A stretch of 64,000 bases of DNA from a gamma proteobacterium symbiont of Taylorina sp. (GCA_025655455.1 JAHXIV010000010.1:62001-126000); one strand, 5' to 3'. Counted from the stretch's first letter, positions 1 through 64,000 are shown. The notes: generated by a model from the letters alone, not told the origin. A program made the numbers and translations.

Positions 1-159
1 AGCCATTTGATTGGCAGTTAAAAGACCTTTGGCCTGTGTTTTCTGGGGCTGATATATTGTGATAACGGAATAAATTAAGTTGGTGATCACCATACTGCTT
101 AAAACCAGTATAGTGATCATCAGGATAGTTTTAATGGATATATTTTTTAGGATTCTCAT
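1..159 (-). CDS. Membrane sensor protein, N-terminal fragment (runs off the window)
   Basis: The minus strand is open from an ATG at 159 to the window edge, giving 53 residues that begin MRILKNISIKTILMITILVL. This is a short basic N-terminus followed by one hydrophobic helix (about residues 11-33) and then a polar stretch, the usual start of a methyl-accepting chemotaxis protein or membrane histidine kinase. A weak AAGG ribosome site precedes the ATG. It is divergent from the hybrid kinase at 376. The catalytic part lies outside the window, so the class cannot be fixed. The overlapping plus-strand ORF (80-310) is better explained as its shadow. Confidence 0.6.
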   Translation of the reverse strand, partial: MRILKNISIKTILMITILVLSSMVITNLIYSVITIYQPQKTQAKGLLTANQMA

Positions 160-375
160 AGTATTGACCTTGCTTGCACTCTTAACTCAAAACAGTAAAA
201 TTATTATAAATATTATCATCATTATCGTTAATTTTACTACTTTTGTCAATATTGCAGGTAATTTCCTGGCTATAACTTTGCAGAGTATATTATTAAGGTC
301 TACACTTTAATTATGTGATTATTTTGATCTGTGTACAATAGGTTAATTCCCACTCCATAATAAAAGTCATTTACA

Positions 376-2403
376 ATGATTATAAAAATACAACACAAAC
401 TGTTTCTTGGATTTTTTTCAATAGCATTACTGATAGGCCTGTTAGGATTTGTGGTTATAAATTCTAATATAAATATCATACAGGGTATGGAGAAGATAAT
501 TCATAGCAACTTTAATGAAATAAGAAGTACATCAGAGATAAGCTATTTCATTCAACGGATTAAATCAAATACCAGAGAGTATTTTTTATCCTCCATAGAA
601 AATAATAGTTCAGAAATAAGTTATACAAAAAATGTGGTAGAAAATACTATTAAGGGACTGCAAGAACATATTTTGCTGCTTGGACATTCAATTGAAAAAG
701 GAATAAAAATTACCAGGGATAAAGAAAAACAGCAAGAGCAGGAAGAATATCAACTATTTGAGGAATTAAAACTAAAAACAGAAACTTTTATAAAGGTAGT
801 CAATCATGTATTTATTATCGATGACAAATTCGGACATCAGCAGGCTCGACTATTTTTTGAATCTGATGTAGAAGCACTATCAAGAGATATTCAAAAAATA
901 GCCAGAGAACTTGATGATATAGCTAAGCAGGAGATCATTAATAAATCAACAGAAATTGATGCTGAAATAATAATTTCCATTAAAATAAGCATCATAACTG
1001 CATTAACTGTTCTTCTTATCTCATTTTTTATTGCATATCTCATGGCAAAAAACATTTCAAGTCCTATCAAAAAACTCAAAGATGCTGCTATTAAAGTAGG
1101 TGAAGGTAACCTTCACATTCCAATCAAAATTACATCTCAGGATGAAATCGGTCTTTTGGCCATGTCGTTTAATAACATGGCTGAGCAACAGGAAAAATCC
1201 AGGCAAAATAATATTAGTGCCAGATTATCTGCAGAAAAAGCCAATCAGGCAAAATCAGAGTTTCTCTCCAGTATGAGTCATGAGTTACGCACACCAATGA
1301 ATGCTATTATAGGATTTAGCCAGTTATTAACAATGAATGTTGAAAAAACACTCACTGAACTACAGCTGAGCAATATCAAGGAAATTAGTCATGCAGGTAA
1401 CCACCTGCTTGAGCTGATTAATGATATTCTGGATTTATCAAAAATTGAATCCAGGCAGTTTATGCTATCCAAAGGACTCGTTAAATTAAGTGTGGTCATG
1501 CAGGAAGCACTCAGTATGATTATACCTCAGGCAGATAAAAGAGGGATTAGTATCCAGTTAATTAATAATGGCAAGACTGTTAAAGCGGGAGTTGAATGTC
1601 AACCAATCCTGTTAAATATTGATCACACACGTTTGAGGCAGGTAATAATTAACTTTCTCAGTAATGCCGTCAAATATAATAAAGAAAATGGCAGTATTCT
1701 TATCAATTGCGATCAGAATCAAGGTAATTTATTATCTATTCGAATTAGCGATACAGGAAGTGGACTTAATAAAGAGCAACAAGAACAGTTATTTAAACCA
1801 TTTGAACGCCTGGGAGCAGAGACAACTGAAGTTGAAGGTACCGGGATTGGTCTGGTTATTACTAAGAAACTGGTTGAACTGATGGGAGGACGTGTTGGGG
1901 TAGAAAGTGTACCAGATGAAGGATCTACCTTCTGGCTGGAGCTTCCTTGTGAGAGTGAAAAAACTTTGCCCATCATTAAAGATAGTGATGAAACAGAAAA
2001 AAAATTGTCTTCAGCTTCAAAAAATAAACAAAAGAAAACTGTATTGTATGTTGAAGACAACGCCTCTAATTTGCATTTAATGCAACAGGCATTATCAAGC
2101 ATACCTGAACTGATTTTACTGGATGCACCTGAAGCATTAATCGGTATTGAGCTGGCAAGATTACACCAGCCTGATTTAATTTTAATGGATATCAATTTAC
2201 CTGGAATGAGTGGTCTGGAAGCACTTAAGAAGTTACAAAATGATAACAAAACCGCTCAGATTCCGGTGATAGCTGTAAGTGCAAGAGCAATGAGCAAAGA
2301 TATTGAAAACGGCTTAACATCAGGTTTTACAGACTATATTACCAAACCGATAGACATCATTAAACTTCTGGAAACTATCAAAGCAATCCTGATTATTAAA
2401 TAA
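376..2403 (+). CDS. Hybrid sensor histidine kinase with receiver domain
   Basis: Inner-membrane hybrid kinase of 675 aa. An N-terminal helix (about 9-30) and a second helix (about 199-223) enclose a sensor region of about 165 residues with no domain I recognise. A HAMP linker follows (about 224-277), then HisKA with the motif SHELRTPMNA and phospho-acceptor His302, a HATPase domain with DTGSGL and GTGIGL boxes, and a C-terminal receiver (about 555-675) with LILMDINLPG and acceptor Asp605. The layout predicts intramolecular His-to-Asp transfer. No separate output regulator is adjacent. The divergent neighbour at 1-159 is another membrane sensor. The signal sensed is unknown. Confidence 0.93.
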   Translation: MIIKIQHKLFLGFFSIALLIGLLGFVVINSNINIIQGMEKIIHSNFNEIRSTSEISYFIQRIKSNTREYFLSSIENNSSEISYTKNVVENTIKGLQEHILLLGHSIEKGIKITRDKEKQQEQEEYQLFEELKLKTETFIKVVNHVFIIDDKFGHQQARLFFESDVEALSRDIQKIARELDDIAKQEIINKSTEIDAEIIISIKISIITALTVLLISFFIAYLMAKNISSPIKKLKDAAIKVGEGNLHIPIKITSQDEIGLLAMSFNNMAEQQEKSRQNNISARLSAEKANQAKSEFLSSMSHELRTPMNAIIGFSQLLTMNVEKTLTELQLSNIKEISHAGNHLLELINDILDLSKIESRQFMLSKGLVKLSVVMQEALSMIIPQADKRGISIQLINNGKTVKAGVECQPILLNIDHTRLRQVIINFLSNAVKYNKENGSILINCDQNQGNLLSIRISDTGSGLNKEQQEQLFKPFERLGAETTEVEGTGIGLVITKKLVELMGGRVGVESVPDEGSTFWLELPCESEKTLPIIKDSDETEKKLSSASKNKQKKTVLYVEDNASNLHLMQQALSSIPELILLDAPEALIGIELARLHQPDLILMDINLPGMSGLEALKKLQNDNKTAQIPVIAVSARAMSKDIENGLTSGFTDYITKPIDIIKLLETIKAILIIK

Positions 2404-2511
2404 GTAAAGGTATCATTTGAGAACTTTGATACATAGAACCTACACTCAGTAAATTACGCAGTAAAGCAATTTCCCACTTCCTGAAGAAGATTTTATAATT
2501 TATAATACGGT

Positions 2512-2715
2512 ATGACAAAGGAAGAAAAACAAAAAATACGTATCAAACTGGATGAATTGAAGCTGGAGCATAGTGACCTGGGTGAAGCTATTCACCATAT
2601 GCCTAAAACCATTCATACCCAGATGCAAATTTCACGTCTTAAAAAACGAAAACTGCTGCTGAAGGATAAAATTACCCAGCTTGAAAATATATTGTTGCCT
2701 GATATTCTCGCTTAA
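2512..2715 (+). CDS. YdcH/DUF465 family small coiled-coil protein
   Basis: A 67-aa cytosolic protein made of two charged helices. The second half (ISRLKKRKLLLKDKITQLE) matches the DUF465/YdcH pattern, in which a short helical hairpin ends in a basic RLKKRKLxLKDxIxxLE stretch. The function of the family is not established. It lies 27 nt upstream of the glycosyltransferase-like gene at 2743 and is probably co-transcribed with it. Confidence 0.75.
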   Translation: MTKEEKQKIRIKLDELKLEHSDLGEAIHHMPKTIHTQMQISRLKKRKLLLKDKITQLENILLPDILA

Positions 2716-2742
2716 TCAAACATTCTGCATAACAGATCTGAA

Positions 2743-4677
2743 ATGACGACTCAAAATATAGATTTTCTGAAAAATATTTTTCAAACTCATCTGGCTCAAA
2801 TTCCAGAGATTTCTGACTATAAAACTCAACTCAATAAAATTCTGTCACTGGCAGAACCACAGCAGAGAAAAGCTCTGATTGATCTCTATGATCAGATTTT
2901 TCCATTGCTAGAAAAAAAATTATGGGGGACTAATCTCTCAGAAACTGAGTTTGATAAGCAGCTTGAAGTCTATCAGGAATTATTTCGTAAACAGGAGTCA
3001 CTGCAGAATCAATCAAAACAAAATAAGCGCTATCATTTTATATTAAGTATTCCTATCGCCGATCGTCCTGATCATTTAAAAGCCTGTCTGGAAAGTATAT
3101 TTCAACTATGCATGTTATACAACTATGGCGGCGTTAGCGATGGCTTCTTTACAAAAGTGCTGGTGATCATCGTTGAGGATAGTAAAGAACAGCAATGTAT
3201 TGATAAAGATATTCAATTAGCAGAAGAATATACAAAAAAAGGTCTCAAAGTATACCACTACGGCTTAAAAGAGCAATATGATCTGATGCTGAAAATACCC
3301 GTTAAACTTCGTCAGAGTGTCAGTTCAATTATTGGTGATCCCTCAACAAAAGACTTCTATCACAAGGGACAGGCAATTACACGAAATTTAAGTTATTTAA
3401 AGGCACTAGATCTGACAAAAAAGACTGAAAATTATACTAAGGAAAATACACTCTATTTCTTCGTTGACAGCGATCAATTATTTCAAACTAATCTGAGTGG
3501 TATGAATGGTGATCGCAGTGTTTACGGGCTGAATTATTTTTATTATATCAATCGATTGTTTCATGAAAATAATATCGCTGTGCTTTCTGGTAAACTGGTT
3601 GGTGATCCCCCTGTGTCCCCTTCAGTAATGGCGGTTAATTTTCTGGAGGATGTGATTGCTTTTTTACAACAATTATCCACTTATCAGGCACTGCAAAGTT
3701 GCCAGTTTCATCCTGAGTCCAAGATTAAACCGGACGACGCAGCTTATCACGATATGGCTCAGTTGTTTGGTTTTGATGGCAACAATAAAACCACTTACGA
3801 CTATTGCTGTTCTATCCATGATGAAGAGCATGATAATATTGCCTGTTTAAAGAAATTTTGTGAACGAATTAATTATTTCTTTTTTGGTGAACACCTGACC
3901 CGAAAGACCTATTTTAACTACCACTACCCATTGACTGATATCACACCTGCCCGAACCGTCTATCCGGGAAATTATATTACTACCTTTGATGGTCTTAAGT
4001 ATATTATTGCATTCGGCAAGTTGCGATTGAGAATGTCGGGTCCGACAGCCGGCCGCTTAATACAATCTGAAATTAAAGAAAAATTTGCCTCTTCCTATTT
4101 ACCCATGCTGCACACACGTACCTTACAAGGTAATTTTATAGCTGAGTTGAGCGGCTCGTCTGCTCGTACGAAACTTATGCCCTCCGGATATAAAGCTGAG
4201 TTTCGCCCTGGTGTGGAAGATAAAGATGAAATCATTGATCTGTCCAATGAATTTGAACGACAATTTTTTGGTGATCTCATGCTGTTTAGCGTAGCAAGAC
4301 TAACCCAATCCGGTATAGCCATTGAACAATATCATGAGGCATTGCTGACTGAAACCTTTGTGATTGTTGAAAATGAACTACTTGATTTATACGCAGAGAA
4401 ACAAAAAAATATCAAAGAAAAATGTCGTGAATTAGAAGTCCTGATGAATGATAAAAACCACTGGTGGAACCAACTGAACACAGCGGCAGAATCTGTTGCT
4501 CAATTACAGCAATTTATTAACAATATAGTGCATAATTTCAGCAAACACTCAACCGCCTGGCAGCAAATTCAATCAAAGCAAAATAGACAGATGCGTATAA
4601 AGGAAATGATTGAAGTGTTATTAAATTACCATCACGATCGCAGTGCCTGGGATACCATGTTGAGTGAATATAACTGA
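2743..4677 (+). CDS. Large glycosyltransferase-like protein (GT-A type, tentative)
   Basis: A 644-aa soluble protein with no signal peptide or membrane span. Residues about 105-130 (HFILSIPIADRPDHLKACLE) resemble the opening strand of family 2 glycosyltransferases, and FFVDSDQLF about 140 residues later resembles the DxD-type metal and sugar-nucleotide site. The C-terminal 150 residues are helical and probably coiled coil. The gene follows the DUF465 gene on the same strand and converges with the sulfotransferase-like gene only 4 nt away, so a joint role in modifying a surface glycan is conceivable but is inference. The donor and acceptor are unknown, and the glycosyltransferase call rests on two short motifs. 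Confidence 0.5.
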   Translation: MTTQNIDFLKNIFQTHLAQIPEISDYKTQLNKILSLAEPQQRKALIDLYDQIFPLLEKKLWGTNLSETEFDKQLEVYQELFRKQESLQNQSKQNKRYHFILSIPIADRPDHLKACLESIFQLCMLYNYGGVSDGFFTKVLVIIVEDSKEQQCIDKDIQLAEEYTKKGLKVYHYGLKEQYDLMLKIPVKLRQSVSSIIGDPSTKDFYHKGQAITRNLSYLKALDLTKKTENYTKENTLYFFVDSDQLFQTNLSGMNGDRSVYGLNYFYYINRLFHENNIAVLSGKLVGDPPVSPSVMAVNFLEDVIAFLQQLSTYQALQSCQFHPESKIKPDDAAYHDMAQLFGFDGNNKTTYDYCCSIHDEEHDNIACLKKFCERINYFFFGEHLTRKTYFNYHYPLTDITPARTVYPGNYITTFDGLKYIIAFGKLRLRMSGPTAGRLIQSEIKEKFASSYLPMLHTRTLQGNFIAELSGSSARTKLMPSGYKAEFRPGVEDKDEIIDLSNEFERQFFGDLMLFSVARLTQSGIAIEQYHEALLTETFVIVENELLDLYAEKQKNIKEKCRELEVLMNDKNHWWNQLNTAAESVAQLQQFINNIVHNFSKHSTAWQQIQSKQNRQMRIKEMIEVLLNYHHDRSAWDTMLSEYN

Positions 4678-4681
4678 TATT

Positions 4682-5419
4682 TCAGGATAAAATAACTGCA
4701 TCCAGTGCCTGTGCAATAATGAGCTGATAATGTGCCTGAGTTTGCTCAACTGCCCGCTGCAGTAAATGCTCAGGTATTGCTATATGTTCATAATTATTTT
4801 GCCGCTTCACAATTATGCCTTTCTTCAGATGTATTGAGGAATCACCTGCCCTTGCTTTTCCTGTTAATGAAAACAACTGATATTGTTCTGTTAATGGTGT
4901 TTCCAGCTCAAGCCATCTCTGCATATGATTCAATATTGTTTGCGGCTCTATACGAATATAATCAGCATCATAATAATAATACAGACCTTTATTGTGCTGA
5001 CAAAATTCAGCTAAGGTCTTAATTCTATCAATATAATATTGTGTCGCCTGCTCAGGATCAGCATAGGGATGATTAATATTTTTATTACAGAATAAATTCA
5101 CAATACTCTTAATGGTTTGATCTGCCGACCTGATTGAAACCAGAGTTTTTATCTGTTTTGTCGTGAAATTATCCAGTAAAAGCTGATAATCATTATGCAG
5201 CAGCTTGTCAAATAAATATCGACTACTACTTTTAATACTATCCTGAGTGGAATACACTTCTTGCTGCTTTAGAAAGTCATCATCACAAAGATAACTCAGA
5301 TGCATTTCATAATAACCGCTGATTTGAGGATGAGAACCTAGAATGTGAGCAATCAGACTGGTATTTGCCCGCATATGACTTAATAAAAAAATACGCTGAT
5401 ATACATATTTTTTGTTCAT
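4682..5419 (-). CDS. Sulfotransferase-like P-loop protein
   Basis: About 245 aa. The N-terminus (IFLLSHMRANTSLIAHILGS) has the shape of the 5'-phosphosulfate loop of PAPS-dependent sulfotransferases, with a following GYYEMH segment also typical of bacterial members. The usual [KR]-[ST]-G loop is replaced by RANTS, so activity is not certain. The start at 5419 is preferred because an AGGA ribosome site precedes it by about eight bases; an upstream ATG at 5428 overlaps that site. The gene lies 27 nt downstream of miaA, where hfq usually follows in relatives. An APS kinase gene (11569-12192) could supply PAPS. Confidence 0.6.
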   Translation of the reverse strand: MNKKYVYQRIFLLSHMRANTSLIAHILGSHPQISGYYEMHLSYLCDDDFLKQQEVYSTQDSIKSSSRYLFDKLLHNDYQLLLDNFTTKQIKTLVSIRSADQTIKSIVNLFCNKNINHPYADPEQATQYYIDRIKTLAEFCQHNKGLYYYYDADYIRIEPQTILNHMQRWLELETPLTEQYQLFSLTGKARAGDSSIHLKKGIIVKRQNNYEHIAIPEHLLQRAVEQTQAHYQLIIAQALDAVILS

Positions 5420-5446
5420 ATAATACATCCTATGCCAATAAGAACT

Positions 5447-6382
5447 TCATAAGACTTCTTTTAAATATTCTCTCGCCTGATCATAGATATTATTATCTTC
5501 TGTCGCGATCCATAAAGCTTCTTTTTCACGACGCAGCCAGGTCATTTGACGTTTGGCAAATTGTCGGGTAATGGTAATACCCTGTTCAATCATTTGTGCT
5601 TTAGTTGTTTTTCCTTCAAGATATTCCCATACCTGACGATAACCCACCGCTCTCATAGAAGACAGAGATAAATCCAGATCACCACGATGAAATAACATTT
5701 CAACTTCTTCAATAAAGCCATTTTCTATCATTTGCTCAAATCGAACAGCAATACGCTGACGCAATAAATCCCTTGAATCCGGTGCAATAACTATTTTATA
5801 AGTATTCCATGCTAATGCTTCAGCCTGGCTTTCCTGTTGTAATTGGGTCATGCATTTACCTGTAATTTCATAAACCTCCAGAGCCCTTTGTACTCTTTGC
5901 GGATCATTGGGATGGATTCTTTGTGCTGCAACCTGATCAACTTCTGCCAGTCGCCGGTGCATAAACTCTGCACCTTCTTGTTTGGCCTGTTGTTCCAGTC
6001 TACCACGAACTTCATCATCTGCCTTGGGTAATTCAGATAGACCATAAAGCAGACTACGATGATACAACATCGTGCCTCCGACCAGTAAGGGAATTTTATT
6101 ATCAGCATGGATCTCCTGCATGGCTGTCAGAGCGTCTTTTCTAAAACGAGCCGTAGAGTAGGATTCTGACGGATCAATAATATTAATCAAACGGTGAGGG
6201 GCAAGGGACAGTTCCTCATGAGAGGGCTTAGCAGTACCGATGTCCATTCCCTTATAAATCAGAGCTGAATCAACACTGATAATTTCAAAAGGATGGTGCT
6301 TAACCAGTTCAATAGCCAGATCAGTTTTTCCAGAGGCAGTTGGTCCCATAATAAAGACCGCTGAAGGTTTTTCCTGTTTCAT
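5447..6382 (-). CDS. miaA: tRNA dimethylallyltransferase MiaA
   Basis: Transfers a dimethylallyl group to N6 of A37 in tRNAs that read codons starting with U. The 311-aa product has full family length, with the P-loop [14 protein letters not shown] at the N-terminus, the [16 protein letters not shown] segment that holds the catalytic Asp, and the C-terminal [13 protein letters not shown] tRNA-binding stretch. It follows mutL by 8 nt in the conserved tsaE-amiB-mutL-miaA operon. hfq and hflX, which follow miaA in many gammaproteobacteria, are absent here. Confidence 0.97.
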
Positions 6383-6390
6383 TTCTTTTT

Positions 6391-8337
6391 CTATTGACCT
6401 GTTCTTAACATCTTTTCTAATATTGACTCATCTAAAGTCACCCAGACAGAAGGTTCTTTTATCAGCTGTTCATTTTGACCGATTTCCAGCGTTAGTAAAT
6501 CAAGCAATTGTTTTTGTTCAGCTGGATTCAGTGCTCTGCTTATCAGCGATTTTTTTAAACCAACTAATAAATTATTTGCATCAATAGAATTTTTACTGTT
6601 TTTTATCATTCTTATAAACAGATTCATCAGTATTTCAATATTAATTTTACAGGCAGGTATTTCATATAAAGTGGGCAGCGCCCTAATCAGTATCGTATCA
6701 ACACCTGATTGACTATATTCCAACCCCCATTCACTTAATTCCAGCTGGTATTGTAAAAGGATTTCAAGATCCAACTGATTTAAAATCAGCGACTCAGGAA
6801 TCAATAACAGGTTTGACTGCCCTTTTTTAAAAAGTTGTGTTAATAAAAACTGCTGTGCCTTATTAATATGAATTACAAATATTTCATTAGTTTGTACTTT
6901 ATGAGTCAATAAATAGCCGGGAATCAAACATCCTAAGGACTGCCCAAAAAATGACAATAGTGTATTAGTTTGATTATCTTCCAGTATTTTTTTTTCAGAA
7001 TTCTTTTGCTTGGAAATGTCGACTGGATCTGTCTGATAAAGTTTCTGTAAGCCTTCTATCTGTTCGGCCACATGATTTTGTTTAACAGATCTTGAAAGCG
7101 GATATTTTTGAGTCTGATAAAAATTCCTGTTGGATGCGTTATGTTGATATGATGCAAGAGGATGGCTCTTATCAAACACAAACTCTTCCACAGTCTTGTT
7201 TGCAGGTGAAGATGTTTGCAAAACGACAGCGGATGAGTTTATTGACCGACGGCTCTTATCAGAATATTTATGTTGTTCAGCGTTTATATCTAAAGAATTC
7301 TGTGCCTGCTCATTAATCACCTGATTTAAAGCACTATAAATAAAGTCATGTACCAGACGGGTTTGTCTGAAACGCACTTCATGTTTGGTAGGATGAACAT
7401 TAACATCCACTTGATGTGGATCAATTTCCAGATATAAAATATAGGCAGAATAGGTATCTGCAGGCAGCAAGTCCTGGTAGGCCTGACGTAAAGCATGGTT
7501 GACCAGTTTATCTTTGATATAGCGTCCATTTACATAGAAGTATTGCCAGTCTGTTTGATTACGATACCAGTCTGATGTACTGAGCCATCCCCATAGATGG
7601 ATTTTACCCATATCACTAAAGTGATTGGACTCATAATCAACTTTATGGGTATGGGATAAAAAATCAGGAGAAAAAAGCTTGCTGATCCTTTGATTAATTG
7701 CCTTTTCTGTTACCGCTTTGGCTAACTGGCGAATTATTTTTTTATTATGACTGAGCTTAAAAGCAATATTGAACTGCCCCAGGGCAATGCGTTTGACTAC
7801 TTCATCAATATGTTTAAATTCAGTTTTAACTGTACGCATAAATTTGCGTCTGGCCGGCGTATTATAAAATAGATCTCTGACTTCAATACAACTGCCATTG
7901 GGGTGAGCCGTTGGCTCAGGTTCAGCAAAGTAATCAGCAAAATCACTTTCCGTACCTGTATCTATCATCCAGGCCTGTTCCTGCTCTACAGGTTTACTTT
8001 TCAGAGATAATTTCGATACCGCACTAATACTGGCCAGTGCCTCACCACGAAATCCCAGACTAATAATCTGCTCCAGTTCATTCAAAGACTGCAGTTTACT
8101 GGTTGCATGACGTGTTACCGCTAAAGAGAGATCATCTTTTTCAATACCATCTCCGTTGTCAGTAATTCTAATCAGTGAACTACCGCCCCGCTCAATCTCA
8201 ATCTCAATGCTGTCAGCTTGAGCATCAATAGCATTTTCCAGTAATTCTTTTACCACTGAAGCCGGACGTTCAACCACTTCACCTGCAGCAATTTGATTGG
8301 ACAGTTGTAGACTTAAAGGTTTTATACGATGGCTGAT
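6391..8337 (-). CDS. mutL: DNA mismatch repair protein MutL, non-AUG start
   Basis: MutL couples MutS mismatch recognition to strand excision. The GHKL ATPase domain is complete ([29 protein letters not shown]), followed by the transducer domain, a low-complexity linker and the C-terminal dimerisation domain. The conserved N-terminus reads [19 protein letters not shown], and the frame closes at a stop at 8341-8343 without an ATG, TTG or usable GTG before it. The only codons that keep the N-terminus are ATC at 8337 (chosen, 648 aa) or ATT at 8340, with GGGAG at 8346-8350 as ribosome site. A later GTG at 8277 would delete part of the ATPase. The linker carries a copy of a dispersed palindromic repeat (7164-7261). 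Confidence 0.93.
7164..7261. repeat. Dispersed palindromic element, copy C (inside mutL)
   Basis: About 98 bp beginning GGCTCTTATCAAACA and ending GGCTCTTATC, with the core ATGTTTGCAAAACGACAGCGG. It aligns end to end with copies at 58236-58330 and 61227-61324, at roughly 70 percent identity by eye, and its two halves are partly complementary. It lies in-frame in the region encoding the MutL interdomain linker, a place where insertions are tolerated. This is the most diverged of the three copies. Confidence 0.65.
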
Positions 8338-8366
8338 AATTTAGACTCCCAATATTCAGGCTTTTA

Positions 8367-9764
8367 TCAAGAGCGGGGAATATGTAAAACTTTGCCCAGA
8401 TAGAGTGTATTACTTTTTAATTTATTGGCTTTTTTTATTGCAGCAACACTAACCCGGTAACGTTTTGAGATACCACTTAGAGTATCACCACGAGTCACTT
8501 TATGTTTTTTTACACTATTCTTTTTAGTAGGATATTTTTTAATTGTAACAAAGGATTTTTTATCCAGTTTTTTTATCTCAACATCCTTAGCATAGATAGT
8601 ACCCGGTGTTGGATATTGTCTAAAATAGCTATCAACCCCGTTAAAAATAGCTCTGGCTAATTTTTTTTGATAAGAAGCCGTCCTTAACAACTTTTCTTCT
8701 CTGGGATTAGAAATAAAACCAGTTTCCACCAGAATAGAAGGGATGTCCGGCGATTTAAGTACGACAAAACCTGCTCGCTCCACACCGGATTTATGAGTTT
8801 TTCCGACTTTTTTCAAACCTTTCAGAACTCTTGATGCAACACTGGTACTGGCTTCAATAGTCGCTGTCTGAGATAGATCCAGAAGCATTTTCGCCAGCAT
8901 ATCATCCTTATCATCCAGACTCACCCCCCCCGCCAAATCCGCCTCATTTTCCTTTTTTGCCAGCCATTTTGCCGCTTCACTGGATGCCCCTCGGGATGAG
9001 AGGATAAAAACTGAAGCACCATTTGCCTGAGGATTTTTAAAAGCATCAGCATGAATGGAAACAAATACATCCGCATTCAGTTTTCTTGCTTTTTTAGTGC
9101 GCCCCCTTAAACTGATATAATAATCCCCATTGCGGATCAATACTGCTTTCATACCCGGTTTTTTATTCACCATATCCCTGAATTTTCGGGCTATAGCTAA
9201 AACAACCGTTTTTTCCTGTGTCCCTTTTTTACCGCGGGCACCAGGATCCTCCCCACCATGACCTGCATCAATAGCAACAATTAAGTCACGTTTTCGGGTT
9301 GAATTAACACTCTTGATAATTTTAGGAGCCTTAGACTTTGAACTATCCGCTACTTTTTCTAAATCAATAACCAGACGGTAACCATATTTTGCATTGGGTT
9401 TAAGCAAAAAACTTTTGGGTTTTATGCGATGTCTCAAGTCCAGCACCAAACGCAGTTTTTTATTTTTCTTATGTGCTGTACGAAGTTTTTTTATGGCACC
9501 ATTTTTATAACTGACTTGCGTCTTTGAGGTGGTAAGTTGAGCCTGATCAATATCAATAATAACCCGTTCAGGCTTACTGGTTGTTGAGAGAACATAGGAG
9601 ACGCCCTTAGATAAATCTAATACCAGACGGGTAGACTCCGGAGAAGCCCACATACGAAAGCCTTTTACCTGTGCAGTGGCAGCAAAGGCGGCATCTGAAA
9701 AAATTAACAGCATTAATATCGTAATGACTGTTAACTTAAAATGATAATTCGCATTAATAAACAT
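8367..9764 (-). CDS. amiB: N-acetylmuramoyl-L-alanine amidase with AMIN and LysM domains (AmiB type)
   Basis: Periplasmic amidase that cleaves the amide between MurNAc and L-Ala to split septal peptidoglycan. The 465-aa protein has a signal peptide (cleavage near AFAA, residue about 29), an AMIN domain (about 30-130) that localises such enzymes to the septum, an Amidase_3 domain (about 160-390) with zinc ligands in AIDAGHGGEDPGA, SIHAD and ILVETGF, and a C-terminal LysM (about 420-464). The position between tsaE and mutL fits amiB. The protein is unusually Lys-rich around the LysM. Confidence 0.93.
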   Translation of the reverse strand: MFINANYHFKLTVITILMLLIFSDAAFAATAQVKGFRMWASPESTRLVLDLSKGVSYVLSTTSKPERVIIDIDQAQLTTSKTQVSYKNGAIKKLRTAHKKNKKLRLVLDLRHRIKPKSFLLKPNAKYGYRLVIDLEKVADSSKSKAPKIIKSVNSTRKRDLIVAIDAGHGGEDPGARGKKGTQEKTVVLAIARKFRDMVNKKPGMKAVLIRNGDYYISLRGRTKKARKLNADVFVSIHADAFKNPQANGASVFILSSRGASSEAAKWLAKKENEADLAGGVSLDDKDDMLAKMLLDLSQTATIEASTSVASRVLKGLKKVGKTHKSGVERAGFVVLKSPDIPSILVETGFISNPREEKLLRTASYQKKLARAIFNGVDSYFRQYPTPGTIYAKDVEIKKLDKKSFVTIKKYPTKKNSVKKHKVTRGDTLSGISKRYRVSVAAIKKANKLKSNTLYLGKVLHIPRS

Positions 9765-9796
9765 TGGCTTGATATTCTACTTATATTTTTTGTTTT

Positions 9797-10369
9797 TCAT
9801 AACCGGGAAAGCAAATCCATTCCTTTTTCCGATTTTGGAACAAATTCAAGTTGTCTTTTCTGTTGCTGATAAATTATTTTAATAATTAAATCAGCTTCAG
9901 GTAAAACCCCACTGCCTTTTTCCGGCCATTCAATTAAGGCGATTGCCCGACCATCTAAATAGTCTCGAATCCCCATATACTCTAATTCTTCAGGATCTTC
10001 CAGGCGATAAAGATCAAAATGATAAACTTTTAGTTCAGCATGAATTAAACTTTTATCAATATTGTTATCGATACGGCTATCAACATGAATATCATATTGA
10101 CTATTCAGTTTAACTCCATCATCTAAGCCATTGTAATTTAATAACTTACTATAATCAAGAGAATAAGGCTCTACAATGGTAAATGTCGGACTCTTTACCG
10201 CCCCCCGGTAATCAAAAGCTCTGAGAAAACCACGCACCAAAGTCGTTTTTCCTGCTCCAAGATCACCTTCCAGATAAATTATCAAACCCTCACAGGCTAA
10301 AGCAGCCAACTTTGCACCTAGCACCAGCATGCCTTCTTCATCTATAATCTGTAGTTGCCTATGCTGCAT
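9797..10369 (-). CDS. tsaE: tRNA threonylcarbamoyladenosine biosynthesis ATPase TsaE
   Basis: P-loop partner of TsaD and TsaB in forming t6A37 of tRNA. The product has Walker A (LEGDLGAGKTTLVRGFL), VKSPTFTIVEPY and VYHFDLYRL, followed by ALIEWPEKG. The start at 10369 (MQHRQLQ) is preferred because it matches the usual family start and has TGGAAT before it; an ATG at 10390 is possible. Between EPYSLDYSK and ELKVYHFDLYRL there are about 37 polar residues not present in ordinary TsaE, making this about 190 aa rather than about 155. It is the first gene of the tsaE-amiB-mutL-miaA operon. Confidence 0.94.
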   Translation of the reverse strand: MQHRQLQIIDEEGMLVLGAKLAALACEGLIIYLEGDLGAGKTTLVRGFLRAFDYRGAVKSPTFTIVEPYSLDYSKLLNYNGLDDGVKLNSQYDIHVDSRIDNNIDKSLIHAELKVYHFDLYRLEDPEELEYMGIRDYLDGRAIALIEWPEKGSGVLPEADLIIKIIYQQQKRQLEFVPKSEKGMDLLSRL

Positions 10370-10413
10370 TCTAAATTCCAAACTCATCATAAAAAAATGC
10401 TATTATATATGGA

Positions 10414-11514
10414 ATGAATCAAGAAAATAACACTCCACAACTATCAAATCAGCAATTGGCCGATTTGGCAAAGCAGATCAAAATCTGGGGCAGATCACTT
10501 GGATTTCAAGCCATTGGAATAACAGATACTGATCTTGGTATCGCTGAACAGCGTTTTAATCGGTGGATTGAACAAAAAATGCATGGTGAAATGTCATATA
10601 TGTCACGTCATGGTACAAAACGCACCCGCCCTGCAGAACTGGAAAGCGGTACCATTAGAATTATTTCTGTACGCATGGATTATTTTCCAGAAGATCCTGA
10701 ACAGGCAATTGGCTTATTAACACAAAAGAATAAAGCCTATATTGCACGTTATAGTCTGGGTAGAGATTATCACAAACTGGTTAGAAAACGTCTGCAGCAG
10801 CTGGCAAAACAATTAGAGCAGGAAATTGGATCTTTCGGTTATCGTGTTTTTACAGACAGCGCTCCGGTATTAGAAAAACCACTGGCAGAAAAAGCCGGGT
10901 TGGGCTGGATTGGAAAACATTCCAACCTGCTGCAGGAAAAAACTGGTTCATGGTTCTTTCTGGGAGAACTATTTACCAATCTTCCTTTACCCATTGATTC
11001 ACCTGCTGTGAATCATTGCGGTACCTGCAAGCAATGTATCAGCGCCTGTCCCACTCAGGCTATCATCAAACCCTATGTGGTGGATTCCCGTTTATGTATT
11101 TCATATTTGACCATTGAATCAAAGCAAGCTATCCCTGAAGTACTTCGCCCACTCATGGGCAACCGCATCTATGGCTGTGATGACTGCCAGCTCTACTGCC
11201 CCTGGAATCGGTTTTCACAACAAACCATTGAAAGTGATTATTTTGCCCGTGGCGATCTGGCCAGTCCTGAATTATTAGCACTATTCAACTGGACTGAAAA
11301 TGAATTCTTAAAAAAGACAGAAGGCAGTGCCATTCGACGTATAGGTCATGAATCCTGGCAAAGAAATATTGCTGTCGCATTGGGAAATGCTCTGTCCGGA
11401 GAGGATTCTAAACACAGTGAAATTATCAATGCGTTAAAAAAACAATATGCTCAGGCAACACCACTTGTTCAGGAACATATACACTGGGCGCTCAATACAG
11501 TATTATCTAAATGA
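10414..11514 (+). CDS. queG: Epoxyqueuosine reductase QueG
   Basis: Cobalamin- and iron-sulfur-dependent enzyme that reduces epoxyqueuosine to queuosine in the tRNA wobble position, the last step of the pathway. The 366 aa include the N-terminal cobalamin-binding region (KIWGRSLGFQAIGI), the ferredoxin-like double cluster motif with CGTCKQCISACP and CDDCQLYCPW, and a C-terminal HEAT-like helical end. It is divergent from tsaE, as in E. coli, with a gap so short (24-44 bp, depending on the tsaE start) that the two promoters must overlap or lie in the coding regions. Confidence 0.97.
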   Translation: MNQENNTPQLSNQQLADLAKQIKIWGRSLGFQAIGITDTDLGIAEQRFNRWIEQKMHGEMSYMSRHGTKRTRPAELESGTIRIISVRMDYFPEDPEQAIGLLTQKNKAYIARYSLGRDYHKLVRKRLQQLAKQLEQEIGSFGYRVFTDSAPVLEKPLAEKAGLGWIGKHSNLLQEKTGSWFFLGELFTNLPLPIDSPAVNHCGTCKQCISACPTQAIIKPYVVDSRLCISYLTIESKQAIPEVLRPLMGNRIYGCDDCQLYCPWNRFSQQTIESDYFARGDLASPELLALFNWTENEFLKKTEGSAIRRIGHESWQRNIAVALGNALSGEDSKHSEIINALKKQYAQATPLVQEHIHWALNTVLSK

Positions 11515-11568
11515 ATTTTTAAGAAAATGAAACTTTGTCAGCTTAAATAAAAATACCGGATTCCTGAA

Positions 11569-12192
11569 ATGAACAAAAGCACTAACACCGTTTGGCACAA
11601 TGCCACCGTCACCCGCAGTAGAAGAGAAGCACAAAATAATCATAAGTCAGTTATTCTATGGTTTACCGGTTTATCCGGTTCTGGAAAATCCACTCTGGCA
11701 CATGCAGTTGAAGAGCAACTTTTTCAAAAAACCTGCAAAACCTATGTTTTAGATGGTGACAATGTCCGTCATGGCCTGTGTGGTGATTTGGGATTTTCTG
11801 ATATTGATCGGAAAGAAAATATCCGCAGAATTGGTGAAATAGCAAAACTCATGCTGGAGTCAGGCGTTATTACTTTAACCGCTTTTATTTCCCCATTTGC
11901 CAGTGAACGCCGTATAGCACGTAAATTAGTTCCTCATGGTGAATTTTTAGAAATATACTGTGATAGTTCTGTTGAAATATGTGAGCAAAGAGATATAAAG
12001 GGACTGTATAAAAAGGCTCGAGAGGGAGAGATTAAAGATTTTACCGGAATATCCTCACCCTATGAAATACCCCAAAATCCAGAACTTATAGTTAACACTG
12101 GAACAGGTTCAATTGAGGAATGTGTTGAACAGGTAATGGAATTACTGGAAAGTCGAAATATCTTTAATCTAAATAACACCGTTGAATCGTAA
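11569..12192 (+). CDS. cysC: Adenylylsulfate (APS) kinase
   Basis: Phosphorylates APS to PAPS, the donor for sulfate reduction or sulfotransfer. The 207-aa protein has the P-loop [15 protein letters not shown], the [13 protein letters not shown]-binding segment, [14 protein letters not shown], and [10 protein letters not shown] containing the expected phospho-serine region. No cysD, cysN or cysH is adjacent, so it stands alone, 54 nt after queG. PAPS from this enzyme could feed the sulfotransferase-like protein at 4682-5419. It converges with the cytochrome c gene, separated by 2 nt. Confidence 0.95.
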
Positions 12193-12194
12193 CG

Positions 12195-12665
12195 TTATTT
12201 AGGTTCATCATTCATGCTTCGTAAAAAGAGCAAAAGCTTAGCACGATCAGTATCTCGGCGTATGCCTCTGAAGTTCATAATTCGACCGGGTACAGCACGT
12301 TCAGTATTAGTTAAATAATAGTTTAATGTTGCATAGTTCCATGTATGACCTGATTGACGCATTGCTTCAGAATAATCAAAACCTGCTGAGCTTCCTGCTC
12401 TGCGTCCAAAGACATTCCATAAGTTTGGGCCTTTACCATGAGTGGTACTTTTTTCATTATCATGGCATGAAGAACATTTACGCATAAAAAGGAGTTCTCC
12501 ATCAGCAATATCAGACACATCTAACAATTGTTTAAATTCTATACTTAGAACAGGCGTATAACTTACCAGAGAGTTATTCATCTCCGGCTCTGAATCTGAA
12601 CTAATGACAATATCAACATGTAGACCAAACACAAAGGCAAATAATAAAATTAATTGATTTTTCAT
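12195..12665 (-). CDS. Class I cytochrome c (secreted monohaem)
   Basis: About 156 aa with a signal peptide (KNQLILLFAFVFGLHVDIV). One haem site, CSSCH, is followed by KGPNLWNVFGRRAG and AMRQSGHTWNYATLNYYL, which is the cytochrome c2/mitochondrial-type fold, and an axial Met in PGRIMNFRG. Start 12665 is preferred over 12671 because AAGGATG lies five bases before it. Likely a periplasmic electron carrier; its partner enzymes are not nearby. Confidence 0.9.
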   Translation of the reverse strand: MKNQLILLFAFVFGLHVDIVISSDSEPEMNNSLVSYTPVLSIEFKQLLDVSDIADGELLFMRKCSSCHDNEKSTTHGKGPNLWNVFGRRAGSSAGFDYSEAMRQSGHTWNYATLNYYLTNTERAVPGRIMNFRGIRRDTDRAKLLLFLRSMNDEPK

Positions 12666-13112
12666 ATACATCCTTAATATCCATAAAAAAATTATTCCAT
12701 CTGGTGAATGGATAGAACTAAGTTCTCAAGTTGAAATATATCATATTATTGCTACTAAAATATAACATAAGATTTACATGGTAATTCTAAATTTTACCTT
12801 ATAAATGAGCATTAAGTGACTGTTTTTATATTATCTTATCCACTTTTAGAAAATTGTACTAAAAAATAAATATTAGAGTTTATTTATACATTGTTTATGT
12901 CAATAGCTGATTAAAGATAAATTTATAACTAATTGAATTTTATATAATTAAATTTTATTGATTTAGGCTTGTATAAAAAATAGGCAAATCAAATAAGAGT
13001 CAATAATATTGCTATCCTGATGCAGCAATACATGTTTATTAACAAAGTTATCCACAACTTCTGTGGATTATTTTACAGCGACAATATCAGCAAATAATCC
13101 ACAGAAAAAAAT
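12666..13112. other. AT-rich gene-free region with clustered DnaA-box-like sites
   Basis: About 447 bp with no supported gene. It holds a perfect DnaA box TTATCCACA at 13048-13056 (+), an inverted near-match TGTGGATTA at 13062-13070, TAATCCACA at 13095-13103 (+) and TTATCCACT at 12836-12844 (+). The stretch 12740-13040 is almost entirely A and T. The first two sites face each other across five bases and could also form a small hairpin. This resembles a replication-origin or DnaA-titration arrangement, but dnaA, dnaN, mnmG and parAB are not near. The left part must also hold the cytochrome c promoter. Confidence 0.45.
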
Positions 13113-13616
13113 TTAATCCTGCAGGTATTTATTGATAATACTGCTAATCTTATTCTCATTATAAAGGCCACTCCCCTGAAAAAGAATTGTTCCGGAAGGC
13201 GAATAAAGTAAGTGGTAGGGTAGAGTTTTGGTGCTAAATTTTGCCAATACCATATCAGAATCTAAATTAAAACGATTGGCCCATTGTCTTGCCGTAATTG
13301 CAGCAGGTGGTTCCATTACTTTTTTTGTGCTGGTCATTACAGTAAGAAATAGAATCTGATCACCCATTTTTCTATCCAGAGCCTTCATAGTACGAGTTTG
13401 AGGTTCACAATAACTGCACCATTCAGCAGCATAATCCACCCACAGATAATTACCCTGGAATTCATCCAATAGAACAATATTTCCATTGACATCAACATAT
13501 GAGTCATAGGTAAGCGCACGTTTTGTTACCACACTGGAACTCATATCATCTGCAATATTCATAATCATCAGTATCATAAAGATAACAATGAAGATATTCA
13601 GTATATTTTTAATCAT
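13113..13616 (-). CDS. Membrane-anchored thioredoxin-like (TlpA-type) protein
   Basis: A 167-aa protein with one N-terminal helix (about 4-22) anchoring a periplasmic thioredoxin fold. The redox site is WCSYC within YAAEWCSYCEPQT, and a cis-proline is present in TLPYHLLYSPSG. Typical roles are cytochrome c maturation or disulfide reduction of sulfur-oxidation proteins; which applies is not shown. Its start codon overlaps the stop of the HugZ-like gene by 4 nt (ATGA), so the two are translationally coupled. Confidence 0.88.
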   Translation of the reverse strand: MIKNILNIFIVIFMILMIMNIADDMSSSVVTKRALTYDSYVDVNGNIVLLDEFQGNYLWVDYAAEWCSYCEPQTRTMKALDRKMGDQILFLTVMTSTKKVMEPPAAITARQWANRFNLDSDMVLAKFSTKTLPYHLLYSPSGTILFQGSGLYNENKISSIINKYLQD

Positions 13617-14128
13617 AGCTGTTGAATCTCATTAATAACAGGAAATCGTCCCTCTTTTAATTCATATGCCTGTCCGAATCCTCTCACATAATTTCCTTTT
13701 TTCGGGCTTAAGCAATAAAGATTAAAATCACTTAAACTTGCCAGCAGTTCGATAGTTTTACCCAGTTTTTCCTGTAATTTGTCAATAATATTCTGCCACT
13801 GCGCATCTTCTCTTGGGCAGATAGAAACTCTACAGCTATAACTTAAACGTTTTCTGGCAAACACATTACGGGCTGTTTTTTCATCTTCAATCAGTAGCAC
13901 TGACAATTCTTTATTTGTTTCCTGGTGTTGTCTAAGATTCACACTATGAGAGGCAATATCGCTCAGCAGTATACAAAAAGATCCATTATCATCTTCTACA
14001 AAGGGGGCAAAACTTGCTAAAGGCTCATAGTTGGAAGAACAGCTTGCCAGTATGAGTGATTGCTGCTGTTGACGAAAAAGTTTTATTTCTTCAATCAGTT
14101 GAGTTGTAGTCATAATTTTTTTTGACAC
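13613..14128 (-). CDS. HugZ-like haem-utilisation / pyridoxamine-phosphate-oxidase-fold protein
   Basis: A 171-aa cytosolic protein of the split-barrel flavin/haem-binding family. ILASCSSNYEPLASFAPFV, the LLIEDE stretch and the C-terminal YVRGFGQAYEL match the HugZ type, whose members bind or degrade haem. The GTG at 14128 is used here; an ATG at 14113 is an alternative and neither has a strong ribosome site. It is coupled to the thioredoxin-like gene and lies near a cytochrome c, so a haem-related job is plausible but inferred. Confidence 0.72.
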   Translation of the reverse strand: MSKKIMTTTQLIEEIKLFRQQQQSLILASCSSNYEPLASFAPFVEDDNGSFCILLSDIASHSVNLRQHQETNKELSVLLIEDEKTARNVFARKRLSYSCRVSICPREDAQWQNIIDKLQEKLGKTIELLASLSDFNLYCLSPKKGNYVRGFGQAYELKEGRFPVINEIQQL

Positions 14129-14207
14129 AAATTGATCCGCTATAGTTCTTTTTCTTATACATTAATATATTGAATATATCAGGAATATTACATCACTGTA
14201 AATCATA

Positions 14208-14612
14208 TTATCGACCAGGTTCATAGGACTCATACTGTGGTAAATTTCCTTTAATTTCTTCCCAATTTGCCTTTGATGTTGTAAATATATGAGCCATAGG
14301 CCGCTCTGTAATATCTGATGTAATTGTGCCTAATCGTATACGCACCTGATCAGACTTTGATTCAGTCTTACTTATTATTGGGGATCCACAAATCCGGCAG
14401 AAGTATTTTATTTGCCCGGGAGTTGATTCATAAGCAGTCAGTTTTTCTTCTCCTGAGAGTATTTTAAAATCACCTGATTTGACAATGCCATTGGTTGCAA
14501 AAGCACTCCCTTGAGCTTTTCGACATTGAGAGCAATGGCAATGTACGATATGACTAATAGAACCGTTGATTTCAAATTGAATAGCACTACATAAACAACT
14601 ACCTGAGTACAT
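14208..14612 (-). CDS. GFA family zinc-binding protein
   Basis: A 134-aa protein of the glutathione-dependent formaldehyde-activating (Gfa) fold. The cysteine pattern is complete: CLCSAIQFE, HCHCSQCRKAQGSAFA and YFCRICGSPIIS. Members bind zinc and some act on S-hydroxymethylglutathione, but most have no tested activity. It follows the MerR regulator by 15 nt on the same strand and is probably in one transcript with it and the HMA-like gene. Confidence 0.85.
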   Translation of the reverse strand: MYSGSCLCSAIQFEINGSISHIVHCHCSQCRKAQGSAFATNGIVKSGDFKILSGEEKLTAYESTPGQIKYFCRICGSPIISKTESKSDQVRIRLGTITSDITERPMAHIFTTSKANWEEIKGNLPQYESYEPGR

Positions 14613-14627
14613 ATTGCCCCCTCATAA

Positions 14628-15116
14628 TCAGTTAATAAACTCAGTATCCCAAACTAAATTCAATAATTCAATATCCTTAAGTTTTTTTCTAACAGGACAG
14701 TCTGGGCATTCTTTAGTATTAGGAGTATTAGTACATCCATTACATCCGGAAATAACCTGCTTTGCTGCATAAATTTCATGACTTATTTTTTTTAACTCTT
14801 TTATTTGAGCATTAATTGTCGTCAAAACCTCATCTAAGTAGTATTTTACCTGAATGCTACTTTCATTACCTGTTTGACTATTTTCTCTTATCTCTGCTAT
14901 TTTTCTTATACCTTCAATAGAAAATCCAAGTTTTGCAAGTCGTAAAATAACATTGAGTCGAGTGATATGTTTATCAGAGTAACGACGAGTACCTCGAGCC
15001 GATCTGATGGGGGTTAAAAGTTTTTCTTCTTCATAATATCTTATGGTACGAATGGAAGTGTCAAGCTTGCTTGCCACTTCACCAATTTTATAATTATTGA
15101 TTTCCACTTCCTGCAT
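14628..15116 (-). CDS. MerR family transcriptional regulator with C-terminal cysteines
   Basis: A 162-aa protein with the MerR helix-turn-helix (IGEVASKLDTSIRTIRYYEEEKLL), the long dimerisation helix, and a Cys-rich tail CNGCTNTPNTKECPDCPVRK that probably binds a metal or redox signal. Regulators of this class twist promoters with a long -35/-10 spacing; such a promoter candidate with a 10-bp inverted repeat lies at 15453-15503 ahead of the HMA-like gene. The ligand is unknown. Confidence 0.88.
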   Translation of the reverse strand: MQEVEINNYKIGEVASKLDTSIRTIRYYEEEKLLTPIRSARGTRRYSDKHITRLNVILRLAKLGFSIEGIRKIAEIRENSQTGNESSIQVKYYLDEVLTTINAQIKELKKISHEIYAAKQVISGCNGCTNTPNTKECPDCPVRKKLKDIELLNLVWDTEFIN

Positions 15117-15131
15117 ATACTTCCTATTCTA

Positions 15132-15153
15132 CTAAGTAACTTAAATTTTTCCA
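15132..15153. repeat. 22-bp exact repeat, copy 1
   Basis: The 22 bases from CTAAGTAACTTAAA to TTTTTCCA recur exactly at 21645-21666. Both copies are intergenic, here between the HMA-like and MerR genes and there upstream of the DUF2202 gene. Flanking bases differ apart from ATTCTA before each copy. An exact match of this length is unlikely by chance even in AT-rich DNA, but its nature (regulatory site or element end) is not clear. Confidence 0.5.
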
Positions 15154-15154
15154 G

Positions 15155-15191
15155 CATCATTTATAGAAATTTAATATTACTATAAATGATG
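15155..15191. repeat. Perfect 12-bp inverted repeat (hairpin)
   Basis: CATCATTTATAG at 15155-15166 and its exact complement at 15180-15191 flank a 13-nt AT loop. It lies between the HMA-like gene (stop 15219) and the MerR gene (start 15116) within a presumed operon, so it could act as an attenuator, an mRNA processing stem or an operator. No U-tract follows, so it is not a typical terminator. Confidence 0.5.
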
Positions 15192-15218
15192 GCGGCCAAA
15201 TTCAAGTTTGGCTAAAGG

Positions 15219-15440
15219 CTACAAGCCAACAAGTTGAGCTTTGTATCCTGAGGACTGCACCATATTAAGCAAAATTGATGACTTTGTTTTTTCGGAATTA
15301 AAATAAATTACAAGTAAATGCTCTTTATTAAAACGTGGGGCAATAACACCCTCTATTTCTCTCAATTGAGATTCAACATTATGTTTTTGAGTATTATTTA
15401 AATTATCCCTAACATGAATCATTATGTCTGTAGCTTGCAT
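15219..15440 (-). CDS. HMA-like small protein without the CxxC motif
   Basis: A 73-aa protein whose predicted fold is the beta-alpha-beta-beta-alpha-beta pattern of heavy-metal-associated domains: QATDIMIHVRDNL, then IEGVIAPRFN, LLVIYFN and a closing SGYKAQLVGL. It has no cysteine, so it cannot bind metal through the usual CxxC. Small proteins of this pattern occur next to MerR regulators; the function is not known to me. It is the first gene of the HMA-like/MerR/GFA cluster, behind the operator-like inverted repeat at 15453-15497. Confidence 0.68.
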   Translation of the reverse strand: MQATDIMIHVRDNLNNTQKHNVESQLREIEGVIAPRFNKEHLLVIYFNSEKTKSSILLNMVQSSGYKAQLVGL

Positions 15441-15452
15441 GACAAACCCCTT

Positions 15453-15503
15453 ATCTTACGTTTACGTTATATTAATAATCCACCTTTAACGTAAGATTGT
15501 CAA
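15453..15503 (-). promoter_or_regulatory. MerR-type promoter and operator candidate
   Basis: On the minus strand TTGACA (15503-15498) is followed by TATTAA (15477-15472), a 20-bp spacing as in MerR-activated promoters; GATTAT at 17-bp spacing is an alternative -10. A perfect 10-bp inverted repeat, ATCTTACGTT at 15453-15462 and AACGTAAGAT at 15488-15497, overlaps this region. It lies directly upstream of the HMA-like gene and is the best operator candidate for the MerR protein encoded downstream. Confidence 0.5.
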
Positions 15504-15673
15504 TATTTATCTTTTAATATTATAAATTTAACCTTGAGTAGAACGGAAGTCAGCTAATATCAGGTGGGGTATCGATAAATCTATTCAGCATATAAGATCA
15601 AAAGTGAAGGCTATAATCTTAAACGAACATTAAATATAATCAATGGGCATATATCAATAATTCCATATCAGTG

Positions 15674-16243
15674 TTACTTCCATAATGAAGAAACAGCCAC
15701 ACCTTGTGCGCCTGCCTGTATCGCATCATTTCGATCAGTTACTTTCATACCGCCTAAAGCATAAACGGGGCATTTAACGTGTTGGATCATCTGGCTGAAT
15801 TTCTGCCAGCCAATACCTTCTAATTCAGGATGGCTTGACGTTGCTTTAACAGGAGAGAGTAGTAAAATATCAGCACCCAGCTTTTCAGCCTGCTTCATTT
15901 CTTCAAGAGTATGACATGAAATTGATAATAGCTGTTCATTTGAAACAGGTCGTTTCTCATATTCAAATAAAACCCGGCTGTTTAAATGCAGGCCATCAGC
16001 ATTAGTCTGTTGAAATAGATCAACTGATGTTGCCAATAATAAAACAGCATTAAACTGTCTGCATACTGATTCTGCAATACCAACCAGCTCCAGATATTCG
16101 TCAGATTCAGTTATACCCTTGCTCTTAAATTGAACAACTTTATTTCCCTCTGAAAGAGTACGAGTTAACTTATTTTTAAAGTCATTATGATCACTAAACT
16201 TACCGGTCATCATATAAAATTCAGCTAATGTATTATTTTTCAT
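15674..16243 (-). CDS. Thiamine phosphate synthase / TenI-like protein
   Basis: A 189-aa TIM-barrel protein of the TMP-TENI family. LLLATSVDLFQQTNADGLHLN and SCHTLEEMKQAEKLGADILLLSPV, followed by the phosphate-binding ALGGM and GAQGVAVSSLW, are the family landmarks. Several basic residues of true thiamine phosphate synthases at the N-terminus (usually a YLIT opening) are altered here (EFYMMTG), so a TenI-like role is also possible. No other thiamine genes are adjacent. It follows the ThrRS-editing-like gene by 3 nt. Confidence 0.72.
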   Translation of the reverse strand: MKNNTLAEFYMMTGKFSDHNDFKNKLTRTLSEGNKVVQFKSKGITESDEYLELVGIAESVCRQFNAVLLLATSVDLFQQTNADGLHLNSRVLFEYEKRPVSNEQLLSISCHTLEEMKQAEKLGADILLLSPVKATSSHPELEGIGWQKFSQMIQHVKCPVYALGGMKVTDRNDAIQAGAQGVAVSSLWK

Positions 16244-16246
16244 AAA

Positions 16247-16654
16247 TTAAAATTCTTTATATATCCTTGCCAATGGATGTCCTTTTGCTTTCATATCAAT
16301 ATCCAGAAAATAACCATAAGGTGTTTGAAGTACATCATAATCAACATTCTTTAAACGAATTTCTACGCGGTTAAGCAGATCAAGAGCTTCACCCGCATCT
16401 GCTTTTTCCTCACCCAGATGCGTAAATGAATGCAGGATCACTTTTTTATTATCCCATTTTTTAGCTAACCATTTGATATTTTTTAGCAGTTTCTTTTCAG
16501 CAGAACTGCCTTCTATCACATCTTTTGGTTCAACATGCACAAAGGCAAGCAATATTTCCTGATAATTCCCCTCTTCTGCTTCCGGTGCTGTATCTATTGT
16601 TTTCATTGCAGGCACCCATGAAAATTTATCACAGTACCAGAATAATACTCTCAT
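16247..16654 (-). CDS. Free-standing archaeal-type threonyl-tRNA synthetase editing domain
   Basis: A 135-aa protein starting MRVLFWYCDKFSW, with HVEPKD, VILHSFTHLGEEKADA and the closing TPYGYFLDIDMKAKGHPLARI. The last stretch corresponds to the TPFGWYK...CKGHPLSE signature of the N-terminal editing domain of archaeal threonyl-tRNA synthetases, a D-aminoacyl-tRNA-deacylase-like fold that removes Ser from tRNA-Thr. Here it is a single-domain protein with no synthetase part. It could act in trans as a proofreading hydrolase. It shares a transcript with the TenI-like gene. Confidence 0.68.
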   Translation of the reverse strand: MRVLFWYCDKFSWVPAMKTIDTAPEAEEGNYQEILLAFVHVEPKDVIEGSSAEKKLLKNIKWLAKKWDNKKVILHSFTHLGEEKADAGEALDLLNRVEIRLKNVDYDVLQTPYGYFLDIDMKAKGHPLARIYKEF

Positions 16655-16747
16655 TATTATATTTTCCTTTATTAAGCTTTAGGGATTCTTATAAATTTAT
16701 TTTTTAGAATCCCTTATCCCAGTGATTAAGATCTGTCAAATTTGTAC

Positions 16748-17785
16748 TTAAAATAATTCTTCAGCAGCCTCAGTCTTTAATTTTTTCAGATGCGTAATAG
16801 CAATAGGCAAGCCGTTTTTTTGTTCAAGTGCTTTTCTTAATGAGTGCGCATCAATCACCAGATTTAGCTGCTTATTTTGGCGGTTATTCCATTCAAGATG
16901 ATATCTTTTAAAAAAAGCCTCTTTAATCAGCACCATGGTTTGATCGTATAAAACTTCATAGGCCAGTTCCTCTCCTTCCAACTGAGGATGGACTTCAATA
17001 TAAATTTTTTCATTGAACCAGCCAACCTTCACCGGTTGATTAACAATATAGACCGGCATTCCTACCCTGACTTGAGAAAAAAGTTTTTCAATATCTTCCG
17101 GATACATACGAACACAACCATGACTGACTCGCATACCAACACCATATGGCTTATTCGTTCCATGTATCAGATATCCGGGAAGCCCCAAACGTAAAGCAAA
17201 AAGTCCTAATGGATTATCTGGACCTGCAGGCACAACATCCGGTAAAATTTCACCTTTTTCAGCATGTTCTTCTTTAATTGATTTGGGTGGTGTCCAGCTG
17301 GGATCTTTCTTTTTTGTCACTATTTTTGTTTTGCCCAGTGGTGTATTCCAATCCTGACGACCAATACTGACGGGATGAGTAAGCACCGTCTTCTTATCAT
17401 TTGAAAAGTAATATAAGCGGTATTCAGGCAGATTTAATGTTAATCCTTCTCCGGGTGTATCAGGTAACAGACGATTTTTTGGAATTAATATCTGTGCTTT
17501 TGTTCCAGGCATCCAGCGATCAATATCAGGATTAACCAACAGTATTTCATTTTGACCAAGATTATAATCACGGGCAATATCCAGTAATGTATCTTCTTGT
17601 TTTGCCTGAGTAAAGAAGAGAACCTCAGGTAGAATACCAATCAAACTTTCATACGTTTCAGCGGGCAAGTCAAAAACCGTTGCCTGAGAAATTGAAGCTG
17701 AGTTTAAAAAAAAGCTTAAAAAAAAAGCCTGAAAAATAAATTTATTCATGATCATTTTCTTATTTACTGAAGTTTCCGGGTTCAT
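16748..17785 (-). CDS. L,D-transpeptidase (ErfK/YbiS type) with LysM-like N-terminus
   Basis: A 345-aa periplasmic enzyme that forms 3-3 cross-links or attaches lipoprotein to peptidoglycan. After a signal peptide comes a LysM-like segment (EDTLLDIARDYNLGQNEILLVNP) and then the YkuD catalytic domain with LIHGTNKPYGVGMRVSHGCVRM, holding the catalytic Cys and its His. The true start may be the ATG at 17755, which begins the signal peptide proper (MIMNKFIFQAFFL). An Lpp-like lipoprotein in this window (62076-62342) is a possible acceptor. Confidence 0.92.
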   Translation of the reverse strand: MNPETSVNKKMIMNKFIFQAFFLSFFLNSASISQATVFDLPAETYESLIGILPEVLFFTQAKQEDTLLDIARDYNLGQNEILLVNPDIDRWMPGTKAQILIPKNRLLPDTPGEGLTLNLPEYRLYYFSNDKKTVLTHPVSIGRQDWNTPLGKTKIVTKKKDPSWTPPKSIKEEHAEKGEILPDVVPAGPDNPLGLFALRLGLPGYLIHGTNKPYGVGMRVSHGCVRMYPEDIEKLFSQVRVGMPVYIVNQPVKVGWFNEKIYIEVHPQLEGEELAYEVLYDQTMVLIKEAFFKRYHLEWNNRQNKQLNLVIDAHSLRKALEQKNGLPIAITHLKKLKTEAAEELF

Positions 17786-17986
17786 TTTAAAACCAATTTA
17801 ATTGAAAAAAGTGAATTAGCATAAAATAAATATTAAGTTGCTGTTTTTTAAAAAATAACATAGTATCGATGCCATTCACAATACCAATATATCATTTTTT
17901 ATGATCATAATGATCAAGTTGATTGGGTATATAGTGTATCTAATGGAATAATTTTACAATAAAGATTGAGTTATCAGGAGTCTATT

Positions 17987-18640
17987 ATGCACTTAAGAAA
18001 AATCAACCACTTGTTCTCTATCATTCTATTTGTTATCTCTCTAATTGGGATATCAGCTTGCTCTTCACAGACAAGACTCTATGAGCGCTGGAATGATGAA
18101 CAATATTCTGGCCCGATGTTAAACAAAGTGCTGGTGATTGGTATTTTTAAAGATGATATTCAACGCCGTTCATTCGAAAGCAATTTTGTTAAAGCAGTAA
18201 ATGCAGGAAATAAACAGGCAGTTGCCGGTTACACCCTGATTTCAACATCAGAAAATTATGACAGCAAAGAAGATATTCTCGCTGCTGTAGAAAAAGCAGG
18301 AGCCGATTCAGTGTTAATTACCAGTTATGAAGGATTGATAGAAAAACAACGAAAGGTACCTGCAAGAGTTGATTACATACCGAGAATGGGTATGTATGGT
18401 CGCTATGGTTATGGTTATAGGGGATATTACGGTTCAAGATATGATGCAGTTTATCGCCCGGCTTATACAACAACTGATACTATTGTACAATTAGAAACAC
18501 GAGTTTTTTCAGTGGCTGGTGAAAAACTGGTCTGGGCAGGAAAATCCAAAAGTGTTAACGCATCATCCGGAGAAAAAATCGTCAAAGAACTGGTCAGGCT
18601 GGTCGTTGACGATATGAGAGAAAGTCGGTTAATTAAGTAG
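17987..18640 (+). CDS. DUF4136-like outer-membrane lipoprotein
   Basis: A 217-aa predicted lipoprotein with signal peptide and lipobox ISAC. The body (VLVIGIFKDDIQRRSFESNF, ADSVLITSYEGL, ETRVFSVAGEKLVWAGKS) follows the DUF4136-type pattern of alternating strands, with a Tyr/Gly/Arg-rich insert (YGRYGYGYRGYYGSRY). The ATG at 17987 is chosen over an upstream in-frame TTG because CAGGAG precedes it by six bases. Function unknown. The TSUP transporter follows 18 nt later. Confidence 0.75.
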   Translation: MHLRKINHLFSIILFVISLIGISACSSQTRLYERWNDEQYSGPMLNKVLVIGIFKDDIQRRSFESNFVKAVNAGNKQAVAGYTLISTSENYDSKEDILAAVEKAGADSVLITSYEGLIEKQRKVPARVDYIPRMGMYGRYGYGYRGYYGSRYDAVYRPAYTTTDTIVQLETRVFSVAGEKLVWAGKSKSVNASSGEKIVKELVRLVVDDMRESRLIK

Positions 18641-18658
18641 GAAAGCCTGACCCCCTGT

Positions 18659-19390
18659 ATGTTAGATGCATTAACAGTCACTCAGTTTATCAGCTGTTTT
18701 ATCATTATTCTGACGGCTTTTACTGTACGTGGAATTACAGGCTTTGGTTCAGGTTTGATAGCCATCCCACTGCTGGCATTGATGTTCCCTGTCAGCATTG
18801 CTGTTCCCCTGCTGGGAATCCTGGATTATATTTCAGCACTTACACATGGCATAAAGTTACGCTCTGACATTCGCTGGAAACAAATCCTGCCCCTTTTTCC
18901 TTTCAGCCTTCTTGGTGTCGTATCAGCACTTTATCTGTTTAATACAGTAGACGCTCTATTATTAAAAAAATCACTGGGCATTTTTATTATTATCTACGCT
19001 ATCTATTCATTACTTACGATAAAGCCGCATACTCATAAGAGTATATTCTGGGCCATCCCTGGAGGTATTTTTGGTGGATTGATTGGCGCATTATTTGGTA
19101 CAGGTGGACCATTTTACGTCATCTACCTTCAACTTCAAGGCTTGACAAAGGCCACTTTCAGGGCATCTATTGCAATTATATTTTTACTGGATGGCAGCGC
19201 CCGAATCATTGCTTATTCTATGAATGGTTTTTATACCAGGGATATCATCTTATTAATCCTGGTCAGTTTGCCAATAATGATGCTTGGTATGTATATTGGT
19301 GAACACGTCCATACTAACATTAGTCAGCAGACAATGCGAAAAGGAATTGGTGTACTATTGTTACTGAGCGGCAGTGCATTAATCTGGTAG
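18659..19390 (+). CDS. TSUP (TauE/SafE) family membrane transporter
   Basis: A 243-aa protein with about seven to eight hydrophobic helices. GITGFGSGLIAIPLLALMFP near the N-terminus and its counterpart GALFGTGGPFYVIYLQL in the second half are the internal repeat signature of the family, whose members are implicated in export of sulfite, sulfonates or related anions. The intergenic piece just before it (CCTGACCCCCTGT, 18646-18658) looks like half of the GGGGTC-type repeat found elsewhere in the window. Substrate not determined. Confidence 0.87.
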   Translation: MLDALTVTQFISCFIIILTAFTVRGITGFGSGLIAIPLLALMFPVSIAVPLLGILDYISALTHGIKLRSDIRWKQILPLFPFSLLGVVSALYLFNTVDALLLKKSLGIFIIIYAIYSLLTIKPHTHKSIFWAIPGGIFGGLIGALFGTGGPFYVIYLQLQGLTKATFRASIAIIFLLDGSARIIAYSMNGFYTRDIILLILVSLPIMMLGMYIGEHVHTNISQQTMRKGIGVLLLLSGSALIW

Positions 19391-19443
19391 GTTTTTGCTT
19401 GAAACCCATACTTTATTTATTGCAAATGATAGATTACTGATGA

Positions 19444-20187
19444 TTATGAATTATTTGAACTAAATAAGTAGCCTGTTCCCCAAATCGTGCGGATATATTG
19501 TGGTTTTTTTGGTTCAATTTCTATTTTTTTTCTTAAACGGGTAACACGAATATCAATGCTGCGATCAAATGGAGAACGGTCATAACCTTTCATTAAATCC
19601 ATCAATTGATCCCGGCTTAAAACACGTTCCGCATGACTGACAAAAATATGCAAGAGACTAAATTCACCTGCTGTCAATGATACTTCCTGATCATGACAAT
19701 AAAGCCTATGATTATTAACATCCAGGGAATAAGAGCCAAATTGATAGATTTCATGCTGTATATCATTATCAGTTATATTTTTTGCTATTGTTTTACTTTC
19801 AGCTACATCATTTTCCACTGAATACTGTCTTCTAAGCACTGCACGAATTCGTGCCAGAAGCTCTCGCGGATTGAAAGGTTTAGCCAGGTAGTCATCAGCG
19901 CCCATTTCCAGGCCAATAATTTTTTCTACTTCATCACCTTTTGCAGATAAAATAATAATAGGTAATTCAGATATTGATCTTAATCTGCGGGCAATACTCA
20001 GCCCATCTTCACCGGGAAGCATTAAGTCCAATATTAATAAATCAACTGATTGAGCATTAAAAAAAACATCCATTTCTATTGCATCAGCAACAGTAAATAC
20101 TTCGTAGCCCTGTTCAGTCAAGTAGCGTTGAAGTAAATCCCGCAAGCCTTTATCATCATCTACAACTAATATTTTTATATTGTTCAT
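19444..20187 (-). CDS. OmpR family response regulator
   Basis: A 247-aa two-component regulator. The receiver has VVDDDKGLRDLL, acceptor Asp in LLILDLMLPGEDG, and LSAKGDE; the C-terminal winged helix ends in FDRSIDIRVTRLRKKIE and YIRTIWGTGYLF. The frame is open upstream to 20325, but the extra 46 residues are not regulator-like, so the ATG at 20187 (MNNIKILVVDDD) is taken. It is divergent from the secreted-protein genes starting at 20376 and probably pairs with the EnvZ-like kinase at 23257-24561. Confidence 0.93.
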   Translation of the reverse strand: MNNIKILVVDDDKGLRDLLQRYLTEQGYEVFTVADAIEMDVFFNAQSVDLLILDLMLPGEDGLSIARRLRSISELPIIILSAKGDEVEKIIGLEMGADDYLAKPFNPRELLARIRAVLRRQYSVENDVAESKTIAKNITDNDIQHEIYQFGSYSLDVNNHRLYCHDQEVSLTAGEFSLLHIFVSHAERVLSRDQLMDLMKGYDRSPFDRSIDIRVTRLRKKIEIEPKKPQYIRTIWGTGYLFSSNNS

Positions 20188-20252
20188 GCTCTCAATAGAA
20201 TCCGTATTAATTAATAATAGTATAGCAATAATTAAAACGTAAGGCATTTCTA

Positions 20253-20300
20253 TTTTGTAACATTGAGAATCAGTTATTGAAATAATTATGAAACATTTGT
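20253..20300. promoter_or_regulatory. Candidate OmpR-family binding sites in the divergent promoter region
   Basis: TTTTGTAACATT (20253-20264) and ATGAAACATTTGT (20288-20300) are about 32 bp, or three helical turns, apart between the divergent regulator and secreted-protein genes. OmpR-type regulators bind tandem GTAACA-like half sites. A related tandem pair lies at 21580-21600. The assignment is by motif resemblance only. Confidence 0.35.
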
Positions 20301-20375
20301 ATTGTATATTTACTGATACTAACAAGCTGAATAACTCAGTTAAATCTATTTTGAATGATAGGGAGGATATATAAT

Positions 20376-20651
20376 TTGTGCAATTTTGCTATTTTATTCA
20401 CCCTATTTTTTTATTTTCTTCCTGATGCATCGGCTTCTGATGCAGATTATAATGTTCCAGAAAGCTCCGCCTTATCAAAAAATAAAACACATTATGGTAT
20501 TGGTTATGAGCAGAGAATGAAAATATTAAATAATAAACGATCTTCTATAAAGCTTCAAAATCGTCCAGTAATACGAATACAAAAGCCTGAACATCCTGTT
20601 CGCCCTACTCGTCCTTATCGGCCACAGCGTCCTATCAGACCTGGTCATTAA
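20376..20651 (+). CDS. Small secreted Pro/Arg-rich protein, TTG start
   Basis: About 91 aa. The good ribosome site GGGAGG at 20361-20366 lies inside the longer ORF that would start at ATG 20355, so the TTG at 20376 is preferred; it gives a clean signal peptide (MCNFAILFTLFFYFLPDASA). The mature protein ends in a repeat of RP units (HPVRPTRPYRPQRPIRPGH) that is strongly basic. No family recognised. It is the first gene of the block enclosed by the OmpR/EnvZ-like pair and is followed 2 nt later by the beta-barrel gene. Confidence 0.6.
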   Translation: MCNFAILFTLFFYFLPDASASDADYNVPESSALSKNKTHYGIGYEQRMKILNNKRSSIKLQNRPVIRIQKPEHPVRPTRPYRPQRPIRPGH

Positions 20652-20653
20652 GT

Positions 20654-21574
20654 ATGGAAAATAAATATTGTAGTCATTTAATTCACATTGTTTCTACTTA
20701 TCTGTTATTGACAGCTACTCTATCTGCAGATGATAGTTTTAACAATATGAGTGTCAATAATGATATTCCCGTTATATCTGAACCTCAGACCAATAATACT
20801 TTGCTTATTACAGGAGTAGATTATAGTTCAGGCTCCTATGGATTAAAACATGATACAGATATGCTCTATATACCCTGGTTATTAAAATATAATCATGATA
20901 ACTGGAACCTGTCTCTCACATTTTCCTATATAAAAATAACCGGACCAGGAGGCGTTTTTGGTGGTGGTGACGGTGGGGTAATTCCTACAGGATCTGGCTC
21001 TTCCGATACTGCAGGATTTCAGCCCTTATCTGGTAATGGTAATGGTAATGGTAATGGTAATAATAAACCTGATAAAAATAAATTAACCACTAATGAAGGT
21101 TTGGGTGATGTATTATTCAACATTACCTATGCTGTTGATCTGGCATTAGAGTTACCTTTTCTATTGGAAGCAGGCACACAGATTAAAATACCTGTTGCAG
21201 ATGAAAAAAAAGAGCTGGGAACAGGTGAATTTGATTGGTCTATTTATCTGGATTTTGCTTATAACCTTGATTCATTTTCTCCTTTTATAACCTTAGGTTA
21301 TAAATTTATGGGAGATCCCGACAGCGTAAATCTTGAGAATATTTTTTATACCAGCATGGGAGTGGATTATGCACTTTCACAAAAGTTACATGCTGGAGTC
21401 ATCTATGATTATAAAGAAAAAGTTCTATCCCATAGTTACGAAATCAGCGAGTCAACCATTTATCTTAACTGGTCTGTCAAACAGGATTTATCACTTAATG
21501 CTTATCTTGTGAAAGGATTTTCTAACGGCAGTCCTGATTTGGCTTCAGGCTTACAATTTTCTTTTTTATTTTGA
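20654..21574 (+). CDS. Outer-membrane beta-barrel protein, transporter-like
   Basis: A 306-aa exported protein. After a signal peptide (to about residue 25) come alternating amphipathic strands such as WNLSLTFSYIKITG, DWSIYLDFAYNL, FSPFITLGYKFMG and ASGLQFSFLF with a terminal Phe, the usual end of an outer-membrane barrel. An extracellular-loop-like insert around residues 98-137 is Gly/Ser-rich and contains four to five Gly-Asn units encoded by a hexanucleotide tandem repeat. It resembles the phenol-degradation-type (MetA) outer-membrane channels; the substrate is unknown. Confidence 0.65.
   Translation: MENKYCSHLIHIVSTYLLLTATLSADDSFNNMSVNNDIPVISEPQTNNTLLITGVDYSSGSYGLKHDTDMLYIPWLLKYNHDNWNLSLTFSYIKITGPGGVFGGGDGGVIPTGSGSSDTAGFQPLSGNGNGNGNGNNKPDKNKLTTNEGLGDVLFNITYAVDLALELPFLLEAGTQIKIPVADEKKELGTGEFDWSIYLDFAYNLDSFSPFITLGYKFMGDPDSVNLENIFYTSMGVDYALSQKLHAGVIYDYKEKVLSHSYEISESTIYLNWSVKQDLSLNAYLVKGFSNGSPDLASGLQFSFLF
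21032..21061 (+). repeat. In-frame hexanucleotide repeat (GGTAAT)x5
   Basis: Five perfect GGTAAT units encode Gly-Asn repeats in the predicted outer-membrane barrel. The unit is a multiple of three, so copy-number change would lengthen or shorten a surface loop without breaking the frame. Confidence 0.8.
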
Positions 21575-21579
21575 AAAAA

Positions 21580-21600
21580 TGAAACAAATTGAAACAATTT
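21580..21600. promoter_or_regulatory. Tandem GAAACA direct repeats, candidate regulator site
   Basis: GAAACAAATT (21581-21590) and GAAACAATTT (21591-21600) are adjacent 10-bp direct repeats, a spacing typical of OmpR-family sites. They lie just after the barrel gene and about 170 bp upstream of the DUF2202 gene. Similar GAAACA/GTAACA sites lie at 20253-20300. Confidence 0.35.
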
Positions 21601-21644
21601 ATATGATGAATGAAATATAAAAAATACAATTGCCCTGTACCATT

Positions 21645-21666
21645 CTAAGTAACTTAAATTTTTCCA
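21645..21666. repeat. 22-bp exact repeat, copy 2
   Basis: Identical to 15132-15153, in the same orientation. It lies about 100 bp upstream of the DUF2202 gene in the 195-bp gap after the barrel gene. Confidence 0.5.
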
Positions 21667-21769
21667 TTACAGGATTAGATGAAGGTTCTTTAATAAATCA
21701 CCTAATGTTTCTGACATATCTTGATTTAAAAATCTACTTTGAGACAAATAACAGACAAGGATACTTATC

Positions 21770-22909
21770 ATGATTATCAATAATAAAATACTTTCACTGA
21801 TTATGATTTCAAGCCTGGCATTATCAGTGCCTCTTTATGCAATGCAGGGTCATGGTCAGGGAAATAACTCTGGTACAGGACAAGGTCCCGGCTCTCATGA
21901 GGAGCAGACTAATAGTTGTCAATTAGAACCTGACATCAGTAGTGAGATAAACCAGGAAGTTGAGTCACAACTGCAATTTATGGGCGAAGAGGAAAAACTG
22001 GCCAGAGATGTTTATGTTTATTTAAACACAGTTCAACCTCACAATGTCTTTGTTAATATAGCAAAAGCTGAGCAAATACATATTAACAGTGTAAATAGAT
22101 TTTTAGAGGCCTACGATATCCAAAATCTGGCATCTGATGACTATGGTATATTCACTAATCCTGAGTTACAACAATTATATGATGATTTAATTGCCATAGG
22201 AAGCAGCTCATTAGTTGAAGCCTTAATGGTGGGAGCCTTAATAGAAGAGGTTGATATAAAAGATTTAATCATCTCCATTGAACAAACTAACGATCAGTCT
22301 ATGATTCAAATGTATAGCAATCTTATGAGTGGGTCATATAACCATTTAAGAGCCTTTGTCGCTCAATTAGAAACACAGGGTGTTACTTATACCAACCAGG
22401 GTGTTCTATCACAACAACAAGTAGATGATATTTTAAATGGAGAGAACACCACTATAAAAACAAACACCGCCCAATCCCTCAATAGCAGCGGCACCACAAC
22501 AGCATCAGAAAGCTGCTTTATCAATAAGATGTCAAAAAATTCAAAAATAGTCACCAATAATACTCAATTTAGTGAAAACGATACCATTCAGCTATCATCA
22601 AAGATTAAAGTGAGTACTCAGGATCAGGGCAAAAATGCAAAATTGACAACAATTATTTCTTATACTTCAGAAGCAGGAGAATCCTTTTTAATTGTGAGAG
22701 ATAATCTATCCTGGAAGATGTGGGATGGCGACATCGCATCTCTCAGTTTTGCTGAACAAACAATTCTTGACAGCGAACAAAACCTGGATATTATTACTGG
22801 AAAACTAAATGGTTTAAGAGGAAATTATGCAGTGCTTGCAGGCTATATTCTTGAAGATGGAAGCATTGTTTATAGTGCTGATCTCATGTTCTTTAGTGTT
22901 CAGGAATAG
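21770..22909 (+). CDS. Secreted DUF2202 (ferritin-like) protein with C-terminal extension
   Basis: A 379-aa protein with signal peptide (to about residue 24), a short Gly/Gln/His-rich linker (MQGHGQGNNSGTGQGPGSHEE) and a DUF2202 domain (about 60-225). The domain has the helical di-metal-type motifs EEEKLARDVYVYL, AKAEQIHINSVNRFLEAYDI and a C-terminal SYNHLRAFV. A beta-rich C-terminal domain of about 130 residues follows (SENDTIQLSSKIKVSTQDQ to the end), which I do not recognise. DUF2202 proteins have a ferritin-like fold; the function is not established. Confidence 0.85.
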   Translation: MIINNKILSLIMISSLALSVPLYAMQGHGQGNNSGTGQGPGSHEEQTNSCQLEPDISSEINQEVESQLQFMGEEEKLARDVYVYLNTVQPHNVFVNIAKAEQIHINSVNRFLEAYDIQNLASDDYGIFTNPELQQLYDDLIAIGSSSLVEALMVGALIEEVDIKDLIISIEQTNDQSMIQMYSNLMSGSYNHLRAFVAQLETQGVTYTNQGVLSQQQVDDILNGENTTIKTNTAQSLNSSGTTTASESCFINKMSKNSKIVTNNTQFSENDTIQLSSKIKVSTQDQGKNAKLTTIISYTSEAGESFLIVRDNLSWKMWDGDIASLSFAEQTILDSEQNLDIITGKLNGLRGNYAVLAGYILEDGSIVYSADLMFFSVQE

Positions 22910-22932
22910 ACTTATAAATCTCCGATTATTAA

Positions 22933-23244
22933 GTGAAAACAATCATGTTAATTAATATAAAAAACTTATCTACTCTCACGCTTCTTGTTTTTATACTTTT
23001 TACAAAAACTATTAGCGCATCCGATTTAGACCTAAGTTATAATCCTGCAACACCTGAGTATTCACCAAATAGAAATATGGATACAGGCCAGTATTCAGAT
23101 GCATTTAGAAATATGGGAGCTGATGGTAAAAAAAATATGCTGGAATCAGATAAAAAAAATAAAAAGAAAGCAGAGAAGAAAGGTAAGGGAAATGGAAAAG
23201 GGAAAGGGAAAGGAAATGGTCAGGGAAAGGGAAGACATAATTAA
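22933..23244 (+). CDS. Small secreted Lys/Gly-rich protein
   Basis: A 103-aa protein with a signal peptide (LSTLTLLVFILFTKTISA). The last 35 residues are almost only Lys, Gly and Asn (KKAEKKGKGNGKGKGKGNGQ), so the mature protein is very basic. It starts at GTG 22933, or at ATG 22945 (MLINIKNL); neither has a clear ribosome site. It follows the DUF2202 gene by 23 nt and precedes the kinase by 12 nt. No family recognised. Confidence 0.6.
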   Translation: MKTIMLINIKNLSTLTLLVFILFTKTISASDLDLSYNPATPEYSPNRNMDTGQYSDAFRNMGADGKKNMLESDKKNKKKAEKKGKGNGKGKGKGNGQGKGRHN

Positions 23245-23256
23245 GGATCACAGTCG

Positions 23257-24561
23257 ATGATGCCTAAAACACTACTTTCAAGAACAGCTTTTACTATATC
23301 ATCACTGTTACTTATTTTTGTCCTACTAGCCAGCAGTGTCATTTTCTATTATATAATGACACCGATGGCACGTCAGTCAGCATCTCACTTAGCCGCATTG
23401 GTTAGTTTATCAGCACAAACCTGGGTAGAGCTGCCCCCGGAAACACGTCAGGATTTTGAGTCAGAGTTAAAAAAGCAGCACCATATTAGTTTGCATAGCC
23501 AAAAACAGGATTTTAAGCCCCTTTCCGTTAATACTCCTTTTTTTCGTTATTTTAAGGAAGAAGTTCAACATCTTTTAGGCAGAGGGGTTGAAGTATTAGA
23601 AGAATTAGACCCGGAATTCTGGATTTGGGTTAAAGTACCTATTGCATCAAGAACACTATATATTGGTTTTTCCCACAATATTATAGGTCCCAATCCATCA
23701 CTGGTACTATTTATTTTAATTGGTGCCGGTGCAATACTAGTCATTATCAGTTCCTTATTTTTAGTCTCTTATCTGGTACAGCCTATTAATAATTTATTAA
23801 TAGCCACCAGACAATTAGGACAGGGAATTTCACCTGACCCCATTGCTGAAACAGGGCCACGGGAATTCATTCATTTAACTCGTAGTTTTAATACTATGAA
23901 TACGCAGGTACAGGAATTATTACAAAACAGAACAGTTTTACTAGCTGGAATATCTCATGATTTGCGCACACCAATTGCAAGAATTCATTTATCATTAGCT
24001 ATGTTAAATGATCAACACGATCAATCTCTCATACAGGGGATTGAAAATGATTTGCAAGATATCAACCAATTAATTCAACGAACATTAGATTTTTCCAAAA
24101 GCCTGGACATTACCACTCAGCAATATCAGACCATTGAAATCAACAGCTATTTAAGGAAATATGTTCAATCACATCCTCATTCATCTTTGATTACTTTTAT
24201 GCCTGAAAACAAGGATTATCCAATATATTTATCTCCAGATGTATTAGAACGAATCCTCAATAACTTACTTGAAAATGCTCTGAATTATAGCCAGAACCAG
24301 ACAGTTGAAATACAAATCCATTGTGATCCTGACGAGTATCGTATTTATGTACTTGATCAAGGTTCCGGGATTCCAGATGATAAGTTAAATACGGTTTTTC
24401 AGCCTTTTTATCGACTTGAAGTATCACGAAATACAGAAACAGGGGGAAGCGGCTTGGGCTTGGCCATTGTACAACAATTGTGTCAAGCCCACGGCTGGAA
24501 AATACAATTAACAAACAGAAAAAAGCAGGGAATCAGAGCAATTTTAATATTACCTGTTTAG
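23257..24561 (+). CDS. EnvZ-like sensor histidine kinase
   Basis: A 434-aa membrane kinase. Two helices (about 13-33 and 150-172) flank a periplasmic domain of about 115 residues, followed by HAMP, HisKA with GISHDLRTPIARIHLS, and a HATPase domain with NNLLENALNYS, DQGSGIPDD and GGSGLGLAIV. It is the EnvZ class, the natural partner for the OmpR-family regulator at 19444-20187, from which it is separated by four secreted or envelope genes. What it senses is unknown; the products of the enclosed genes may be part of the stimulus or the response. Confidence 0.93.
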   Translation: MMPKTLLSRTAFTISSLLLIFVLLASSVIFYYIMTPMARQSASHLAALVSLSAQTWVELPPETRQDFESELKKQHHISLHSQKQDFKPLSVNTPFFRYFKEEVQHLLGRGVEVLEELDPEFWIWVKVPIASRTLYIGFSHNIIGPNPSLVLFILIGAGAILVIISSLFLVSYLVQPINNLLIATRQLGQGISPDPIAETGPREFIHLTRSFNTMNTQVQELLQNRTVLLAGISHDLRTPIARIHLSLAMLNDQHDQSLIQGIENDLQDINQLIQRTLDFSKSLDITTQQYQTIEINSYLRKYVQSHPHSSLITFMPENKDYPIYLSPDVLERILNNLLENALNYSQNQTVEIQIHCDPDEYRIYVLDQGSGIPDDKLNTVFQPFYRLEVSRNTETGGSGLGLAIVQQLCQAHGWKIQLTNRKKQGIRAILILPV

Positions 24562-24583
24562 AAATTTGAGACAAGGCAGAGGT

Positions 24584-24715
24584 ATGAGAGGTGGTCGTAA
24601 TATGCCGGAATTTAATGACTTCGATGGAAATAAAGATGGTTATATTAGCGAGCAGGGACTTAAGCTAGCGTCTAAGAAGTTTAATCCAACGCCAAACATT
24701 AAACAGACTGGATAA
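24584..24715 (+). pseudogene. EF-hand protein remnant
   Basis: An open frame of 43 codons directly after the kinase encodes RGGRNMPEFNDFDGNKDGY followed by ISEQGLKL. DGNKDGYISEQG is an EF-hand calcium loop with Asp and Asn at positions 1, 3 and 5, Gly at 6 and Ile at 8, but Gly instead of Glu or Asp at position 12. Secreted bacterial EF-hand proteins often have this RG-rich MPxFxDFDxNxDGxI layout with two or more loops. Only one loop remains before the frame runs into the antisense 3' end of the peptidase gene, so it looks like a truncated gene. Confidence 0.45.
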
Positions 24716-25342
24716 TGCAGCAGCAACATAAGTTAAAGCTGCTGCAAGTAACACTTGACGTACAGAAATAAGATCTTGTTTTGTCACATAATTGCCTTCT
24801 TTCAGTAGAGGCAATGCCTTATTAAAACTGGCATCAAATTCCAGGGGTAAACTAATCAATTGTACAACAACGCTTGAAGACAAGCTGAAAATTCCAATGA
24901 TTCCCATGATCAGCCCTGCCGCCGGCATATGTGTCAAAGCACTAATAAGCGGAGCAATGAAAATAATACCGGCTCCAATTTTTTCAAAATATTGTGCAGT
25001 CTCAACCATTCGACCACGAGCAATCAACAAACCTTCTTGACGAAAATCCTGAACTGCATGTCCAACTTCATGCGCAGCAATAGCGATTGCTGTTAGAGAT
25101 TTACCATTGAAATTTTTTTGACTAAGCCGTACAGTTCTTGTTTGTGGGTCATAGTGATCTCCAGCATCTGTCATTTCAACTGTAACTTTGAGTTGATATC
25201 GTTCAACAAGATGTTGTGCCAGCTCACCACCGGTTCCTGGTAATTGAGAAAGAGTTTTATCATATTTCTTCATTATGTAACCAACCCACCATTGTGGTGC
25301 GTAAATAAGGAATAAAAATATAACGATTACAATTGCTGCCAT
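24665..25342 (-). CDS. Zinc metallopeptidase, YugP (PF04298) type
   Basis: About 225 aa, integral membrane protein. An N-terminal helix is followed by AQHLVERYQLKVTVEMTDAGDHYDPQTRTV, the zinc-binding AIAAHEVGHAVQ motif and two further hydrophobic stretches near 130-185. The frame is open to ATG 25402, but starting at 25342 (MAAIVIVIFLFL) gives the usual family length. Substrates are not known. The gene converges with the kinase and the EF-hand remnant. Confidence 0.87.
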   Translation of the reverse strand: MAAIVIVIFLFLIYAPQWWVGYIMKKYDKTLSQLPGTGGELAQHLVERYQLKVTVEMTDAGDHYDPQTRTVRLSQKNFNGKSLTAIAIAAHEVGHAVQDFRQEGLLIARGRMVETAQYFEKIGAGIIFIAPLISALTHMPAAGLIMGIIGIFSLSSSVVVQLISLPLEFDASFNKALPLLKEGNYVTKQDLISVRQVLLAAALTYVAAALSSLFNVWRWIKLLRR

Positions 25343-25807
25343 CAATAATCTCTTTGTTTTTAATATAAGTATATACAAGGACAATACAGGTATGTTGGTC
25401 ATACCCTCTTAATTAAACATAAAATTGTGCCCCTATTTTATTTGCCGAGAACCTCTCATGCCAAATACTTGTCATTTTTATCCATAAATAATTATCACAC
25501 TATAGCAGAACTTCTTTTGGTTTAATTTAAGTCATTGATATTTTTCTATGATATACATTATTAATATTAATAAAAACTGAAAATGCCAACATATTGGCGT
25601 TTAATGACAAGAATTATATTTTAAATACTAATATAATTAACTTAGATATTTTACAATTTCTAATCATATTCCCATGCTGGAAACGGGATTTCAAGAATTT
25701 GTATATCCCCTGCTTTAATACTCACTCACTGGCAGGGCAGTTAATTACTAGCAGCACAATTAACTGCTCGGGGATATACAATCTAGCAAAAGGAAAAAGT
25801 CAGAAAC
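25343..25807. other. Gene-free region upstream of the YugP-type gene
   Basis: About 465 bp with no supported protein gene. The left part must hold the promoter of the peptidase gene. A small inverted repeat GCCAA-CATA-TTGGC lies near 25585-25598. The right part is dominated by the nested hairpin structure at 25699-25781, described separately. The 77-codon plus-strand ORF here crosses that structure and has no sign of being real. Confidence 0.4.
25699..25781 (+). ncRNA. Nested hairpin / three-way-junction element
   Basis: TTGTATATCCCC (25699-25710) pairs perfectly with GGGGATATACAA (25770-25781). Inside lie GCAGTTAATT (25737-25746) and AATTAACTGC (25758-25767), a perfect 10-bp hairpin with an 11-nt loop, and CTGC (25710-25713) with GCAG (25732-25735). 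The fold is a closed 12-bp stem carrying two hairpins. It is within an intergenic region, 27 nt upstream of a small ORF. It may be a structured RNA leader, a small RNA, or a DNA element such as a MITE; the strand is assigned only from the downstream ORF. Confidence 0.4.
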
Positions 25808-25996
25808 ATGAACAATACTCCCATTGATGAATATTATTTCTGGAAGACGCTCATTGAAAATAAGCAGGAAGCTTATGAAATTGTTCCAGATAAGATGTTT
25901 GAACTGCTGGCTATTTCAGAAATCAAGATGACTCATTACCTGGCAGAAAAACATCATTTATCCAGAACTACAGTTACATCTGTCTATCAGCATTAG
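25808..25996 (+). CDS. Hypothetical 62-aa protein
   Basis: A short acidic ORF starting MNNTPIDEYYFWKTLIENKQ with a helical pattern and a C-terminal LAEKHHLSRTTVTSVYQH that faintly resembles a helix-turn-helix. The ribosome site (AAAGGA) is about 13 bases away, which is poor. Its 3' end overlaps the convergent AraC-type gene by 23 nt. It lies directly behind the nested hairpin at 25699-25781. Coding status is uncertain. Confidence 0.35.
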   Translation: MNNTPIDEYYFWKTLIENKQEAYEIVPDKMFELLAISEIKMTHYLAEKHHLSRTTVTSVYQH

Positions 25997-26954
25997 GGGA
26001 ATGGCCTGTCCACCTTTTATATGATCGAGAGAACGAGCTTATTTCTGTAAAACCCAGGATAAAAGATATTTCAGTCAGACTCATTTTACCATCTGCAACA
26101 TATTGTTCGGCCAGGTCTTTCCTACATTCTTCATATACTTTTTTAAAGGTAGTGCCCAACACCTTTAACTTACGCTGCAGACTCCTGGTACTGGTATAAA
26201 GCTCTTCTGCAACCCTATTATTTGAAACATTGCCAGAAGGTAATTCCCTTACAATAATAGATTTAATACGGACAATTAAATTATCCTGAGTTAATGTATT
26301 AAGATATTTAATCAATACCTGATCATTGAGCTTAGCCAACTGCTCATTACCACCTGATAATTCTTTGTCAACAATATTGACAGGGAATATCACACTATCA
26401 ACACCTGTATTAAACTCTACAGGACACTGAAAATAAGCATAATATTTTGATATATCTTCTGGCTCGGGATGCCATAATGTTACTTTTTTTGGTGCTAAAT
26501 GTTCCTGGTAGTTAATCCTGCACATATGCATTAATAACGATAATGCTGAAGCAGAGCGTCCGACACTATATTGCTTTTCATAAGAAATAATGACTTCATC
26601 ATTAATCTCTTCTATCTTCATGCCAGCCTCTGAGTTCAGGACTTTGAAATAACGTACCAGTCGTTGAAACCCTTCTCTTAATGTTGAACTGCTTAACCAG
26701 GCATAGCCCAACGCACCCAGGCAACCTGGATGCCAGTATTTATAAGAATCCAGAGCAAAGTAACCATTGCCAATTAATTCTTCTGCATCTTTCCAAAGCT
26801 GATCAACTGTAGATGTCTTGATACGGCTATCAGAAATTTTAAGTTCTTTAATATTAATACAATTCGGCTTAAATATTTTTTCTGGATTAATCCCTTGTGC
26901 TGCAAACAGTTTCCAGAATAGTTCCAAAATAGGTGGGTAGAAAGTATTTTCCAT
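25974..26954 (-). CDS. AraC family regulator with Arabinose_bd-type N-terminus
   Basis: A 326-aa transcriptional regulator. The N-terminal domain (PPILELFWKLFAAQGINPEKIF ... GALGYAWLSSSTLREGFQRL) is the PF12625 type found in OruR/ArgR-like AraC regulators. The C-terminal HTH pair includes VAEELYTSTRSLQRKLKVLG and MSLTEISFILGFTEISSFSRSYKRWTGHSP. The inducer is unknown. It stands at the left edge of the accessory segment, just outside the recA-3'-end relic at 27176-27263. Confidence 0.9.
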   Translation of the reverse strand: MENTFYPPILELFWKLFAAQGINPEKIFKPNCINIKELKISDSRIKTSTVDQLWKDAEELIGNGYFALDSYKYWHPGCLGALGYAWLSSSTLREGFQRLVRYFKVLNSEAGMKIEEINDEVIISYEKQYSVGRSASALSLLMHMCRINYQEHLAPKKVTLWHPEPEDISKYYAYFQCPVEFNTGVDSVIFPVNIVDKELSGGNEQLAKLNDQVLIKYLNTLTQDNLIVRIKSIIVRELPSGNVSNNRVAEELYTSTRSLQRKLKVLGTTFKKVYEECRKDLAEQYVADGKMSLTEISFILGFTEISSFSRSYKRWTGHSPNADRQM

Positions 26955-27490
26955 AACAATTTCCGTTCATTATTGATGATAATGAAGTCTAGCACAATAA
27001 GTACAAGTATTGTCAAATTGCTGTCGCGAATTGGTAAGAAAGTTTGTATCCAGCCGTAATGTTCTTTTTTAACAGCAACAATTGGAAACCTGCATTGAAT
27101 CCATTTATAATCGAGTTTAAGGAGCAAATAACACCTTATATTTAAGGAACAGTTACAGTTAGGATTTCACCCTCTATGTAACTCCTCATCTCGCCTTCTT
27201 AAACTTATAAAAGAACAGTTCTACCTCAAGACTCAAATTCAGCAGCAACATTTTCCTCTGAAACGAGTTAAAAAAAGTTAATAGTGCTGTTCGTTAGGTG
27301 CTTACGACAAAATAGGCAAATTAAAAGCTGATAATAAATATAGAATTTTAAGTTATGATATGATTAGTAAAATTGGAATTGGACTATATTTATTGCCCAA
27401 TTCATCTAAAAAATCATGAATCCATGTCCCAAAATTAATTATATTGAATATGATTGATATGTCTTAGAAATGAGTAAAACACTTTGACCA
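26955..27490. other. Gene-free region containing the recA 3'-end relic
   Basis: About 536 bp between the AraC gene and a small membrane protein gene. The left part should hold the AraC promoter. The middle contains the block at 27176-27263 that matches the end of recA. TGTTCGTTAGGT at 27288-27299 recurs at 33990-34001 near the other end of the accessory segment. No other gene is supported. Confidence 0.5.
27176..27263 (-). repeat. Diverged copy of the recA 3' end and downstream region
   Basis: The plus-strand block from about 27176 to 27263 aligns with 34065-34154, which spans the last codons of recA and its downstream sequence, with about 80 percent identity and one 3-nt gap. Shared runs include CGCCTTCTTAAACTTA/CACCTTCTTAAACTTA and CAACATTTTCCTCTGAA. 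Read on the minus strand it still encodes SEENVAAEFES and a stop, against [11 protein letters not shown] and a stop in recA. No recA sequence continues beyond this. It is in the same orientation as the true recA end, as expected for a direct repeat bounding an inserted segment. Confidence 0.7.
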
Positions 27491-27724
27491 TTAATTAAGG
27501 CTCAGATATATGCAAGTTAAACCTAAAATAAAAAATACTGGCCATATGAAATAAATATTTATGATGTATGAAAGTTTGCTGGGACGAAATAAAGTGTTAA
27601 TGATACTTAATTTATGATCTTTATAATTATCAAGTGATTTATTCCAAATATTTTTATGATTAATTTCCATATAAATTGAAAAAAGGGCAATAATAACACC
27701 CAAAACAACCAATAAATAATTCAT
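27491..27724 (-). CDS. Small two-helix membrane protein
   Basis: A 77-aa protein with hydrophobic helices at about 2-18 and 54-75 and a polar stretch between. GAGGT lies nine bases before the ATG, which supports translation. No family recognised. It lies inside the accessory segment. Confidence 0.5.
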   Translation of the reverse strand: MNYLLVVLGVIIALFSIYMEINHKNIWNKSLDNYKDHKLSIINTLFRPSKLSYIINIYFIWPVFFILGLTCIYLSLN

Positions 27725-27824
27725 TTAGTTAAACCTCAATAATAAACTTTAAAAGAAATAAAGTAATAAATGATACAATACCTTCTTCTGCACAAAAGAA
27801 GGCCGTTTAATAATTTCTCAGTCC

Positions 27825-28097
27825 CTATTCAAACTCAGCTTGTTCAACTTCAAGAACAGCTTTTATAATGTAACGTCCTAATTCACTGTCCACGTTTCCC
27901 CAATTAATGTATTTTTTCAATTTATTCATAATTTTAACTGTTGAATAGATTGTATTAAGCAATTCACGATTTTGAGTTAAAAGGTTTTTATTAGCACTGA
28001 TACCATGTCCTGGTACAATTTTATCAACCATAAGAGATTCAGCTTTTTTTATCATTTGAATACTGCCTCTAAAACTACTATCTTCAAAAACCACCAA
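27825..28097 (-). pseudogene. C-terminal fragment of a metallo-beta-lactamase-fold protein
   Basis: The frame encodes VVFEDSSFRGSIQMIKKAES and then LMVDKIVPGHGISANKNLL, the usual C-terminal part of the MBL fold (GSIxxxxKxxxLxxDxIVPGHG). The metal-binding HxHxDH half is missing: the frame closes with a stop at about 28116 and only a TTG at 28097 could start it. It lies 34 nt downstream of the SDR gene. It is best read as the remnant of a gene whose 5' part was lost. Confidence 0.6.
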
Positions 28098-28131
28098 TCT
28101 TTCGTTATACTTTTTTCATGTTATAACTCTT

Positions 28132-28836
28132 TTAAAAATTCTGTATCTGAGTGCGTATATCAAGTTCATGCGTCCAGGCTGAACGATCTTGTTCAACTAA
28201 ATTCAGGCAATTTGTTGCAACTGAGCGAGGTAAGATACACTCATGAATTTTCTTTCCGAATCTTTTAGCCTGTTCCCCCCAAATTGGACCATCTATAACC
28301 ACATGAGAAATATGAATACCTTTTGAAGAATATTCACGCAAAAGAGATTGTGTTAAACCTCTTAGTGCAAATTTTGCAGATGAAAATGCTGAAAACTCTG
28401 CTCCTCCTTTAATAGATGCTGTCGCTCCAACTATTAACACTGTACCTTCTTTATTATTAAGCATATATGGAATCACTTGATGTAAGCCATGAATTGCACC
28501 TAGACAAACCAGTTTCCACAAATCAATAAATTTTTCAGCTGATGTTTGTAAAAAACCAGCTCGATATAAGTAGGCAGCATTATGAATATAAACAGATATA
28601 GAACCATATCTTTTTTTAATTTGATTAACCGCATTATTTACATCATCCTTATTTGTTAAGTCACAGGGAATAGCCAAATATTGGTTTCCAAATTCATTTT
28701 TTTTATTTCCTGAACGTGACAAACCAACTACTTGATATCCGTTTTCGATAAACTCTTCACAAAATGCAGTTCCAAGACAATCACCCACACCAGCAACAAC
28801 GACAACTTTTTTTGAGTTCAATTTAACATTATCCAT
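28132..28836 (-). CDS. Short-chain dehydrogenase/reductase (SDR), atypical active site
   Basis: A 234-aa Rossmann-fold oxidoreductase. The nucleotide site reads VVVVAGVGDCLGTAFCEEFI, a variant of TGxxxGxG; CDLTNKDDV, YIHNAAYLYR and VGATASIKGGAEFSAFSSAKFALRGL follow. The catalytic Tyr of the YxxxK motif is replaced by Phe (FSSAK) while Ser and Lys are kept, so the chemistry may be altered or lost. It lies between the MBL lipoprotein gene upstream and the MBL fragment downstream. Substrate unknown. Confidence 0.85.
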   Translation of the reverse strand: MDNVKLNSKKVVVVAGVGDCLGTAFCEEFIENGYQVVGLSRSGNKKNEFGNQYLAIPCDLTNKDDVNNAVNQIKKRYGSISVYIHNAAYLYRAGFLQTSAEKFIDLWKLVCLGAIHGLHQVIPYMLNNKEGTVLIVGATASIKGGAEFSAFSSAKFALRGLTQSLLREYSSKGIHISHVVIDGPIWGEQAKRFGKKIHECILPRSVATNCLNLVEQDRSAWTHELDIRTQIQNF

Positions 28837-28928
28837 ATTTATACCCTTGACAATTTGTAATTAATATTGCTCTATACAAAATATTTAAAATACATCAGAA
28901 TATTACTCTCCATAACAATATTATTGAC

Positions 28929-29855
28929 TTAGTAACCTAAAGATTCTCCAACAATATCTCTGACTAAATTAAGAACGAACATATCACTAAATCCATGCCA
29001 GGTACTATATTTTTCGCGCATAGGATAGTAAACCTCATCAAAATACTTTCCCATTTGATCATGCCCCACTCCTGGTGAACCATGTTTTTTTATGGCTGAA
29101 AGTGAAAGCTTTCTTGCATCTTCAATCATATTCCTCCAATCAATAAGGTCACTTTTTTTACCAAATCCAAAATGTGAAGGAACAAAAGTATCAAAATCAA
29201 TTTCAATTATTCTATCCATTGCTGCAAGATATCCTGGAGCATAACGATCTGGTATACCGATAGGAGGGACTGTTTTAACAAGACCTACATCTGCAGTGAA
29301 TACAAGTCGTTCAGATGGGATATGAAATGCATATAATGTATCTGTGTGTGATAAACCAAGATATAGAGCTCGTATCTCAACATCACCTATGTTTAGTACT
29401 GTATCACCAGAAATAAACTCTGTTGGTTTGACTAAATTTGGATGCTCAACATTATTCCAATACCATGGGCTTTTCTCATGTGAAACAATGTTTATTGGAG
29501 ATAATTCGGAACCACCTGAAGTGTGATCAAGGTGATAATGTGAATAAATCAGTGTATGAACCTTCTTCCCTGGAAATCGAGTATTTAACTCTATCTTTAA
29601 TGCTGCTGACATTTTAGGATTCATTGGATCAATGATGACTAAACCATCATCTGTATCAATAATTAAATTACGATACCAATTCCATTTATATGTATAGACA
29701 TTATTTCCAACCTTATCGAATTTGGTTCCATCAACACCTGGGCCATGAAAGTAGGGGTCAACTGTCCCCATAACCGTTTTAAGCACTAAACTATCACAAC
29801 CTGTTGTAATAATTATACTGCCTAATATTATCAAAGTAAAAATTGTATTTTTCAT
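28929..29855 (-). CDS. Metallo-beta-lactamase-fold lipoprotein
   Basis: A 308-aa predicted lipoprotein (lipobox ITTGC). The metal motif is SHYHLDHTSGG, with later ligands in GLSHTDTLY and TADVG, and a C-terminal HFGFG. Residues VYTYKWNWYRNLIIDTDDGLVIID form the first strands of the fold. It is a hydrolase of unknown substrate, probably facing the periplasm. It is the first gene of a likely MBL-SDR transcript inside the accessory segment. Confidence 0.88.
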   Translation of the reverse strand: MKNTIFTLIILGSIIITTGCDSLVLKTVMGTVDPYFHGPGVDGTKFDKVGNNVYTYKWNWYRNLIIDTDDGLVIIDPMNPKMSAALKIELNTRFPGKKVHTLIYSHYHLDHTSGGSELSPINIVSHEKSPWYWNNVEHPNLVKPTEFISGDTVLNIGDVEIRALYLGLSHTDTLYAFHIPSERLVFTADVGLVKTVPPIGIPDRYAPGYLAAMDRIIEIDFDTFVPSHFGFGKKSDLIDWRNMIEDARKLSLSAIKKHGSPGVGHDQMGKYFDEVYYPMREKYSTWHGFSDMFVLNLVRDIVGESLGY

Positions 29856-30421
29856 ATATCATCCTCATATTATTGTATTGGAGAAAAGGAAAGATTAATT
29901 TACGCAAGTTATTAGTTATCAAGCTAACTGTGAAATTATTGTTATTTAATTTAATCTTTTTCTGTCTTTATTAATATGATTAAAACAACTTAAATAATTG
30001 CAGAAACAACTTTTAAAACCGTGCCTGCCATACACTATTATTGTTTAGTATCTTAAGTAAATGTTATTTAAAATATGCTACTATTATCCTCAGTCAGTTC
30101 GTTTAGAGTTTGGGTCACTTTAAATTCTTTTGATCAGCACGACAATTACTAGTGTGGGTGCATTTAATGACCCCGTTTAGGAAAGTGAAATAATTAGGGC
30201 ACAGTGTCAGTGTCCCAGTCTCAATGCTAAGCATAGTTTGAATAATAGATTTGTCTTTCGGGAAACTCAGAAGGTCGGTCTTGACTCGCTACGGCGATAG
30301 CCGTTTAGTTCAACTACTATTTCATGTACTGAAACAACTTATTATATTTATTTTCACTATTATTTGTTTCTCTTCTTCTAAAAGTTCTTTATTACCACTT
30401 TTTCCATGGCTAGGAACTATT
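29856..30421. other. Gene-free region between the MBL lipoprotein and AraC genes
   Basis: About 566 bp. The left 100 bp should hold the promoter of the MBL lipoprotein gene. CGTTTAG occurs three times (near 30099, 30173 and 30302) and ACGGC-GATA-GCCGT forms a small hairpin near 30291-30304. A 62-codon plus-strand ORF (30251-30439) has no ribosome site and no recognisable family. The local base composition around 30250-30310 is less AT-rich than the surroundings and may be a scrap of an unrelated element. Confidence 0.35.
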
Positions 30422-31432
30422 TTATACTTTGTTTTTTGATGTTCGCCACATTCCTGGTGACACTCCTATATGACGTTTAAAAGCTCTACTAAAAGAGGCC
30501 AAGCTTTCATACCCCAAGTTGTTGGCTATATCTATAATATTTGCCTGGTCATTTTTTAGTTCTCTACAAGCAATAAACATACGCCATTTTGTGACATATA
30601 TCATCGGTGAGTCTCCTACACTAGAAACAAATCGTGCAGCAAAACGTGATGGAGACATGGAGACTTTACTGGCTAATTCCTTTACTGTCCAATCAAACTT
30701 TGGATCTAGGTGAATTGCTTCAATGGCTTTTCCTATCATTGGATCTTTGAGTGCTGAAAGCCATCCAGTTGCTTGTTCTGGAAGAGTTTCTGTATGTGCA
30801 CGAATAGTTTCAGCACAAAGTATTTCTAAATAACGTTCTATAACATAGCTACTTCCTACTGTTTGATATTTAAATTCCTGAGTTATTTGATGAATAACAC
30901 CATAAAGACTCGGAAATTCATTAGGGTCACTGACTTTGAGTTTTAATACTTGTGGTAATGTACTCAACAAAGGATTCAAAACAGCATCATGTAATAAAAA
31001 TACACCACAGACTAAAGATGTACTCGGTTTATTTTTAATTTTATCTGGTTTAAAAACATTTTCGGCACCTGCCATAATATCCTGAAATGGGGTTACTATG
31101 TCGCTTTCTCCCTGGTAAAGCACATGTCCCAAACCAGAAAAACATACGGCTATTTCTCCAGCTTCAATTAAATAATCATTATTAGTTTCTAACTTCAGAC
31201 GTACATGTCCCCTTTCTACCATATGAAAAGTTGCTACTCGCATCCCTTTTGATAAATTTAAAAGTGAATTAATTTCTCTTGAATCCGGTACAGAAACAGC
31301 CCAGGGTGAACAATATTCTTCTTTTAGAAGCAAGCTGCCTGATATACCTATTGAATTTAAAATTTGGCTCAGTGCATCACTGGATTCTAATGTACTTACC
31401 CTTTTTGAAAAACTAAGTGTTGTTTTATGCAT
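30422..31432 (-). CDS. AraC family regulator with Cupin_6-type N-terminus
   Basis: A 336-aa regulator. The N-terminal half (DALSQILNSIGISGSLLLKE ... GEIAVCFSGLGHVL) is the PF12852 (Cupin_6) type, and the C-terminal HTH pair contains VKELASKVSMSPSRFAARF and NIIDIANNLGYESLASFSRAFKRHIGVSP. Regulators of this class commonly control nearby oxidoreductase or detoxification genes. The neighbours here are TSUP, GST, SDR and MBL genes, all on the same strand. Confidence 0.9.
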   Translation of the reverse strand: MHKTTLSFSKRVSTLESSDALSQILNSIGISGSLLLKEEYCSPWAVSVPDSREINSLLNLSKGMRVATFHMVERGHVRLKLETNNDYLIEAGEIAVCFSGLGHVLYQGESDIVTPFQDIMAGAENVFKPDKIKNKPSTSLVCGVFLLHDAVLNPLLSTLPQVLKLKVSDPNEFPSLYGVIHQITQEFKYQTVGSSYVIERYLEILCAETIRAHTETLPEQATGWLSALKDPMIGKAIEAIHLDPKFDWTVKELASKVSMSPSRFAARFVSSVGDSPMIYVTKWRMFIACRELKNDQANIIDIANNLGYESLASFSRAFKRHIGVSPGMWRTSKNKV

Positions 31433-31497
31433 TCTGATCTCACAGAGTTAATATCCTCTAATCCATTATCTATTTTATTTATCATTAAATAACAAAC

Positions 31498-32307
31498 TCA
31501 TGATTGAAAAAAATATATTCCAATAAAGATTAATAAAATTGAAAATAGTTTTTTTAGAGTTTTCACATCCACTTTATGAGCCAGATAGACTCCAATCGAT
31601 GTTGAGAAGTAACTTACAATTGAAATACCAAAAATAGCAGGCCAATATAGGAAGCCGGTTGTCATTGGTGTAGTCGATGTATGTTCCATTCCTACTATCA
31701 CAAAACCTAATGCACCAGCCATAGCAATAGGCAAGCCACAAGCACTTGCTGTGCCTATTGCTTTGACCATAGGAACTTTATGCCACATCAAATAGGGGAC
31801 AGTCAGTGAACCACCGCCAATACCAGCCATTGATGAAAGTAAACCAATTACACTACCAGAAGATATCATATTTAATGTTGTTGGATTATTTTTATGAGCT
31901 TTAACCGAAAAACTTGAAATCATTTGAATTCCAATAATGATAATAAATAATGCAACAATCTTCTGTAACAAAAATGTTGAAAATAATCCTGCTAACCACG
32001 CTCCAAGAAGTGCTCCAATAACGATCCCGGGACTTAGGGAAGCAAAGATACTCCATACTACAGATCCACGTTTATTGTGTGCTTGCATTGAACCTATGGA
32101 TGTCACTACAATTGTTGCCAATGATGAGCCAACAGCAAGGTGCATTATAATGGATTCATCTATATTCTGACTTCTAAACAAGCCCGCAAGTACCGGAACA
32201 ATAATTAATCCACCACCAACACCAAGCATCCCGGCTAAAATACCTGAAAAAAGTCCCACAATACCATATAAAGCAATTAACAATATGATTGAATCAGCCC
32301 ATTCCAT
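31498..32307 (-). CDS. TSUP (TauE/SafE) family membrane transporter
   Basis: A 269-aa protein with about eight hydrophobic helices. The paired signatures are GILAGMLGVGGGLIIVPVLA and LLSSMAGIGGGSLTVPYLMW, which is the full bacterial TauE/SafE form. It is a likely anion or sulfur-compound exporter, second of its family in the window. It follows the GST gene by 6 nt, suggesting export of a product made or bound by that enzyme. Confidence 0.9.
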   Translation of the reverse strand: MEWADSIILLIALYGIVGLFSGILAGMLGVGGGLIIVPVLAGLFRSQNIDESIIMHLAVGSSLATIVVTSIGSMQAHNKRGSVVWSIFASLSPGIVIGALLGAWLAGLFSTFLLQKIVALFIIIIGIQMISSFSVKAHKNNPTTLNMISSGSVIGLLSSMAGIGGGSLTVPYLMWHKVPMVKAIGTASACGLPIAMAGALGFVIVGMEHTSTTPMTTGFLYWPAIFGISIVSYFSTSIGVYLAHKVDVKTLKKLFSILLIFIGIYFFQS

Positions 32308-32313
32308 TATTAT

Positions 32314-32916
32314 TTAGCCCTCAGGGTGTGTCATTTTCATAAAATCGTGTTTTTTGAAATCTAAATACCATAGAAATGTTTTAGGATGTTTAGCCTTTAT
32401 TGAAAGATCTGGTGTTCTGAATTCTAAATATCCGAGTGCACTGGCAATTGACAGATGAGCTAATAAAAAAACACAACTTATATCATTGATTTTTCTTTCA
32501 AATTCATCAAGAGTATTAGTAATTTCTTCTGTCCACTGCTTAATAGAGGAATTCGATTTCTCATTGTCTGGCCTACGTCTTTCCATAACCAGATTATAAG
32601 TCGCATCCGTTAAACCATCAGCCAATGCTTCCCAACGCAAATTTTCCCAATGTTTCCAGTCATTATGTTTTTTCTGTGGCAGATCCGATGTCATATTTTC
32701 AATATATTGACAGATGACCTGACTATCATACAAAATTTCACCATTATCCAATTCTAGAACAGGTACTTTTCCAAGAGGATTAATTTTTCTAATTTTTTCA
32801 GTTTCTGTAAATGGGTTAATTAAAATATTTTCTATCTGAGTCTCAAGATGCATTATATGTATCATCATACGTACCTTACGTGAGTATGGTGAGGTATTCG
32901 AATAATAAAGTTTCAT
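32314..32916 (-). CDS. Glutathione S-transferase
   Basis: A 200-aa protein starting MKLYYSNTSPYSRKVRMMIH, the thioredoxin-fold GST opening with SPYSRKV at the glutathione site, then NPLGKVPVLELDNGEILYDSQVI (cis-Pro and G-site) and an all-helical C-terminus. ATG 32916 is used because AAAGGAGT lies five bases before it; the frame is open upstream to 32991. Probable cytosolic detoxification enzyme, in an operon with the TSUP transporter. Confidence 0.9.
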   Translation of the reverse strand: MKLYYSNTSPYSRKVRMMIHIMHLETQIENILINPFTETEKIRKINPLGKVPVLELDNGEILYDSQVICQYIENMTSDLPQKKHNDWKHWENLRWEALADGLTDATYNLVMERRRPDNEKSNSSIKQWTEEITNTLDEFERKINDISCVFLLAHLSIASALGYLEFRTPDLSIKAKHPKTFLWYLDFKKHDFMKMTHPEG

Positions 32917-34064
32917 ATTGACTCCTTTAAGCAATCGACGTAAATAAAACGGCATGAGCCTATCGTGAAAATAAATAAAGAATGAGCGCAAGTTCCATTA
33001 TCCATTAATAATATACCAAATATATGAACTACCATGATTTATAATGCTAACACAATATATTTTAAAAGCATTGGCAAGCATTAATCGCTTTTCCCATAGA
33101 GCCATTATAATTTGTTGGTCATCATGATTTTATTATTCAATTAATTATTGTTTATATTAGCTTGTTTAGTCTATATTAAGGTAGAACCCGTACAAGTTCT
33201 ATGTGCAAAACAACTACATATATTACAGAAACAACTTTTTATTCATACAAAAGCAGGAATATCTCGAATTTGAATTTCTGTTTTTCATAAGACGTTAAAT
33301 AGTTGAAATGATTTCCCCGACCAAAAAATTACTTTCTGGACTCCGAAAAAAACGTCATTTAGAGGAAGTTTATAAGAACCATCAACTGCTTGATAACACC
33401 GATTTTAAATAGAAATACTTTTAATCGAGTCTTCAAATTTCATATCAATTACATAGAGCTAAAGTATCAAATAACGTGGTCTAAAAGTGTTTTCTTTTTT
33501 GCGCAACGCTTTTAACGATCCATACTACCTAATGTAACAAGATCATCAACATACAAATGTTTACCCATAAATAAGTTTGTATGAATTCGATATCCAGCAG
33601 TTACAACAATGCTTACTTTAAGTACGAGGATGGTAAGTTTATACATCAACCACATCAATCATGGCAGTCAGATGAGATTAAAACACGCATTGAATAATTT
33701 ACAGAAGACCCAGAAATTATAACAATAATTAAAAGCAGCTTTATAGGTAATCAGGCTGTAGAAAAAAGCGGAATAATACACGGAGCTATAGATTTGGACG
33801 ATAAAGATAAAGAAAAGATAAAGGGCTATTATGTCAGCAAGACTGATTGTTACTCTATATAAAAAACTGACAGTATCAGTTTCACATCTCATCGAACTTA
33901 TGAAAATACAGTTTTGTGGTTCTTTATCAAATATTAGTAAATGCTAATATTTTACATAAAGGACGGAACCAGAATATTTAATTTTCGATTGTTCGTTAGG
34001 TTTTATCAAGACCTTTTTTAATAATGTCCGATTAAGTCTAAGTCTGATATGGGTGAGGAGCATA
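32917..34064. other. Large gene-poor region at the right end of the accessory segment
   Basis: About 1.15 kb with no intact gene. It holds the decayed ORF at 33581-33862, a 34-codon ORF at 33309 (MISPTKKLLSGLRKKRHLEE...) without a ribosome site, the 12-bp motif TGTTCGTTAGGT at 33990-34001 shared with 27288-27299, and otherwise AT-rich sequence. The amount of unused DNA and broken frames suggests past insertion and decay. Confidence 0.45.
33581..33862 (+). pseudogene. Decayed ORF of unknown family
   Basis: From ATG 33581 the frame reads MNSISSSYNNAYFKYEDGKF and continues to SDEIKTRIE, meets a TAA at 33695, then continues with coding-like sequence (FTEDPEIITIIKSSFIGNQA ... GAIDLDDKDKEKIKGYYVSK) to a stop at 33862. 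The composition on both sides of the stop is that of a real protein, so a nonsense mutation in a former gene is likely. No family recognised. The antisense 74-codon ORF in the same place is the weaker reading. Confidence 0.35.
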
Positions 34065-34116
34065 TATAACTACTCACCTCACCTTCTTAAACTTAAAAAA
34101 GATAATTTCTACCTTA

Positions 34117-35157
34117 TTAAGGCTCAAGTTCAGTTTCAACATTTTCCTCTGAATCATCAGAAGAATCATTCGATGGTAAAAGTTCAGCCCTTATCTTTGA
34201 CTCAATTTTATTGGCAATATCAGGATTTTCCTGAAGATATTGACGTACTTTCTCTTTCCCCTGACCTATTTTTTCACCATTGTAACTATACCAGGCACCG
34301 GCTTTATCAATCAGTCCCTGTTTAACACCAATGGATATAATTTCACCCATTTTTGAAATACCTTCACCATACAAAATATCAAACTCTGCTTGTTTAAATG
34401 GTGGCGCTACTTTATTTTTGACCACTTTTACTCTCGTTTCATTTCCTAAGATTTCATCACCTTTCTTAATTGCACCAATACGGCGGATATCCAGACGAAC
34501 TGAGGCATAAAATTTCAAAGCATTACCACCGGTTGTGGTTTCAGGGTTACCAAACATCACACCAATTTTCATACGGATCTGGTTAATGAAAATCACCATA
34601 GTATTAGAACGTTTAATAATACCAGTCAGCTTACGTAATGCCTGTGACATCAAACGAGCCTGTAGACCCATATGCGAATCACCCATATCACCATCAATTT
34701 CCGCTTTTGGTGTTAAGGCTGCCACTGAATCAATGACAAGAACATCAACCGCACCAGAGCGTACCAGCATATCGGTAATTTCCAATGCCTGTTCACCTGT
34801 ATCGGGTTGTGATACTAATAAGTTATCCACATCAACCCCTAATTTTTCAGCATAAACCGGATCCAATGCATGTTCAGCATCGATGAAAGCAGCCGTGCCT
34901 CCTAACTTCTGAGCTTCTGCAATCACCTGTAAGGTAAGTGTAGTTTTTCCTGAAGACTCCGGTCCATATATTTCTACCACTCGCCCTTTAGGTAAACCGC
35001 CGATACCAAGAGCAATATCCAATCCCAAAGAACCGCTTGAGATTGAGTCAATCTGGATTGCACCAGCATCTCCCATACGCATTACAGAACCCTTACCAAA
35101 TTGGCGAACAATTTGTGAGAGTGCAGCGTCCAATGCTTTTTGTTTATTGTCATCCAT
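34117..35157 (-). CDS. recA: Recombinase RecA
   Basis: DNA strand-exchange protein and co-protease for LexA. The 346-aa protein starts [20 protein letters not shown] at 35157; the frame extends upstream to 35223 but those residues are not RecA-like. Walker A is [13 protein letters not shown], followed by [18 protein letters not shown], the L1/L2 loops and [20 protein letters not shown], with an acidic tail [15 protein letters not shown]. cinA lies upstream as in many gammaproteobacteria, but recX does not follow; the accessory segment begins directly downstream. A diverged copy of its 3' end is at 27176-27263. Confidence 0.98.
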
Positions 35158-35238
35158 AATATTGGCCTTTCCTTTTTTGCTTAAATAAATTATAATTTTT
35201 TCTTTTTGATATCTGTACATCAATTATATAGCTAGACA

Positions 35239-35253
35239 GGGGTCAGAGTCAAA
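35239..35253 (+). repeat. GGGGTC-type repeat unit
   Basis: GGGGTCAGAGTCAAA. The TGA stop of cinA (35249-35251 on the minus strand) is inside it. An inverted, near-identical unit lies at 35788-35808, so cinA is bracketed by the pair. Related units are at 39438-39471, 55881-55901 and 63109-63145. Confidence 0.7.
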
Positions 35254-35752
35254 AATTTTTTTGTATGAGTTGATACAGTTTGTGTAAAGAAAAATCAGCC
35301 GATTGATTTCTCACTGCTTCACGATCCCCTGGAAACTGTTTTGTCATTGAGATGCTTTTAAGTTGATTAGTGACTTTATCCTGAAAAGCCCAGGCAAAAC
35401 AGACGGTTCCAACCGGTTTTTTCTCACTACCACCATCCGGACCCGCTATGCCTGTAATTGACAGAGCATAGTGTGCAATAGAATGCTCAAGCGCCCCTTT
35501 CGCCATAGCGATTGCAACAGGTTCACTCACTGCACCCCAAAGTTTTATTATATCAGCATCAACTCCTATCATTTGTTCTTTCGCCAGATTACTATAAGTG
35601 ACAAAACCTCGATCGAACCATTGAGAACTGCCAGCTAAATCTGTAATCATCTTGGCAACTAAACCACCGGTACAGGATTCTGCTGTGACAAGCTGCACCT
35701 CAAGAGAAATACAAATTTCAGCAAGTTGACTGATGATAGATTCTGAATTCAT
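35249..35752 (-). CDS. CinA C-terminal domain protein (PncC-type NMN amidohydrolase)
   Basis: A 167-aa single-domain protein that in this family deamidates nicotinamide mononucleotide to recycle pyridine nucleotides. Signatures are VTAESCTGGLVAKMITDLAG, FDRGFVTYSN, GAVSEPVAIAMAKGAL and SITGIAGPDGGSEKKPVGTV. The stop codon lies in a GGGGTC-type repeat. It sits immediately upstream of recA on the same strand, the common gammaproteobacterial arrangement. Confidence 0.93.
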   Translation of the reverse strand: MNSESIISQLAEICISLEVQLVTAESCTGGLVAKMITDLAGSSQWFDRGFVTYSNLAKEQMIGVDADIIKLWGAVSEPVAIAMAKGALEHSIAHYALSITGIAGPDGGSEKKPVGTVCFAWAFQDKVTNQLKSISMTKQFPGDREAVRNQSADFSLHKLYQLIQKNF

Positions 35753-35787
35753 ACTATATTTTGCTCAGTTTAACAGACTGGTCAATT

Positions 35788-35808
35788 ATGCCATTTGACT
35801 CTGACCTC
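35788..35808 (-). repeat. GGGGTC-type repeat unit, inverted
   Basis: The plus strand reads CCATTTGACTCTGACCTC preceded by ATG. It is the inverse of the unit at 35239-35253 and nearly identical to the unit that encodes the start of tatD (55881-55901). It lies between cinA and mshE. Confidence 0.65.
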
Positions 35809-35855
35809 TGTCTATTATAATGTATCTGTCACGCTGTTTATAATCAGAGGAATAA

Positions 35856-37622
35856 TTGATTTTGGAATCTTCCCGGAAAAGAATACGCATTGGTGACTTG
35901 CTTGTCCAGCATAAATTAATTTCAGAGGGGCAACTTAATGCGGCACTGGCTGATCAAAAGACAACCGGACGCAAGCTGGGTCAGGTACTCATTGATAATG
36001 CCTATATTTCTGAAGAAAAGTTCATGGACTTTCTCTCTCAGCAGCTGGATGTCCCATTTATTGACCTGAAACAATATAAATATCAGAAAAACGTCGTTCG
36101 TCTTCTGCCTGAGACATTAGCCAGACGTTTTCGTGCAATTGTTCTGGCTGATAGAAAAACCGGCCTGTTAGTCGGTATGGCGGATCCTTCCGACATTTTT
36201 GCCTATGATGATATCCATAAAATACTAAAACGTCCTATTAGCCTGGCTTTGATTCGTGAACAGGATTTACTGGCTTCCATGGATGTTATGTATCGAAAAG
36301 AGGAAAAAATTACCTCATTGGTTGAAGAGCTGGATGAAGAGCTTTCAGAAACCGATATTGATCTGGATGATTTGGCTCAAAGTGATGATATTGAAAATGC
36401 TCCTGTGGTTCGACTGCTGCAAACTATTTTTGAAGATGCTTTGCAAGTCAAAGCTTCAGATATTCATATAGAACCCGATGAAAAAGTACTGCGTATTCGT
36501 ATGCGGATTGATGGTGTTCTTAATGAACAGGTAATGAATGAAAAACGTATTGTTGCGGCCTTAGTGTCACGTCTTAAGCTCATGTCCGGCTTGAATATTT
36601 CAGAAAGACGTCTGCCTCAGGATGGTCGTTTTCATATCAAGATAAAACATCACTCTATCGATGTGCGTTTATCAACCATGCCGACACAGCATGGAGAGTC
36701 TGTCGTGATGCGATTACTGGATCAGAGTGAAGGCACGCTGAATCTGGATGATCTGGGGATGAATTCAGATATACTGGATCGCTTTAGAAAATCAATCCAT
36801 CGTCCCCATGGTCTGGTTTTACTGACCGGACCTACAGGCAGTGGTAAAACAACGACACTTTATGCAGCATTGAGTGAGCTTAACAGCAGTGAAAAGAAAA
36901 TTATTACGGCAGAAGACCCTGTTGAATATCGCCTGGAACGGATCAGTCAGGTACAGATTAATGCTAAAATCGGCCTGACTTTTTCAAGTGTTTTACGTAC
37001 AGCTTTACGTCAGGATCCGGATATTATTCTTATTGGTGAAATGCGTGATGCAGAAACTGCCGACATTGCTGTGCGTTCAGCAATGACCGGACATATGGTA
37101 CTGTCAACTCTACATACCAATGATGCAATCAGTTCAGTTTATCGTTTACAGGATATGGGTATTGAAGGTTATTTAATTGCCACATCACTGCAGGCTATAG
37201 TGGCACAACGTCTGGTTAGAAGAATCTGTAATGACTGTAAAACAGAACATCATCTGGATGAACATGAAATGAGCTGGCTGCAGGGGGCAGTGAGTGAATC
37301 TCTTTCTTCCAATCATTTTTTTCAGGGTACAGGATGTCATCATTGTAATAATACCGGTTATAAGGGACGTCAGGGTGTCCATGAAATTTTAGAAATTAAT
37401 GAACAGCTGGCAGATGCTTTTCGACATGGTGATGCAAAAGACTTCGTACAAAAAGCACGTCATGCCCCCGGCTATATACCATTGGTGAATAGCGCTCTGG
37501 ATTTGGCTAAACAAGGTATTACTTCTATTGAAGAAGTATTAAGACTGGCCGGAACGATAGAAGAGCATGAAGAGGCGGATGAATACCAGGATAGCGAAGC
37601 AACTGAGAAAACAACAACTTAA
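35856..37622 (+). CDS. mshE: MSHA pilus assembly ATPase MshE (c-di-GMP-binding)
   Basis: Hexameric extension ATPase of the MSHA pilus. TTG 35856 is the start, with AGAGGA five bases before it. The 588-aa protein opens with two MshEN motifs, RIGDLLVQHKLISEGQLNAA and KLGQVLIDNAYISEEKF, which bind c-di-GMP in characterised MshE proteins. The GspE core has Walker A GPTGSGKTTTLYAAL, DPDIILIGEMRDAETADIAV and a tetra-cysteine zinc motif (CNDCKTEHH ... CHHCNNTGYKGRQG). It begins the operon mshE-mshG-pilin. Confidence 0.95.
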   Translation: MILESSRKRIRIGDLLVQHKLISEGQLNAALADQKTTGRKLGQVLIDNAYISEEKFMDFLSQQLDVPFIDLKQYKYQKNVVRLLPETLARRFRAIVLADRKTGLLVGMADPSDIFAYDDIHKILKRPISLALIREQDLLASMDVMYRKEEKITSLVEELDEELSETDIDLDDLAQSDDIENAPVVRLLQTIFEDALQVKASDIHIEPDEKVLRIRMRIDGVLNEQVMNEKRIVAALVSRLKLMSGLNISERRLPQDGRFHIKIKHHSIDVRLSTMPTQHGESVVMRLLDQSEGTLNLDDLGMNSDILDRFRKSIHRPHGLVLLTGPTGSGKTTTLYAALSELNSSEKKIITAEDPVEYRLERISQVQINAKIGLTFSSVLRTALRQDPDIILIGEMRDAETADIAVRSAMTGHMVLSTLHTNDAISSVYRLQDMGIEGYLIATSLQAIVAQRLVRRICNDCKTEHHLDEHEMSWLQGAVSESLSSNHFFQGTGCHHCNNTGYKGRQGVHEILEINEQLADAFRHGDAKDFVQKARHAPGYIPLVNSALDLAKQGITSIEEVLRLAGTIEEHEEADEYQDSEATEKTTT

Positions 37623-37649
37623 GAGCCATCAGCCAAAAAGAGAGAGATA

Positions 37650-38873
37650 GTGGCAAAATATTTTTATAAAGCCCGTACCACACGTGGTGATGCAATAGAA
37701 AATACGGCAGAAGCCAGTTCAGAAGATGCCCTGGCCACGCAATTATTCAATAGTGGTCTGACACCCATTGAAATTAAGATTGTAGCTGAAGCAAAAAAAA
37801 ATATCGATCTGGATCTGAATCGAATGCTTGGTTTGGGTAAACCAAAAACAGAAGAGCTTATTTTATTTTCCAAACAAATGACCGCCCTGTTTAAAGCCGG
37901 AATTCCCATTACACGGGCAATTAACGGCTTGTCACAAACCACTGATAATGCATATCTTAAAGAAGTGCTGGAACATAGTGTTAAACAATTAGAAGCTGGA
38001 AAACCCCTGTCAACCGGTCTGGCAAAATACCCGGATATTTTCCCCGGTGTTTTTCTCAATATTATTAAAGTAGGAGAAAATACCGGACAACTGGATAATG
38101 CCTTTGAACAGCTCGCATTTTATCTGGAACGGGATAAAATGATCCGAGATAAAATTAAAGAAGCTACCCGTTATCCCACTTTTGTTTTAATCTTTATTGG
38201 CGCCGCTTTTACCATCCTCAATATTTTTGTTATCCCCAAGTTTGCCGGGGTGTTTGGTAAAATAAATATGGAATTACCCATTTATACCCGTATATTATTA
38301 TCAACCTCAGAAATTTTTATTAATTACTGGCCTTGGATGCTGGCTGTCATTGCGACATTAATCCTGGGTGCACATCAATACATTAACACAGAAATCGGGC
38401 GTTTCAATTTTGATAAGGCCAAGTTTAACATACCCTATATTGGAGGAATTTTGCGCAAGGCAGTGCTGGCTCGATTCTGTCGCACCTTCTCTCTTACTCA
38501 ACAGGCCGGCGTACCTTTAGTACAATCATTAAATTTAGTCGCTAATTCAGTGGGTAACAGCTACGTCAGCGATAGGGTTATCAGTATGCGCAGCGGCGTA
38601 GAACGTGGTGATAATCTAACCAATACCGCCACTGCAACCGGACTCTTTACTCCATTAGTTTTACAAATGCTGGCTGTGGGAGAAGAAACCGGCATGGTGG
38701 ATGAAATGCTGGTAAAGGTTGCTGAATTTTATGAAGAGGAGGTCAATTATGAAATCAAGTTCCTCAGTGCCCAGATAGAACCCGCTTTAATTATGACCAT
38801 TGGCGGTATGGTATTGATTATGGCACTTGGAATTTTTATGCCTATGTGGGATATGGTCGGTCATATGAAATAA
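37650..38873 (+). CDS. mshG: MSHA pilus inner-membrane platform protein MshG
   Basis: A 407-aa GspF/PilC-family protein that anchors the assembly ATPase. It starts at GTG 37650 (AKYFYKARTTRGDAIENTAE), with two GspF repeats: FSKQMTALFKAGIPITRAIN with YPDIFPGVFLNIIKVGENTG, and FCRTFSLTQQAGVPLVQSLN with LVLQMLAVGEETGMVDEML. Three transmembrane segments are at about 172-195, 220-240 and 380-402. It follows mshE by 27 nt. Confidence 0.95.
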   Translation: MAKYFYKARTTRGDAIENTAEASSEDALATQLFNSGLTPIEIKIVAEAKKNIDLDLNRMLGLGKPKTEELILFSKQMTALFKAGIPITRAINGLSQTTDNAYLKEVLEHSVKQLEAGKPLSTGLAKYPDIFPGVFLNIIKVGENTGQLDNAFEQLAFYLERDKMIRDKIKEATRYPTFVLIFIGAAFTILNIFVIPKFAGVFGKINMELPIYTRILLSTSEIFINYWPWMLAVIATLILGAHQYINTEIGRFNFDKAKFNIPYIGGILRKAVLARFCRTFSLTQQAGVPLVQSLNLVANSVGNSYVSDRVISMRSGVERGDNLTNTATATGLFTPLVLQMLAVGEETGMVDEMLVKVAEFYEEEVNYEIKFLSAQIEPALIMTIGGMVLIMALGIFMPMWDMVGHMK

Positions 38874-38981
38874 CTTGTTTTTCAATAAGATATAATGTAT
38901 ATTTAGAAAAATTATTTTATATGTAAGAGGATTCTTACAAAACAAGACATATTTAATCGCTATTATATGGGAAATAGTAAT

Positions 38982-39413
38982 ATGAAAAAGCAACAAGCTG
39001 GTTTTACATTAATTGAATTAGTTGTAGTGATTGTTATTTTAGGGATTCTAGCAGCGACTGCTTTGCCAAAGTTCGCTAACTTAAGTACTGAAGCAGCTGA
39101 TGCAGCTGCTGAAGGTTTTATCGGTTCTCTTAGTTCCGCTTCCTCTATTAATTATGCAAAAGGTCTTGCCAGCGGCACTCCACCTTTTACAATTACAGCA
39201 GCAACGACTTGCTCACAACTTGCTGCAGGTTTACTAAGCACAGCATTACCAACAGAAGTTACAATTGTTACGGGAACAGATACACTTGCTGGTTGTGGTG
39301 CGGCAGGTAACCTTGATACAACTTGTGGTGTTAAGCATAGTAAAGGTAGTACTGGTGCTGGTGAAAGTGGAAGCGCAACAGGAAAAACTGTATCCATTAT
39401 CTGTACCGGATAA
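38982..39413 (+). CDS. MSHA-type major prepilin (MshA/MshB-like)
   Basis: A 143-aa type IV prepilin. The leader MKKQQAG is cut before FTLIELVVVIVILGILAATA, with the invariant Glu5 of the mature pilin. The C-terminal half is Gly/Thr/Ser-rich with two cysteines near the end. ATG 38982 gives the usual short leader; a second ATG at 38967 adds five residues. By position after mshG and composition it is the likely major pilin, but mshA and mshB are not told apart with certainty. A GGGGTC-type hairpin follows and may end the transcript. Confidence 0.9.
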   Translation: MKKQQAGFTLIELVVVIVILGILAATALPKFANLSTEAADAAAEGFIGSLSSASSINYAKGLASGTPPFTITAATTCSQLAAGLLSTALPTEVTIVTGTDTLAGCGAAGNLDTTCGVKHSKGSTGAGESGSATGKTVSIICTG

Positions 39414-39437
39414 ATAAATATAGAAAAAGCCTGAAAA

Positions 39438-39471
39438 CAGGGGTCAGAGCCAAATTGATTCTGACCCTGTA
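39438..39471. repeat. GGGGTC-type palindromic repeat, possible terminator
   Basis: GGGGTCAGAGCC and GATTCTGACCCTGT form an imperfect hairpin of about 12 bp directly after the pilin gene and before the inserted ATPase gene. It is the two-armed form of the repeat seen as single units elsewhere. A U-tract is not present, so termination is only possible. Confidence 0.65.
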
Positions 39472-39565
39472 CAACCCCACTCCTCAAATATTATCCGGAA
39501 AAGCAAGTAAACTCTAATATTATCCTATCATTTACACCGGTAAAATCCTAGTGTAGAATCAGGTT

Positions 39566-40807
39566 ATGACCGTCCTAAAAAGAAATGACATTGTAAAAAT
39601 TAATCAATTACTGGATATTTTTCCTATTGTATTAATTCTTGGTGTCAGACAATGCGGCAAAACGACTCTGGCAAAGCAGGCACGTCCAGAATGGAAATAT
39701 TTTGATTTAGAAAATATCAGTGATATTGATTTTATCAGTAATGATTTGGACTTCTTTTTCAAAGAATATTCAGCAAATATTATCATTGATGAAGCCCAGG
39801 AACTACCGCAACTCTTTAAACAATTAAGAGGAGTGATTGATGCTGATCGTTCACAAAAAAACCGCTTTATACTCACCGGTTCAAGTTCCCCGCAATTAAT
39901 AGGACAGGCCAGTGATTCACTGGCTGGTCGCCTGGGTATTATTGAATTAGGAACTTTTAAAAGAAATGAAATCAGACAAAAAAAACTGCCTGATTTTTAT
40001 CAGATATTAAATCGGGATATCTCTATTGATTCCATCGCTCTATTAAAAAAACTTCAGTCTCCACAAAAAAGTGAAGATATTATAGAAGATTTTCTAAGGG
40101 GCGGATATCCTGAACCTGTCATTGCCCAAAATGCTTTATTCTATAACACATGGATGAATAATTATTTTCAACTGTATATTAACCGTGATCTGAAAAAACT
40201 TTTCCCGCGTATTGATGCCACTCGCTATAGACGATTTATCTCAACACTTTCTGAGTTATCCGGGACAATTATCAACAAGGCTCAATTAGGGCGTTCCATA
40301 GATACCAATGAAGTCACTATTAGGGATTATCTGGATATAGCCGATAAAACCTTTGTCTGGCGCATTATCCCCTCTTATGAAAAATCTAAAACAAAATCTC
40401 TGGTAAAAATGCCCAAGGGGATTTTAAGAGATTCAGGCCTGATTCATTTTCTCGCCAATATAGACAATAGAGAAAAACTGATTCGTAGTCCTAATGTCGG
40501 GCAAAATTTTGAGTCTTATATCATTGAAGAACTGATAAAGGGTATGTATTCCAGTGATGCAGTCAATTGTTTCTATTATTATTACAGAACCAAACATGGA
40601 TCAGAAGTGGACTTAATTTTAGAAGGTAGTTTTGGACTATTGCCCATAGAAATCAAGTTCAGTACTACAACAAAATTAAAACAATTAACCTCACTGACAA
40701 AATTCGTTAAAGATAATGAGCTGCCTTTTGGTATTGTTATTAATAATGCCAGTGAAGTCAGAATGTTAAGTGAAAGAATAATCCAGATTCCAGCACTTTT
40801 AATATAA
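39566..40807 (+). CDS. AAA family ATPase with DUF4143 domain
   Basis: A 413-aa protein of the AAA_14/DUF4143 family. Walker A is LGVRQCGKTTLAKQ, Walker B IIIDEAQELPQLF, then ILTGSSSPQLI; the C-terminal DUF4143 contains GSEVDLILEGSFGLLPIEIK, which resembles a PD-(D/E)XK nuclease core. Such genes are common in bacterial accessory DNA and their function is not clear. It interrupts the MSHA pilin genes (between the major pilin and mshC) and follows a GGGGTC-type repeat, so it looks inserted. Confidence 0.88.
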   Translation: MTVLKRNDIVKINQLLDIFPIVLILGVRQCGKTTLAKQARPEWKYFDLENISDIDFISNDLDFFFKEYSANIIIDEAQELPQLFKQLRGVIDADRSQKNRFILTGSSSPQLIGQASDSLAGRLGIIELGTFKRNEIRQKKLPDFYQILNRDISIDSIALLKKLQSPQKSEDIIEDFLRGGYPEPVIAQNALFYNTWMNNYFQLYINRDLKKLFPRIDATRYRRFISTLSELSGTIINKAQLGRSIDTNEVTIRDYLDIADKTFVWRIIPSYEKSKTKSLVKMPKGILRDSGLIHFLANIDNREKLIRSPNVGQNFESYIIEELIKGMYSSDAVNCFYYYYRTKHGSEVDLILEGSFGLLPIEIKFSTTTKLKQLTSLTKFVKDNELPFGIVINNASEVRMLSERIIQIPALLI

Positions 40808-40872
40808 ATATTGATTAATATTCTGCAATGACTGCTATAATTCCTGTAATCAATAAAAAAGGATCTATTTGA

Positions 40873-41325
40873 ATGTCATTTAGAAACTTTCGATACAATC
40901 AGGGTTTTACGCTGATAGAACTGGTCACGGTGCTGATAATTCTTGGGATTATATCGGTTGTAGGCAGTGCAAAGTTCTTTAATAATTCTACATTTAAAGA
41001 CGCTCGTTATCATCAGGAAATTCTTTCTGCTTTTCGTTTTGCCCAGAAAATTGCTATTGCCAGTCAGAATAAAGTGACTATTTGCCTGACTTCTACCAGC
41101 TATACATTATATTATTCATCCGCTGCCTGTTCCGGTACAAATGTTCAACATCCTGCCAAACAAGGGGGTTACAAAGACACCGCTACTTCAACCATTAACC
41201 CGGTAGCAAATTATACTTTTAGTGCTGACGGTAACGTCTCTTCTTCAACAGGAGTCTATTCTTTTACTATAGGCCCAGGACATAGCATTAAAATTGAATC
41301 GGTGACAGGTTATGTCCATGAATAA
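40873..41325 (+). CDS. mshC: Minor prepilin MshC-like (GspH/FimT type)
   Basis: A 150-aa prepilin with leader MSFRNFRYNQG and mature start FTLIELVTVLIILGIISVVG. The GspH-like body (YHQEILSAFRFAQKIAIASQ) and C-terminal SVTGYVHE fit MshC. The stop overlaps the start of the next pilin gene by 14 nt, showing tight coupling in the mshC-D-O-P run. Confidence 0.85.
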   Translation: MSFRNFRYNQGFTLIELVTVLIILGIISVVGSAKFFNNSTFKDARYHQEILSAFRFAQKIAIASQNKVTICLTSTSYTLYYSSAACSGTNVQHPAKQGGYKDTATSTINPVANYTFSADGNVSSSTGVYSFTIGPGHSIKIESVTGYVHE

Positions 41326-41812
41326 AACCATATTCTTTTCTCAGGGTGCTACATTGATAGAGCTGATCATTTCTATCGTGATTATATCCATTGCTGTTAT
41401 GGGAGTAAGCAGTTTATTTGTCACAACTACTCGTAGTAGTGCTGATCCGATGATAAGAGCTCAGCAACTGGCAATTGCACAGAGTTATATGGATGAGATA
41501 ATGATGCAGGCTTATACTCCTATTGCTAATTTTTCAGCCACAGGCAGCTGTACCAGTGGCTCCCCCATTGACAGCAATCGAATTCAATATAATGACGTGG
41601 ATGATTACAATGGTTTGTCTGATAGTTCAGCACTGGATCAAAATGGCTGTGCCATCGCTTCATTGAGTAATTATAGTGTTGCAGTAACTGTAACTCTCTG
41701 CAGTACCTGTGGTACAAAACTTAATGCTTCTGCAGCTAAAAAAATTGTCGTGAACGTCTCTCACAGCAGTCAGGGTGCATTACCAATGACAGCTTATAGA
41801 ACCAATTACTAA
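41312..41812 (+). CDS. mshD: Minor prepilin MshD-like
   Basis: A 166-aa prepilin with leader to SQG and the mature start ATLIELIISIVIISIAVMGV; the first mature residue is Ala instead of Phe, which prepilin peptidase accepts. QLAIAQSYMDEIMMQAYTPI is the GspI-like stretch. It overlaps mshC by 14 nt and mshO by 1 nt. Confidence 0.85.
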   Translation: MSMNKTIFFSQGATLIELIISIVIISIAVMGVSSLFVTTTRSSADPMIRAQQLAIAQSYMDEIMMQAYTPIANFSATGSCTSGSPIDSNRIQYNDVDDYNGLSDSSALDQNGCAIASLSNYSVAVTVTLCSTCGTKLNASAAKKIVVNVSHSSQGALPMTAYRTNY

Positions 41813-42621
41813 TGAAAATCCCTTTGCATAAAGAAAACGGTTTTACCCTGATTGAATTAATTACCGTGATGATCATTACCGGTATTATCTCCATGATGGC
41901 TGTTAATATGATCACACTTCCGATGCAGAGCTATAGTGATATGAAACAGCGTGCTGAACTGGTGGATATTGCAGAAATCACATTACATCGTATGGCACGT
42001 GATATACATCATGCCTTGCCTAATAGTGTTCGCACTAAAGATACCAGCAGTAATGGAAAGGATGATCATTTAGAAATTTTGCATACTATTGATGGTGGGC
42101 GTTATACTACATCAGGTGTAGATGCATATACCACAACAACCGCAATAGACAAATTTACATTACAAAAAGAGCTTAATATTAGTAATACTGATGCCATTGG
42201 TTCGTACGTCGTAGTGTATAATATGGGTGCTGATAGCGGTGCCGATGCCTATCAGTCTCCCGCACAAAACCGTGCCCAAATAACCAATCTGACTAATACT
42301 CTTATTTCATTTCCACCTTCTATACAATTTCCCTTTTCATCACCTCAGTCTCGTTTCATGGTGGTCGACAAAGCAATTACTTTTGGCTGTATTGGCAGCA
42401 AGTTATATTTAAAGCAGGGCTATTCAATTCAAGCAGCAATACCGACGGTATCGACAAGTGATAATTTATTAGCACAAAATATCACCAGTTGTGATTTTAA
42501 TTATAATCCCGGTTCTTCCACCCGCCCCGGACTGGTCACTATGGAAATTGAAATAACCGATCCTGACTCCAGTGAATTAATCAAATTATTACATCAGGTA
42601 ATGGTGGAAAACCAACCATGA
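41812..42621 (+). CDS. mshO: Minor prepilin MshO-like
   Basis: A 269-aa GspJ-like prepilin: leader to NG, mature start FTLIELITVMIITGIISMMA, then LVDIAEITLHRMARDIHHAL typical of MshO. It overlaps mshP by 4 nt. Likely part of the pilus tip complex. Confidence 0.87.
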   Translation: MKIPLHKENGFTLIELITVMIITGIISMMAVNMITLPMQSYSDMKQRAELVDIAEITLHRMARDIHHALPNSVRTKDTSSNGKDDHLEILHTIDGGRYTTSGVDAYTTTTAIDKFTLQKELNISNTDAIGSYVVVYNMGADSGADAYQSPAQNRAQITNLTNTLISFPPSIQFPFSSPQSRFMVVDKAITFGCIGSKLYLKQGYSIQAAIPTVSTSDNLLAQNITSCDFNYNPGSSTRPGLVTMEIEITDPDSSELIKLLHQVMVENQP

Positions 42622-43082
42622 AGATTAATTATTCTCAACAAAAAGGTGTCTCACTGGTTGGTGCTATTTTTATTGTCGTGGCTCTGGCCTCAATTGGTGC
42701 AGCCATGGTGACACTCAGCGGCACGACAGCAACCACCTCAGTTCTTAATATTGAACAACAACGCGCCTATTATACCGCCAGAAGCGGTATGGAATGGGCT
42801 ATTAAAACTGTTTTGGATACCGACTCCACTTCAACTGCAAGTTGCACTAATATCAGTGGTGTTTCTTTCACCAGTAATGAGGGATTTACAATTACGGTAG
42901 ATGCTTGCACAGATTGTGCTTCATCAGGAGGAAGCTGTTGTGATGAAAGTACAACACCCGGTTCCTGTACTATAAATCCCAGAGTAACAACGATTAAAAT
43001 TACAGCTGAAAAAGGTAACAATGGTGATATATATCATGTATCCAGAAGCATTCAGACGACGACTTCTTATGATGGACCTTAA
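42618..43082 (+). CDS. mshP: MSHA biogenesis protein MshP-like
   Basis: A 154-aa PilX-like protein: short basic N-terminus ending KG, hydrophobic VSLVGAIFIVVALASIGAAM, then QQRAYYTARSGMEWAIKTVL. The Glu5 of pilins is missing, as in MshP and PilX. It contains six clustered cysteines (CTDCASSGGSCCDES...C). It is the last plus-strand gene of this run and faces mshQ, which is inverted here. Confidence 0.85.
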   Translation: MKINYSQQKGVSLVGAIFIVVALASIGAAMVTLSGTTATTSVLNIEQQRAYYTARSGMEWAIKTVLDTDSTSTASCTNISGVSFTSNEGFTITVDACTDCASSGGSCCDESTTPGSCTINPRVTTIKITAEKGNNGDIYHVSRSIQTTTSYDGP

Positions 43083-43122
43083 AATTGGTTTTAACGATAG
43101 ATTTAACCTTGAAAATGATACA

Positions 43123-43150
43123 GATCTTTTGACCTGCAATTCAAAAGATC
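43123..43150. terminator. Hairpin between mshP and mshQ
   Basis: GATCTTTTGA (43123-43132) and TCAAAAGATC (43141-43150) are perfect 10-bp arms with an 8-nt loop, located in the 99-bp gap between the convergent mshP and mshQ genes. Only a weak T-rich tail follows, so a bidirectional terminator is likely but not textbook. Confidence 0.5.
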
Positions 43151-43181
43151 AATTATTTAAGGAATTCAAATAACTGAGCAG

Positions 43182-45980
43182 TTAGTAGACTTCTCTGGTA
43201 TAAATTAAACGTTTTGAACGGTTAAAAATACCAAAGCTGGCTCGTGCTGCTGGTGAAGTGTCGGATGTCGTGCCGTTATCATTATCCCAGTTAAATTTAA
43301 GCCATTCATCCGCAGTAAAAATATAGTCAACATAACCTGTCTTCCGGGGAGTGGATGTCTGATCAAGAGTAAAACTGCTCAGACCGCTGCTCAAAGTTCC
43401 ACTACCCACCCCACTAATATCACCATTTGAAAAATTAGACGAATAAGCAGCAAGTGACCAGTCGATATCTGTTGCAGCATCATACAGGGTACAGTTATCA
43501 TTGAGATTAAGCGTAAAGCTCACACCATTATAGTATTCAGAGGAGATTCTGATATTACTTAATGGCTGATATTCAGAACCATAGGCATTATCAACAATCA
43601 GACGGCCATAACGCAACTCATTGGCAACCGCTGTTGTGTCTTCTGAAATAGTAATATTATATTCATCACAGACAGTATTATTATCCGGGTCATAACAAAC
43701 ACCATCATCATCAGTGAGTGCAGCAGCGCTATAAGTAATATCAATATCAGCATTAAAGGGGATTTCAACACCATTTTTATTATAGCTGAACTCATCACCT
43801 GTTATTCCAGACTGCTGAGCAATATCAGCAATACCATCAAAATCCGTTTCACCTGATAGAGTAATACTTCCAGCACTGGTGACACTAAGAGTGGCAGAAG
43901 GTGTTGTATCATGTCCATCCAGAAAACTTCGTTCTAATATTGAATTTAGCTTCCAGAAACCCTCTGCACCACTATTGCCGCTATCATAATTAATGGTAGT
44001 ATTGCCCTGTTTATTTTTAGCGGTCACAGTTAAAACAGGTGCGGTGTTGTAATAAAATGGCTGTTCTAAATAAGTAAAAAGCGTACAGCTGTCAGCAAAG
44101 TCCGGTAAGTTATGAATGACATCAAAGTGATGAGGAGTAAAACGCCCCACATTATTTTTACTCGTACTAATATTTTTTCCACTACTGAGATAACTGGTCA
44201 AATCAGTATTAAGATCAATAATGCCTACTTCACTCCAGCTTAAAGTCACATCACCTGTCACTCCTGAGCTAAAATCACCACCACTGCCTGTATTTAAAGA
44301 GGTATCACCTGACAAGACACCATCACTTGCAGCAGCATCTGTTGGATATCGTTTTGTATGACTGAGAGAGACCGTTTGTGTCATGCTTTCATGACCAAAA
44401 TTGGGGGTCACTGCATTGGCACTTAAATCAATATTATCATCCGCAACACCATCAATATTTGTATCCTGACCACTACCCCAGACTTTAGCCGTTAATATCG
44501 TGATAAAATCATCCCCTGCTTTAGCAAAAACATTAGCATCTTCGGCATCTACCGCTATGCTTAAATTAGCCAGATCAAACCCAAAGGGGCGCACAACAAA
44601 AGCTCCAGAAGCCACTTCTAAAGTGGCAGCTGGTAAGACGAGAGTCTTTTTAACATGAAGTTTTATCTGACCAGCATCTTTATAATTAAAAGAAAATGGT
44701 GCTCTGCCATTGCTATCAAAAGTCATATTAACCGAGGTGTAAGTTAAAGCACTGCCATCATTGTTGCGCTGAATTAATTTATTTTCTGCCGCCGAGATAG
44801 TCAGTAAATTACTTGTACTGCAATTAGATGGATTTTTACATTCATAGGCAAAATTAACCGCTGTAGTACCCGCCAGTACCGCTTCACAAGCCTGGGTAGT
44901 AGTATTGGTTTGTACTGCCCGTAATTCCAGAGTTTGATTATCAGGTGCTGTATAAGAAGGTTTGCCGGCAATTTGTGCATTAATAGCAACCGGCATCCCG
45001 GTTGAGACATCAAAAAAACGAAAAGCTGTATCAGAAAATTGTGCATATTCATCTTCACCGGCATCTTCCAACGCCGTCCCGTCAGATACTCCGATATTAA
45101 TATGAGGTGCTACCGTAGGGGTAGTCTGTCTCAGCCAGAGCTGTACAGAACTTTCTACACCATCAAAGGTATAATGATTGGGGGGTGCAAAGCTGCCACC
45201 TCCCGATTTTTTACTCCAGTCACCATCTGCAGCAGGAGTGGATGATGTACTCAGATCAATCCTTGTGTCTGCAGCAGGAACAACCAGAGCATGACTATCA
45301 TCATGAGCACTAATAATAACAGTATTAGCCTCACAGGTGATACCGGGATTACTGATATAGGAAATACTATAATGATCTATAGTAGAACCACCACCGCTAT
45401 TTGATGTTCCTGGTGTGCTTTCAGTACCATTATCTACAAGTTCTCCTGTACCATCCGGAATACGAGCAATATCTTTTGCTGCGGCACTATGATCAGGATA
45501 CTCAGTACTACAATTATTGTCAGTAACTGACCAGTCAGGCTGTGGTGGTTTGCCATAGATGATATAGTCAATCACCACACTGGCATTATCTGTAGCTGTA
45601 TTATCTGTCAGTAAAACTTCTGCCTTTGAGGGGATTACTCCGGTATTACAGACAATAAAGGTACCTGCAGGCCATGTTGTAGTTGGATCATTATCTGCTA
45701 CACTCCCATCATTCACATTACAAACCCCACTACCTAGTGTAAAATCATTTGAATCATCAATATAAACCAACCAGCCATTGATATCAGTTTCATTATTCAC
45801 ATAAAACTCAATAAACTTGTCTTGAGATTGAATTTCATTAATCACTATATCACCAGCAGAAACTGAGCAATTAAGATCGATAGAAGCAGCATATATCGGT
45901 AATGATAGGATAGGCAATATAAAAAAAAGCAAGAATTTGATGCTGCAATAGATATAAGCTCTATGGCATTGTAAAATCAT
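43182..45980 (-). CDS. mshQ: MSHA biogenesis protein MshQ-like, inverted
   Basis: A 932-aa secreted protein. After a signal peptide comes a lamin-tail-like segment (GDIVINEIQSQDKFIEFYVN ... INGWLVYIDD) and then the large beta-rich DUF6701-type body of MshQ, ending KLIYTREVY. In Vibrio mshQ is the last gene on the pilin strand; here it is on the opposite strand and converges with mshP. The signal peptide start is ATG 45980. The role of MshQ is not well established; a tip-associated or adhesive function fits its size and position. Confidence 0.85.
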   Translation of the reverse strand: MILQCHRAYIYCSIKFLLFFILPILSLPIYAASIDLNCSVSAGDIVINEIQSQDKFIEFYVNNETDINGWLVYIDDSNDFTLGSGVCNVNDGSVADNDPTTTWPAGTFIVCNTGVIPSKAEVLLTDNTATDNASVVIDYIIYGKPPQPDWSVTDNNCSTEYPDHSAAAKDIARIPDGTGELVDNGTESTPGTSNSGGGSTIDHYSISYISNPGITCEANTVIISAHDDSHALVVPAADTRIDLSTSSTPAADGDWSKKSGGGSFAPPNHYTFDGVESSVQLWLRQTTPTVAPHINIGVSDGTALEDAGEDEYAQFSDTAFRFFDVSTGMPVAINAQIAGKPSYTAPDNQTLELRAVQTNTTTQACEAVLAGTTAVNFAYECKNPSNCSTSNLLTISAAENKLIQRNNDGSALTYTSVNMTFDSNGRAPFSFNYKDAGQIKLHVKKTLVLPAATLEVASGAFVVRPFGFDLANLSIAVDAEDANVFAKAGDDFITILTAKVWGSGQDTNIDGVADDNIDLSANAVTPNFGHESMTQTVSLSHTKRYPTDAAASDGVLSGDTSLNTGSGGDFSSGVTGDVTLSWSEVGIIDLNTDLTSYLSSGKNISTSKNNVGRFTPHHFDVIHNLPDFADSCTLFTYLEQPFYYNTAPVLTVTAKNKQGNTTINYDSGNSGAEGFWKLNSILERSFLDGHDTTPSATLSVTSAGSITLSGETDFDGIADIAQQSGITGDEFSYNKNGVEIPFNADIDITYSAAALTDDDGVCYDPDNNTVCDEYNITISEDTTAVANELRYGRLIVDNAYGSEYQPLSNIRISSEYYNGVSFTLNLNDNCTLYDAATDIDWSLAAYSSNFSNGDISGVGSGTLSSGLSSFTLDQTSTPRKTGYVDYIFTADEWLKFNWDNDNGTTSDTSPAARASFGIFNRSKRLIYTREVY

Positions 45981-46040
45981 TATGACATCCTTTTTTTACC
46001 CTAATCCTTTCCAAAAGAGAGGAATTTACAGAGAGACAAG

Positions 46041-46409
46041 TTACAATTCATAAGGAACACGCACCATCGGATCATCAGCTGAAAAATCTTTGGTATTTCG
46101 AGAAATTAATAAACATTCCTGTTGTTGAGCAGTAGCGTAGATAATGGCATCCGGCAATTTGATTTTATATGATTTTCTAATCACGACACTCTGATCACTA
46201 ATGGCCTCATCAAGAGAAATGATATTAAACATAGTCTTCAGCCAATCTCGTGTTTTTGCTTCTGTTTTTTCATTGGTTCCAGCCATCACTTCCATCCAGG
46301 TGATAACACTGATAGATATACTTTCATACAATAAAAGTTCCTGTTCTGCCAGGTCTATCCCATTTAAATAATCAATGAGAATATTAGTATCAAAAAGTGC
46401 TTTTACCAT
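46041..46409 (-). CDS. VapC-like PIN-domain toxin
   Basis: A 122-aa PIN-domain ribonuclease: ALFDTNILIDYLNG carries the first acidic residue, ISVITWMEVMAG the second, and KLPDAIIYATAQQQECLLIS the third and fourth. VapC toxins cut tRNA or rRNA. It overlaps the antitoxin gene by 7 nt. The pair lies between mshQ and mshI, inside the pilus locus. Confidence 0.92.
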   Translation of the reverse strand: MVKALFDTNILIDYLNGIDLAEQELLLYESISISVITWMEVMAGTNEKTEAKTRDWLKTMFNIISLDEAISDQSVVIRKSYKIKLPDAIIYATAQQQECLLISRNTKDFSADDPMVRVPYEL

Positions 46410-46624
46410 TCATGTCTCAACTCTTGCTGATATTGCAAGCCATCTTTTGTTTGCTGATTTTCTTTCTTCCACAGGCCAAAAGCATTACTTTCTTTTTTAT
46501 TTTGTTGTCCTATATAGGCAGTGATAGCCCTACGTATTAATTCAGCTCTTGACAGCTTCTGTTCCCGACATAAGAGACTTAATTCACTAATTTGCTGCTC
46601 AGGGATGTCAACCAGTGTTCTCAT
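46403..46624 (-). CDS. Ribbon-helix-helix antitoxin of the PIN toxin
   Basis: A 73-aa protein with an N-terminal RHH motif (RTLVDIPEQQISELSLLCRE and KLSRAELIRRAITAYI) and a flexible C-terminus rich in Lys/Gln that would bind the toxin. The pair is expected to repress its own promoter just upstream of 46624, where ATATATCATATATTATA is a partial palindrome (about 46650-46665). Confidence 0.87.
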   Translation of the reverse strand: MRTLVDIPEQQISELSLLCREQKLSRAELIRRAITAYIGQQNKKESNAFGLWKKENQQTKDGLQYQQELRHEW

Positions 46625-46860
46625 AGAAAAGTCCTAATGATATAAGTTATATATATCATATATTATAGCACTGAATTATAGTTAATTAAAATTACTGTTC
46701 AAAGCAACAGTATCTATCATTTACTAATATTATAATCAGTTGCTATAAACAATGATTTAGAGTTACAATGCTTATTAAATTATTTCTCTAAAAGACTGAT
46801 TATATTGCATTTAAGGGGTAGCTGCTGACAAAGAGCTATTAACAGGAATAACAAATACGA

Positions 46861-47931
46861 ATGTTTTTTAACTGGTTTAGTAAAAAAAAGAATAATAAGG
46901 GTTTGATCGGTGTCGATATACAGGCGGAACATCTTGCCATTGCTCATATTCTTTATCCACAGAAAGAGGGAGAAAAACCAACCTTAAAACAATGTGTTTA
47001 TAAAGAAATATCGACTGTTGATGAAAAAGAGTTTATCCCCACTCTGTCTAAAATGGCAAAAACCTTCCCTGTTAAGCAGTTTTCCTGTAATTCAATTCTG
47101 GATAAGGGACAATATGAATTACTTCTGATCACGCCGCCCAAAGTTGAATCCAATGAATTACGACAAGCCGTAAAATGGCGTATAAAAGATCAGTTGGCCT
47201 ATCATGTTGATGACGCTGTTATTGATATTTTTGAAATACCTGTACAGCAATCAGCCAGCTCAAAATTCATGTATGCCGTTGCTGCGCAAAAAAGAGACAT
47301 TGATGTGCGGGCAGAATACTTGAAAAAATCCGCACTGGACATTGCTTCCATTGATATTTATGAGTTATCACAACGCAATATAGCCCGCTTATTTGCTGAA
47401 GACAAAGACGGTATTGTGCTGCTCAAGTTTAATGATAATGGAGGTCTCCTGACCATTACCAGAAATGGCGTCTTATATCTGGCACGAAATATTGACTTTG
47501 GTATCCAGCGGCTAAAACAGGCACTAAATGAATCATCTATGCAGGAGACTTCAGCTGATGAAGAAATTGAACTTTTTTTAGATGATGAAATTTTAGATGA
47601 AAATACGGAAATATCTGTTGCTCCAGCACCTGTTTTAAATGAACAGGCTAAATTAATTCTCGATGAAGTCATCCTGGAAATACAGCGTTCACTGGATTAT
47701 TATGTCAGCCATTTTAATCAACGACAGGTCAGAAAAATTGTATTGGGGCCATTGGCACAAAAAATTCCCGGCGCCAGTAATTATGTCAAAGACATGCTGG
47801 GGATTGAGACAGAGGTGCTTGATTTTAATCAGCATCTGAATATTTCAAAACCCTTAAGCCGTGAACTGCAGGCACATTGTTTTGAAGCAATAGGACTGGC
47901 TTTACGACTAAATACAATAGAAGAGCAATAG
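46861..47931 (+). CDS. mshI: MSHA biogenesis protein MshI (PilM-like)
   Basis: A 356-aa cytoplasmic actin-fold protein that links to the inner-membrane ring: LIGVDIQAEHLAIAHIL, VESNELRQAVKWRIKDQLAY, SIDIYELSQRNIARLF and EIQRSLDYYVSHFNQRQVRKIVLGP. It is the first gene of the second MSHA operon (I-I2-J-K-L-M-N). An acidic insert (ADEEIELFLDDEILDEN) lies around residue 236. Confidence 0.9.
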   Translation: MFFNWFSKKKNNKGLIGVDIQAEHLAIAHILYPQKEGEKPTLKQCVYKEISTVDEKEFIPTLSKMAKTFPVKQFSCNSILDKGQYELLLITPPKVESNELRQAVKWRIKDQLAYHVDDAVIDIFEIPVQQSASSKFMYAVAAQKRDIDVRAEYLKKSALDIASIDIYELSQRNIARLFAEDKDGIVLLKFNDNGGLLTITRNGVLYLARNIDFGIQRLKQALNESSMQETSADEEIELFLDDEILDENTEISVAPAPVLNEQAKLILDEVILEIQRSLDYYVSHFNQRQVRKIVLGPLAQKIPGASNYVKDMLGIETEVLDFNQHLNISKPLSRELQAHCFEAIGLALRLNTIEEQ

Positions 47932-47937
47932 TTTATT

Positions 47938-48549
47938 ATGCTGCAGCAAGTTAATTTATATCAACCGGAAGATAATATAAAGCGTGAGCCATTTTCTGCT
48001 TTATTGATGTTGATAATCAGCATAGTAACTCTGCTTCTCATGCTGGGCTTATATGCTCTATTATTCTGGAAAACACAAGCATTGGGCACAGAAATAACTT
48101 CTCTTAAAAGCCAGTATGAACATAATCTAACTGCGGTTGCAAAACTGGAAACACTGGCCGGAAAACTGGCCGATACAAAAAAAGAAAGAGCTCAGCTCAA
48201 TGCTTTGAATAATCGCTACAAAGATAAGCAGGCAGCCTTAAGTGAATTATCCTCACTCATTAAGGGCAATAGTAAAGGCCTGTCAGATTATTTCTCAGCA
48301 CTGGCGAAAAAAAATATTGAAGCTATATGGTTTACCGAAATCAATATTTTTAATGGCGGTCAGCAGCTGCGTTTAAAAGGAAAAGCAAAGGCAGCACATT
48401 ATATCCCGCAATTTATTGCATTGCTGAAAGAAGAAGCGGTTTTTTCTGGTGTTAATTTTAAATTATTTAATGCACAATTGAATAAAAAAGATGGCCTGGT
48501 AGATTTTAGCCTGCAAACAGGGTTGGAAAGTACCACAGAAAACTTATGA
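47938..48549 (+). CDS. MSHA biogenesis protein MshI2 (PilN-like)
   Basis: A 203-aa bitopic membrane protein. The cytosolic N-terminus LQQVNLYQPEDNIKREPFSA is the PilN-type contact motif for the PilM-like partner, followed by a helix (about 22-46), a coiled coil and a small ferredoxin-like domain. It starts 6 nt after mshI and overlaps mshJ by 4 nt. Confidence 0.88.
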   Translation: MLQQVNLYQPEDNIKREPFSALLMLIISIVTLLLMLGLYALLFWKTQALGTEITSLKSQYEHNLTAVAKLETLAGKLADTKKERAQLNALNNRYKDKQAALSELSSLIKGNSKGLSDYFSALAKKNIEAIWFTEINIFNGGQQLRLKGKAKAAHYIPQFIALLKEEAVFSGVNFKLFNAQLNKKDGLVDFSLQTGLESTTENL

Positions 48550-49259
48550 AAAACCTATTAGCCTTATCTGAAAATTTTGTTGATAAACTGACCCGTAGAG
48601 AGAGAATACTGGTATTGTTGGGTATCCTGTCAGTTTTATACATGATTTGGGATACTTTTTTAATGACTCCAATACAGATGACTCAAAAAAAATTAAATGG
48701 AGAGCGTTTAACTATACAAAAGCAGCTATCTGAGCTGGAAGTCAGAAATATTCTTGCCACGGGCTTACTGAAAAATAATAATAATGAAAAATTTATTAAG
48801 GCAATTGCTCAGGTAAAAGGTAAAATCAATGAGCTGGATAACACCATTAAAGCACAGCTTAAAGATCAGGTACCTGATGAATTAATGGTGAGCATGCTGG
48901 GTGATCTATTACAAAAACATCAGGGGCTGGAACTCCTGTTTATTCATAACTCCCCCGCTGAGCCTTTGAAAAAAGAGGATGATACAGAAGATAACTCTCA
49001 AAAAAAGAATCAGCAAAAGAATAAACCTGTAAAAAGCATAGACAAAAAAATTAATGCACTGGGTGTCTTTATGCATCCTCTGGATATTGAACTACAGGGA
49101 AGTTATCTGGATATTCTGAACTATTTAATCGAGCTGGAAAACATGGGATGGAAAATATTCTGGGATCAGGTACAGCTGAATGTTTTAGAATATCCCAGAG
49201 TCAGAGTACATATTAAAGTACATACTTTTAGTTTAAAAGATGGTTGGTTAAGTGTATAA
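48546..49259 (+). CDS. mshJ: MSHA biogenesis protein MshJ (PilO-like)
   Basis: A 237-aa bitopic protein: cytosolic KLTRRERILVLLGILSVLYMIWDTFLM includes the membrane helix, then coiled coil and a PilO-type domain ending in VHIKVHTFSLKDGWL. It forms the inner-membrane alignment complex with MshI2. A Lys/Gln-rich insert lies near residue 155. It overlaps its neighbours on both sides. Confidence 0.88.
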   Translation: MKNLLALSENFVDKLTRRERILVLLGILSVLYMIWDTFLMTPIQMTQKKLNGERLTIQKQLSELEVRNILATGLLKNNNNEKFIKAIAQVKGKINELDNTIKAQLKDQVPDELMVSMLGDLLQKHQGLELLFIHNSPAEPLKKEDDTEDNSQKKNQQKNKPVKSIDKKINALGVFMHPLDIELQGSYLDILNYLIELENMGWKIFWDQVQLNVLEYPRVRVHIKVHTFSLKDGWLSV

Positions 49260-49596
49260 GTTATTTTTATTAATTTTTTTGCTGACAATAGCAATGCCGC
49301 TTGTTTCCGCTAATAGTCTGACCGACCCAACCCGTCCGGCTAATAGTCAAACACCCGGCATCGAGAGTTCAATCGACTATAAAACAACTTATAAGTTGTC
49401 TCAAATCCATATCAGAAACAGGCATAAAGCAGCCATTGTGAACGGACAAAAAGTCGTTGCAGGCGACTGGCTGGATGACACCACAGAAAGTGCCGAAGTA
49501 CTGGATATCACAGCAAACAGTGTACGTCTGCTGATTGATAATAGTCATATTAAAGTGCTTACTATTGCACCTTTAATCAAAGAATATAACCGCTAA
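49252..49596 (+). CDS. mshK: MSHA biogenesis protein MshK-like
   Basis: A 114-aa exported protein: signal peptide then DPTRPANSQTPG and IHIRNRHKAAIVNGQKVVAGDWL, with VRLLIDNSHIKVLTI at the end. This is the MshK/GspC-like pattern of a small periplasmic linker that touches the secretin. It overlaps mshJ by 8 nt and precedes mshL by 19 nt. Confidence 0.82.
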   Translation: MYKLFLLIFLLTIAMPLVSANSLTDPTRPANSQTPGIESSIDYKTTYKLSQIHIRNRHKAAIVNGQKVVAGDWLDDTTESAEVLDITANSVRLLIDNSHIKVLTIAPLIKEYNR

Positions 49597-49615
49597 TGAT
49601 CAAAGATATTATGAT

Positions 49616-51340
49616 ATGTTAAAGAAAATCAAGTTACCTGGAAGTCCCTTATTGTTAATCCTTGTCTTATCAAGCGGTCTTTTCGGATGTTCTGTAAACA
49701 AGGAATTGCCGCCGGCCAGAGATCAGGGAGAAATTGATAAAATGTTTGCTGCTTCTATTGCAGAAAATCAGGCCATTTCCCAACGAGCATCACAAGCAGT
49801 CAATGCGGCTGAAAATGAAAAGTTATTGGATGCCATATTGCCGGCAATGCCTCAATCTCAACAGCTTCAACAAGAAGCGCATTTTAATATGGCCGTCAAT
49901 GAATTGCCGGCCAAACAATTCTTCATGGGTTTGGTTGAAGATACCGATACCAATATTATTCTTCATCCACAGGTGAGCGGAAATATTACTCTGAATTTAA
50001 AAAATGTCACTGTCTCTGATGTTCTGATGATTGTTAAAGAAGTCTATGGTTTTAATTATAAACAAAAGGCTAATAATTATTTTATCTATCCCAATACTAT
50101 GCAGACTCGTCTATTTCATATTAATTATATTAATCTATCCCGCAGTGGTTCCTCTAATATTGATGTCAGCTCAGGGCAGATCACAAAATCTGAAGATAAT
50201 CCATCTGATTCTTCTAATACCCCTACGGCCAACACCAAATTCGGCACACAATTAAAAACTGAATTTAAAGTGGATTTATGGAAAGAATTGAGCATATCGC
50301 TACGCACTATTATTGGTAATAAAGAAGGCCGTGATATTGTCATCAATCCTCAAACAGGAATTATTCTGGTGAAAGCCATGCCGGATGAACTCTCACGAGT
50401 TGAAGAGTTTTTAGAAGCAACACAAATGATCACTGCCCGTCAGGTCTTGTTAGAAGCCAAGATTGTTGAAGTTGAATTATCCGATGCGTTTCAGGCTGGT
50501 ATCAGTTGGGCGGCCTTAGGTCAGCCAGGTGATGGAAAATATGCTGTGGGTGGTTTTAAACCGGTTGGTCAACCGGATGGCAGTGGAATTGCTGATACAC
50601 TCAGCAGTCTATCCAGCCCCTTTGGCGGTATCTTTGCATTGACCCTGGACTTGAATGATTTTAAGGCAATGATTGAACTATTAGGTACTCAGGGTAATGT
50701 GCAAATTTTATCCAGCCCCAGAATTGCAACCATGAATAATCAAAAAGCCGTTATTAAGGTCGGCACCGATCGTTTCTTTGTTACTGATTTGAATTCCAGT
50801 AATACTTCAGGTAATGATGGCAGTGCCAGTGAGATCCCGGATGTTGAACTTACACCATTTTTCTCCGGTGTCGCTCTGGATGTGACGCCTCAGATTGATC
50901 AGAAAGGAGAGATTATTTTACATATACATCCTTCCATCAGTGATGTCACAGAGGAAGATCGGGATATTCGTTTTTCTGATGACCTGGCTATATCACTCCC
51001 CATGGCCAAGAGTACTATACGGGAATCAGATAGTATTATACGAGCAAAAAATGGCCAAATGGTCATTATTGGCGGCTTAATGAGTACCAAGGCAACAGAT
51101 GATAATGCCAGTGTGCCCTTTTTTGGTGATATCCCTATCATTGGCAATGCATTTAAACATCAGCGTGAATTAACGGTTAAATCAGAATTAGTGATAATGC
51201 TCAAGGCAACCTATCTTGAAGATGATAATAGTATCAATGCCACTTTGCAGGAAACACAACAGCGTTTTAGAAAGCTGGAAAATTTTGATGTCAGCGGCCG
51301 TCCATCTACCAAGTTACCTTCATTCTGGAATCAGAAGTAA
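49616..51340 (+). CDS. mshL: MSHA outer-membrane secretin MshL
   Basis: A 574-aa lipoprotein secretin that forms the outer-membrane pore for the pilus. Lipobox FGCS, then STN/N-domains (FMGLVEDTDTNIILHPQVSG), and the secretin core with ARQVLLEAKIVEVELSDAFQ, VQILSSPRIATMNNQKAVIKVG, and the conserved GGLMSTKATDDNASVPFFGD segment followed by PIIGNAFKHQ. It ends in a short periplasmic tail. It is preceded by mshK and followed by mshM after 17 nt. Confidence 0.95.
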   Translation: MLKKIKLPGSPLLLILVLSSGLFGCSVNKELPPARDQGEIDKMFAASIAENQAISQRASQAVNAAENEKLLDAILPAMPQSQQLQQEAHFNMAVNELPAKQFFMGLVEDTDTNIILHPQVSGNITLNLKNVTVSDVLMIVKEVYGFNYKQKANNYFIYPNTMQTRLFHINYINLSRSGSSNIDVSSGQITKSEDNPSDSSNTPTANTKFGTQLKTEFKVDLWKELSISLRTIIGNKEGRDIVINPQTGIILVKAMPDELSRVEEFLEATQMITARQVLLEAKIVEVELSDAFQAGISWAALGQPGDGKYAVGGFKPVGQPDGSGIADTLSSLSSPFGGIFALTLDLNDFKAMIELLGTQGNVQILSSPRIATMNNQKAVIKVGTDRFFVTDLNSSNTSGNDGSASEIPDVELTPFFSGVALDVTPQIDQKGEIILHIHPSISDVTEEDRDIRFSDDLAISLPMAKSTIRESDSIIRAKNGQMVIIGGLMSTKATDDNASVPFFGDIPIIGNAFKHQRELTVKSELVIMLKATYLEDDNSINATLQETQQRFRKLENFDVSGRPSTKLPSFWNQK

Positions 51341-51357
51341 TTCCGGATGTCCAGATA

Positions 51358-52266
51358 ATGTATCTTGATTTTTTCAAGCTTGAAAAAGAACCATTTTCAC
51401 TAACCCCTGATACTGATTTTTTTTTAAACTCAGATTATTTTAAGGATGCTTTAGAAACATTAATTATTGCCATTAATAACGGCGAAGGCTTTATTAAAGT
51501 TACCGGTGAAGTCGGTACAGGCAAAACCTTACTATGCCGAAAACTACTCAATTATTTTTCTGATAAACTGATCACTGCTTATATTCCTAACCCCAATGTT
51601 TCACCAAAAACACTGGTTTTTGCATTGGCCAGAGAGTTAAATATAAAACTCTCGCAAAGAACCACCGAATATGTCCTGCATCAGTTAATCAGTAAGAAAC
51701 TCATGCAGCATTATCATCTCAAGCAGAAAGTCATTCTATGTATTGATGAAGCACAGGCAATGCCTGATAAAACATTGGAAGCATTAAGGCTGCTTACTAA
51801 TCTTGAAACTGAAAAAAGTAAATTACTCCAGGTCATTTTATTTGGTCAACCCGAATTAGATGAGAAACTGCAATCACGACACTTGCGGCAGCTTCGCCAG
51901 AGAGTCAGTTATTCCTTTAAATTGAAGCATTTAAACTTTAATATTTTAGTGGATTATTTAACACACCGCCTGGTGACTGCTGGTTATAGCGGTGGTGAAT
52001 TATTTCAATTGTCAGCACTCAAATTATTACACCGTTATAGCCGGGGAATCCCCCGTTTAGTCAATGTCATCACTCATAAAGCCCTTATTCTCTGCTATGG
52101 AAAAGGCAAGCATCAGATAACGAAGACGATGATGAAACAAGCCATTGAAGATACTGAAGATGCTTATATTGACACGACAAAAAAATCTTCCAGTCGATTA
52201 CTGATCAATATTATTCTTTTTATTTGCAGCTGTATTTTTGCCTATAGTCTGTGGATATTACTATGA
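51358..52266 (+). CDS. mshM: MSHA biogenesis ATPase MshM (ExeA-like)
   Basis: A 302-aa AAA+ protein: MYLDFFKLEKEPFSLTPDTD is the ExeA/MshM opening, Walker A is VTGEVGTGKTLLCRKLL, Walker B ILCIDEAQAMPD, then LRLLTNLETEKSKLLQVILF and sensor 2 RGIPRLVNVITHKAL. A C-terminal membrane helix (about 281-300) anchors it. Likely helps place the secretin in peptidoglycan. It overlaps mshN by 4 nt (ATGA). Confidence 0.93.
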   Translation: MYLDFFKLEKEPFSLTPDTDFFLNSDYFKDALETLIIAINNGEGFIKVTGEVGTGKTLLCRKLLNYFSDKLITAYIPNPNVSPKTLVFALARELNIKLSQRTTEYVLHQLISKKLMQHYHLKQKVILCIDEAQAMPDKTLEALRLLTNLETEKSKLLQVILFGQPELDEKLQSRHLRQLRQRVSYSFKLKHLNFNILVDYLTHRLVTAGYSGGELFQLSALKLLHRYSRGIPRLVNVITHKALILCYGKGKHQITKTMMKQAIEDTEDAYIDTTKKSSSRLLINIILFICSCIFAYSLWILL

Positions 52267-53192
52267 GTGTCATCAATCAAATGCTGCGGGATTTAGAGCA
52301 GCGCAAAGTTCAATCAGGCATTTCCAGCCATTATATTGATGAGGTCAATATTGTTGCTAAAAAAACAATCAACCTCTGGTTTCCTGTTCTGATTTTACTA
52401 TTGGCTTTAATTCTAATAACAGCTCTGTATTTTTATCCTGTTAAAATCAATGAAAGCATGAAAAAAGAGAGTGCTATCCTTGCAAAAAAAACTCAGGAAA
52501 AAATAATCTCCAGACAGGAAACAATCAAAATATCACCAGAACAGAAGGAAATAAAAGCAGAGCCAATACAAAACAAAGTCGATCCCATCTCAGAAAAACA
52601 AGCAGAAAAGCATATAGAAAAGCAACAAACAGCAGCAGAAGTGAAACAGGAAGCAGCCGTTACTCAATCTGTCAGTCAAAAGAAAGACCCCATAAGTACA
52701 TCTCCAGAACAGAAAAAAACCAAGAAAAAACCAAAAGTTACGCTAAAACCTGAACAAGCTAAAACTCTCATCAACCATCCTGTCAGGCAAACAATAGCAG
52801 CTCCGACAGAATCAAAAGTAACCAGGCGTTACTCCAGAACTATCGTACAGAACACCCCCTTAGAGATTGTCAATCAGGCAAGACAGTTAATGAGCAAGGA
52901 TATTTCAAAAGCGATTGAACTCTTAGAGCAGAACTTAATAATAATAACACCTGATGCCGATTATTATGCCACTCTGGCTAATCTTTATTTACGCCAGAAA
53001 CACTTTGACAATGCCATTTTTAATTATCAGCAAGCGTTAAAACTGGATAAAAACAAAGGGGAACTCTGGATTGGACTGGCCTTGTCATATAAGGGTTCAG
53101 GTGCAGCAGATAAGGCTGAAAAAGCATTTAAACAAGCCGCAAACTCAAGCGATATCAGCCCGCAACTAAGAGATTACGCAAAACAGCAATAA
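52263..53192 (+). CDS. mshN: MSHA biogenesis protein MshN (TPR)
   Basis: A 309-aa bitopic protein starting MSVINQMLRDLEQRKVQSGI, a motif shared by MshN proteins. A membrane helix (about 37-57) is followed by a long Lys/Glu/Gln-rich linker and C-terminal TPR repeats (KAIELLEQNLIIITPDADYY, ATLANLYLRQKHFDNAIFNYQQALK). ATG 52263 is chosen because it overlaps the mshM stop and matches the family start; an in-frame ATG lies at 52251. Confidence 0.9.
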   Translation: MSVINQMLRDLEQRKVQSGISSHYIDEVNIVAKKTINLWFPVLILLLALILITALYFYPVKINESMKKESAILAKKTQEKIISRQETIKISPEQKEIKAEPIQNKVDPISEKQAEKHIEKQQTAAEVKQEAAVTQSVSQKKDPISTSPEQKKTKKKPKVTLKPEQAKTLINHPVRQTIAAPTESKVTRRYSRTIVQNTPLEIVNQARQLMSKDISKAIELLEQNLIIITPDADYYATLANLYLRQKHFDNAIFNYQQALKLDKNKGELWIGLALSYKGSGAADKAEKAFKQAANSSDISPQLRDYAKQQ

Positions 53193-53214
53193 CAGTCTAA
53201 AGTTATTCGCTCAT

Positions 53215-53243
53215 TTGCCGATATAAGTATTTGATACTATAAT
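53215..53243 (+). promoter_or_regulatory. Sigma-70-type promoter candidate
   Basis: TTGCCG (53215-53220) and TATAAT (53238-53243) with exactly 17 bp between them, 35 nt upstream of the hypothetical gene at 53278. The -10 is perfect and the -35 has four of six matches. It suggests that the gene after mshN has its own transcript. Confidence 0.6.
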
Positions 53244-53277
53244 GAACCTATAAGAAAACAGGATATCATTCAAGGCA

Positions 53278-53781
53278 ATGCAGATTTCTAATCAATCAAT
53301 TCTTTCCGCCGCCTTTTCAGGGGTTGGCAGCGCTTTAAATCGCAGACTACCTGCCGAACAATATGCGCCGAAATCTGTAACGCTTGAAGGTCAGCTCATT
53401 AAAGGGGATGAGGATAAGAAACGAGCAAGAAAACAGGAAAGAGAAGATCTCTCAACACTTCAACAAGATTCAAACGAGCAGCAGAAAAATACGGAAATCA
53501 CACAACTGCTTGTCAACCTGTCTCCTGTTTCACAATCTGAAGACACAGGCCGTTCCCTCTTAATAGACAATCAGCTATCACAAAAGAACTTTTCCAGAAG
53601 TCTCCAGGCAGGCGGGCAGACACCGGAACAATCTGCTAATCTGGAAGAACATAGTTTCCCGTATAGCAATAGAAGAAGTGATAATGGTCTTGCAGGCGGA
53701 GCATTAATTATCCAGAAATATTTAAATAATGAACCTGCTGGTAACCATAAGACGAATAGTTTTATTAATACATTTATTTGA
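53278..53781 (+). CDS. Hypothetical polar protein
   Basis: A 167-aa hydrophilic protein with no signal peptide and few hydrophobic residues. It is Gln/Ser/Glu-rich (LQQDSNEQQKNTEITQLLVN) and probably largely disordered; NQSILSAAFSGVGSALNRRL at the start may be a helix. No family recognised. It has its own promoter candidate and is convergent with the PilZ gene, separated by 2 nt. Confidence 0.55.
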   Translation: MQISNQSILSAAFSGVGSALNRRLPAEQYAPKSVTLEGQLIKGDEDKKRARKQEREDLSTLQQDSNEQQKNTEITQLLVNLSPVSQSEDTGRSLLIDNQLSQKNFSRSLQAGGQTPEQSANLEEHSFPYSNRRSDNGLAGGALIIQKYLNNEPAGNHKTNSFINTFI

Positions 53782-53783
53782 AA

Positions 53784-54083
53784 TTAATTCACTTCATCCA
53801 GTGAAATTCCAACGATAAACTTTTGAGTTTGTTCATCTTCAGTCACACGAACCACTTTGGCCTTAGCGCTTAAAGGCGTCACTGTCTTAATAACAGGGTG
53901 TACCACGACATCCAGTTCCTGCCCTTCTGTCAGTTTATGTTCAGTAATAAAATTAACCCCGGTTGCACTTAAATTTTTACCTTCACCCTGATATTTCTCT
54001 GAACTACCGGATTCAGAAAATTCAACGTGACAATCTACAGACATACGATAAAAAGAACGTTGCTCGTCATAATTGATTGTCAT
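53784..54083 (-). CDS. PilZ-domain protein, c-di-GMP effector
   Basis: A 99-aa single PilZ domain. The c-di-GMP-binding signature is complete: RSFYR (RxxxR) near residue 9 and NLSATGVNF (the D/N-x-S-x-x-G part) near residue 37. The position next to the MSHA operon with a c-di-GMP-binding MshE suggests a link to pilus or surface regulation, but the target is not shown. Confidence 0.9.
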   Translation of the reverse strand: MTINYDEQRSFYRMSVDCHVEFSESGSSEKYQGEGKNLSATGVNFITEHKLTEGQELDVVVHPVIKTVTPLSAKAKVVRVTEDEQTQKFIVGISLDEVN

Positions 54084-54162
54084 AAGTCATACTCTTTATT
54101 TGGTTTTATAGTGAATGTAATGATAGCAGTAATTTAATAAAAAATAGAGTAATAATCCAGTT

Positions 54163-55079
54163 TTATTGATTTATTTTAATTTTCAGTAATTTTGCTTTTC
54201 TTTCCGAGCTGACATAGTAGTTTTTATTGTTTTTTGACAGACACATGCCCTCCGGCTGGAATAATTTTTTATAGCTCAGAGAATAATCATAAATCCACTG
54301 ATTACGACTATCATTTGATCGATGGAAACGGTGGATACGCGCATAGGTGTTGATCGACATTAATTGCCCATCTGCACTAATATCAAGAGCTGTTGGATTG
54401 ACAATACTTTTAAATTCACCACTTTTGATTGCTATTTGCGTTTGATCTAAATTATCAGGCTTTAAAGGTAATTCAAACATCAGTGCATGCGGGGTACGTT
54501 TTGTCAGTAGGATTATTCTCTCAGCAGCCATATCAACAGCAACTGATTCCACATCATAAGACTGTCCATCTTCAAACTCAAAATTAAAAGACCATGCCGG
54601 AGAAATTCTTGAATGATTGCGATTGTTTAGCTCCGGTTCTTTAATAATATAAATCTGGTAATCAAATCTCAATCTGAAATTATCACCGGTATCAGCAATC
54701 AGTAAATAAGGTGTGCCATGGTATTTAAAGGCATCCATGTCTTCCCAGTCATTGGCTTGTATTTCTCCCCCGGGACCGGCTTCAAGATGAAATACTGCCT
54801 TATCCTTACCCTTACGGCTGATAGCATAAATAATCGGCATGTGTCCGCTGTCATTATGTGTCCATAAAAGTTGTTTATCACTCTTTGAGCAGGCCAGACC
54901 ACTGGACTCATTTATTTTTTTATTTTCAATCGGATAAGATTTTTGTTGTGCAGCAATAATTGTCTGTTTCGTTTGTGACCAGCTTGACGGACTATAAAAA
55001 AACAGGCCATAGCAAAGCGCAATAGAAAAACACCCGAAAAAAAATAAAATTGATTTTAAATGAATGATAATACCTCATG
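54163..55079 (-). pseudogene. Secreted beta-propeller-like protein, frame broken at an A8/T8 tract
   Basis: The frame from 54163 to 55065 encodes a propeller-like protein: SGLACSKSDKQLLWTHNDSG, then LLIADTGDNFRLRFDY, SVAVDMAAERIILLTKR and FQPEGMCLS. The coding sense extends upstream past the ATG at 54840, with a hydrophobic leader, but has no ATG, GTG or TTG in this frame. The ATG at 55079 is one frame off; removing a single base from the A8 tract at 55037-55044 (T8 in the gene) joins it to give MRYYHSFKINFIFFGCFSIA and the rest. Otherwise an ATT at 55065 would have to serve as start. The 5' end overlaps tatD by 24 nt. Confidence 0.65.
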
Positions 55080-55901
55080 AACGTTATTATTGAGTTGAGA
55101 ATAGACTTGCTCATCAGTTAGTTGACTATTTTTTATAACAAAATCCATGTCCATATGCAATGCAGCAGTATAGAGATTAATAAATTCCTGAGCAATTTCC
55201 TGCAGGTATTGCGGACTATTGACCTGTCCTTGATATTGACATGGTGTCATATCGGGAGCATCTGTTTCCAGCACCCATGAGCTAAGCGGCAGCCTGACCA
55301 AAAGAGAACGTAGCCTGGTCGCTTTAGGATAAGTGTATGCCCCACCAAAACCCAGTTTAAAACCCAGTTGCAAATATTCTTCAGCCTGTTCATAACTACC
55401 GCTATAGGCATGAATAATACCTGTAATTTGTGGATGTTTTTTCAAATGCTCAATCACATCAAAATGAGACTTTCTGGCATGGATTAATACCGGCAGATGA
55501 TATTGTTCAGCGATCTGTAATTGCTGAGAAAAAAAACTCTTTTGTTTTTCCTTATCAATATCATTAGTATGATTTACCTTATAATAATCCAGGCCTATTT
55601 CGCCAATGGCTATCATCGATTGAGCGGCACAAAGTTGAGCTAACTTTTCCAAATCATCCGCTTTATGTTTATCAATAAAACATGGGTGCAAACCTAATGC
55701 CGGATAGAGACTGCAATGCTGTTGACAAAGCTGCAGTACTCTTTGCCAATGCTCAGAGCAAACACCGGGAATCACAATGGAAGATATTCGATTACTTTTA
55801 CATACCTGCAGGATATTGTCCCGTTTATTATCAAAAATGGGAAAATCAAGATGGCAATGAGTGTCAATAAGATAAGAATAGGGGTCGGAGTCAAATGGCA
55901 T
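55056..55901 (-). CDS. tatD: TatD family metal-dependent hydrolase
   Basis: A 281-aa TIM-barrel hydrolase (DNase/deacylase class). Metal motifs are DTHCHLDFP, ALGLHPCF, IGEIGLDYYKVNH, LPVLIHARKS and VLETDAPDMTP. The N-terminal residues before LIDTHCHL are MPFDSDPYSY, and their codons are the GGGGTC-type repeat unit at 55881-55901, so the repeat provides the start codon. No other start is available downstream before the metal site. Confidence 0.93.
   Translation of the reverse strand: MPFDSDPYSYLIDTHCHLDFPIFDNKRDNILQVCKSNRISSIVIPGVCSEHWQRVLQLCQQHCSLYPALGLHPCFIDKHKADDLEKLAQLCAAQSMIAIGEIGLDYYKVNHTNDIDKEKQKSFFSQQLQIAEQYHLPVLIHARKSHFDVIEHLKKHPQITGIIHAYSGSYEQAEEYLQLGFKLGFGGAYTYPKATRLRSLLVRLPLSSWVLETDAPDMTPCQYQGQVNSPQYLQEIAQEFINLYTAALHMDMDFVIKNSQLTDEQVYSQLNNNVHEVLSFI
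55881..55901 (+). repeat. GGGGTC-type repeat unit forming the start of tatD
   Basis: On the plus strand GGGGTCGGAGTCAAATGG and the following CAT; on the minus strand this begins with the tatD ATG and encodes MPFDSDP. It matches the unit between cinA and mshE and one arm of the hairpin at 63109-63145. Confidence 0.75.
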
Positions 55902-55916
55902 TATAGCTGTCCCGGT

Positions 55917-56702
55917 TTAATTCCCCAGAGAACCAAACACATCTTTAAGAATATCAGTTGAACGTGCCATTGGATTAGCGCGGATTAATTTTTCCTGATC
56001 AGCAATCTTGGTAAATAAACCATCCAGTGTTTTATCAGTCACATACTTATTAATATCCTCAACATCACCCAGATATTTTTTTGTCAAACCAAAGCTATCA
56101 TATTGCTTAACAGTTGAGCTTAAAGATTGATAGTATTGTGTAACCTGATTTTTATCCATGGCACTTTTTATATAAGGGTTGATCAGTTGACTCAGCTGTT
56201 TAGAGGTGTTTTTTCTAAAATAATCAGTAGCAGCGGTATCTGAACCCGATAAAATAGATTGCGCATCGCGCAAAGACATTTTGCTGATAGAATCAACAAA
56301 CACATCAGTGACTTTTGGCACAGCCTGTTCAGCAGCACGATTCATACTGGATACATAATCATCTATAATTTCCTCCTGACCGGCTGAACGCAACAGTTTT
56401 TCAATAGTTTCCATTTCTTCAGGCAGCATAATTTTAACCGCTTGATCAGACAGAAAACCATTTTTTTTACCTAACATATCCACTGCAGTTTTTACACCCA
56501 CATCCAGAGCTTCTTTTAAACCCTGAGAAATCTGATCATTGGATAAGGTGGATCCAATATTAGATGCCGTACTTTTTCCTGTCGAGGTTTTAAGCACTTT
56601 ATCCGCATCTTTAAGCATGTCCTGCCAACCGGCAAAACTTGCTGTTGTCAGAAGCAAAGTAGTAGTTAATGAAGTGATTATAATTAATTTATTTTTTAAC
56701 AT
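55917..56702 (-). CDS. DUF4197 family secreted protein
   Basis: A 261-aa exported protein: signal peptide to about AGWQ, then the all-helical DUF4197 body (NDQISQGLKEALDVGVKTAV, PEEMETIEKLLRSAGQEEII, AAEQAVPKVTDVFVDSISKM). The domain has no known function. CAGGAAA is the ribosome site and is directly preceded by five TAGAAAA units (56714-56751), so the promoter or leader contains a tandem repeat. Confidence 0.88.
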   Translation of the reverse strand: MLKNKLIIITSLTTTLLLTTASFAGWQDMLKDADKVLKTSTGKSTASNIGSTLSNDQISQGLKEALDVGVKTAVDMLGKKNGFLSDQAVKIMLPEEMETIEKLLRSAGQEEIIDDYVSSMNRAAEQAVPKVTDVFVDSISKMSLRDAQSILSGSDTAATDYFRKNTSKQLSQLINPYIKSAMDKNQVTQYYQSLSSTVKQYDSFGLTKKYLGDVEDINKYVTDKTLDGLFTKIADQEKLIRANPMARSTDILKDVFGSLGN

Positions 56703-56713
56703 TTTATTTCCTG

Positions 56714-56751
56714 TTTTCTATTTTCTATTTTCTATTTTCTATTTTCTATTT
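56714..56751. repeat. Tandem heptanucleotide array (TTTTCTA)x5
   Basis: Five perfect TTTTCTA units and a partial sixth lie 12-49 bp upstream of the start codon of the DUF4197 gene. Loss or gain of a unit would change promoter spacing or leader length by 7 bp, so this is a candidate contingency site. Confidence 0.85.
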
Positions 56752-56765
56752 CATAAGTCAGGGTA

Positions 56766-58343
56766 TTATAAACCTGAAGAAATTGACCAGTTTGGATAAT
56801 TTACTTTTTGATTTTTTAAAATTACTTTATTTTGTTTAAAATTACGTCCTTTTTTAGTCTCTGTTTTATACAATAATTCCTGTTCTTCTCCGCCTGCCAG
56901 CTTGCTGTGAATCTCAACCGTCTGGTAATTATGTTTTTTAATATCCAACTGACTTTTTATCATAACATCACCATAAAGTAAGCGACGTATTTCAATTTGA
57001 ATCGCTTTATCAGTATAATTTCTTACCTGCTGAACAAAAATACTATGTTCATTCCAGCCTGATACTGTGCTTCTATGATCGACTATGATACGTCCATCAT
57101 CAATGCGTCGATGAACATTGCCTTTTTTATAGTGCATCCAGATATTGTCACGCCAGTTCTTTAAATTGACTATTTTAAAGTGAACATCCCGATCAACACC
57201 GCTATTTAACTCTATTTTTTCTCCTACAGAAGTATATTTCAACCTTAAACTGGCAATATAGTTCAGGCTATTATGCTGATTTTTTTTATACAGCTGTATT
57301 TTTCCTTCCGGCAACGGAGACTCACCCAGAGCAGCACTTTTGTCATTTTTAAAAATAAAAACCTTAGCCAGATATTCACCATATTCCCGGGGTCTATAGC
57401 GATACACAGTTTCTATTGCAATGGCTTGGGAAAAGCTACTACGCAAACGTTTCGACCATTGATGCGGAATATTTTCTGTCCCTTCAATAGAAAAGATCGT
57501 ATATTCACTCAGACTGTCTTTTGCAATATTTTTTTCTTCTTCCATACTTTCCAGAACCGGAGCTGCCACCGCCATATCACTCATTACATGAAGTCCAGAC
57601 GGCTTCATCATCATTTTTCGAGCTTCTTTTTTGCGTAGATTATTTCTTAAACGATCCTGCTTCCCCCGAGTAATAAGATCCTTGTTCTGCTGCGCTTTTC
57701 TTACCAGATCATTGATTCGTTCCACCAGATTAATCTGTCCGATCACCAGTCTTATTTCTGCATTTTCATAATCTTCACCGGATAAATTAGTAATCGTCAC
57801 AAAATTATCCAGCGCCATTTCTTCTCCTGAGACGTCAATAATCCCCAAATAATCAGCTTGCCATGAAATACCTGAAGTAAAATAAGAAATTTCTATGGTA
57901 GAAAGTGTTTCAATAGAACTTTGAATATTCCAATATAACATTTGTGGTTTTTCATGAGGAAAGATCGTATTTGTTAAATTCATTTGCATTGGATGAGAAA
58001 TAAACTTCAGCTGAACAGAAGTCGGATCTATCTGAGTATTTGCCCAGCTGAATTGTAATCGGTTAACCCCATTCTTAAGACTAATCTGCCGTGTTTCTTT
58101 GACCAGAGTCAGATCTTCTGAATTATAGATTGTCAGCTGAACGCTGTCTCTAAGGGGTAAGGTAGACAAGTCAATGTTTTTTGCAAAAACGTAACTGACT
58201 GACAAAAGCAATAAAATTAGAATCAGGCTGATTAGACTCTTATCAAACATGAATTTATTACCACTGCCCCTTTGCAGGAAAAAATGTTTGCAAAGCGACA
58301 GCGGTAAAAAATTCATTAGCTGAAGGCTCAAAATATTTTTCAT
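56766..58343 (-). CDS. DUF4139-type secreted protein
   Basis: A 525-aa protein of the mucoidy-inhibitor/DUF4139 type: PLRDSVQLTIYNSEDLTLVK, ISLKNGVNRLQFSWANTQID, YFTSGISWQADYLGIIDVSG (a typical W-x-A-x-Y segment) and FVTITNLSGEDYENAEIRLV. ATG 58343 follows the previous stop by 5 nt. The leader is unusual: the first 30 residues (MKNILSLQLMNFLPLSLCKH...) come from a palindromic repeat copy, and the real signal peptide starts at MFDKSLISLILILLLLSVSY (ATG 58250). Either start is possible. It is a paralog of the next upstream gene. Confidence 0.75.
   Translation of the reverse strand: MKNILSLQLMNFLPLSLCKHFFLQRGSGNKFMFDKSLISLILILLLLSVSYVFAKNIDLSTLPLRDSVQLTIYNSEDLTLVKETRQISLKNGVNRLQFSWANTQIDPTSVQLKFISHPMQMNLTNTIFPHEKPQMLYWNIQSSIETLSTIEISYFTSGISWQADYLGIIDVSGEEMALDNFVTITNLSGEDYENAEIRLVIGQINLVERINDLVRKAQQNKDLITRGKQDRLRNNLRKKEARKMMMKPSGLHVMSDMAVAAPVLESMEEEKNIAKDSLSEYTIFSIEGTENIPHQWSKRLRSSFSQAIAIETVYRYRPREYGEYLAKVFIFKNDKSAALGESPLPEGKIQLYKKNQHNSLNYIASLRLKYTSVGEKIELNSGVDRDVHFKIVNLKNWRDNIWMHYKKGNVHRRIDDGRIIVDHRSTVSGWNEHSIFVQQVRNYTDKAIQIEIRRLLYGDVMIKSQLDIKKHNYQTVEIHSKLAGGEEQELLYKTETKKGRNFKQNKVILKNQKVNYPNWSISSGL
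58236..58330. repeat. Dispersed palindromic element, copy A (start of the DUF4139 gene)
   Basis: Plus strand begins CTCTTATCAAACATGAATTT and ends AATTCATTAGCTGAAGGCTC. The 28-bp arms (about 58248-58275 and 58289-58316) are complementary at about 24 of 28 positions, around the loop GGAAAAAATGTT. It is in-frame with the antisense-strand gene and inserts about 25 codons before the signal peptide. Closest to copy B (61227-61324). Confidence 0.75.
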
Positions 58344-58348
58344 TTCAC

Positions 58349-59539
58349 TCACCACTCATTCTTTAAATTAATATTCAATTTTTTTGTCAGCTTGACAACT
58401 TTTTCGCCGCTTTTTCTGGCCGGCAGAGTGATCGCATAGGCAATTGTCTGTGCATTGCTGCGCTCTTTAATGGGCTTTCTATCAAAATTAGTCTCCTTGC
58501 CGACTTGCCATTCAAGTAACTGATATTGTGAACGAGATGGTAAAACTTCATTTCTTAAATACTCCAATGACTCTTCAATAATAATGGTGACCTCTTCATC
58601 TTTAAAATTTTCAATTGTATATTCAAGTAATATATCCATATTTTTCAGATTGCCATTAATCTTCTGCTGATTTTTTCTTTTAATAATACGTTTAACAACA
58701 ATATCTCTGGCCTGGCCAATATATAATTTTTCCTTATCTCCTTTCGCAGTATACTGTCCCCAGTCTTCACCCGCAAAGACCAAACTGCCCTTTTTATCCT
58801 GCTGATAAATTCTGAATTTACCCGGTGCCAAAGACTGTTTCCCGAGATTATGCTGAGTATCATTATGTATTTGATAATGCATTAAAACATTCAATTTATC
58901 CTGAGTTCTGTTGCGATAACCCAGCTCTGCAGCATTCACAGTATAAGTTTTATCAACGGGTATATTTTCAAAATGATAATTTAAAAATTCCTGAGTTTCA
59001 TTCAGTCTCATAGGTAATGATACCGTTTTGGCTAAACCTGTATTCATTTGTGCATTTAAGTATTCTTCACCGGATTGATTAATCACTTTAATATATTGAT
59101 TTAAATCCATTAGCGTTTCATCTGCATTGGTTTTCGCGATATAATGATATTCTTTATCCAGGTGATTAATTACATAAGTAATTCGAACAATTGCACTGCC
59201 ATTTTTGTCAGAGGCTATGATCCAGGTTAATGCCGCTTCATTAGGTGGATAACTCACTGATAAAATATTAGCCCGCGGCTGATCTTTTCCCTCAATGACT
59301 CTAAAAATAATGGTTTCCGGCTTGATTGAGGTGTTGTGCCAGGAAAAATCAATCAGGTTATTGCCTTTCTGCAGGGGGACAATTCGCTCTTCTTCTATAA
59401 TCGTAATATTTTCATTTTCCAGCTGGATCTCAATGTGTTCTCTGGCAGGCAGAGTGATCAATTTAATGCGTGCATAGCTGTTCGTCGATATTAAACACAA
59501 AATAAAGATTGCAACAGCATACAAGGTTTTATATTTCAT
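58349..59539 (-). CDS. DUF4139-like secreted protein, paralog
   Basis: A 396-aa exported protein with signal peptide (KTLYAVAIFILCLISTNSYA) and the same body as the following gene: LPAREHIEIQLENENITIIE, PLQKGNNLIDFSWHNTSIKP and INQSGEEYLNAQMNTGLAK. GGAG lies seven bases before the ATG. It overlaps or abuts the DUF4139 gene and is surely co-transcribed. The two probably arose by duplication. Function unknown; envelope location predicted. Confidence 0.78.
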   Translation of the reverse strand: MKYKTLYAVAIFILCLISTNSYARIKLITLPAREHIEIQLENENITIIEEERIVPLQKGNNLIDFSWHNTSIKPETIIFRVIEGKDQPRANILSVSYPPNEAALTWIIASDKNGSAIVRITYVINHLDKEYHYIAKTNADETLMDLNQYIKVINQSGEEYLNAQMNTGLAKTVSLPMRLNETQEFLNYHFENIPVDKTYTVNAAELGYRNRTQDKLNVLMHYQIHNDTQHNLGKQSLAPGKFRIYQQDKKGSLVFAGEDWGQYTAKGDKEKLYIGQARDIVVKRIIKRKNQQKINGNLKNMDILLEYTIENFKDEEVTIIIEESLEYLRNEVLPSRSQYQLLEWQVGKETNFDRKPIKERSNAQTIAYAITLPARKSGEKVVKLTKKLNINLKNEW

Positions 59540-59651
59540 CGTTATCTCCAGCTTATAAAATAGGATATACTACACATTATAGTAAATTCTTACAGAATTA
59601 TTCAATTTTTTCTTAAACTCTAAAACAGCCTTATATTAAAGTCTTTATTCT

Positions 59652-61208
59652 ATGCAAAATCATACCATCCATAGCTGGCAAAGTAGTATTCAATCATTGT
59701 TGCGCCCGCAAGTTATTACTATGCTTTTTTTAGGTTTTTCTGCCGGCATTCCTCTATTATTAATTTTTTCTTCTCTTTCACTCTGGTTAATTGAAGCTGG
59801 TGTACATCGTTCCACAGTCACCTATTTCAGCTGGGCGGCGCTGGGTTATTCATTTAAGTTTTTATGGGCACCTTTAATTGATCGCCTGCCGATTCCTTTC
59901 TTAACCTGCCTGCTGGGCAGAAGACGTGCCTGGTTATTGGTTACTCAGGGAATGATAGTCAGTGCAATTGTTTTAATGGCATTGATTGATCCATCAAAAG
60001 GAGAAGATCATTTAACCTTAATGGCTTTTGCTGCCATTTTATTAGGTTTTTCATCTGCAACCCAGGACATTGTGATTGATGCCTATCGTATCGAATCAGC
60101 GGAGGAATCACTACAAGCCCTGATGTCATCGACTTATATCGCCGGTTATCGCATAGGTATGCTGGCATCCGGTGCCGGGGCTTTAATTTTAGCCAGCTAT
60201 TTTGGTTCTGACAAAGGTGCCTATAATTATATGGCCTGGCACTGGACCTATTTGTCTATGGCCTCATTTATGTTAGTCGGTGTCATCACTACATTATTAA
60301 TTCCAGAACCTGATAGCGAACGGAAAGCAGCTCATTTGACAGAATACACTAGCATACAATATATTAAGTTTTTAATGCTTTTTATTTTTTGTATCATTAT
60401 ATTTATTATGACGTTTATCAGCATACACGATCCAATTTCAGCAGCTAAAGGGTATTTGTCTGCAATACTGGGCAGTACCCCCATCAGCAATTTTATTATG
60501 GAATTAATCAAATTCATGATAGCTTTTTTGAGCGTTAGTTTATTTACCTATCTATTATTATTTTTTAATTTTGTAGAAAAAGATCTGGTTTTTGAATCCT
60601 ATATAGCACCGATCAGTGACTTTTTTAAGCGTTATGGAAAAAAAATTGCATTAATTTTATTGCTTTTTATTGGTTTCTACAGAGTTTCAGATATTGTTCT
60701 GGGTGTTATTTCCAACGTTTTTTTTCTGGAAATAGGCTTTACCAAGCTACAAATTGCAACGGTTGTTAAAACTTTTGGCCTGTTTATGACTATTGCAGGC
60801 GGATTTTTAGGCGGTATTCTCTCAATACGTTTTGGCGTAATGAAAATTTTATTTCTAGGGGCTTTACTCACGGTCATCACCAACCTTTTATTTATGCTAC
60901 TGGCATCAACAGGTAATAACATCACCTTATTATACCTTGTAATTTCTGCTGATAACTTATCAGCAGGGCTTGCCAGTGCAGCTTTCATCGCCTTTCTTTC
61001 CCGGCTGACCAATATCTCTTTTACTGCAGTACAGTATGCAGTTTTCAGCTCTCTTATGACGCTTATGCCCAAATTAATCGGCGGTTATTCCGGTAGTATA
61101 GTGGAGAGCATTGGTTATTCTAACTTTTTTCTGGTGGCCAGTTTGATGGGGGTTCCGGTATTATTTTTACTTTATTACCTACATAAACAATTACAATTTA
61201 AGGTGTAA
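59652..61208 (+). CDS. ampG: AmpG-like muropeptide permease (MFS)
   Basis: A 518-aa transporter with about 14 hydrophobic helices. LRPQVITMLFLGFSAGIPLL, SWAALGYSFKFLWAPLIDRL, GRRRAWLLVTQGM and SSATQDIVIDAYRIE are AmpG signatures; AmpG imports anhydro-muropeptides for recycling. A long hydrophobic middle region (about 235-320) is also seen in the longer AmpG forms. The next gene, an L,D-transpeptidase, starts 2 nt after the stop. Confidence 0.92.
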   Translation: MQNHTIHSWQSSIQSLLRPQVITMLFLGFSAGIPLLLIFSSLSLWLIEAGVHRSTVTYFSWAALGYSFKFLWAPLIDRLPIPFLTCLLGRRRAWLLVTQGMIVSAIVLMALIDPSKGEDHLTLMAFAAILLGFSSATQDIVIDAYRIESAEESLQALMSSTYIAGYRIGMLASGAGALILASYFGSDKGAYNYMAWHWTYLSMASFMLVGVITTLLIPEPDSERKAAHLTEYTSIQYIKFLMLFIFCIIIFIMTFISIHDPISAAKGYLSAILGSTPISNFIMELIKFMIAFLSVSLFTYLLLFFNFVEKDLVFESYIAPISDFFKRYGKKIALILLLFIGFYRVSDIVLGVISNVFFLEIGFTKLQIATVVKTFGLFMTIAGGFLGGILSIRFGVMKILFLGALLTVITNLLFMLLASTGNNITLLYLVISADNLSAGLASAAFIAFLSRLTNISFTAVQYAVFSSLMTLMPKLIGGYSGSIVESIGYSNFFLVASLMGVPVLFLLYYLHKQLQFKV

Positions 61209-61209
61209 A

Positions 61210-61848
61210 TTGAGATACATTCTCAAGCTCTTATCAAACATGAATTTGTCACCACTATCTCTTTGCAGGAAAAAATGTTTGCAAAGCGACAACGGCAAAA
61301 AATTCATTGGCCTAGGGCTCTTATTGATTTTATTTTTCCCGCTTCATATTGCTGCTGAATCGGCTGAAAATGTCTGGCTTCTGGTTGATACAAAAAAACT
61401 TGAGTTATCAGTCAAACTGGGTAACACCACATTGATGCATTTTTCCAATATTTCTATTGGGCGCAATGGTGCCGGCTTTAAACATAAACGTGGTGATGAC
61501 ATTACTCCCTTAGGTGCTTATAAAATCAGCTGGATTAATAAAAAAAGTCGCTATCACTTTTTTTATGGTTTTAACTACCCTTCTATAGAAAATGTTCAAA
61601 TAGCATTAAATAAAGGATTAGTCGATAAAAGAGTATTTAATCAGATCATTAAAGCCCATAAGCAAAATCAAACTCCCCCGCAAAATACCCCTTTAGGCGG
61701 TATGATTGGGATTCATGGTCTGGGTCGTGCTGATAAGACAATACATGAAACCATGAATTGGACCCATGGCTGTATTGCATTAAATAATGAACAAATTATA
61801 AAGCTTGACAAATTAATAAAAAAAAATACCATAGTGATTGTTAAATAG
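61210..61848 (+). CDS. L,D-transpeptidase (YkuD family), TTG start
   Basis: A 212-aa exported enzyme. TTG 61210 is supported by AAGGTG five bases before it. The catalytic domain has VWLLVDTKKLELSVKLGN, IGIHGLGRADKTIHETMNWT and HGCIALNNEQI, with catalytic Cys and His. Its N-terminal leader (SNMNLSPLSLCRKKCLQSDN) is encoded by copy B of the palindromic repeat; the hydrophobic core LGLLLILFFPLHIAAES follows. It is coupled to ampG, so both concern peptidoglycan turnover. Confidence 0.87.
   Translation: MRYILKLLSNMNLSPLSLCRKKCLQSDNGKKFIGLGLLLILFFPLHIAAESAENVWLLVDTKKLELSVKLGNTTLMHFSNISIGRNGAGFKHKRGDDITPLGAYKISWINKKSRYHFFYGFNYPSIENVQIALNKGLVDKRVFNQIIKAHKQNQTPPQNTPLGGMIGIHGLGRADKTIHETMNWTHGCIALNNEQIIKLDKLIKKNTIVIVK
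61227..61324. repeat. Dispersed palindromic element, copy B (start of the L,D-transpeptidase gene)
   Basis: From GCTCTTATCAAACATGAATT to AATTCATTGGCCTAGGGCTC and TTAT. About 85 percent identical by eye to copy A over 80 bp, sharing GCAGGAAAAAATGTTTGCAA and AGCGACA. It encodes MNLSPLSLCRKKCLQ in the sense direction, whereas copy A, read from the opposite strand, encodes MNFLPLSLCKHFFLQ. The palindrome therefore has a similar coding sense in both orientations. Confidence 0.78.
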
Positions 61849-61861
61849 TCCTGGTACCTTG

Positions 61862-62042
61862 AACCTAGAAAACACAGTGGACATCGTTACGAAATGTTCA
61901 AAAGTGCTGCAGATAAAGGGTTTTACTGGATATTTTGGCTTTATTCGTAGTCACTCTACGGGTGAAGCCAAAATATTTAGAAAATCCTTTAGGTGCAGTG
62001 CTTTTGGGCATTGTAGTAGATGGTTACTGCGTTTTCTAGGTT
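61862..62042. repeat. 181-bp long imperfect palindrome (hairpin element)
   Basis: AACCTAGAAAAC at 61862-61873 pairs with GTTTTCTAGGTT at 62031-62042, and the complementarity continues inward for about 85 bp per arm at roughly 75 percent (for example GATATTTTGGCTTTATTCGTAG against CTACGGGTGAAGCCAAAATAT), leaving a loop of only a few bases near 61952. It fills the gap between the L,D-transpeptidase and lpp-like genes. It has the form of a MITE-like or ERIC-like hairpin element; no second copy is in the window. Confidence 0.8.
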
Positions 62043-62075
62043 AAATCACCCACTTAAATTATGGAGTTTTATCCG

Positions 62076-62342
62076 ATGAAAAAATCTTTACAACTATTTT
62101 CAGTTATTTTTATGGCATCTTTTGTGATTGGTTGTGCTAATTCACAATTACAAACTGATGTAGATGAATTAAAAGCTCAAATGAAGGCCGTCTCAGCTGA
62201 AGCATCTGAAGCTAAGCAGCGTTCTAAATCTGCTGAAGCCACAGCAAAAAATGCTGAACAAAAAGCCAGTCAGGCAGAACAAAATGCAGCAGATGCCAAT
62301 AGTAAACTGGATCGCATGTTTAAAAAATCGATGATGAAATAA
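62076..62342 (+). CDS. Lpp/OprI-like major outer-membrane lipoprotein
   Basis: An 88-aa lipoprotein with lipobox VIGC at about residue 19 and an alanine-zipper helix built of heptads (DVDELKAQMKAVSAEASEAK, AEATAKNAEQKASQAEQNAA) ending KSMMK. The terminal Lys could be the site joined to peptidoglycan by an L,D-transpeptidase, as for Lpp; two such enzymes are encoded in this window. ATG 62076 is used since GGAG lies nine bases before it and the preceding in-frame ATG (62061) is part of that site. Confidence 0.88.
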   Translation: MKKSLQLFSVIFMASFVIGCANSQLQTDVDELKAQMKAVSAEASEAKQRSKSAEATAKNAEQKASQAEQNAADANSKLDRMFKKSMMK

Positions 62343-62367
62343 AAAAGGATATAGGCAATATTAATAC

Positions 62368-62396
62368 TTGCTTATATTAAAAAACATCTATATACT
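62368..62396 (+). promoter_or_regulatory. Sigma-70-type promoter candidate of the sulfur-globule-like gene
   Basis: TTGCTT (62368-62373) and TATACT (62391-62396), spacing 17 bp, about 90 bp upstream of the ATG at 62484. The leader contains an AT-rich inverted stretch and the strong ribosome site TTGGAGAG just before the start. Confidence 0.55.
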
Positions 62397-62483
62397 GGCT
62401 ACACTTACTAAGAAATTGAAAAAACAAATAGTTTTTATCAATTCGAGAATACACATTACCTATAAATTTTTGGAGAGTTTTAC

Positions 62484-63080
62484 ATGAAAAAATTATTAAT
62501 TGCTGCAGCAATCGCTGCTACTACTGTTTCTATGTCTGCTAATGCATTTTGGGATGACGGAAACAGCAATACAAACTGGAATGGTACCGGCTATAACAAC
62601 ATGAACAACAATGCCAATGGCAATGGTTATGGTAATGGCTGGGGTGACGGTTCTGGTGATGCGGATATGGATGGTGATGTTGAAATCACTATTAAGGGTA
62701 GTGGTCGTGGTCGTGGTCGCGGTAACACTCGTGGTTCAGCTTACGGAAACGGCAACAGCAACTACAATGGTTATAACAACATGGATTACCGTGGTAATGG
62801 TTATAATAGCTACCAGAATGACGATCGTGGATACGGTGGTTATGGTCGCGGCTATGGTCGTCCAGCACCAATGATGGCACCTCAGCAAGCTCCTATGATG
62901 GCACCTCAGGCTGCACCAAGACCTGAAGCAAATGCACGCTATGAAGCACAGCAAAAGCGTATGCAGGCTATGCAGCAGCAGCAGCAAGCTCAAATGGCAG
63001 CTGCGCGTAAAGCATACGAAGAAAGAATGAAGCAATGGGCTGCACAAGCTCCTGCTCCAACAGCACCTGTAGCTAAGTAA
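62484..63080 (+). CDS. Sulfur-globule-protein-like secreted Gly/Asn/Tyr-rich protein
   Basis: A 198-aa exported protein. Signal peptide MKKLLIAAAIAATTVSMSANA is followed by Gly/Asn/Trp/Tyr-rich sequence: FWDDGNSNTNWNGTGYNNMN, GWGDGSGDADMDGDVEITIK, then GSGRGRGRGNTRG and repeated NGYN/YGRGYG units, and a C-terminal Pro/Ala/Gln/Met-rich part. This layout, with WGDG...GDxDMD followed by GSGRGRG, matches sulfur-globule envelope proteins of sulfur-oxidising gammaproteobacteria, which coat stored sulfur. The strong ribosome site and a dedicated promoter suggest high expression. The C-terminal part (EAQQKRMQAMQQQQQAQMAA) is less typical. Confidence 0.68.
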   Translation: MKKLLIAAAIAATTVSMSANAFWDDGNSNTNWNGTGYNNMNNNANGNGYGNGWGDGSGDADMDGDVEITIKGSGRGRGRGNTRGSAYGNGNSNYNGYNNMDYRGNGYNSYQNDDRGYGGYGRGYGRPAPMMAPQQAPMMAPQAAPRPEANARYEAQQKRMQAMQQQQQAQMAAARKAYEERMKQWAAQAPAPTAPVAK

Positions 63081-63103
63081 TCAGCGCATCTAAAAGTGGT
63101 TGT

Positions 63104-63151
63104 AAAAAGGGGTCGGAGTCAAATGTTCCATTTGATTCCGACCCCTTTTTT
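63104..63151. terminator. Bidirectional terminator made of a GGGGTC-type palindrome
   Basis: GGGGTCGGAGTCAAATG (63109-63125) and CATTTGATTCCGACCCC (63129-63145) form a 17-bp stem with one G-T pair and a 3-nt loop, flanked by A5 on the left and T7 on the right, so it can end transcripts from both directions. It lies between the convergent sulfur-globule-like and response-regulator genes and is the longest palindromic copy of the GGGGTC repeat family. Confidence 0.82.
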
Positions 63152-64000
63152 TATTGACCTTGAAATTCATAAAGCTTTTCTAATATCACACCTAATTCAT
63201 TACTCAGTTCATGAGTCAAACCAGCTGTATCTTCCAGTTTTAATTTAGCCTGATCGGCCAGACTCATTAGTTTTTCTTCCTGATCTTCTTCCAATCCCAA
63301 ACTGAATAACATAGATTCCATTTCACTCAACATACCCTGCATAATTTGCTGATTCTGCTGATCATGTTTGAGAAGTTGTTTACCCGTTTTTTTAATTTGT
63401 TTCTCCGCTACATCAATAATCTGATTAAAAAAGACTTTACGCTGTCTAATAACATCATTTCTTGCTTCCAGAGTCATTAAATGTCCATTGGCAATATCCA
63501 TAAATACGGCCAGATGATCCTTAACACGTCCATACAGATTATCATTATCTAATGGCATATCTTTGATTAATAAGACAATATGCTTATTTTTTACTACAGT
63601 GCGAACACCCACACTAAAGATACGCTCATTACTGCCAGCTACCTGTCTTAGTAATTCAGCTTCAAGAGAATCTTCCTGACAACCAACAAAATGATTGGCA
63701 TCACTAATCACCATGGCAGCACTACTGAGACTGAACTGCTGAGCCGTATTCATAACAGCCTGAGCAACAGCTTCTAAGCTATCAATCATCTGAACGTCTT
63801 TTACAAAATTAATAATCAGGCCTAACTCACCACTCACAGTCATAGCTTCCATTGCCATACTGGTTGCGTCATTGACCTGTTGTAATGTATCACCTAATAC
63901 ATTCATCTGAATTTTTGCCAGCTTAATTTCGTTTTCTCTTTGCAGACAGTCAGTAATCTTTCGCAGCAGTCCATCTTCATCAACCGGTTTAATCAGATAG
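63151..64000 (-). CDS. Response regulator with unidentified output domain (5' part outside window)
   Basis: The frame is open from the window edge to the stop at 63151. The first residues, YLIKPVDEDGLLRKITDCLQ, are the end of a receiver domain (the KP of the signalling loop), so the gene starts outside the window. The rest (about 250 aa) includes IINFVKDVQMIDSLEAVAQA, a GAF-like sensory stretch with an isolated Cys (FVGCQEDSLEAELLRQVAGS), and a C-terminal helical region. It ends at the bidirectional terminator. The output function is unknown. Confidence 0.72.
   Translation of the reverse strand, partial: YLIKPVDEDGLLRKITDCLQRENEIKLAKIQMNVLGDTLQQVNDATSMAMEAMTVSGELGLIINFVKDVQMIDSLEAVAQAVMNTAQQFSLSSAAMVISDANHFVGCQEDSLEAELLRQVAGSNERIFSVGVRTVVKNKHIVLLIKDMPLDNDNLYGRVKDHLAVFMDIANGHLMTLEARNDVIRQRKVFFNQIIDVAEKQIKKTGKQLLKHDQQNQQIMQGMLSEMESMLFSLGLEEDQEEKLMSLADQAKLKLEDTAGLTHELSNELGVILEKLYEFQGQ

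Follow-up and report, generated by a model that had tools for sequence, protein, structure and literature searches.

The window, i.e., the whole 64,000-nucleotide stretch of DNA that was analysed, originates from the genome of a gammaproteobacterial symbiont of Taylorina sp. (G000 in our genome numbering). The region 19444-24561 holds six genes, of which the minus-strand gene encoding an OmpR-family response regulator (RR) diverges from five plus-strand genes. The latter encode, in order, a basic exported protein with an Arg-Pro tail (RP), an outer-membrane barrel, a DUF2202 protein, a second basic exported protein (KG) and an EnvZ-like histidine kinase (HK). The same set, followed by the remnant of an EF-hand gene, was outlined in a preliminary description made from the sequence alone, and gene calls and Pfam searches confirm it. 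The features are as follows.

19444-20187, minus strand: RR, OmpR-family response regulator (Pfam PF00072 Response_reg and PF00486 Trans_reg_C)
20278-20295, plus strand: degenerate, weak candidate regulator site in the RR/RP promoter, TGAAATA-N4-TGAAACA with 11-bp spacing (from sequence)
20355-20651, plus strand: RP, exported basic protein with a GIGYEQRM motif and an Arg-Pro repeat tail (mature pI ~10.8)
20654-21574, plus strand: 12-strand outer-membrane barrel of the COG4313/FapF superfamily with GN repeats in a loop (Pfam PF13557, AF2, Foldseek, VIA-align)
21580-21601, plus strand: predicted regulator box TGAAACAAATTGAAACAATTTA, an exact conserved direct repeat
21770-22909, plus strand: DUF2202 ferritin-like exported protein (PF09968) with a C-terminal beta-sandwich
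22430-22906, plus strand: the C-terminal beta-sandwich domain of the DUF2202 protein (AF2 pLDDT 92.5)
22933-23244, plus strand: KG, exported basic low-complexity protein of the MGAxGKxNM family, recognised from homologues (start at 22933, GTG, or 22945, ATG)
23257-24561, plus strand: HK, EnvZ-like histidine kinase (HisKA, HATPase_c, HAMP, weak RisS periplasmic domain)
24569-24688, plus strand: decayed EF-hand gene fragment (77% identity to the EF-hand protein on G000:C13)

The DUF2202, KG and HK genes appear to form a single transcription unit; simple scans for promoters and terminators performed at chance level. Both RP and KG appear to be exported; they are strongly basic (mature pI ~10.8 and ~9.8, respectively), the barrel and DUF2202 proteins are acidic (pI ~4.3), and a Pfam search placed neither RP nor KG in a family. 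The EF-hand fragment is cut short, and the 12th ligand of its EF-hand loop is G, compared to E in its relatives, which are found at full length in the same genome and genus. Its identity to part of the EF-hand protein encoded elsewhere in the genome establishes that the remnant is real. In a genome of another family (G149, locus L096) an intact EF-hand gene stands at the system's divergent promoter, so the window's fragment plausibly represents a member of the set that has decayed.

The neighbourhood is conserved elsewhere, as the preliminary description of the genes as one response presupposed. A gene-neighbourhood comparison identified RR-HK together with RP and the barrel in three GTDB families: f1 (G000, G018), f10 (G032, G285) and f127 (G149). 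The DUF2202 gene adjoins RR-HK in G000, G010, G018 and G285, and is found ~5 kb away in G154. In G010, from the same genus, the genes likewise follow one another as DUF2202-KG-kinase. In G018, from another genus, the barrel and RP genes diverge from RR-HK and are followed by a convergent DUF2202 gene. The order is HK-RR / RP, barrel, PEER-type small protein, DUF2202 in G285, from another family; HK-RR / RP, barrel and then the PEER protein in G032; and HK-RR / EF-hand, RP, barrel, cytochrome in G149, from the third family. The KG family, characterized by an MGAxGKxNM motif and a Gly/Gln/Lys/Arg-rich tail, was found by profile search in ten genomes; the eight strong matches all adjoin RR-HK or its RR, the copies in the window and G010 do so too, and KG homologues are next to RR-HK wherever the contig shows it. 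Among 369 genomes of the class, with relatedness ignored, the kinase co-occurs more often than expected with both DUF2202 (p = 0.003) and the barrel (p = 0.0004).

The GAAACA-type repeats pointed out in the preliminary description form part of a conserved direct repeat, TGAAACA-N3-TGAAACA-ATTT. They had been placed in both promoter regions of the locus, and an exact copy (TGAAACA-N3-TGAAACA) is indeed found at 21580-21596, ahead of DUF2202-KG-HK, but the repeats at 20256-20295 are degenerate (TGTAACA...; TGAAATA-N4-TGAAACA, 11-bp spacing). Of the two regions proposed to bind RR, comparative sequence footprinting strongly supports 21580-21600 and weakly supports 20253-20300. The same degenerate GAAATA..GAAACATTTGT layout with 11-bp spacing is found between RP and RR in G018. 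Upstream of RR in 12 loci (families f1, f10, f84 and f128) the repeat is exact, and it is oriented toward the divergent gene in all of them. Each position of the 3' flank, ATTT, which was not part of the search pattern, is conserved in 17 of 22 sites. In other sub-groups of the same two-component family the TGAAACA form is replaced by TGTAACA-N3-TGTAACA, and the covariation between the recognition helix of RR and the half-site type (GAAACA or GTAACA) is suggestive, but not clean.

In 57 genomes there are 25 exact boxes, compared to 2 for a reversed-pattern control. A weight matrix yielded 36 matches at a score of >=17, most of which are training sites, and none in reversed sequence (1.04 Mb). 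Of the 25 exact boxes, 20-21 are located ahead of KG, DUF2202, RND, RP-barrel or other exported-protein genes. By target, eight are found at KG, six at an RND pump (reversed in orientation in two cases), three at DUF2202, and one each at RP-barrel, a beta-propeller protein, RR and a small exported protein (G000:C64); the remaining ones are inside or behind unrelated genes. Boxes with one mismatch, sought in four genomes, were mostly intragenic, the sole clear new target being a small exported-protein gene in G006. The box is present in 12 of 13 genomes with a close kinase and in 3 of 44 others (p = 8e-9, 57 genomes). The only box-less kinase genome is G010, whose contig ends inside the DUF2202 gene; G006, one of the three boxed genomes without a close kinase, has a close RR.

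In a held-out test the weight matrix was trained without any DUF2202 promoter. A score of >=17 was obtained ahead of six of the ten DUF2202 operons from genomes with the kinase (window, G018, G011, G032, G285, G154), compared to none of 12 in genomes without the kinase, where the best score was 7.1 (Fisher p = 0.003). Because the DUF2202 operons of G011 and G032 are unlinked to the two-component genes, this result argues for common control, as opposed to a common neighbourhood. The box is absent at DUF2202 genes G018:C210 and G285:C175, both in kinase-bearing genomes, and also in G155 and G253. A neighbourhood arising by chance was rejected on the basis of the recurrence in other families, the box counts and the held-out test. 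Related sequences are not independent and the p-values given above, which in part ignore shared ancestry, are therefore too optimistic, so that it is safer to argue from the fact that both gene set and site recur in several families.

In the window's own genome, exact boxes are also found ahead of an RND adaptor-pump gene pair (G000:C11:45372, reverse orientation) and ahead of the gene for a small exported Gly/His/Tyr-rich protein (G000:C64:9676). In G006 a relative of this small protein belongs to a gene pair whose site has one mismatch. The window's RP-barrel promoter shows the degenerate site only. The envelope response had been described as self-contained, which turned out to be wrong, since further exported proteins and an RND pump that is not linked to the locus also belong to the predicted regulon. 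The co-regulation of the enclosed genes with the two-component pair fared better in a computational test, where the conserved box, the genome scan and the held-out DUF2202 test were all favourable, and the idea of an envelope response, the suggested metal, cation or redox signal excepted, is supported by both neighbourhood and promoter evidence.

The phospho-acceptor motif of RR (LILDLMLPGEDG) and the H-box of HK (GISHDLRTPIAR) are intact, and the proteins have the domains of the EnvZ/OmpR family: a receiver and a winged helix in RR; HAMP, HisKA and HATPase in HK. The scores with the NCBIfam models are 295 bits for RR with OmpR (equivalog cutoff 331) and 246 bits, over residues 1-434, for HK with EnvZ (cutoff 415), which places the pair in the EnvZ/OmpR family, but not as the orthologue. 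A kinase search on plasmids gave matches to the cytoplasmic part only. The pair might nevertheless be the organism's EnvZ/OmpR osmoregulator, where the genes it encloses would be cargo, either incidental or gained horizontally; the similarity to EnvZ and OmpR extends over the full length and a second close EnvZ-like kinase was not found in the same genome. However, both proteins score under the equivalog cutoffs, and this cargo and box are found again in other families, as well as in unlinked operons, which leaves the osmoregulator assignment improbable.

We therefore favor, with a probability of roughly 0.7, a model where the locus is the core of an autoregulated OmpR/EnvZ-family envelope-response regulon that acts via one conserved DNA site. 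From the sequences we infer that HK would sense a disturbance in the periplasm or the inner membrane and phosphorylate RR, which would then bind the TGAAACA-N3-TGAAACA-ATTT repeats and turn on DUF2202-KG-HK, such that the kinase would reinforce its own supply. The RP-barrel genes are probably activated by RR through the weaker divergent site, and the loci of the RND efflux pump and the small exported Gly/His/Tyr-rich protein would also be under its control. The DUF2202 protein, the ferritin-like metal site of which is intact, may serve to bind a periplasmic metal or reactive species, or to oxidise it, while the basic exported proteins may coat or buffer the envelope or surface, and the RND pump may expel the agent. 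An OmpR/EnvZ-type regulon is of a known kind; its target set here is undescribed, and a literature search found no mention of a TGAAACA response-regulator site. The unnamed families, i.e., DUF2202, MGAxGKxNM/KG, GYE/RP, PEER-type small proteins and COG4313 barrels, can thereby be assigned, as predictions, to a single regulon with a defined DNA site, and their function becomes open to direct tests.

The DUF2202 protein matches PF09968 at 160 bits (4.5e-47, above the cutoff) and a solved relative, MJ0754 (3q4o), at 1e-34. The ferritin-like ligand motifs E / ExxH / E / H are conserved, with EEEKLARDVY, AEQIH, IEEVDI and NHLRAF kept. An extra C-terminal beta-sandwich is found in the DUF2202 proteins of the window and G010, and the same domain is present in at least nine large proteins of G055 and in one of G000; a search for its fold returned no close solved fold, with weak Ig-like matches only. 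The distribution of DUF2202 is patchy, with the protein missing in most genomes of the genus, and a contig search with the protein gave one locus only. A search of the open literature found no text on DUF2202 or MJ0754. Ahead of DUF2202, a PEER-type small protein is encoded in G032, G285 and a betaproteobacterial plasmid.

The context of DUF2202 in other lineages bears on the nature of the signal. If the kinase senses periplasmic copper or a related metal, the DUF2202 protein, Met-rich small proteins and the pump would serve to detoxify or hold it. The DUF2202 gene adjoins a TonB-dependent copper receptor gene (TIGR01778, above the cutoff) in G032 and G285, and the receptor-adjacent copy in G032 carries the box. 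A boxed DUF2202 operon in G154 is followed by a gene for a CueO-like multicopper oxidase (246.9 bits, below the cutoff of 525), and the small proteins of the G032, G285 and G154 loci carry GMGM/RPDHxxM repeats. However, the receptor, the oxidase and the Met-rich repeats belong to those lineages only and are absent from the genes of the window, where the small proteins are neither Met- nor His-rich, and RR is not of the CopR/CusR type as judged from its NCBIfam score. Model scores for the RND pump favour a multidrug pump (HAE-1 type) over CusA/CzcA, and because of this resemblance an envelope stress of organic or cationic nature is no less plausible than copper. Copper or another thiophilic metal is thus the leading guess for the signal, and a tentative one, which we consider somewhat unlikely to be correct.

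The barrel matches Phenol_MetA_deg (PF13557) at 30.4 bits (cutoff 22, 5e-7), and its AF2 model has 12 strands; the SGNGNGNGNGNNK segment is encoded by GGTAAT repeats. Among solved proteins FapF is the best sequence-profile match (1e-8) and the top Foldseek match (1e-12; VIA-align Z 23.9), while the COG4313 channel 4rl8 aligns with a VIA-align Z of 25.3 over 230 residues at 10% identity. Relatives of RP with a G[IMV]GYExR motif and an RP tail are encoded beside the barrel in L031, L039, L050 and L096. At least four RP dipeptides in the last 60 residues are found in 9 of 14 barrel-upstream neighbours, compared to 2 among the 988 remaining genes (p = 4e-17, relatedness being left uncorrected). 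The recurring tail follows N-terminal parts of varied kinds, among them DUF5666 and the GYE family, and the barrels concerned are dispersed across a deep tree. None of five distant barrels on sphingomonad plasmids has an RP-tailed partner; one of the five (L157) has an exported neighbour with Arg/Ala repeats. As judged from these counts, the association of the Arg-Pro tail with the barrel appears to be real.

Because most of the barrels have an Arg-Pro-tailed exported partner upstream, the two may constitute a dedicated export or assembly pair, where a FapF-like channel delivers basic low-complexity protein(s) to the surface to form a protective layer. The enrichment of the tail, its recurrence behind different N-terminal parts across the barrel tree, and the closeness to FapF, itself a polypeptide exporter, are consistent with such a role. 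On the other hand, 4rl8 fits the barrel model equally well and belongs to a family of channels proposed to take up hydrophobic molecules (PMC4493636). Moreover, FapF exports amyloid subunits, and secretion of FapC requires the N-terminal coiled coil (PMC5557850), which is absent from the window barrel, where about 22 residues of a low-confidence model separate the signal peptide region from the first strand. The lack of partners on the sphingomonad plasmids also argues against a dedicated pair, which we find doubtful. A bolder proposal would be that a COG4313/FapF-type barrel and an Arg-Pro-tailed exported partner make up an unrecognised two-gene outer-membrane export/assembly module, in which the tail is the recognition signal for the channel, here placed under a dedicated envelope-stress regulon together with a periplasmic ferritin-like protein; we regard this as speculative and quite unlikely. 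The Arg-Pro tail beside COG4313/FapF barrels may nevertheless hint at the cargo of many widespread "transporter" barrels.

Compared with known systems, the proposed regulon is most closely related to the EnvZ/OmpR family, including RisSA and AmgRS, with which it shares the domain layout, full-length kinase similarity, a winged-helix regulator and direct-repeat sites at ~10-bp spacing; AmgRS, too, controls an RND pump, mexAB-oprM (PMC6173428). It differs from this family in the scores below the equivalog cutoffs, in the position of the HK gene at the end of a target operon, apart from the RR gene, and in a predicted regulon that centres on DUF2202, low-complexity exported KG/RP proteins and a COG4313-like barrel. 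The DUF2202 protein shares the ferritin-like domain and its E/ExxH/E/H motifs with MJ0754, but is bacterial, appears to be exported and has the added beta-sandwich. The barrel has 12 strands and PF13557 in common with the COG4313 channels (Pput2725, PDB 4rl8; SphA, TcpY), but is paired with Arg-Pro-tailed exported proteins and a two-component system. To FapF of the Pseudomonas functional amyloid system it is related as a homologous 12-strand barrel that is also encoded beside low-complexity exported proteins; in contrast to FapF, it has no N-terminal coiled coil, and neither FapA, FapB, FapC and FapE nor the C39 peptidase FapD were found among the genes of the locus.

Two elements lie within the genes of the COG4313/FapF-type outer-membrane barrel and the exported, ferritin-like DUF2202 protein:

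21037-21066, GGTAAT hexanucleotide tandem repeat, encoding the GN stretch in a loop of the barrel
22430-22906, C-terminal beta-sandwich of the DUF2202 protein, an unnamed domain

In-frame variation in the number of GGTAAT units would alter the length of the barrel loop. Elsewhere (L097, L099, L100, L102 and L106), COG4313-like barrels are immediately preceded by genes for exported proteins whose tails consist of Arg-Pro or Glu-Arg-Pro repeats, and these pairs are found without the two-component genes.

The beta-sandwich of the DUF2202 protein recurs at loci L007, L009 and L011-L018: it is shared by at least nine large proteins, of up to 2222 residues, in genome G055, and is also present in one 826-residue protein of the window's own genome. 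On a plasmid of the betaproteobacterium Ideonella dechloratans (L162, 6483-6875), a Met-rich, small exported protein of the PEER type is encoded immediately 5' of an unannotated DUF2202 gene, the frame of which is interrupted by a stop.

Exact copies of the predicted regulator box, TGAAACA-N3-TGAAACA, also occur in G011 within a pair of paralogous integrase genes (L118, 4544; L119, 681); they are probably a chance match that the two genes share by descent. Within this two-component family there is a sister sub-group (L042, L043, L081, L083, L105 and L113), several members of which carry TGTAACA-N3-TGTAACA boxes instead. The sub-group is divergent from genes for an outer-membrane protein, a DUF2892-like protein and a small protein with a heme motif, and is predicted to form a second, parallel regulon.
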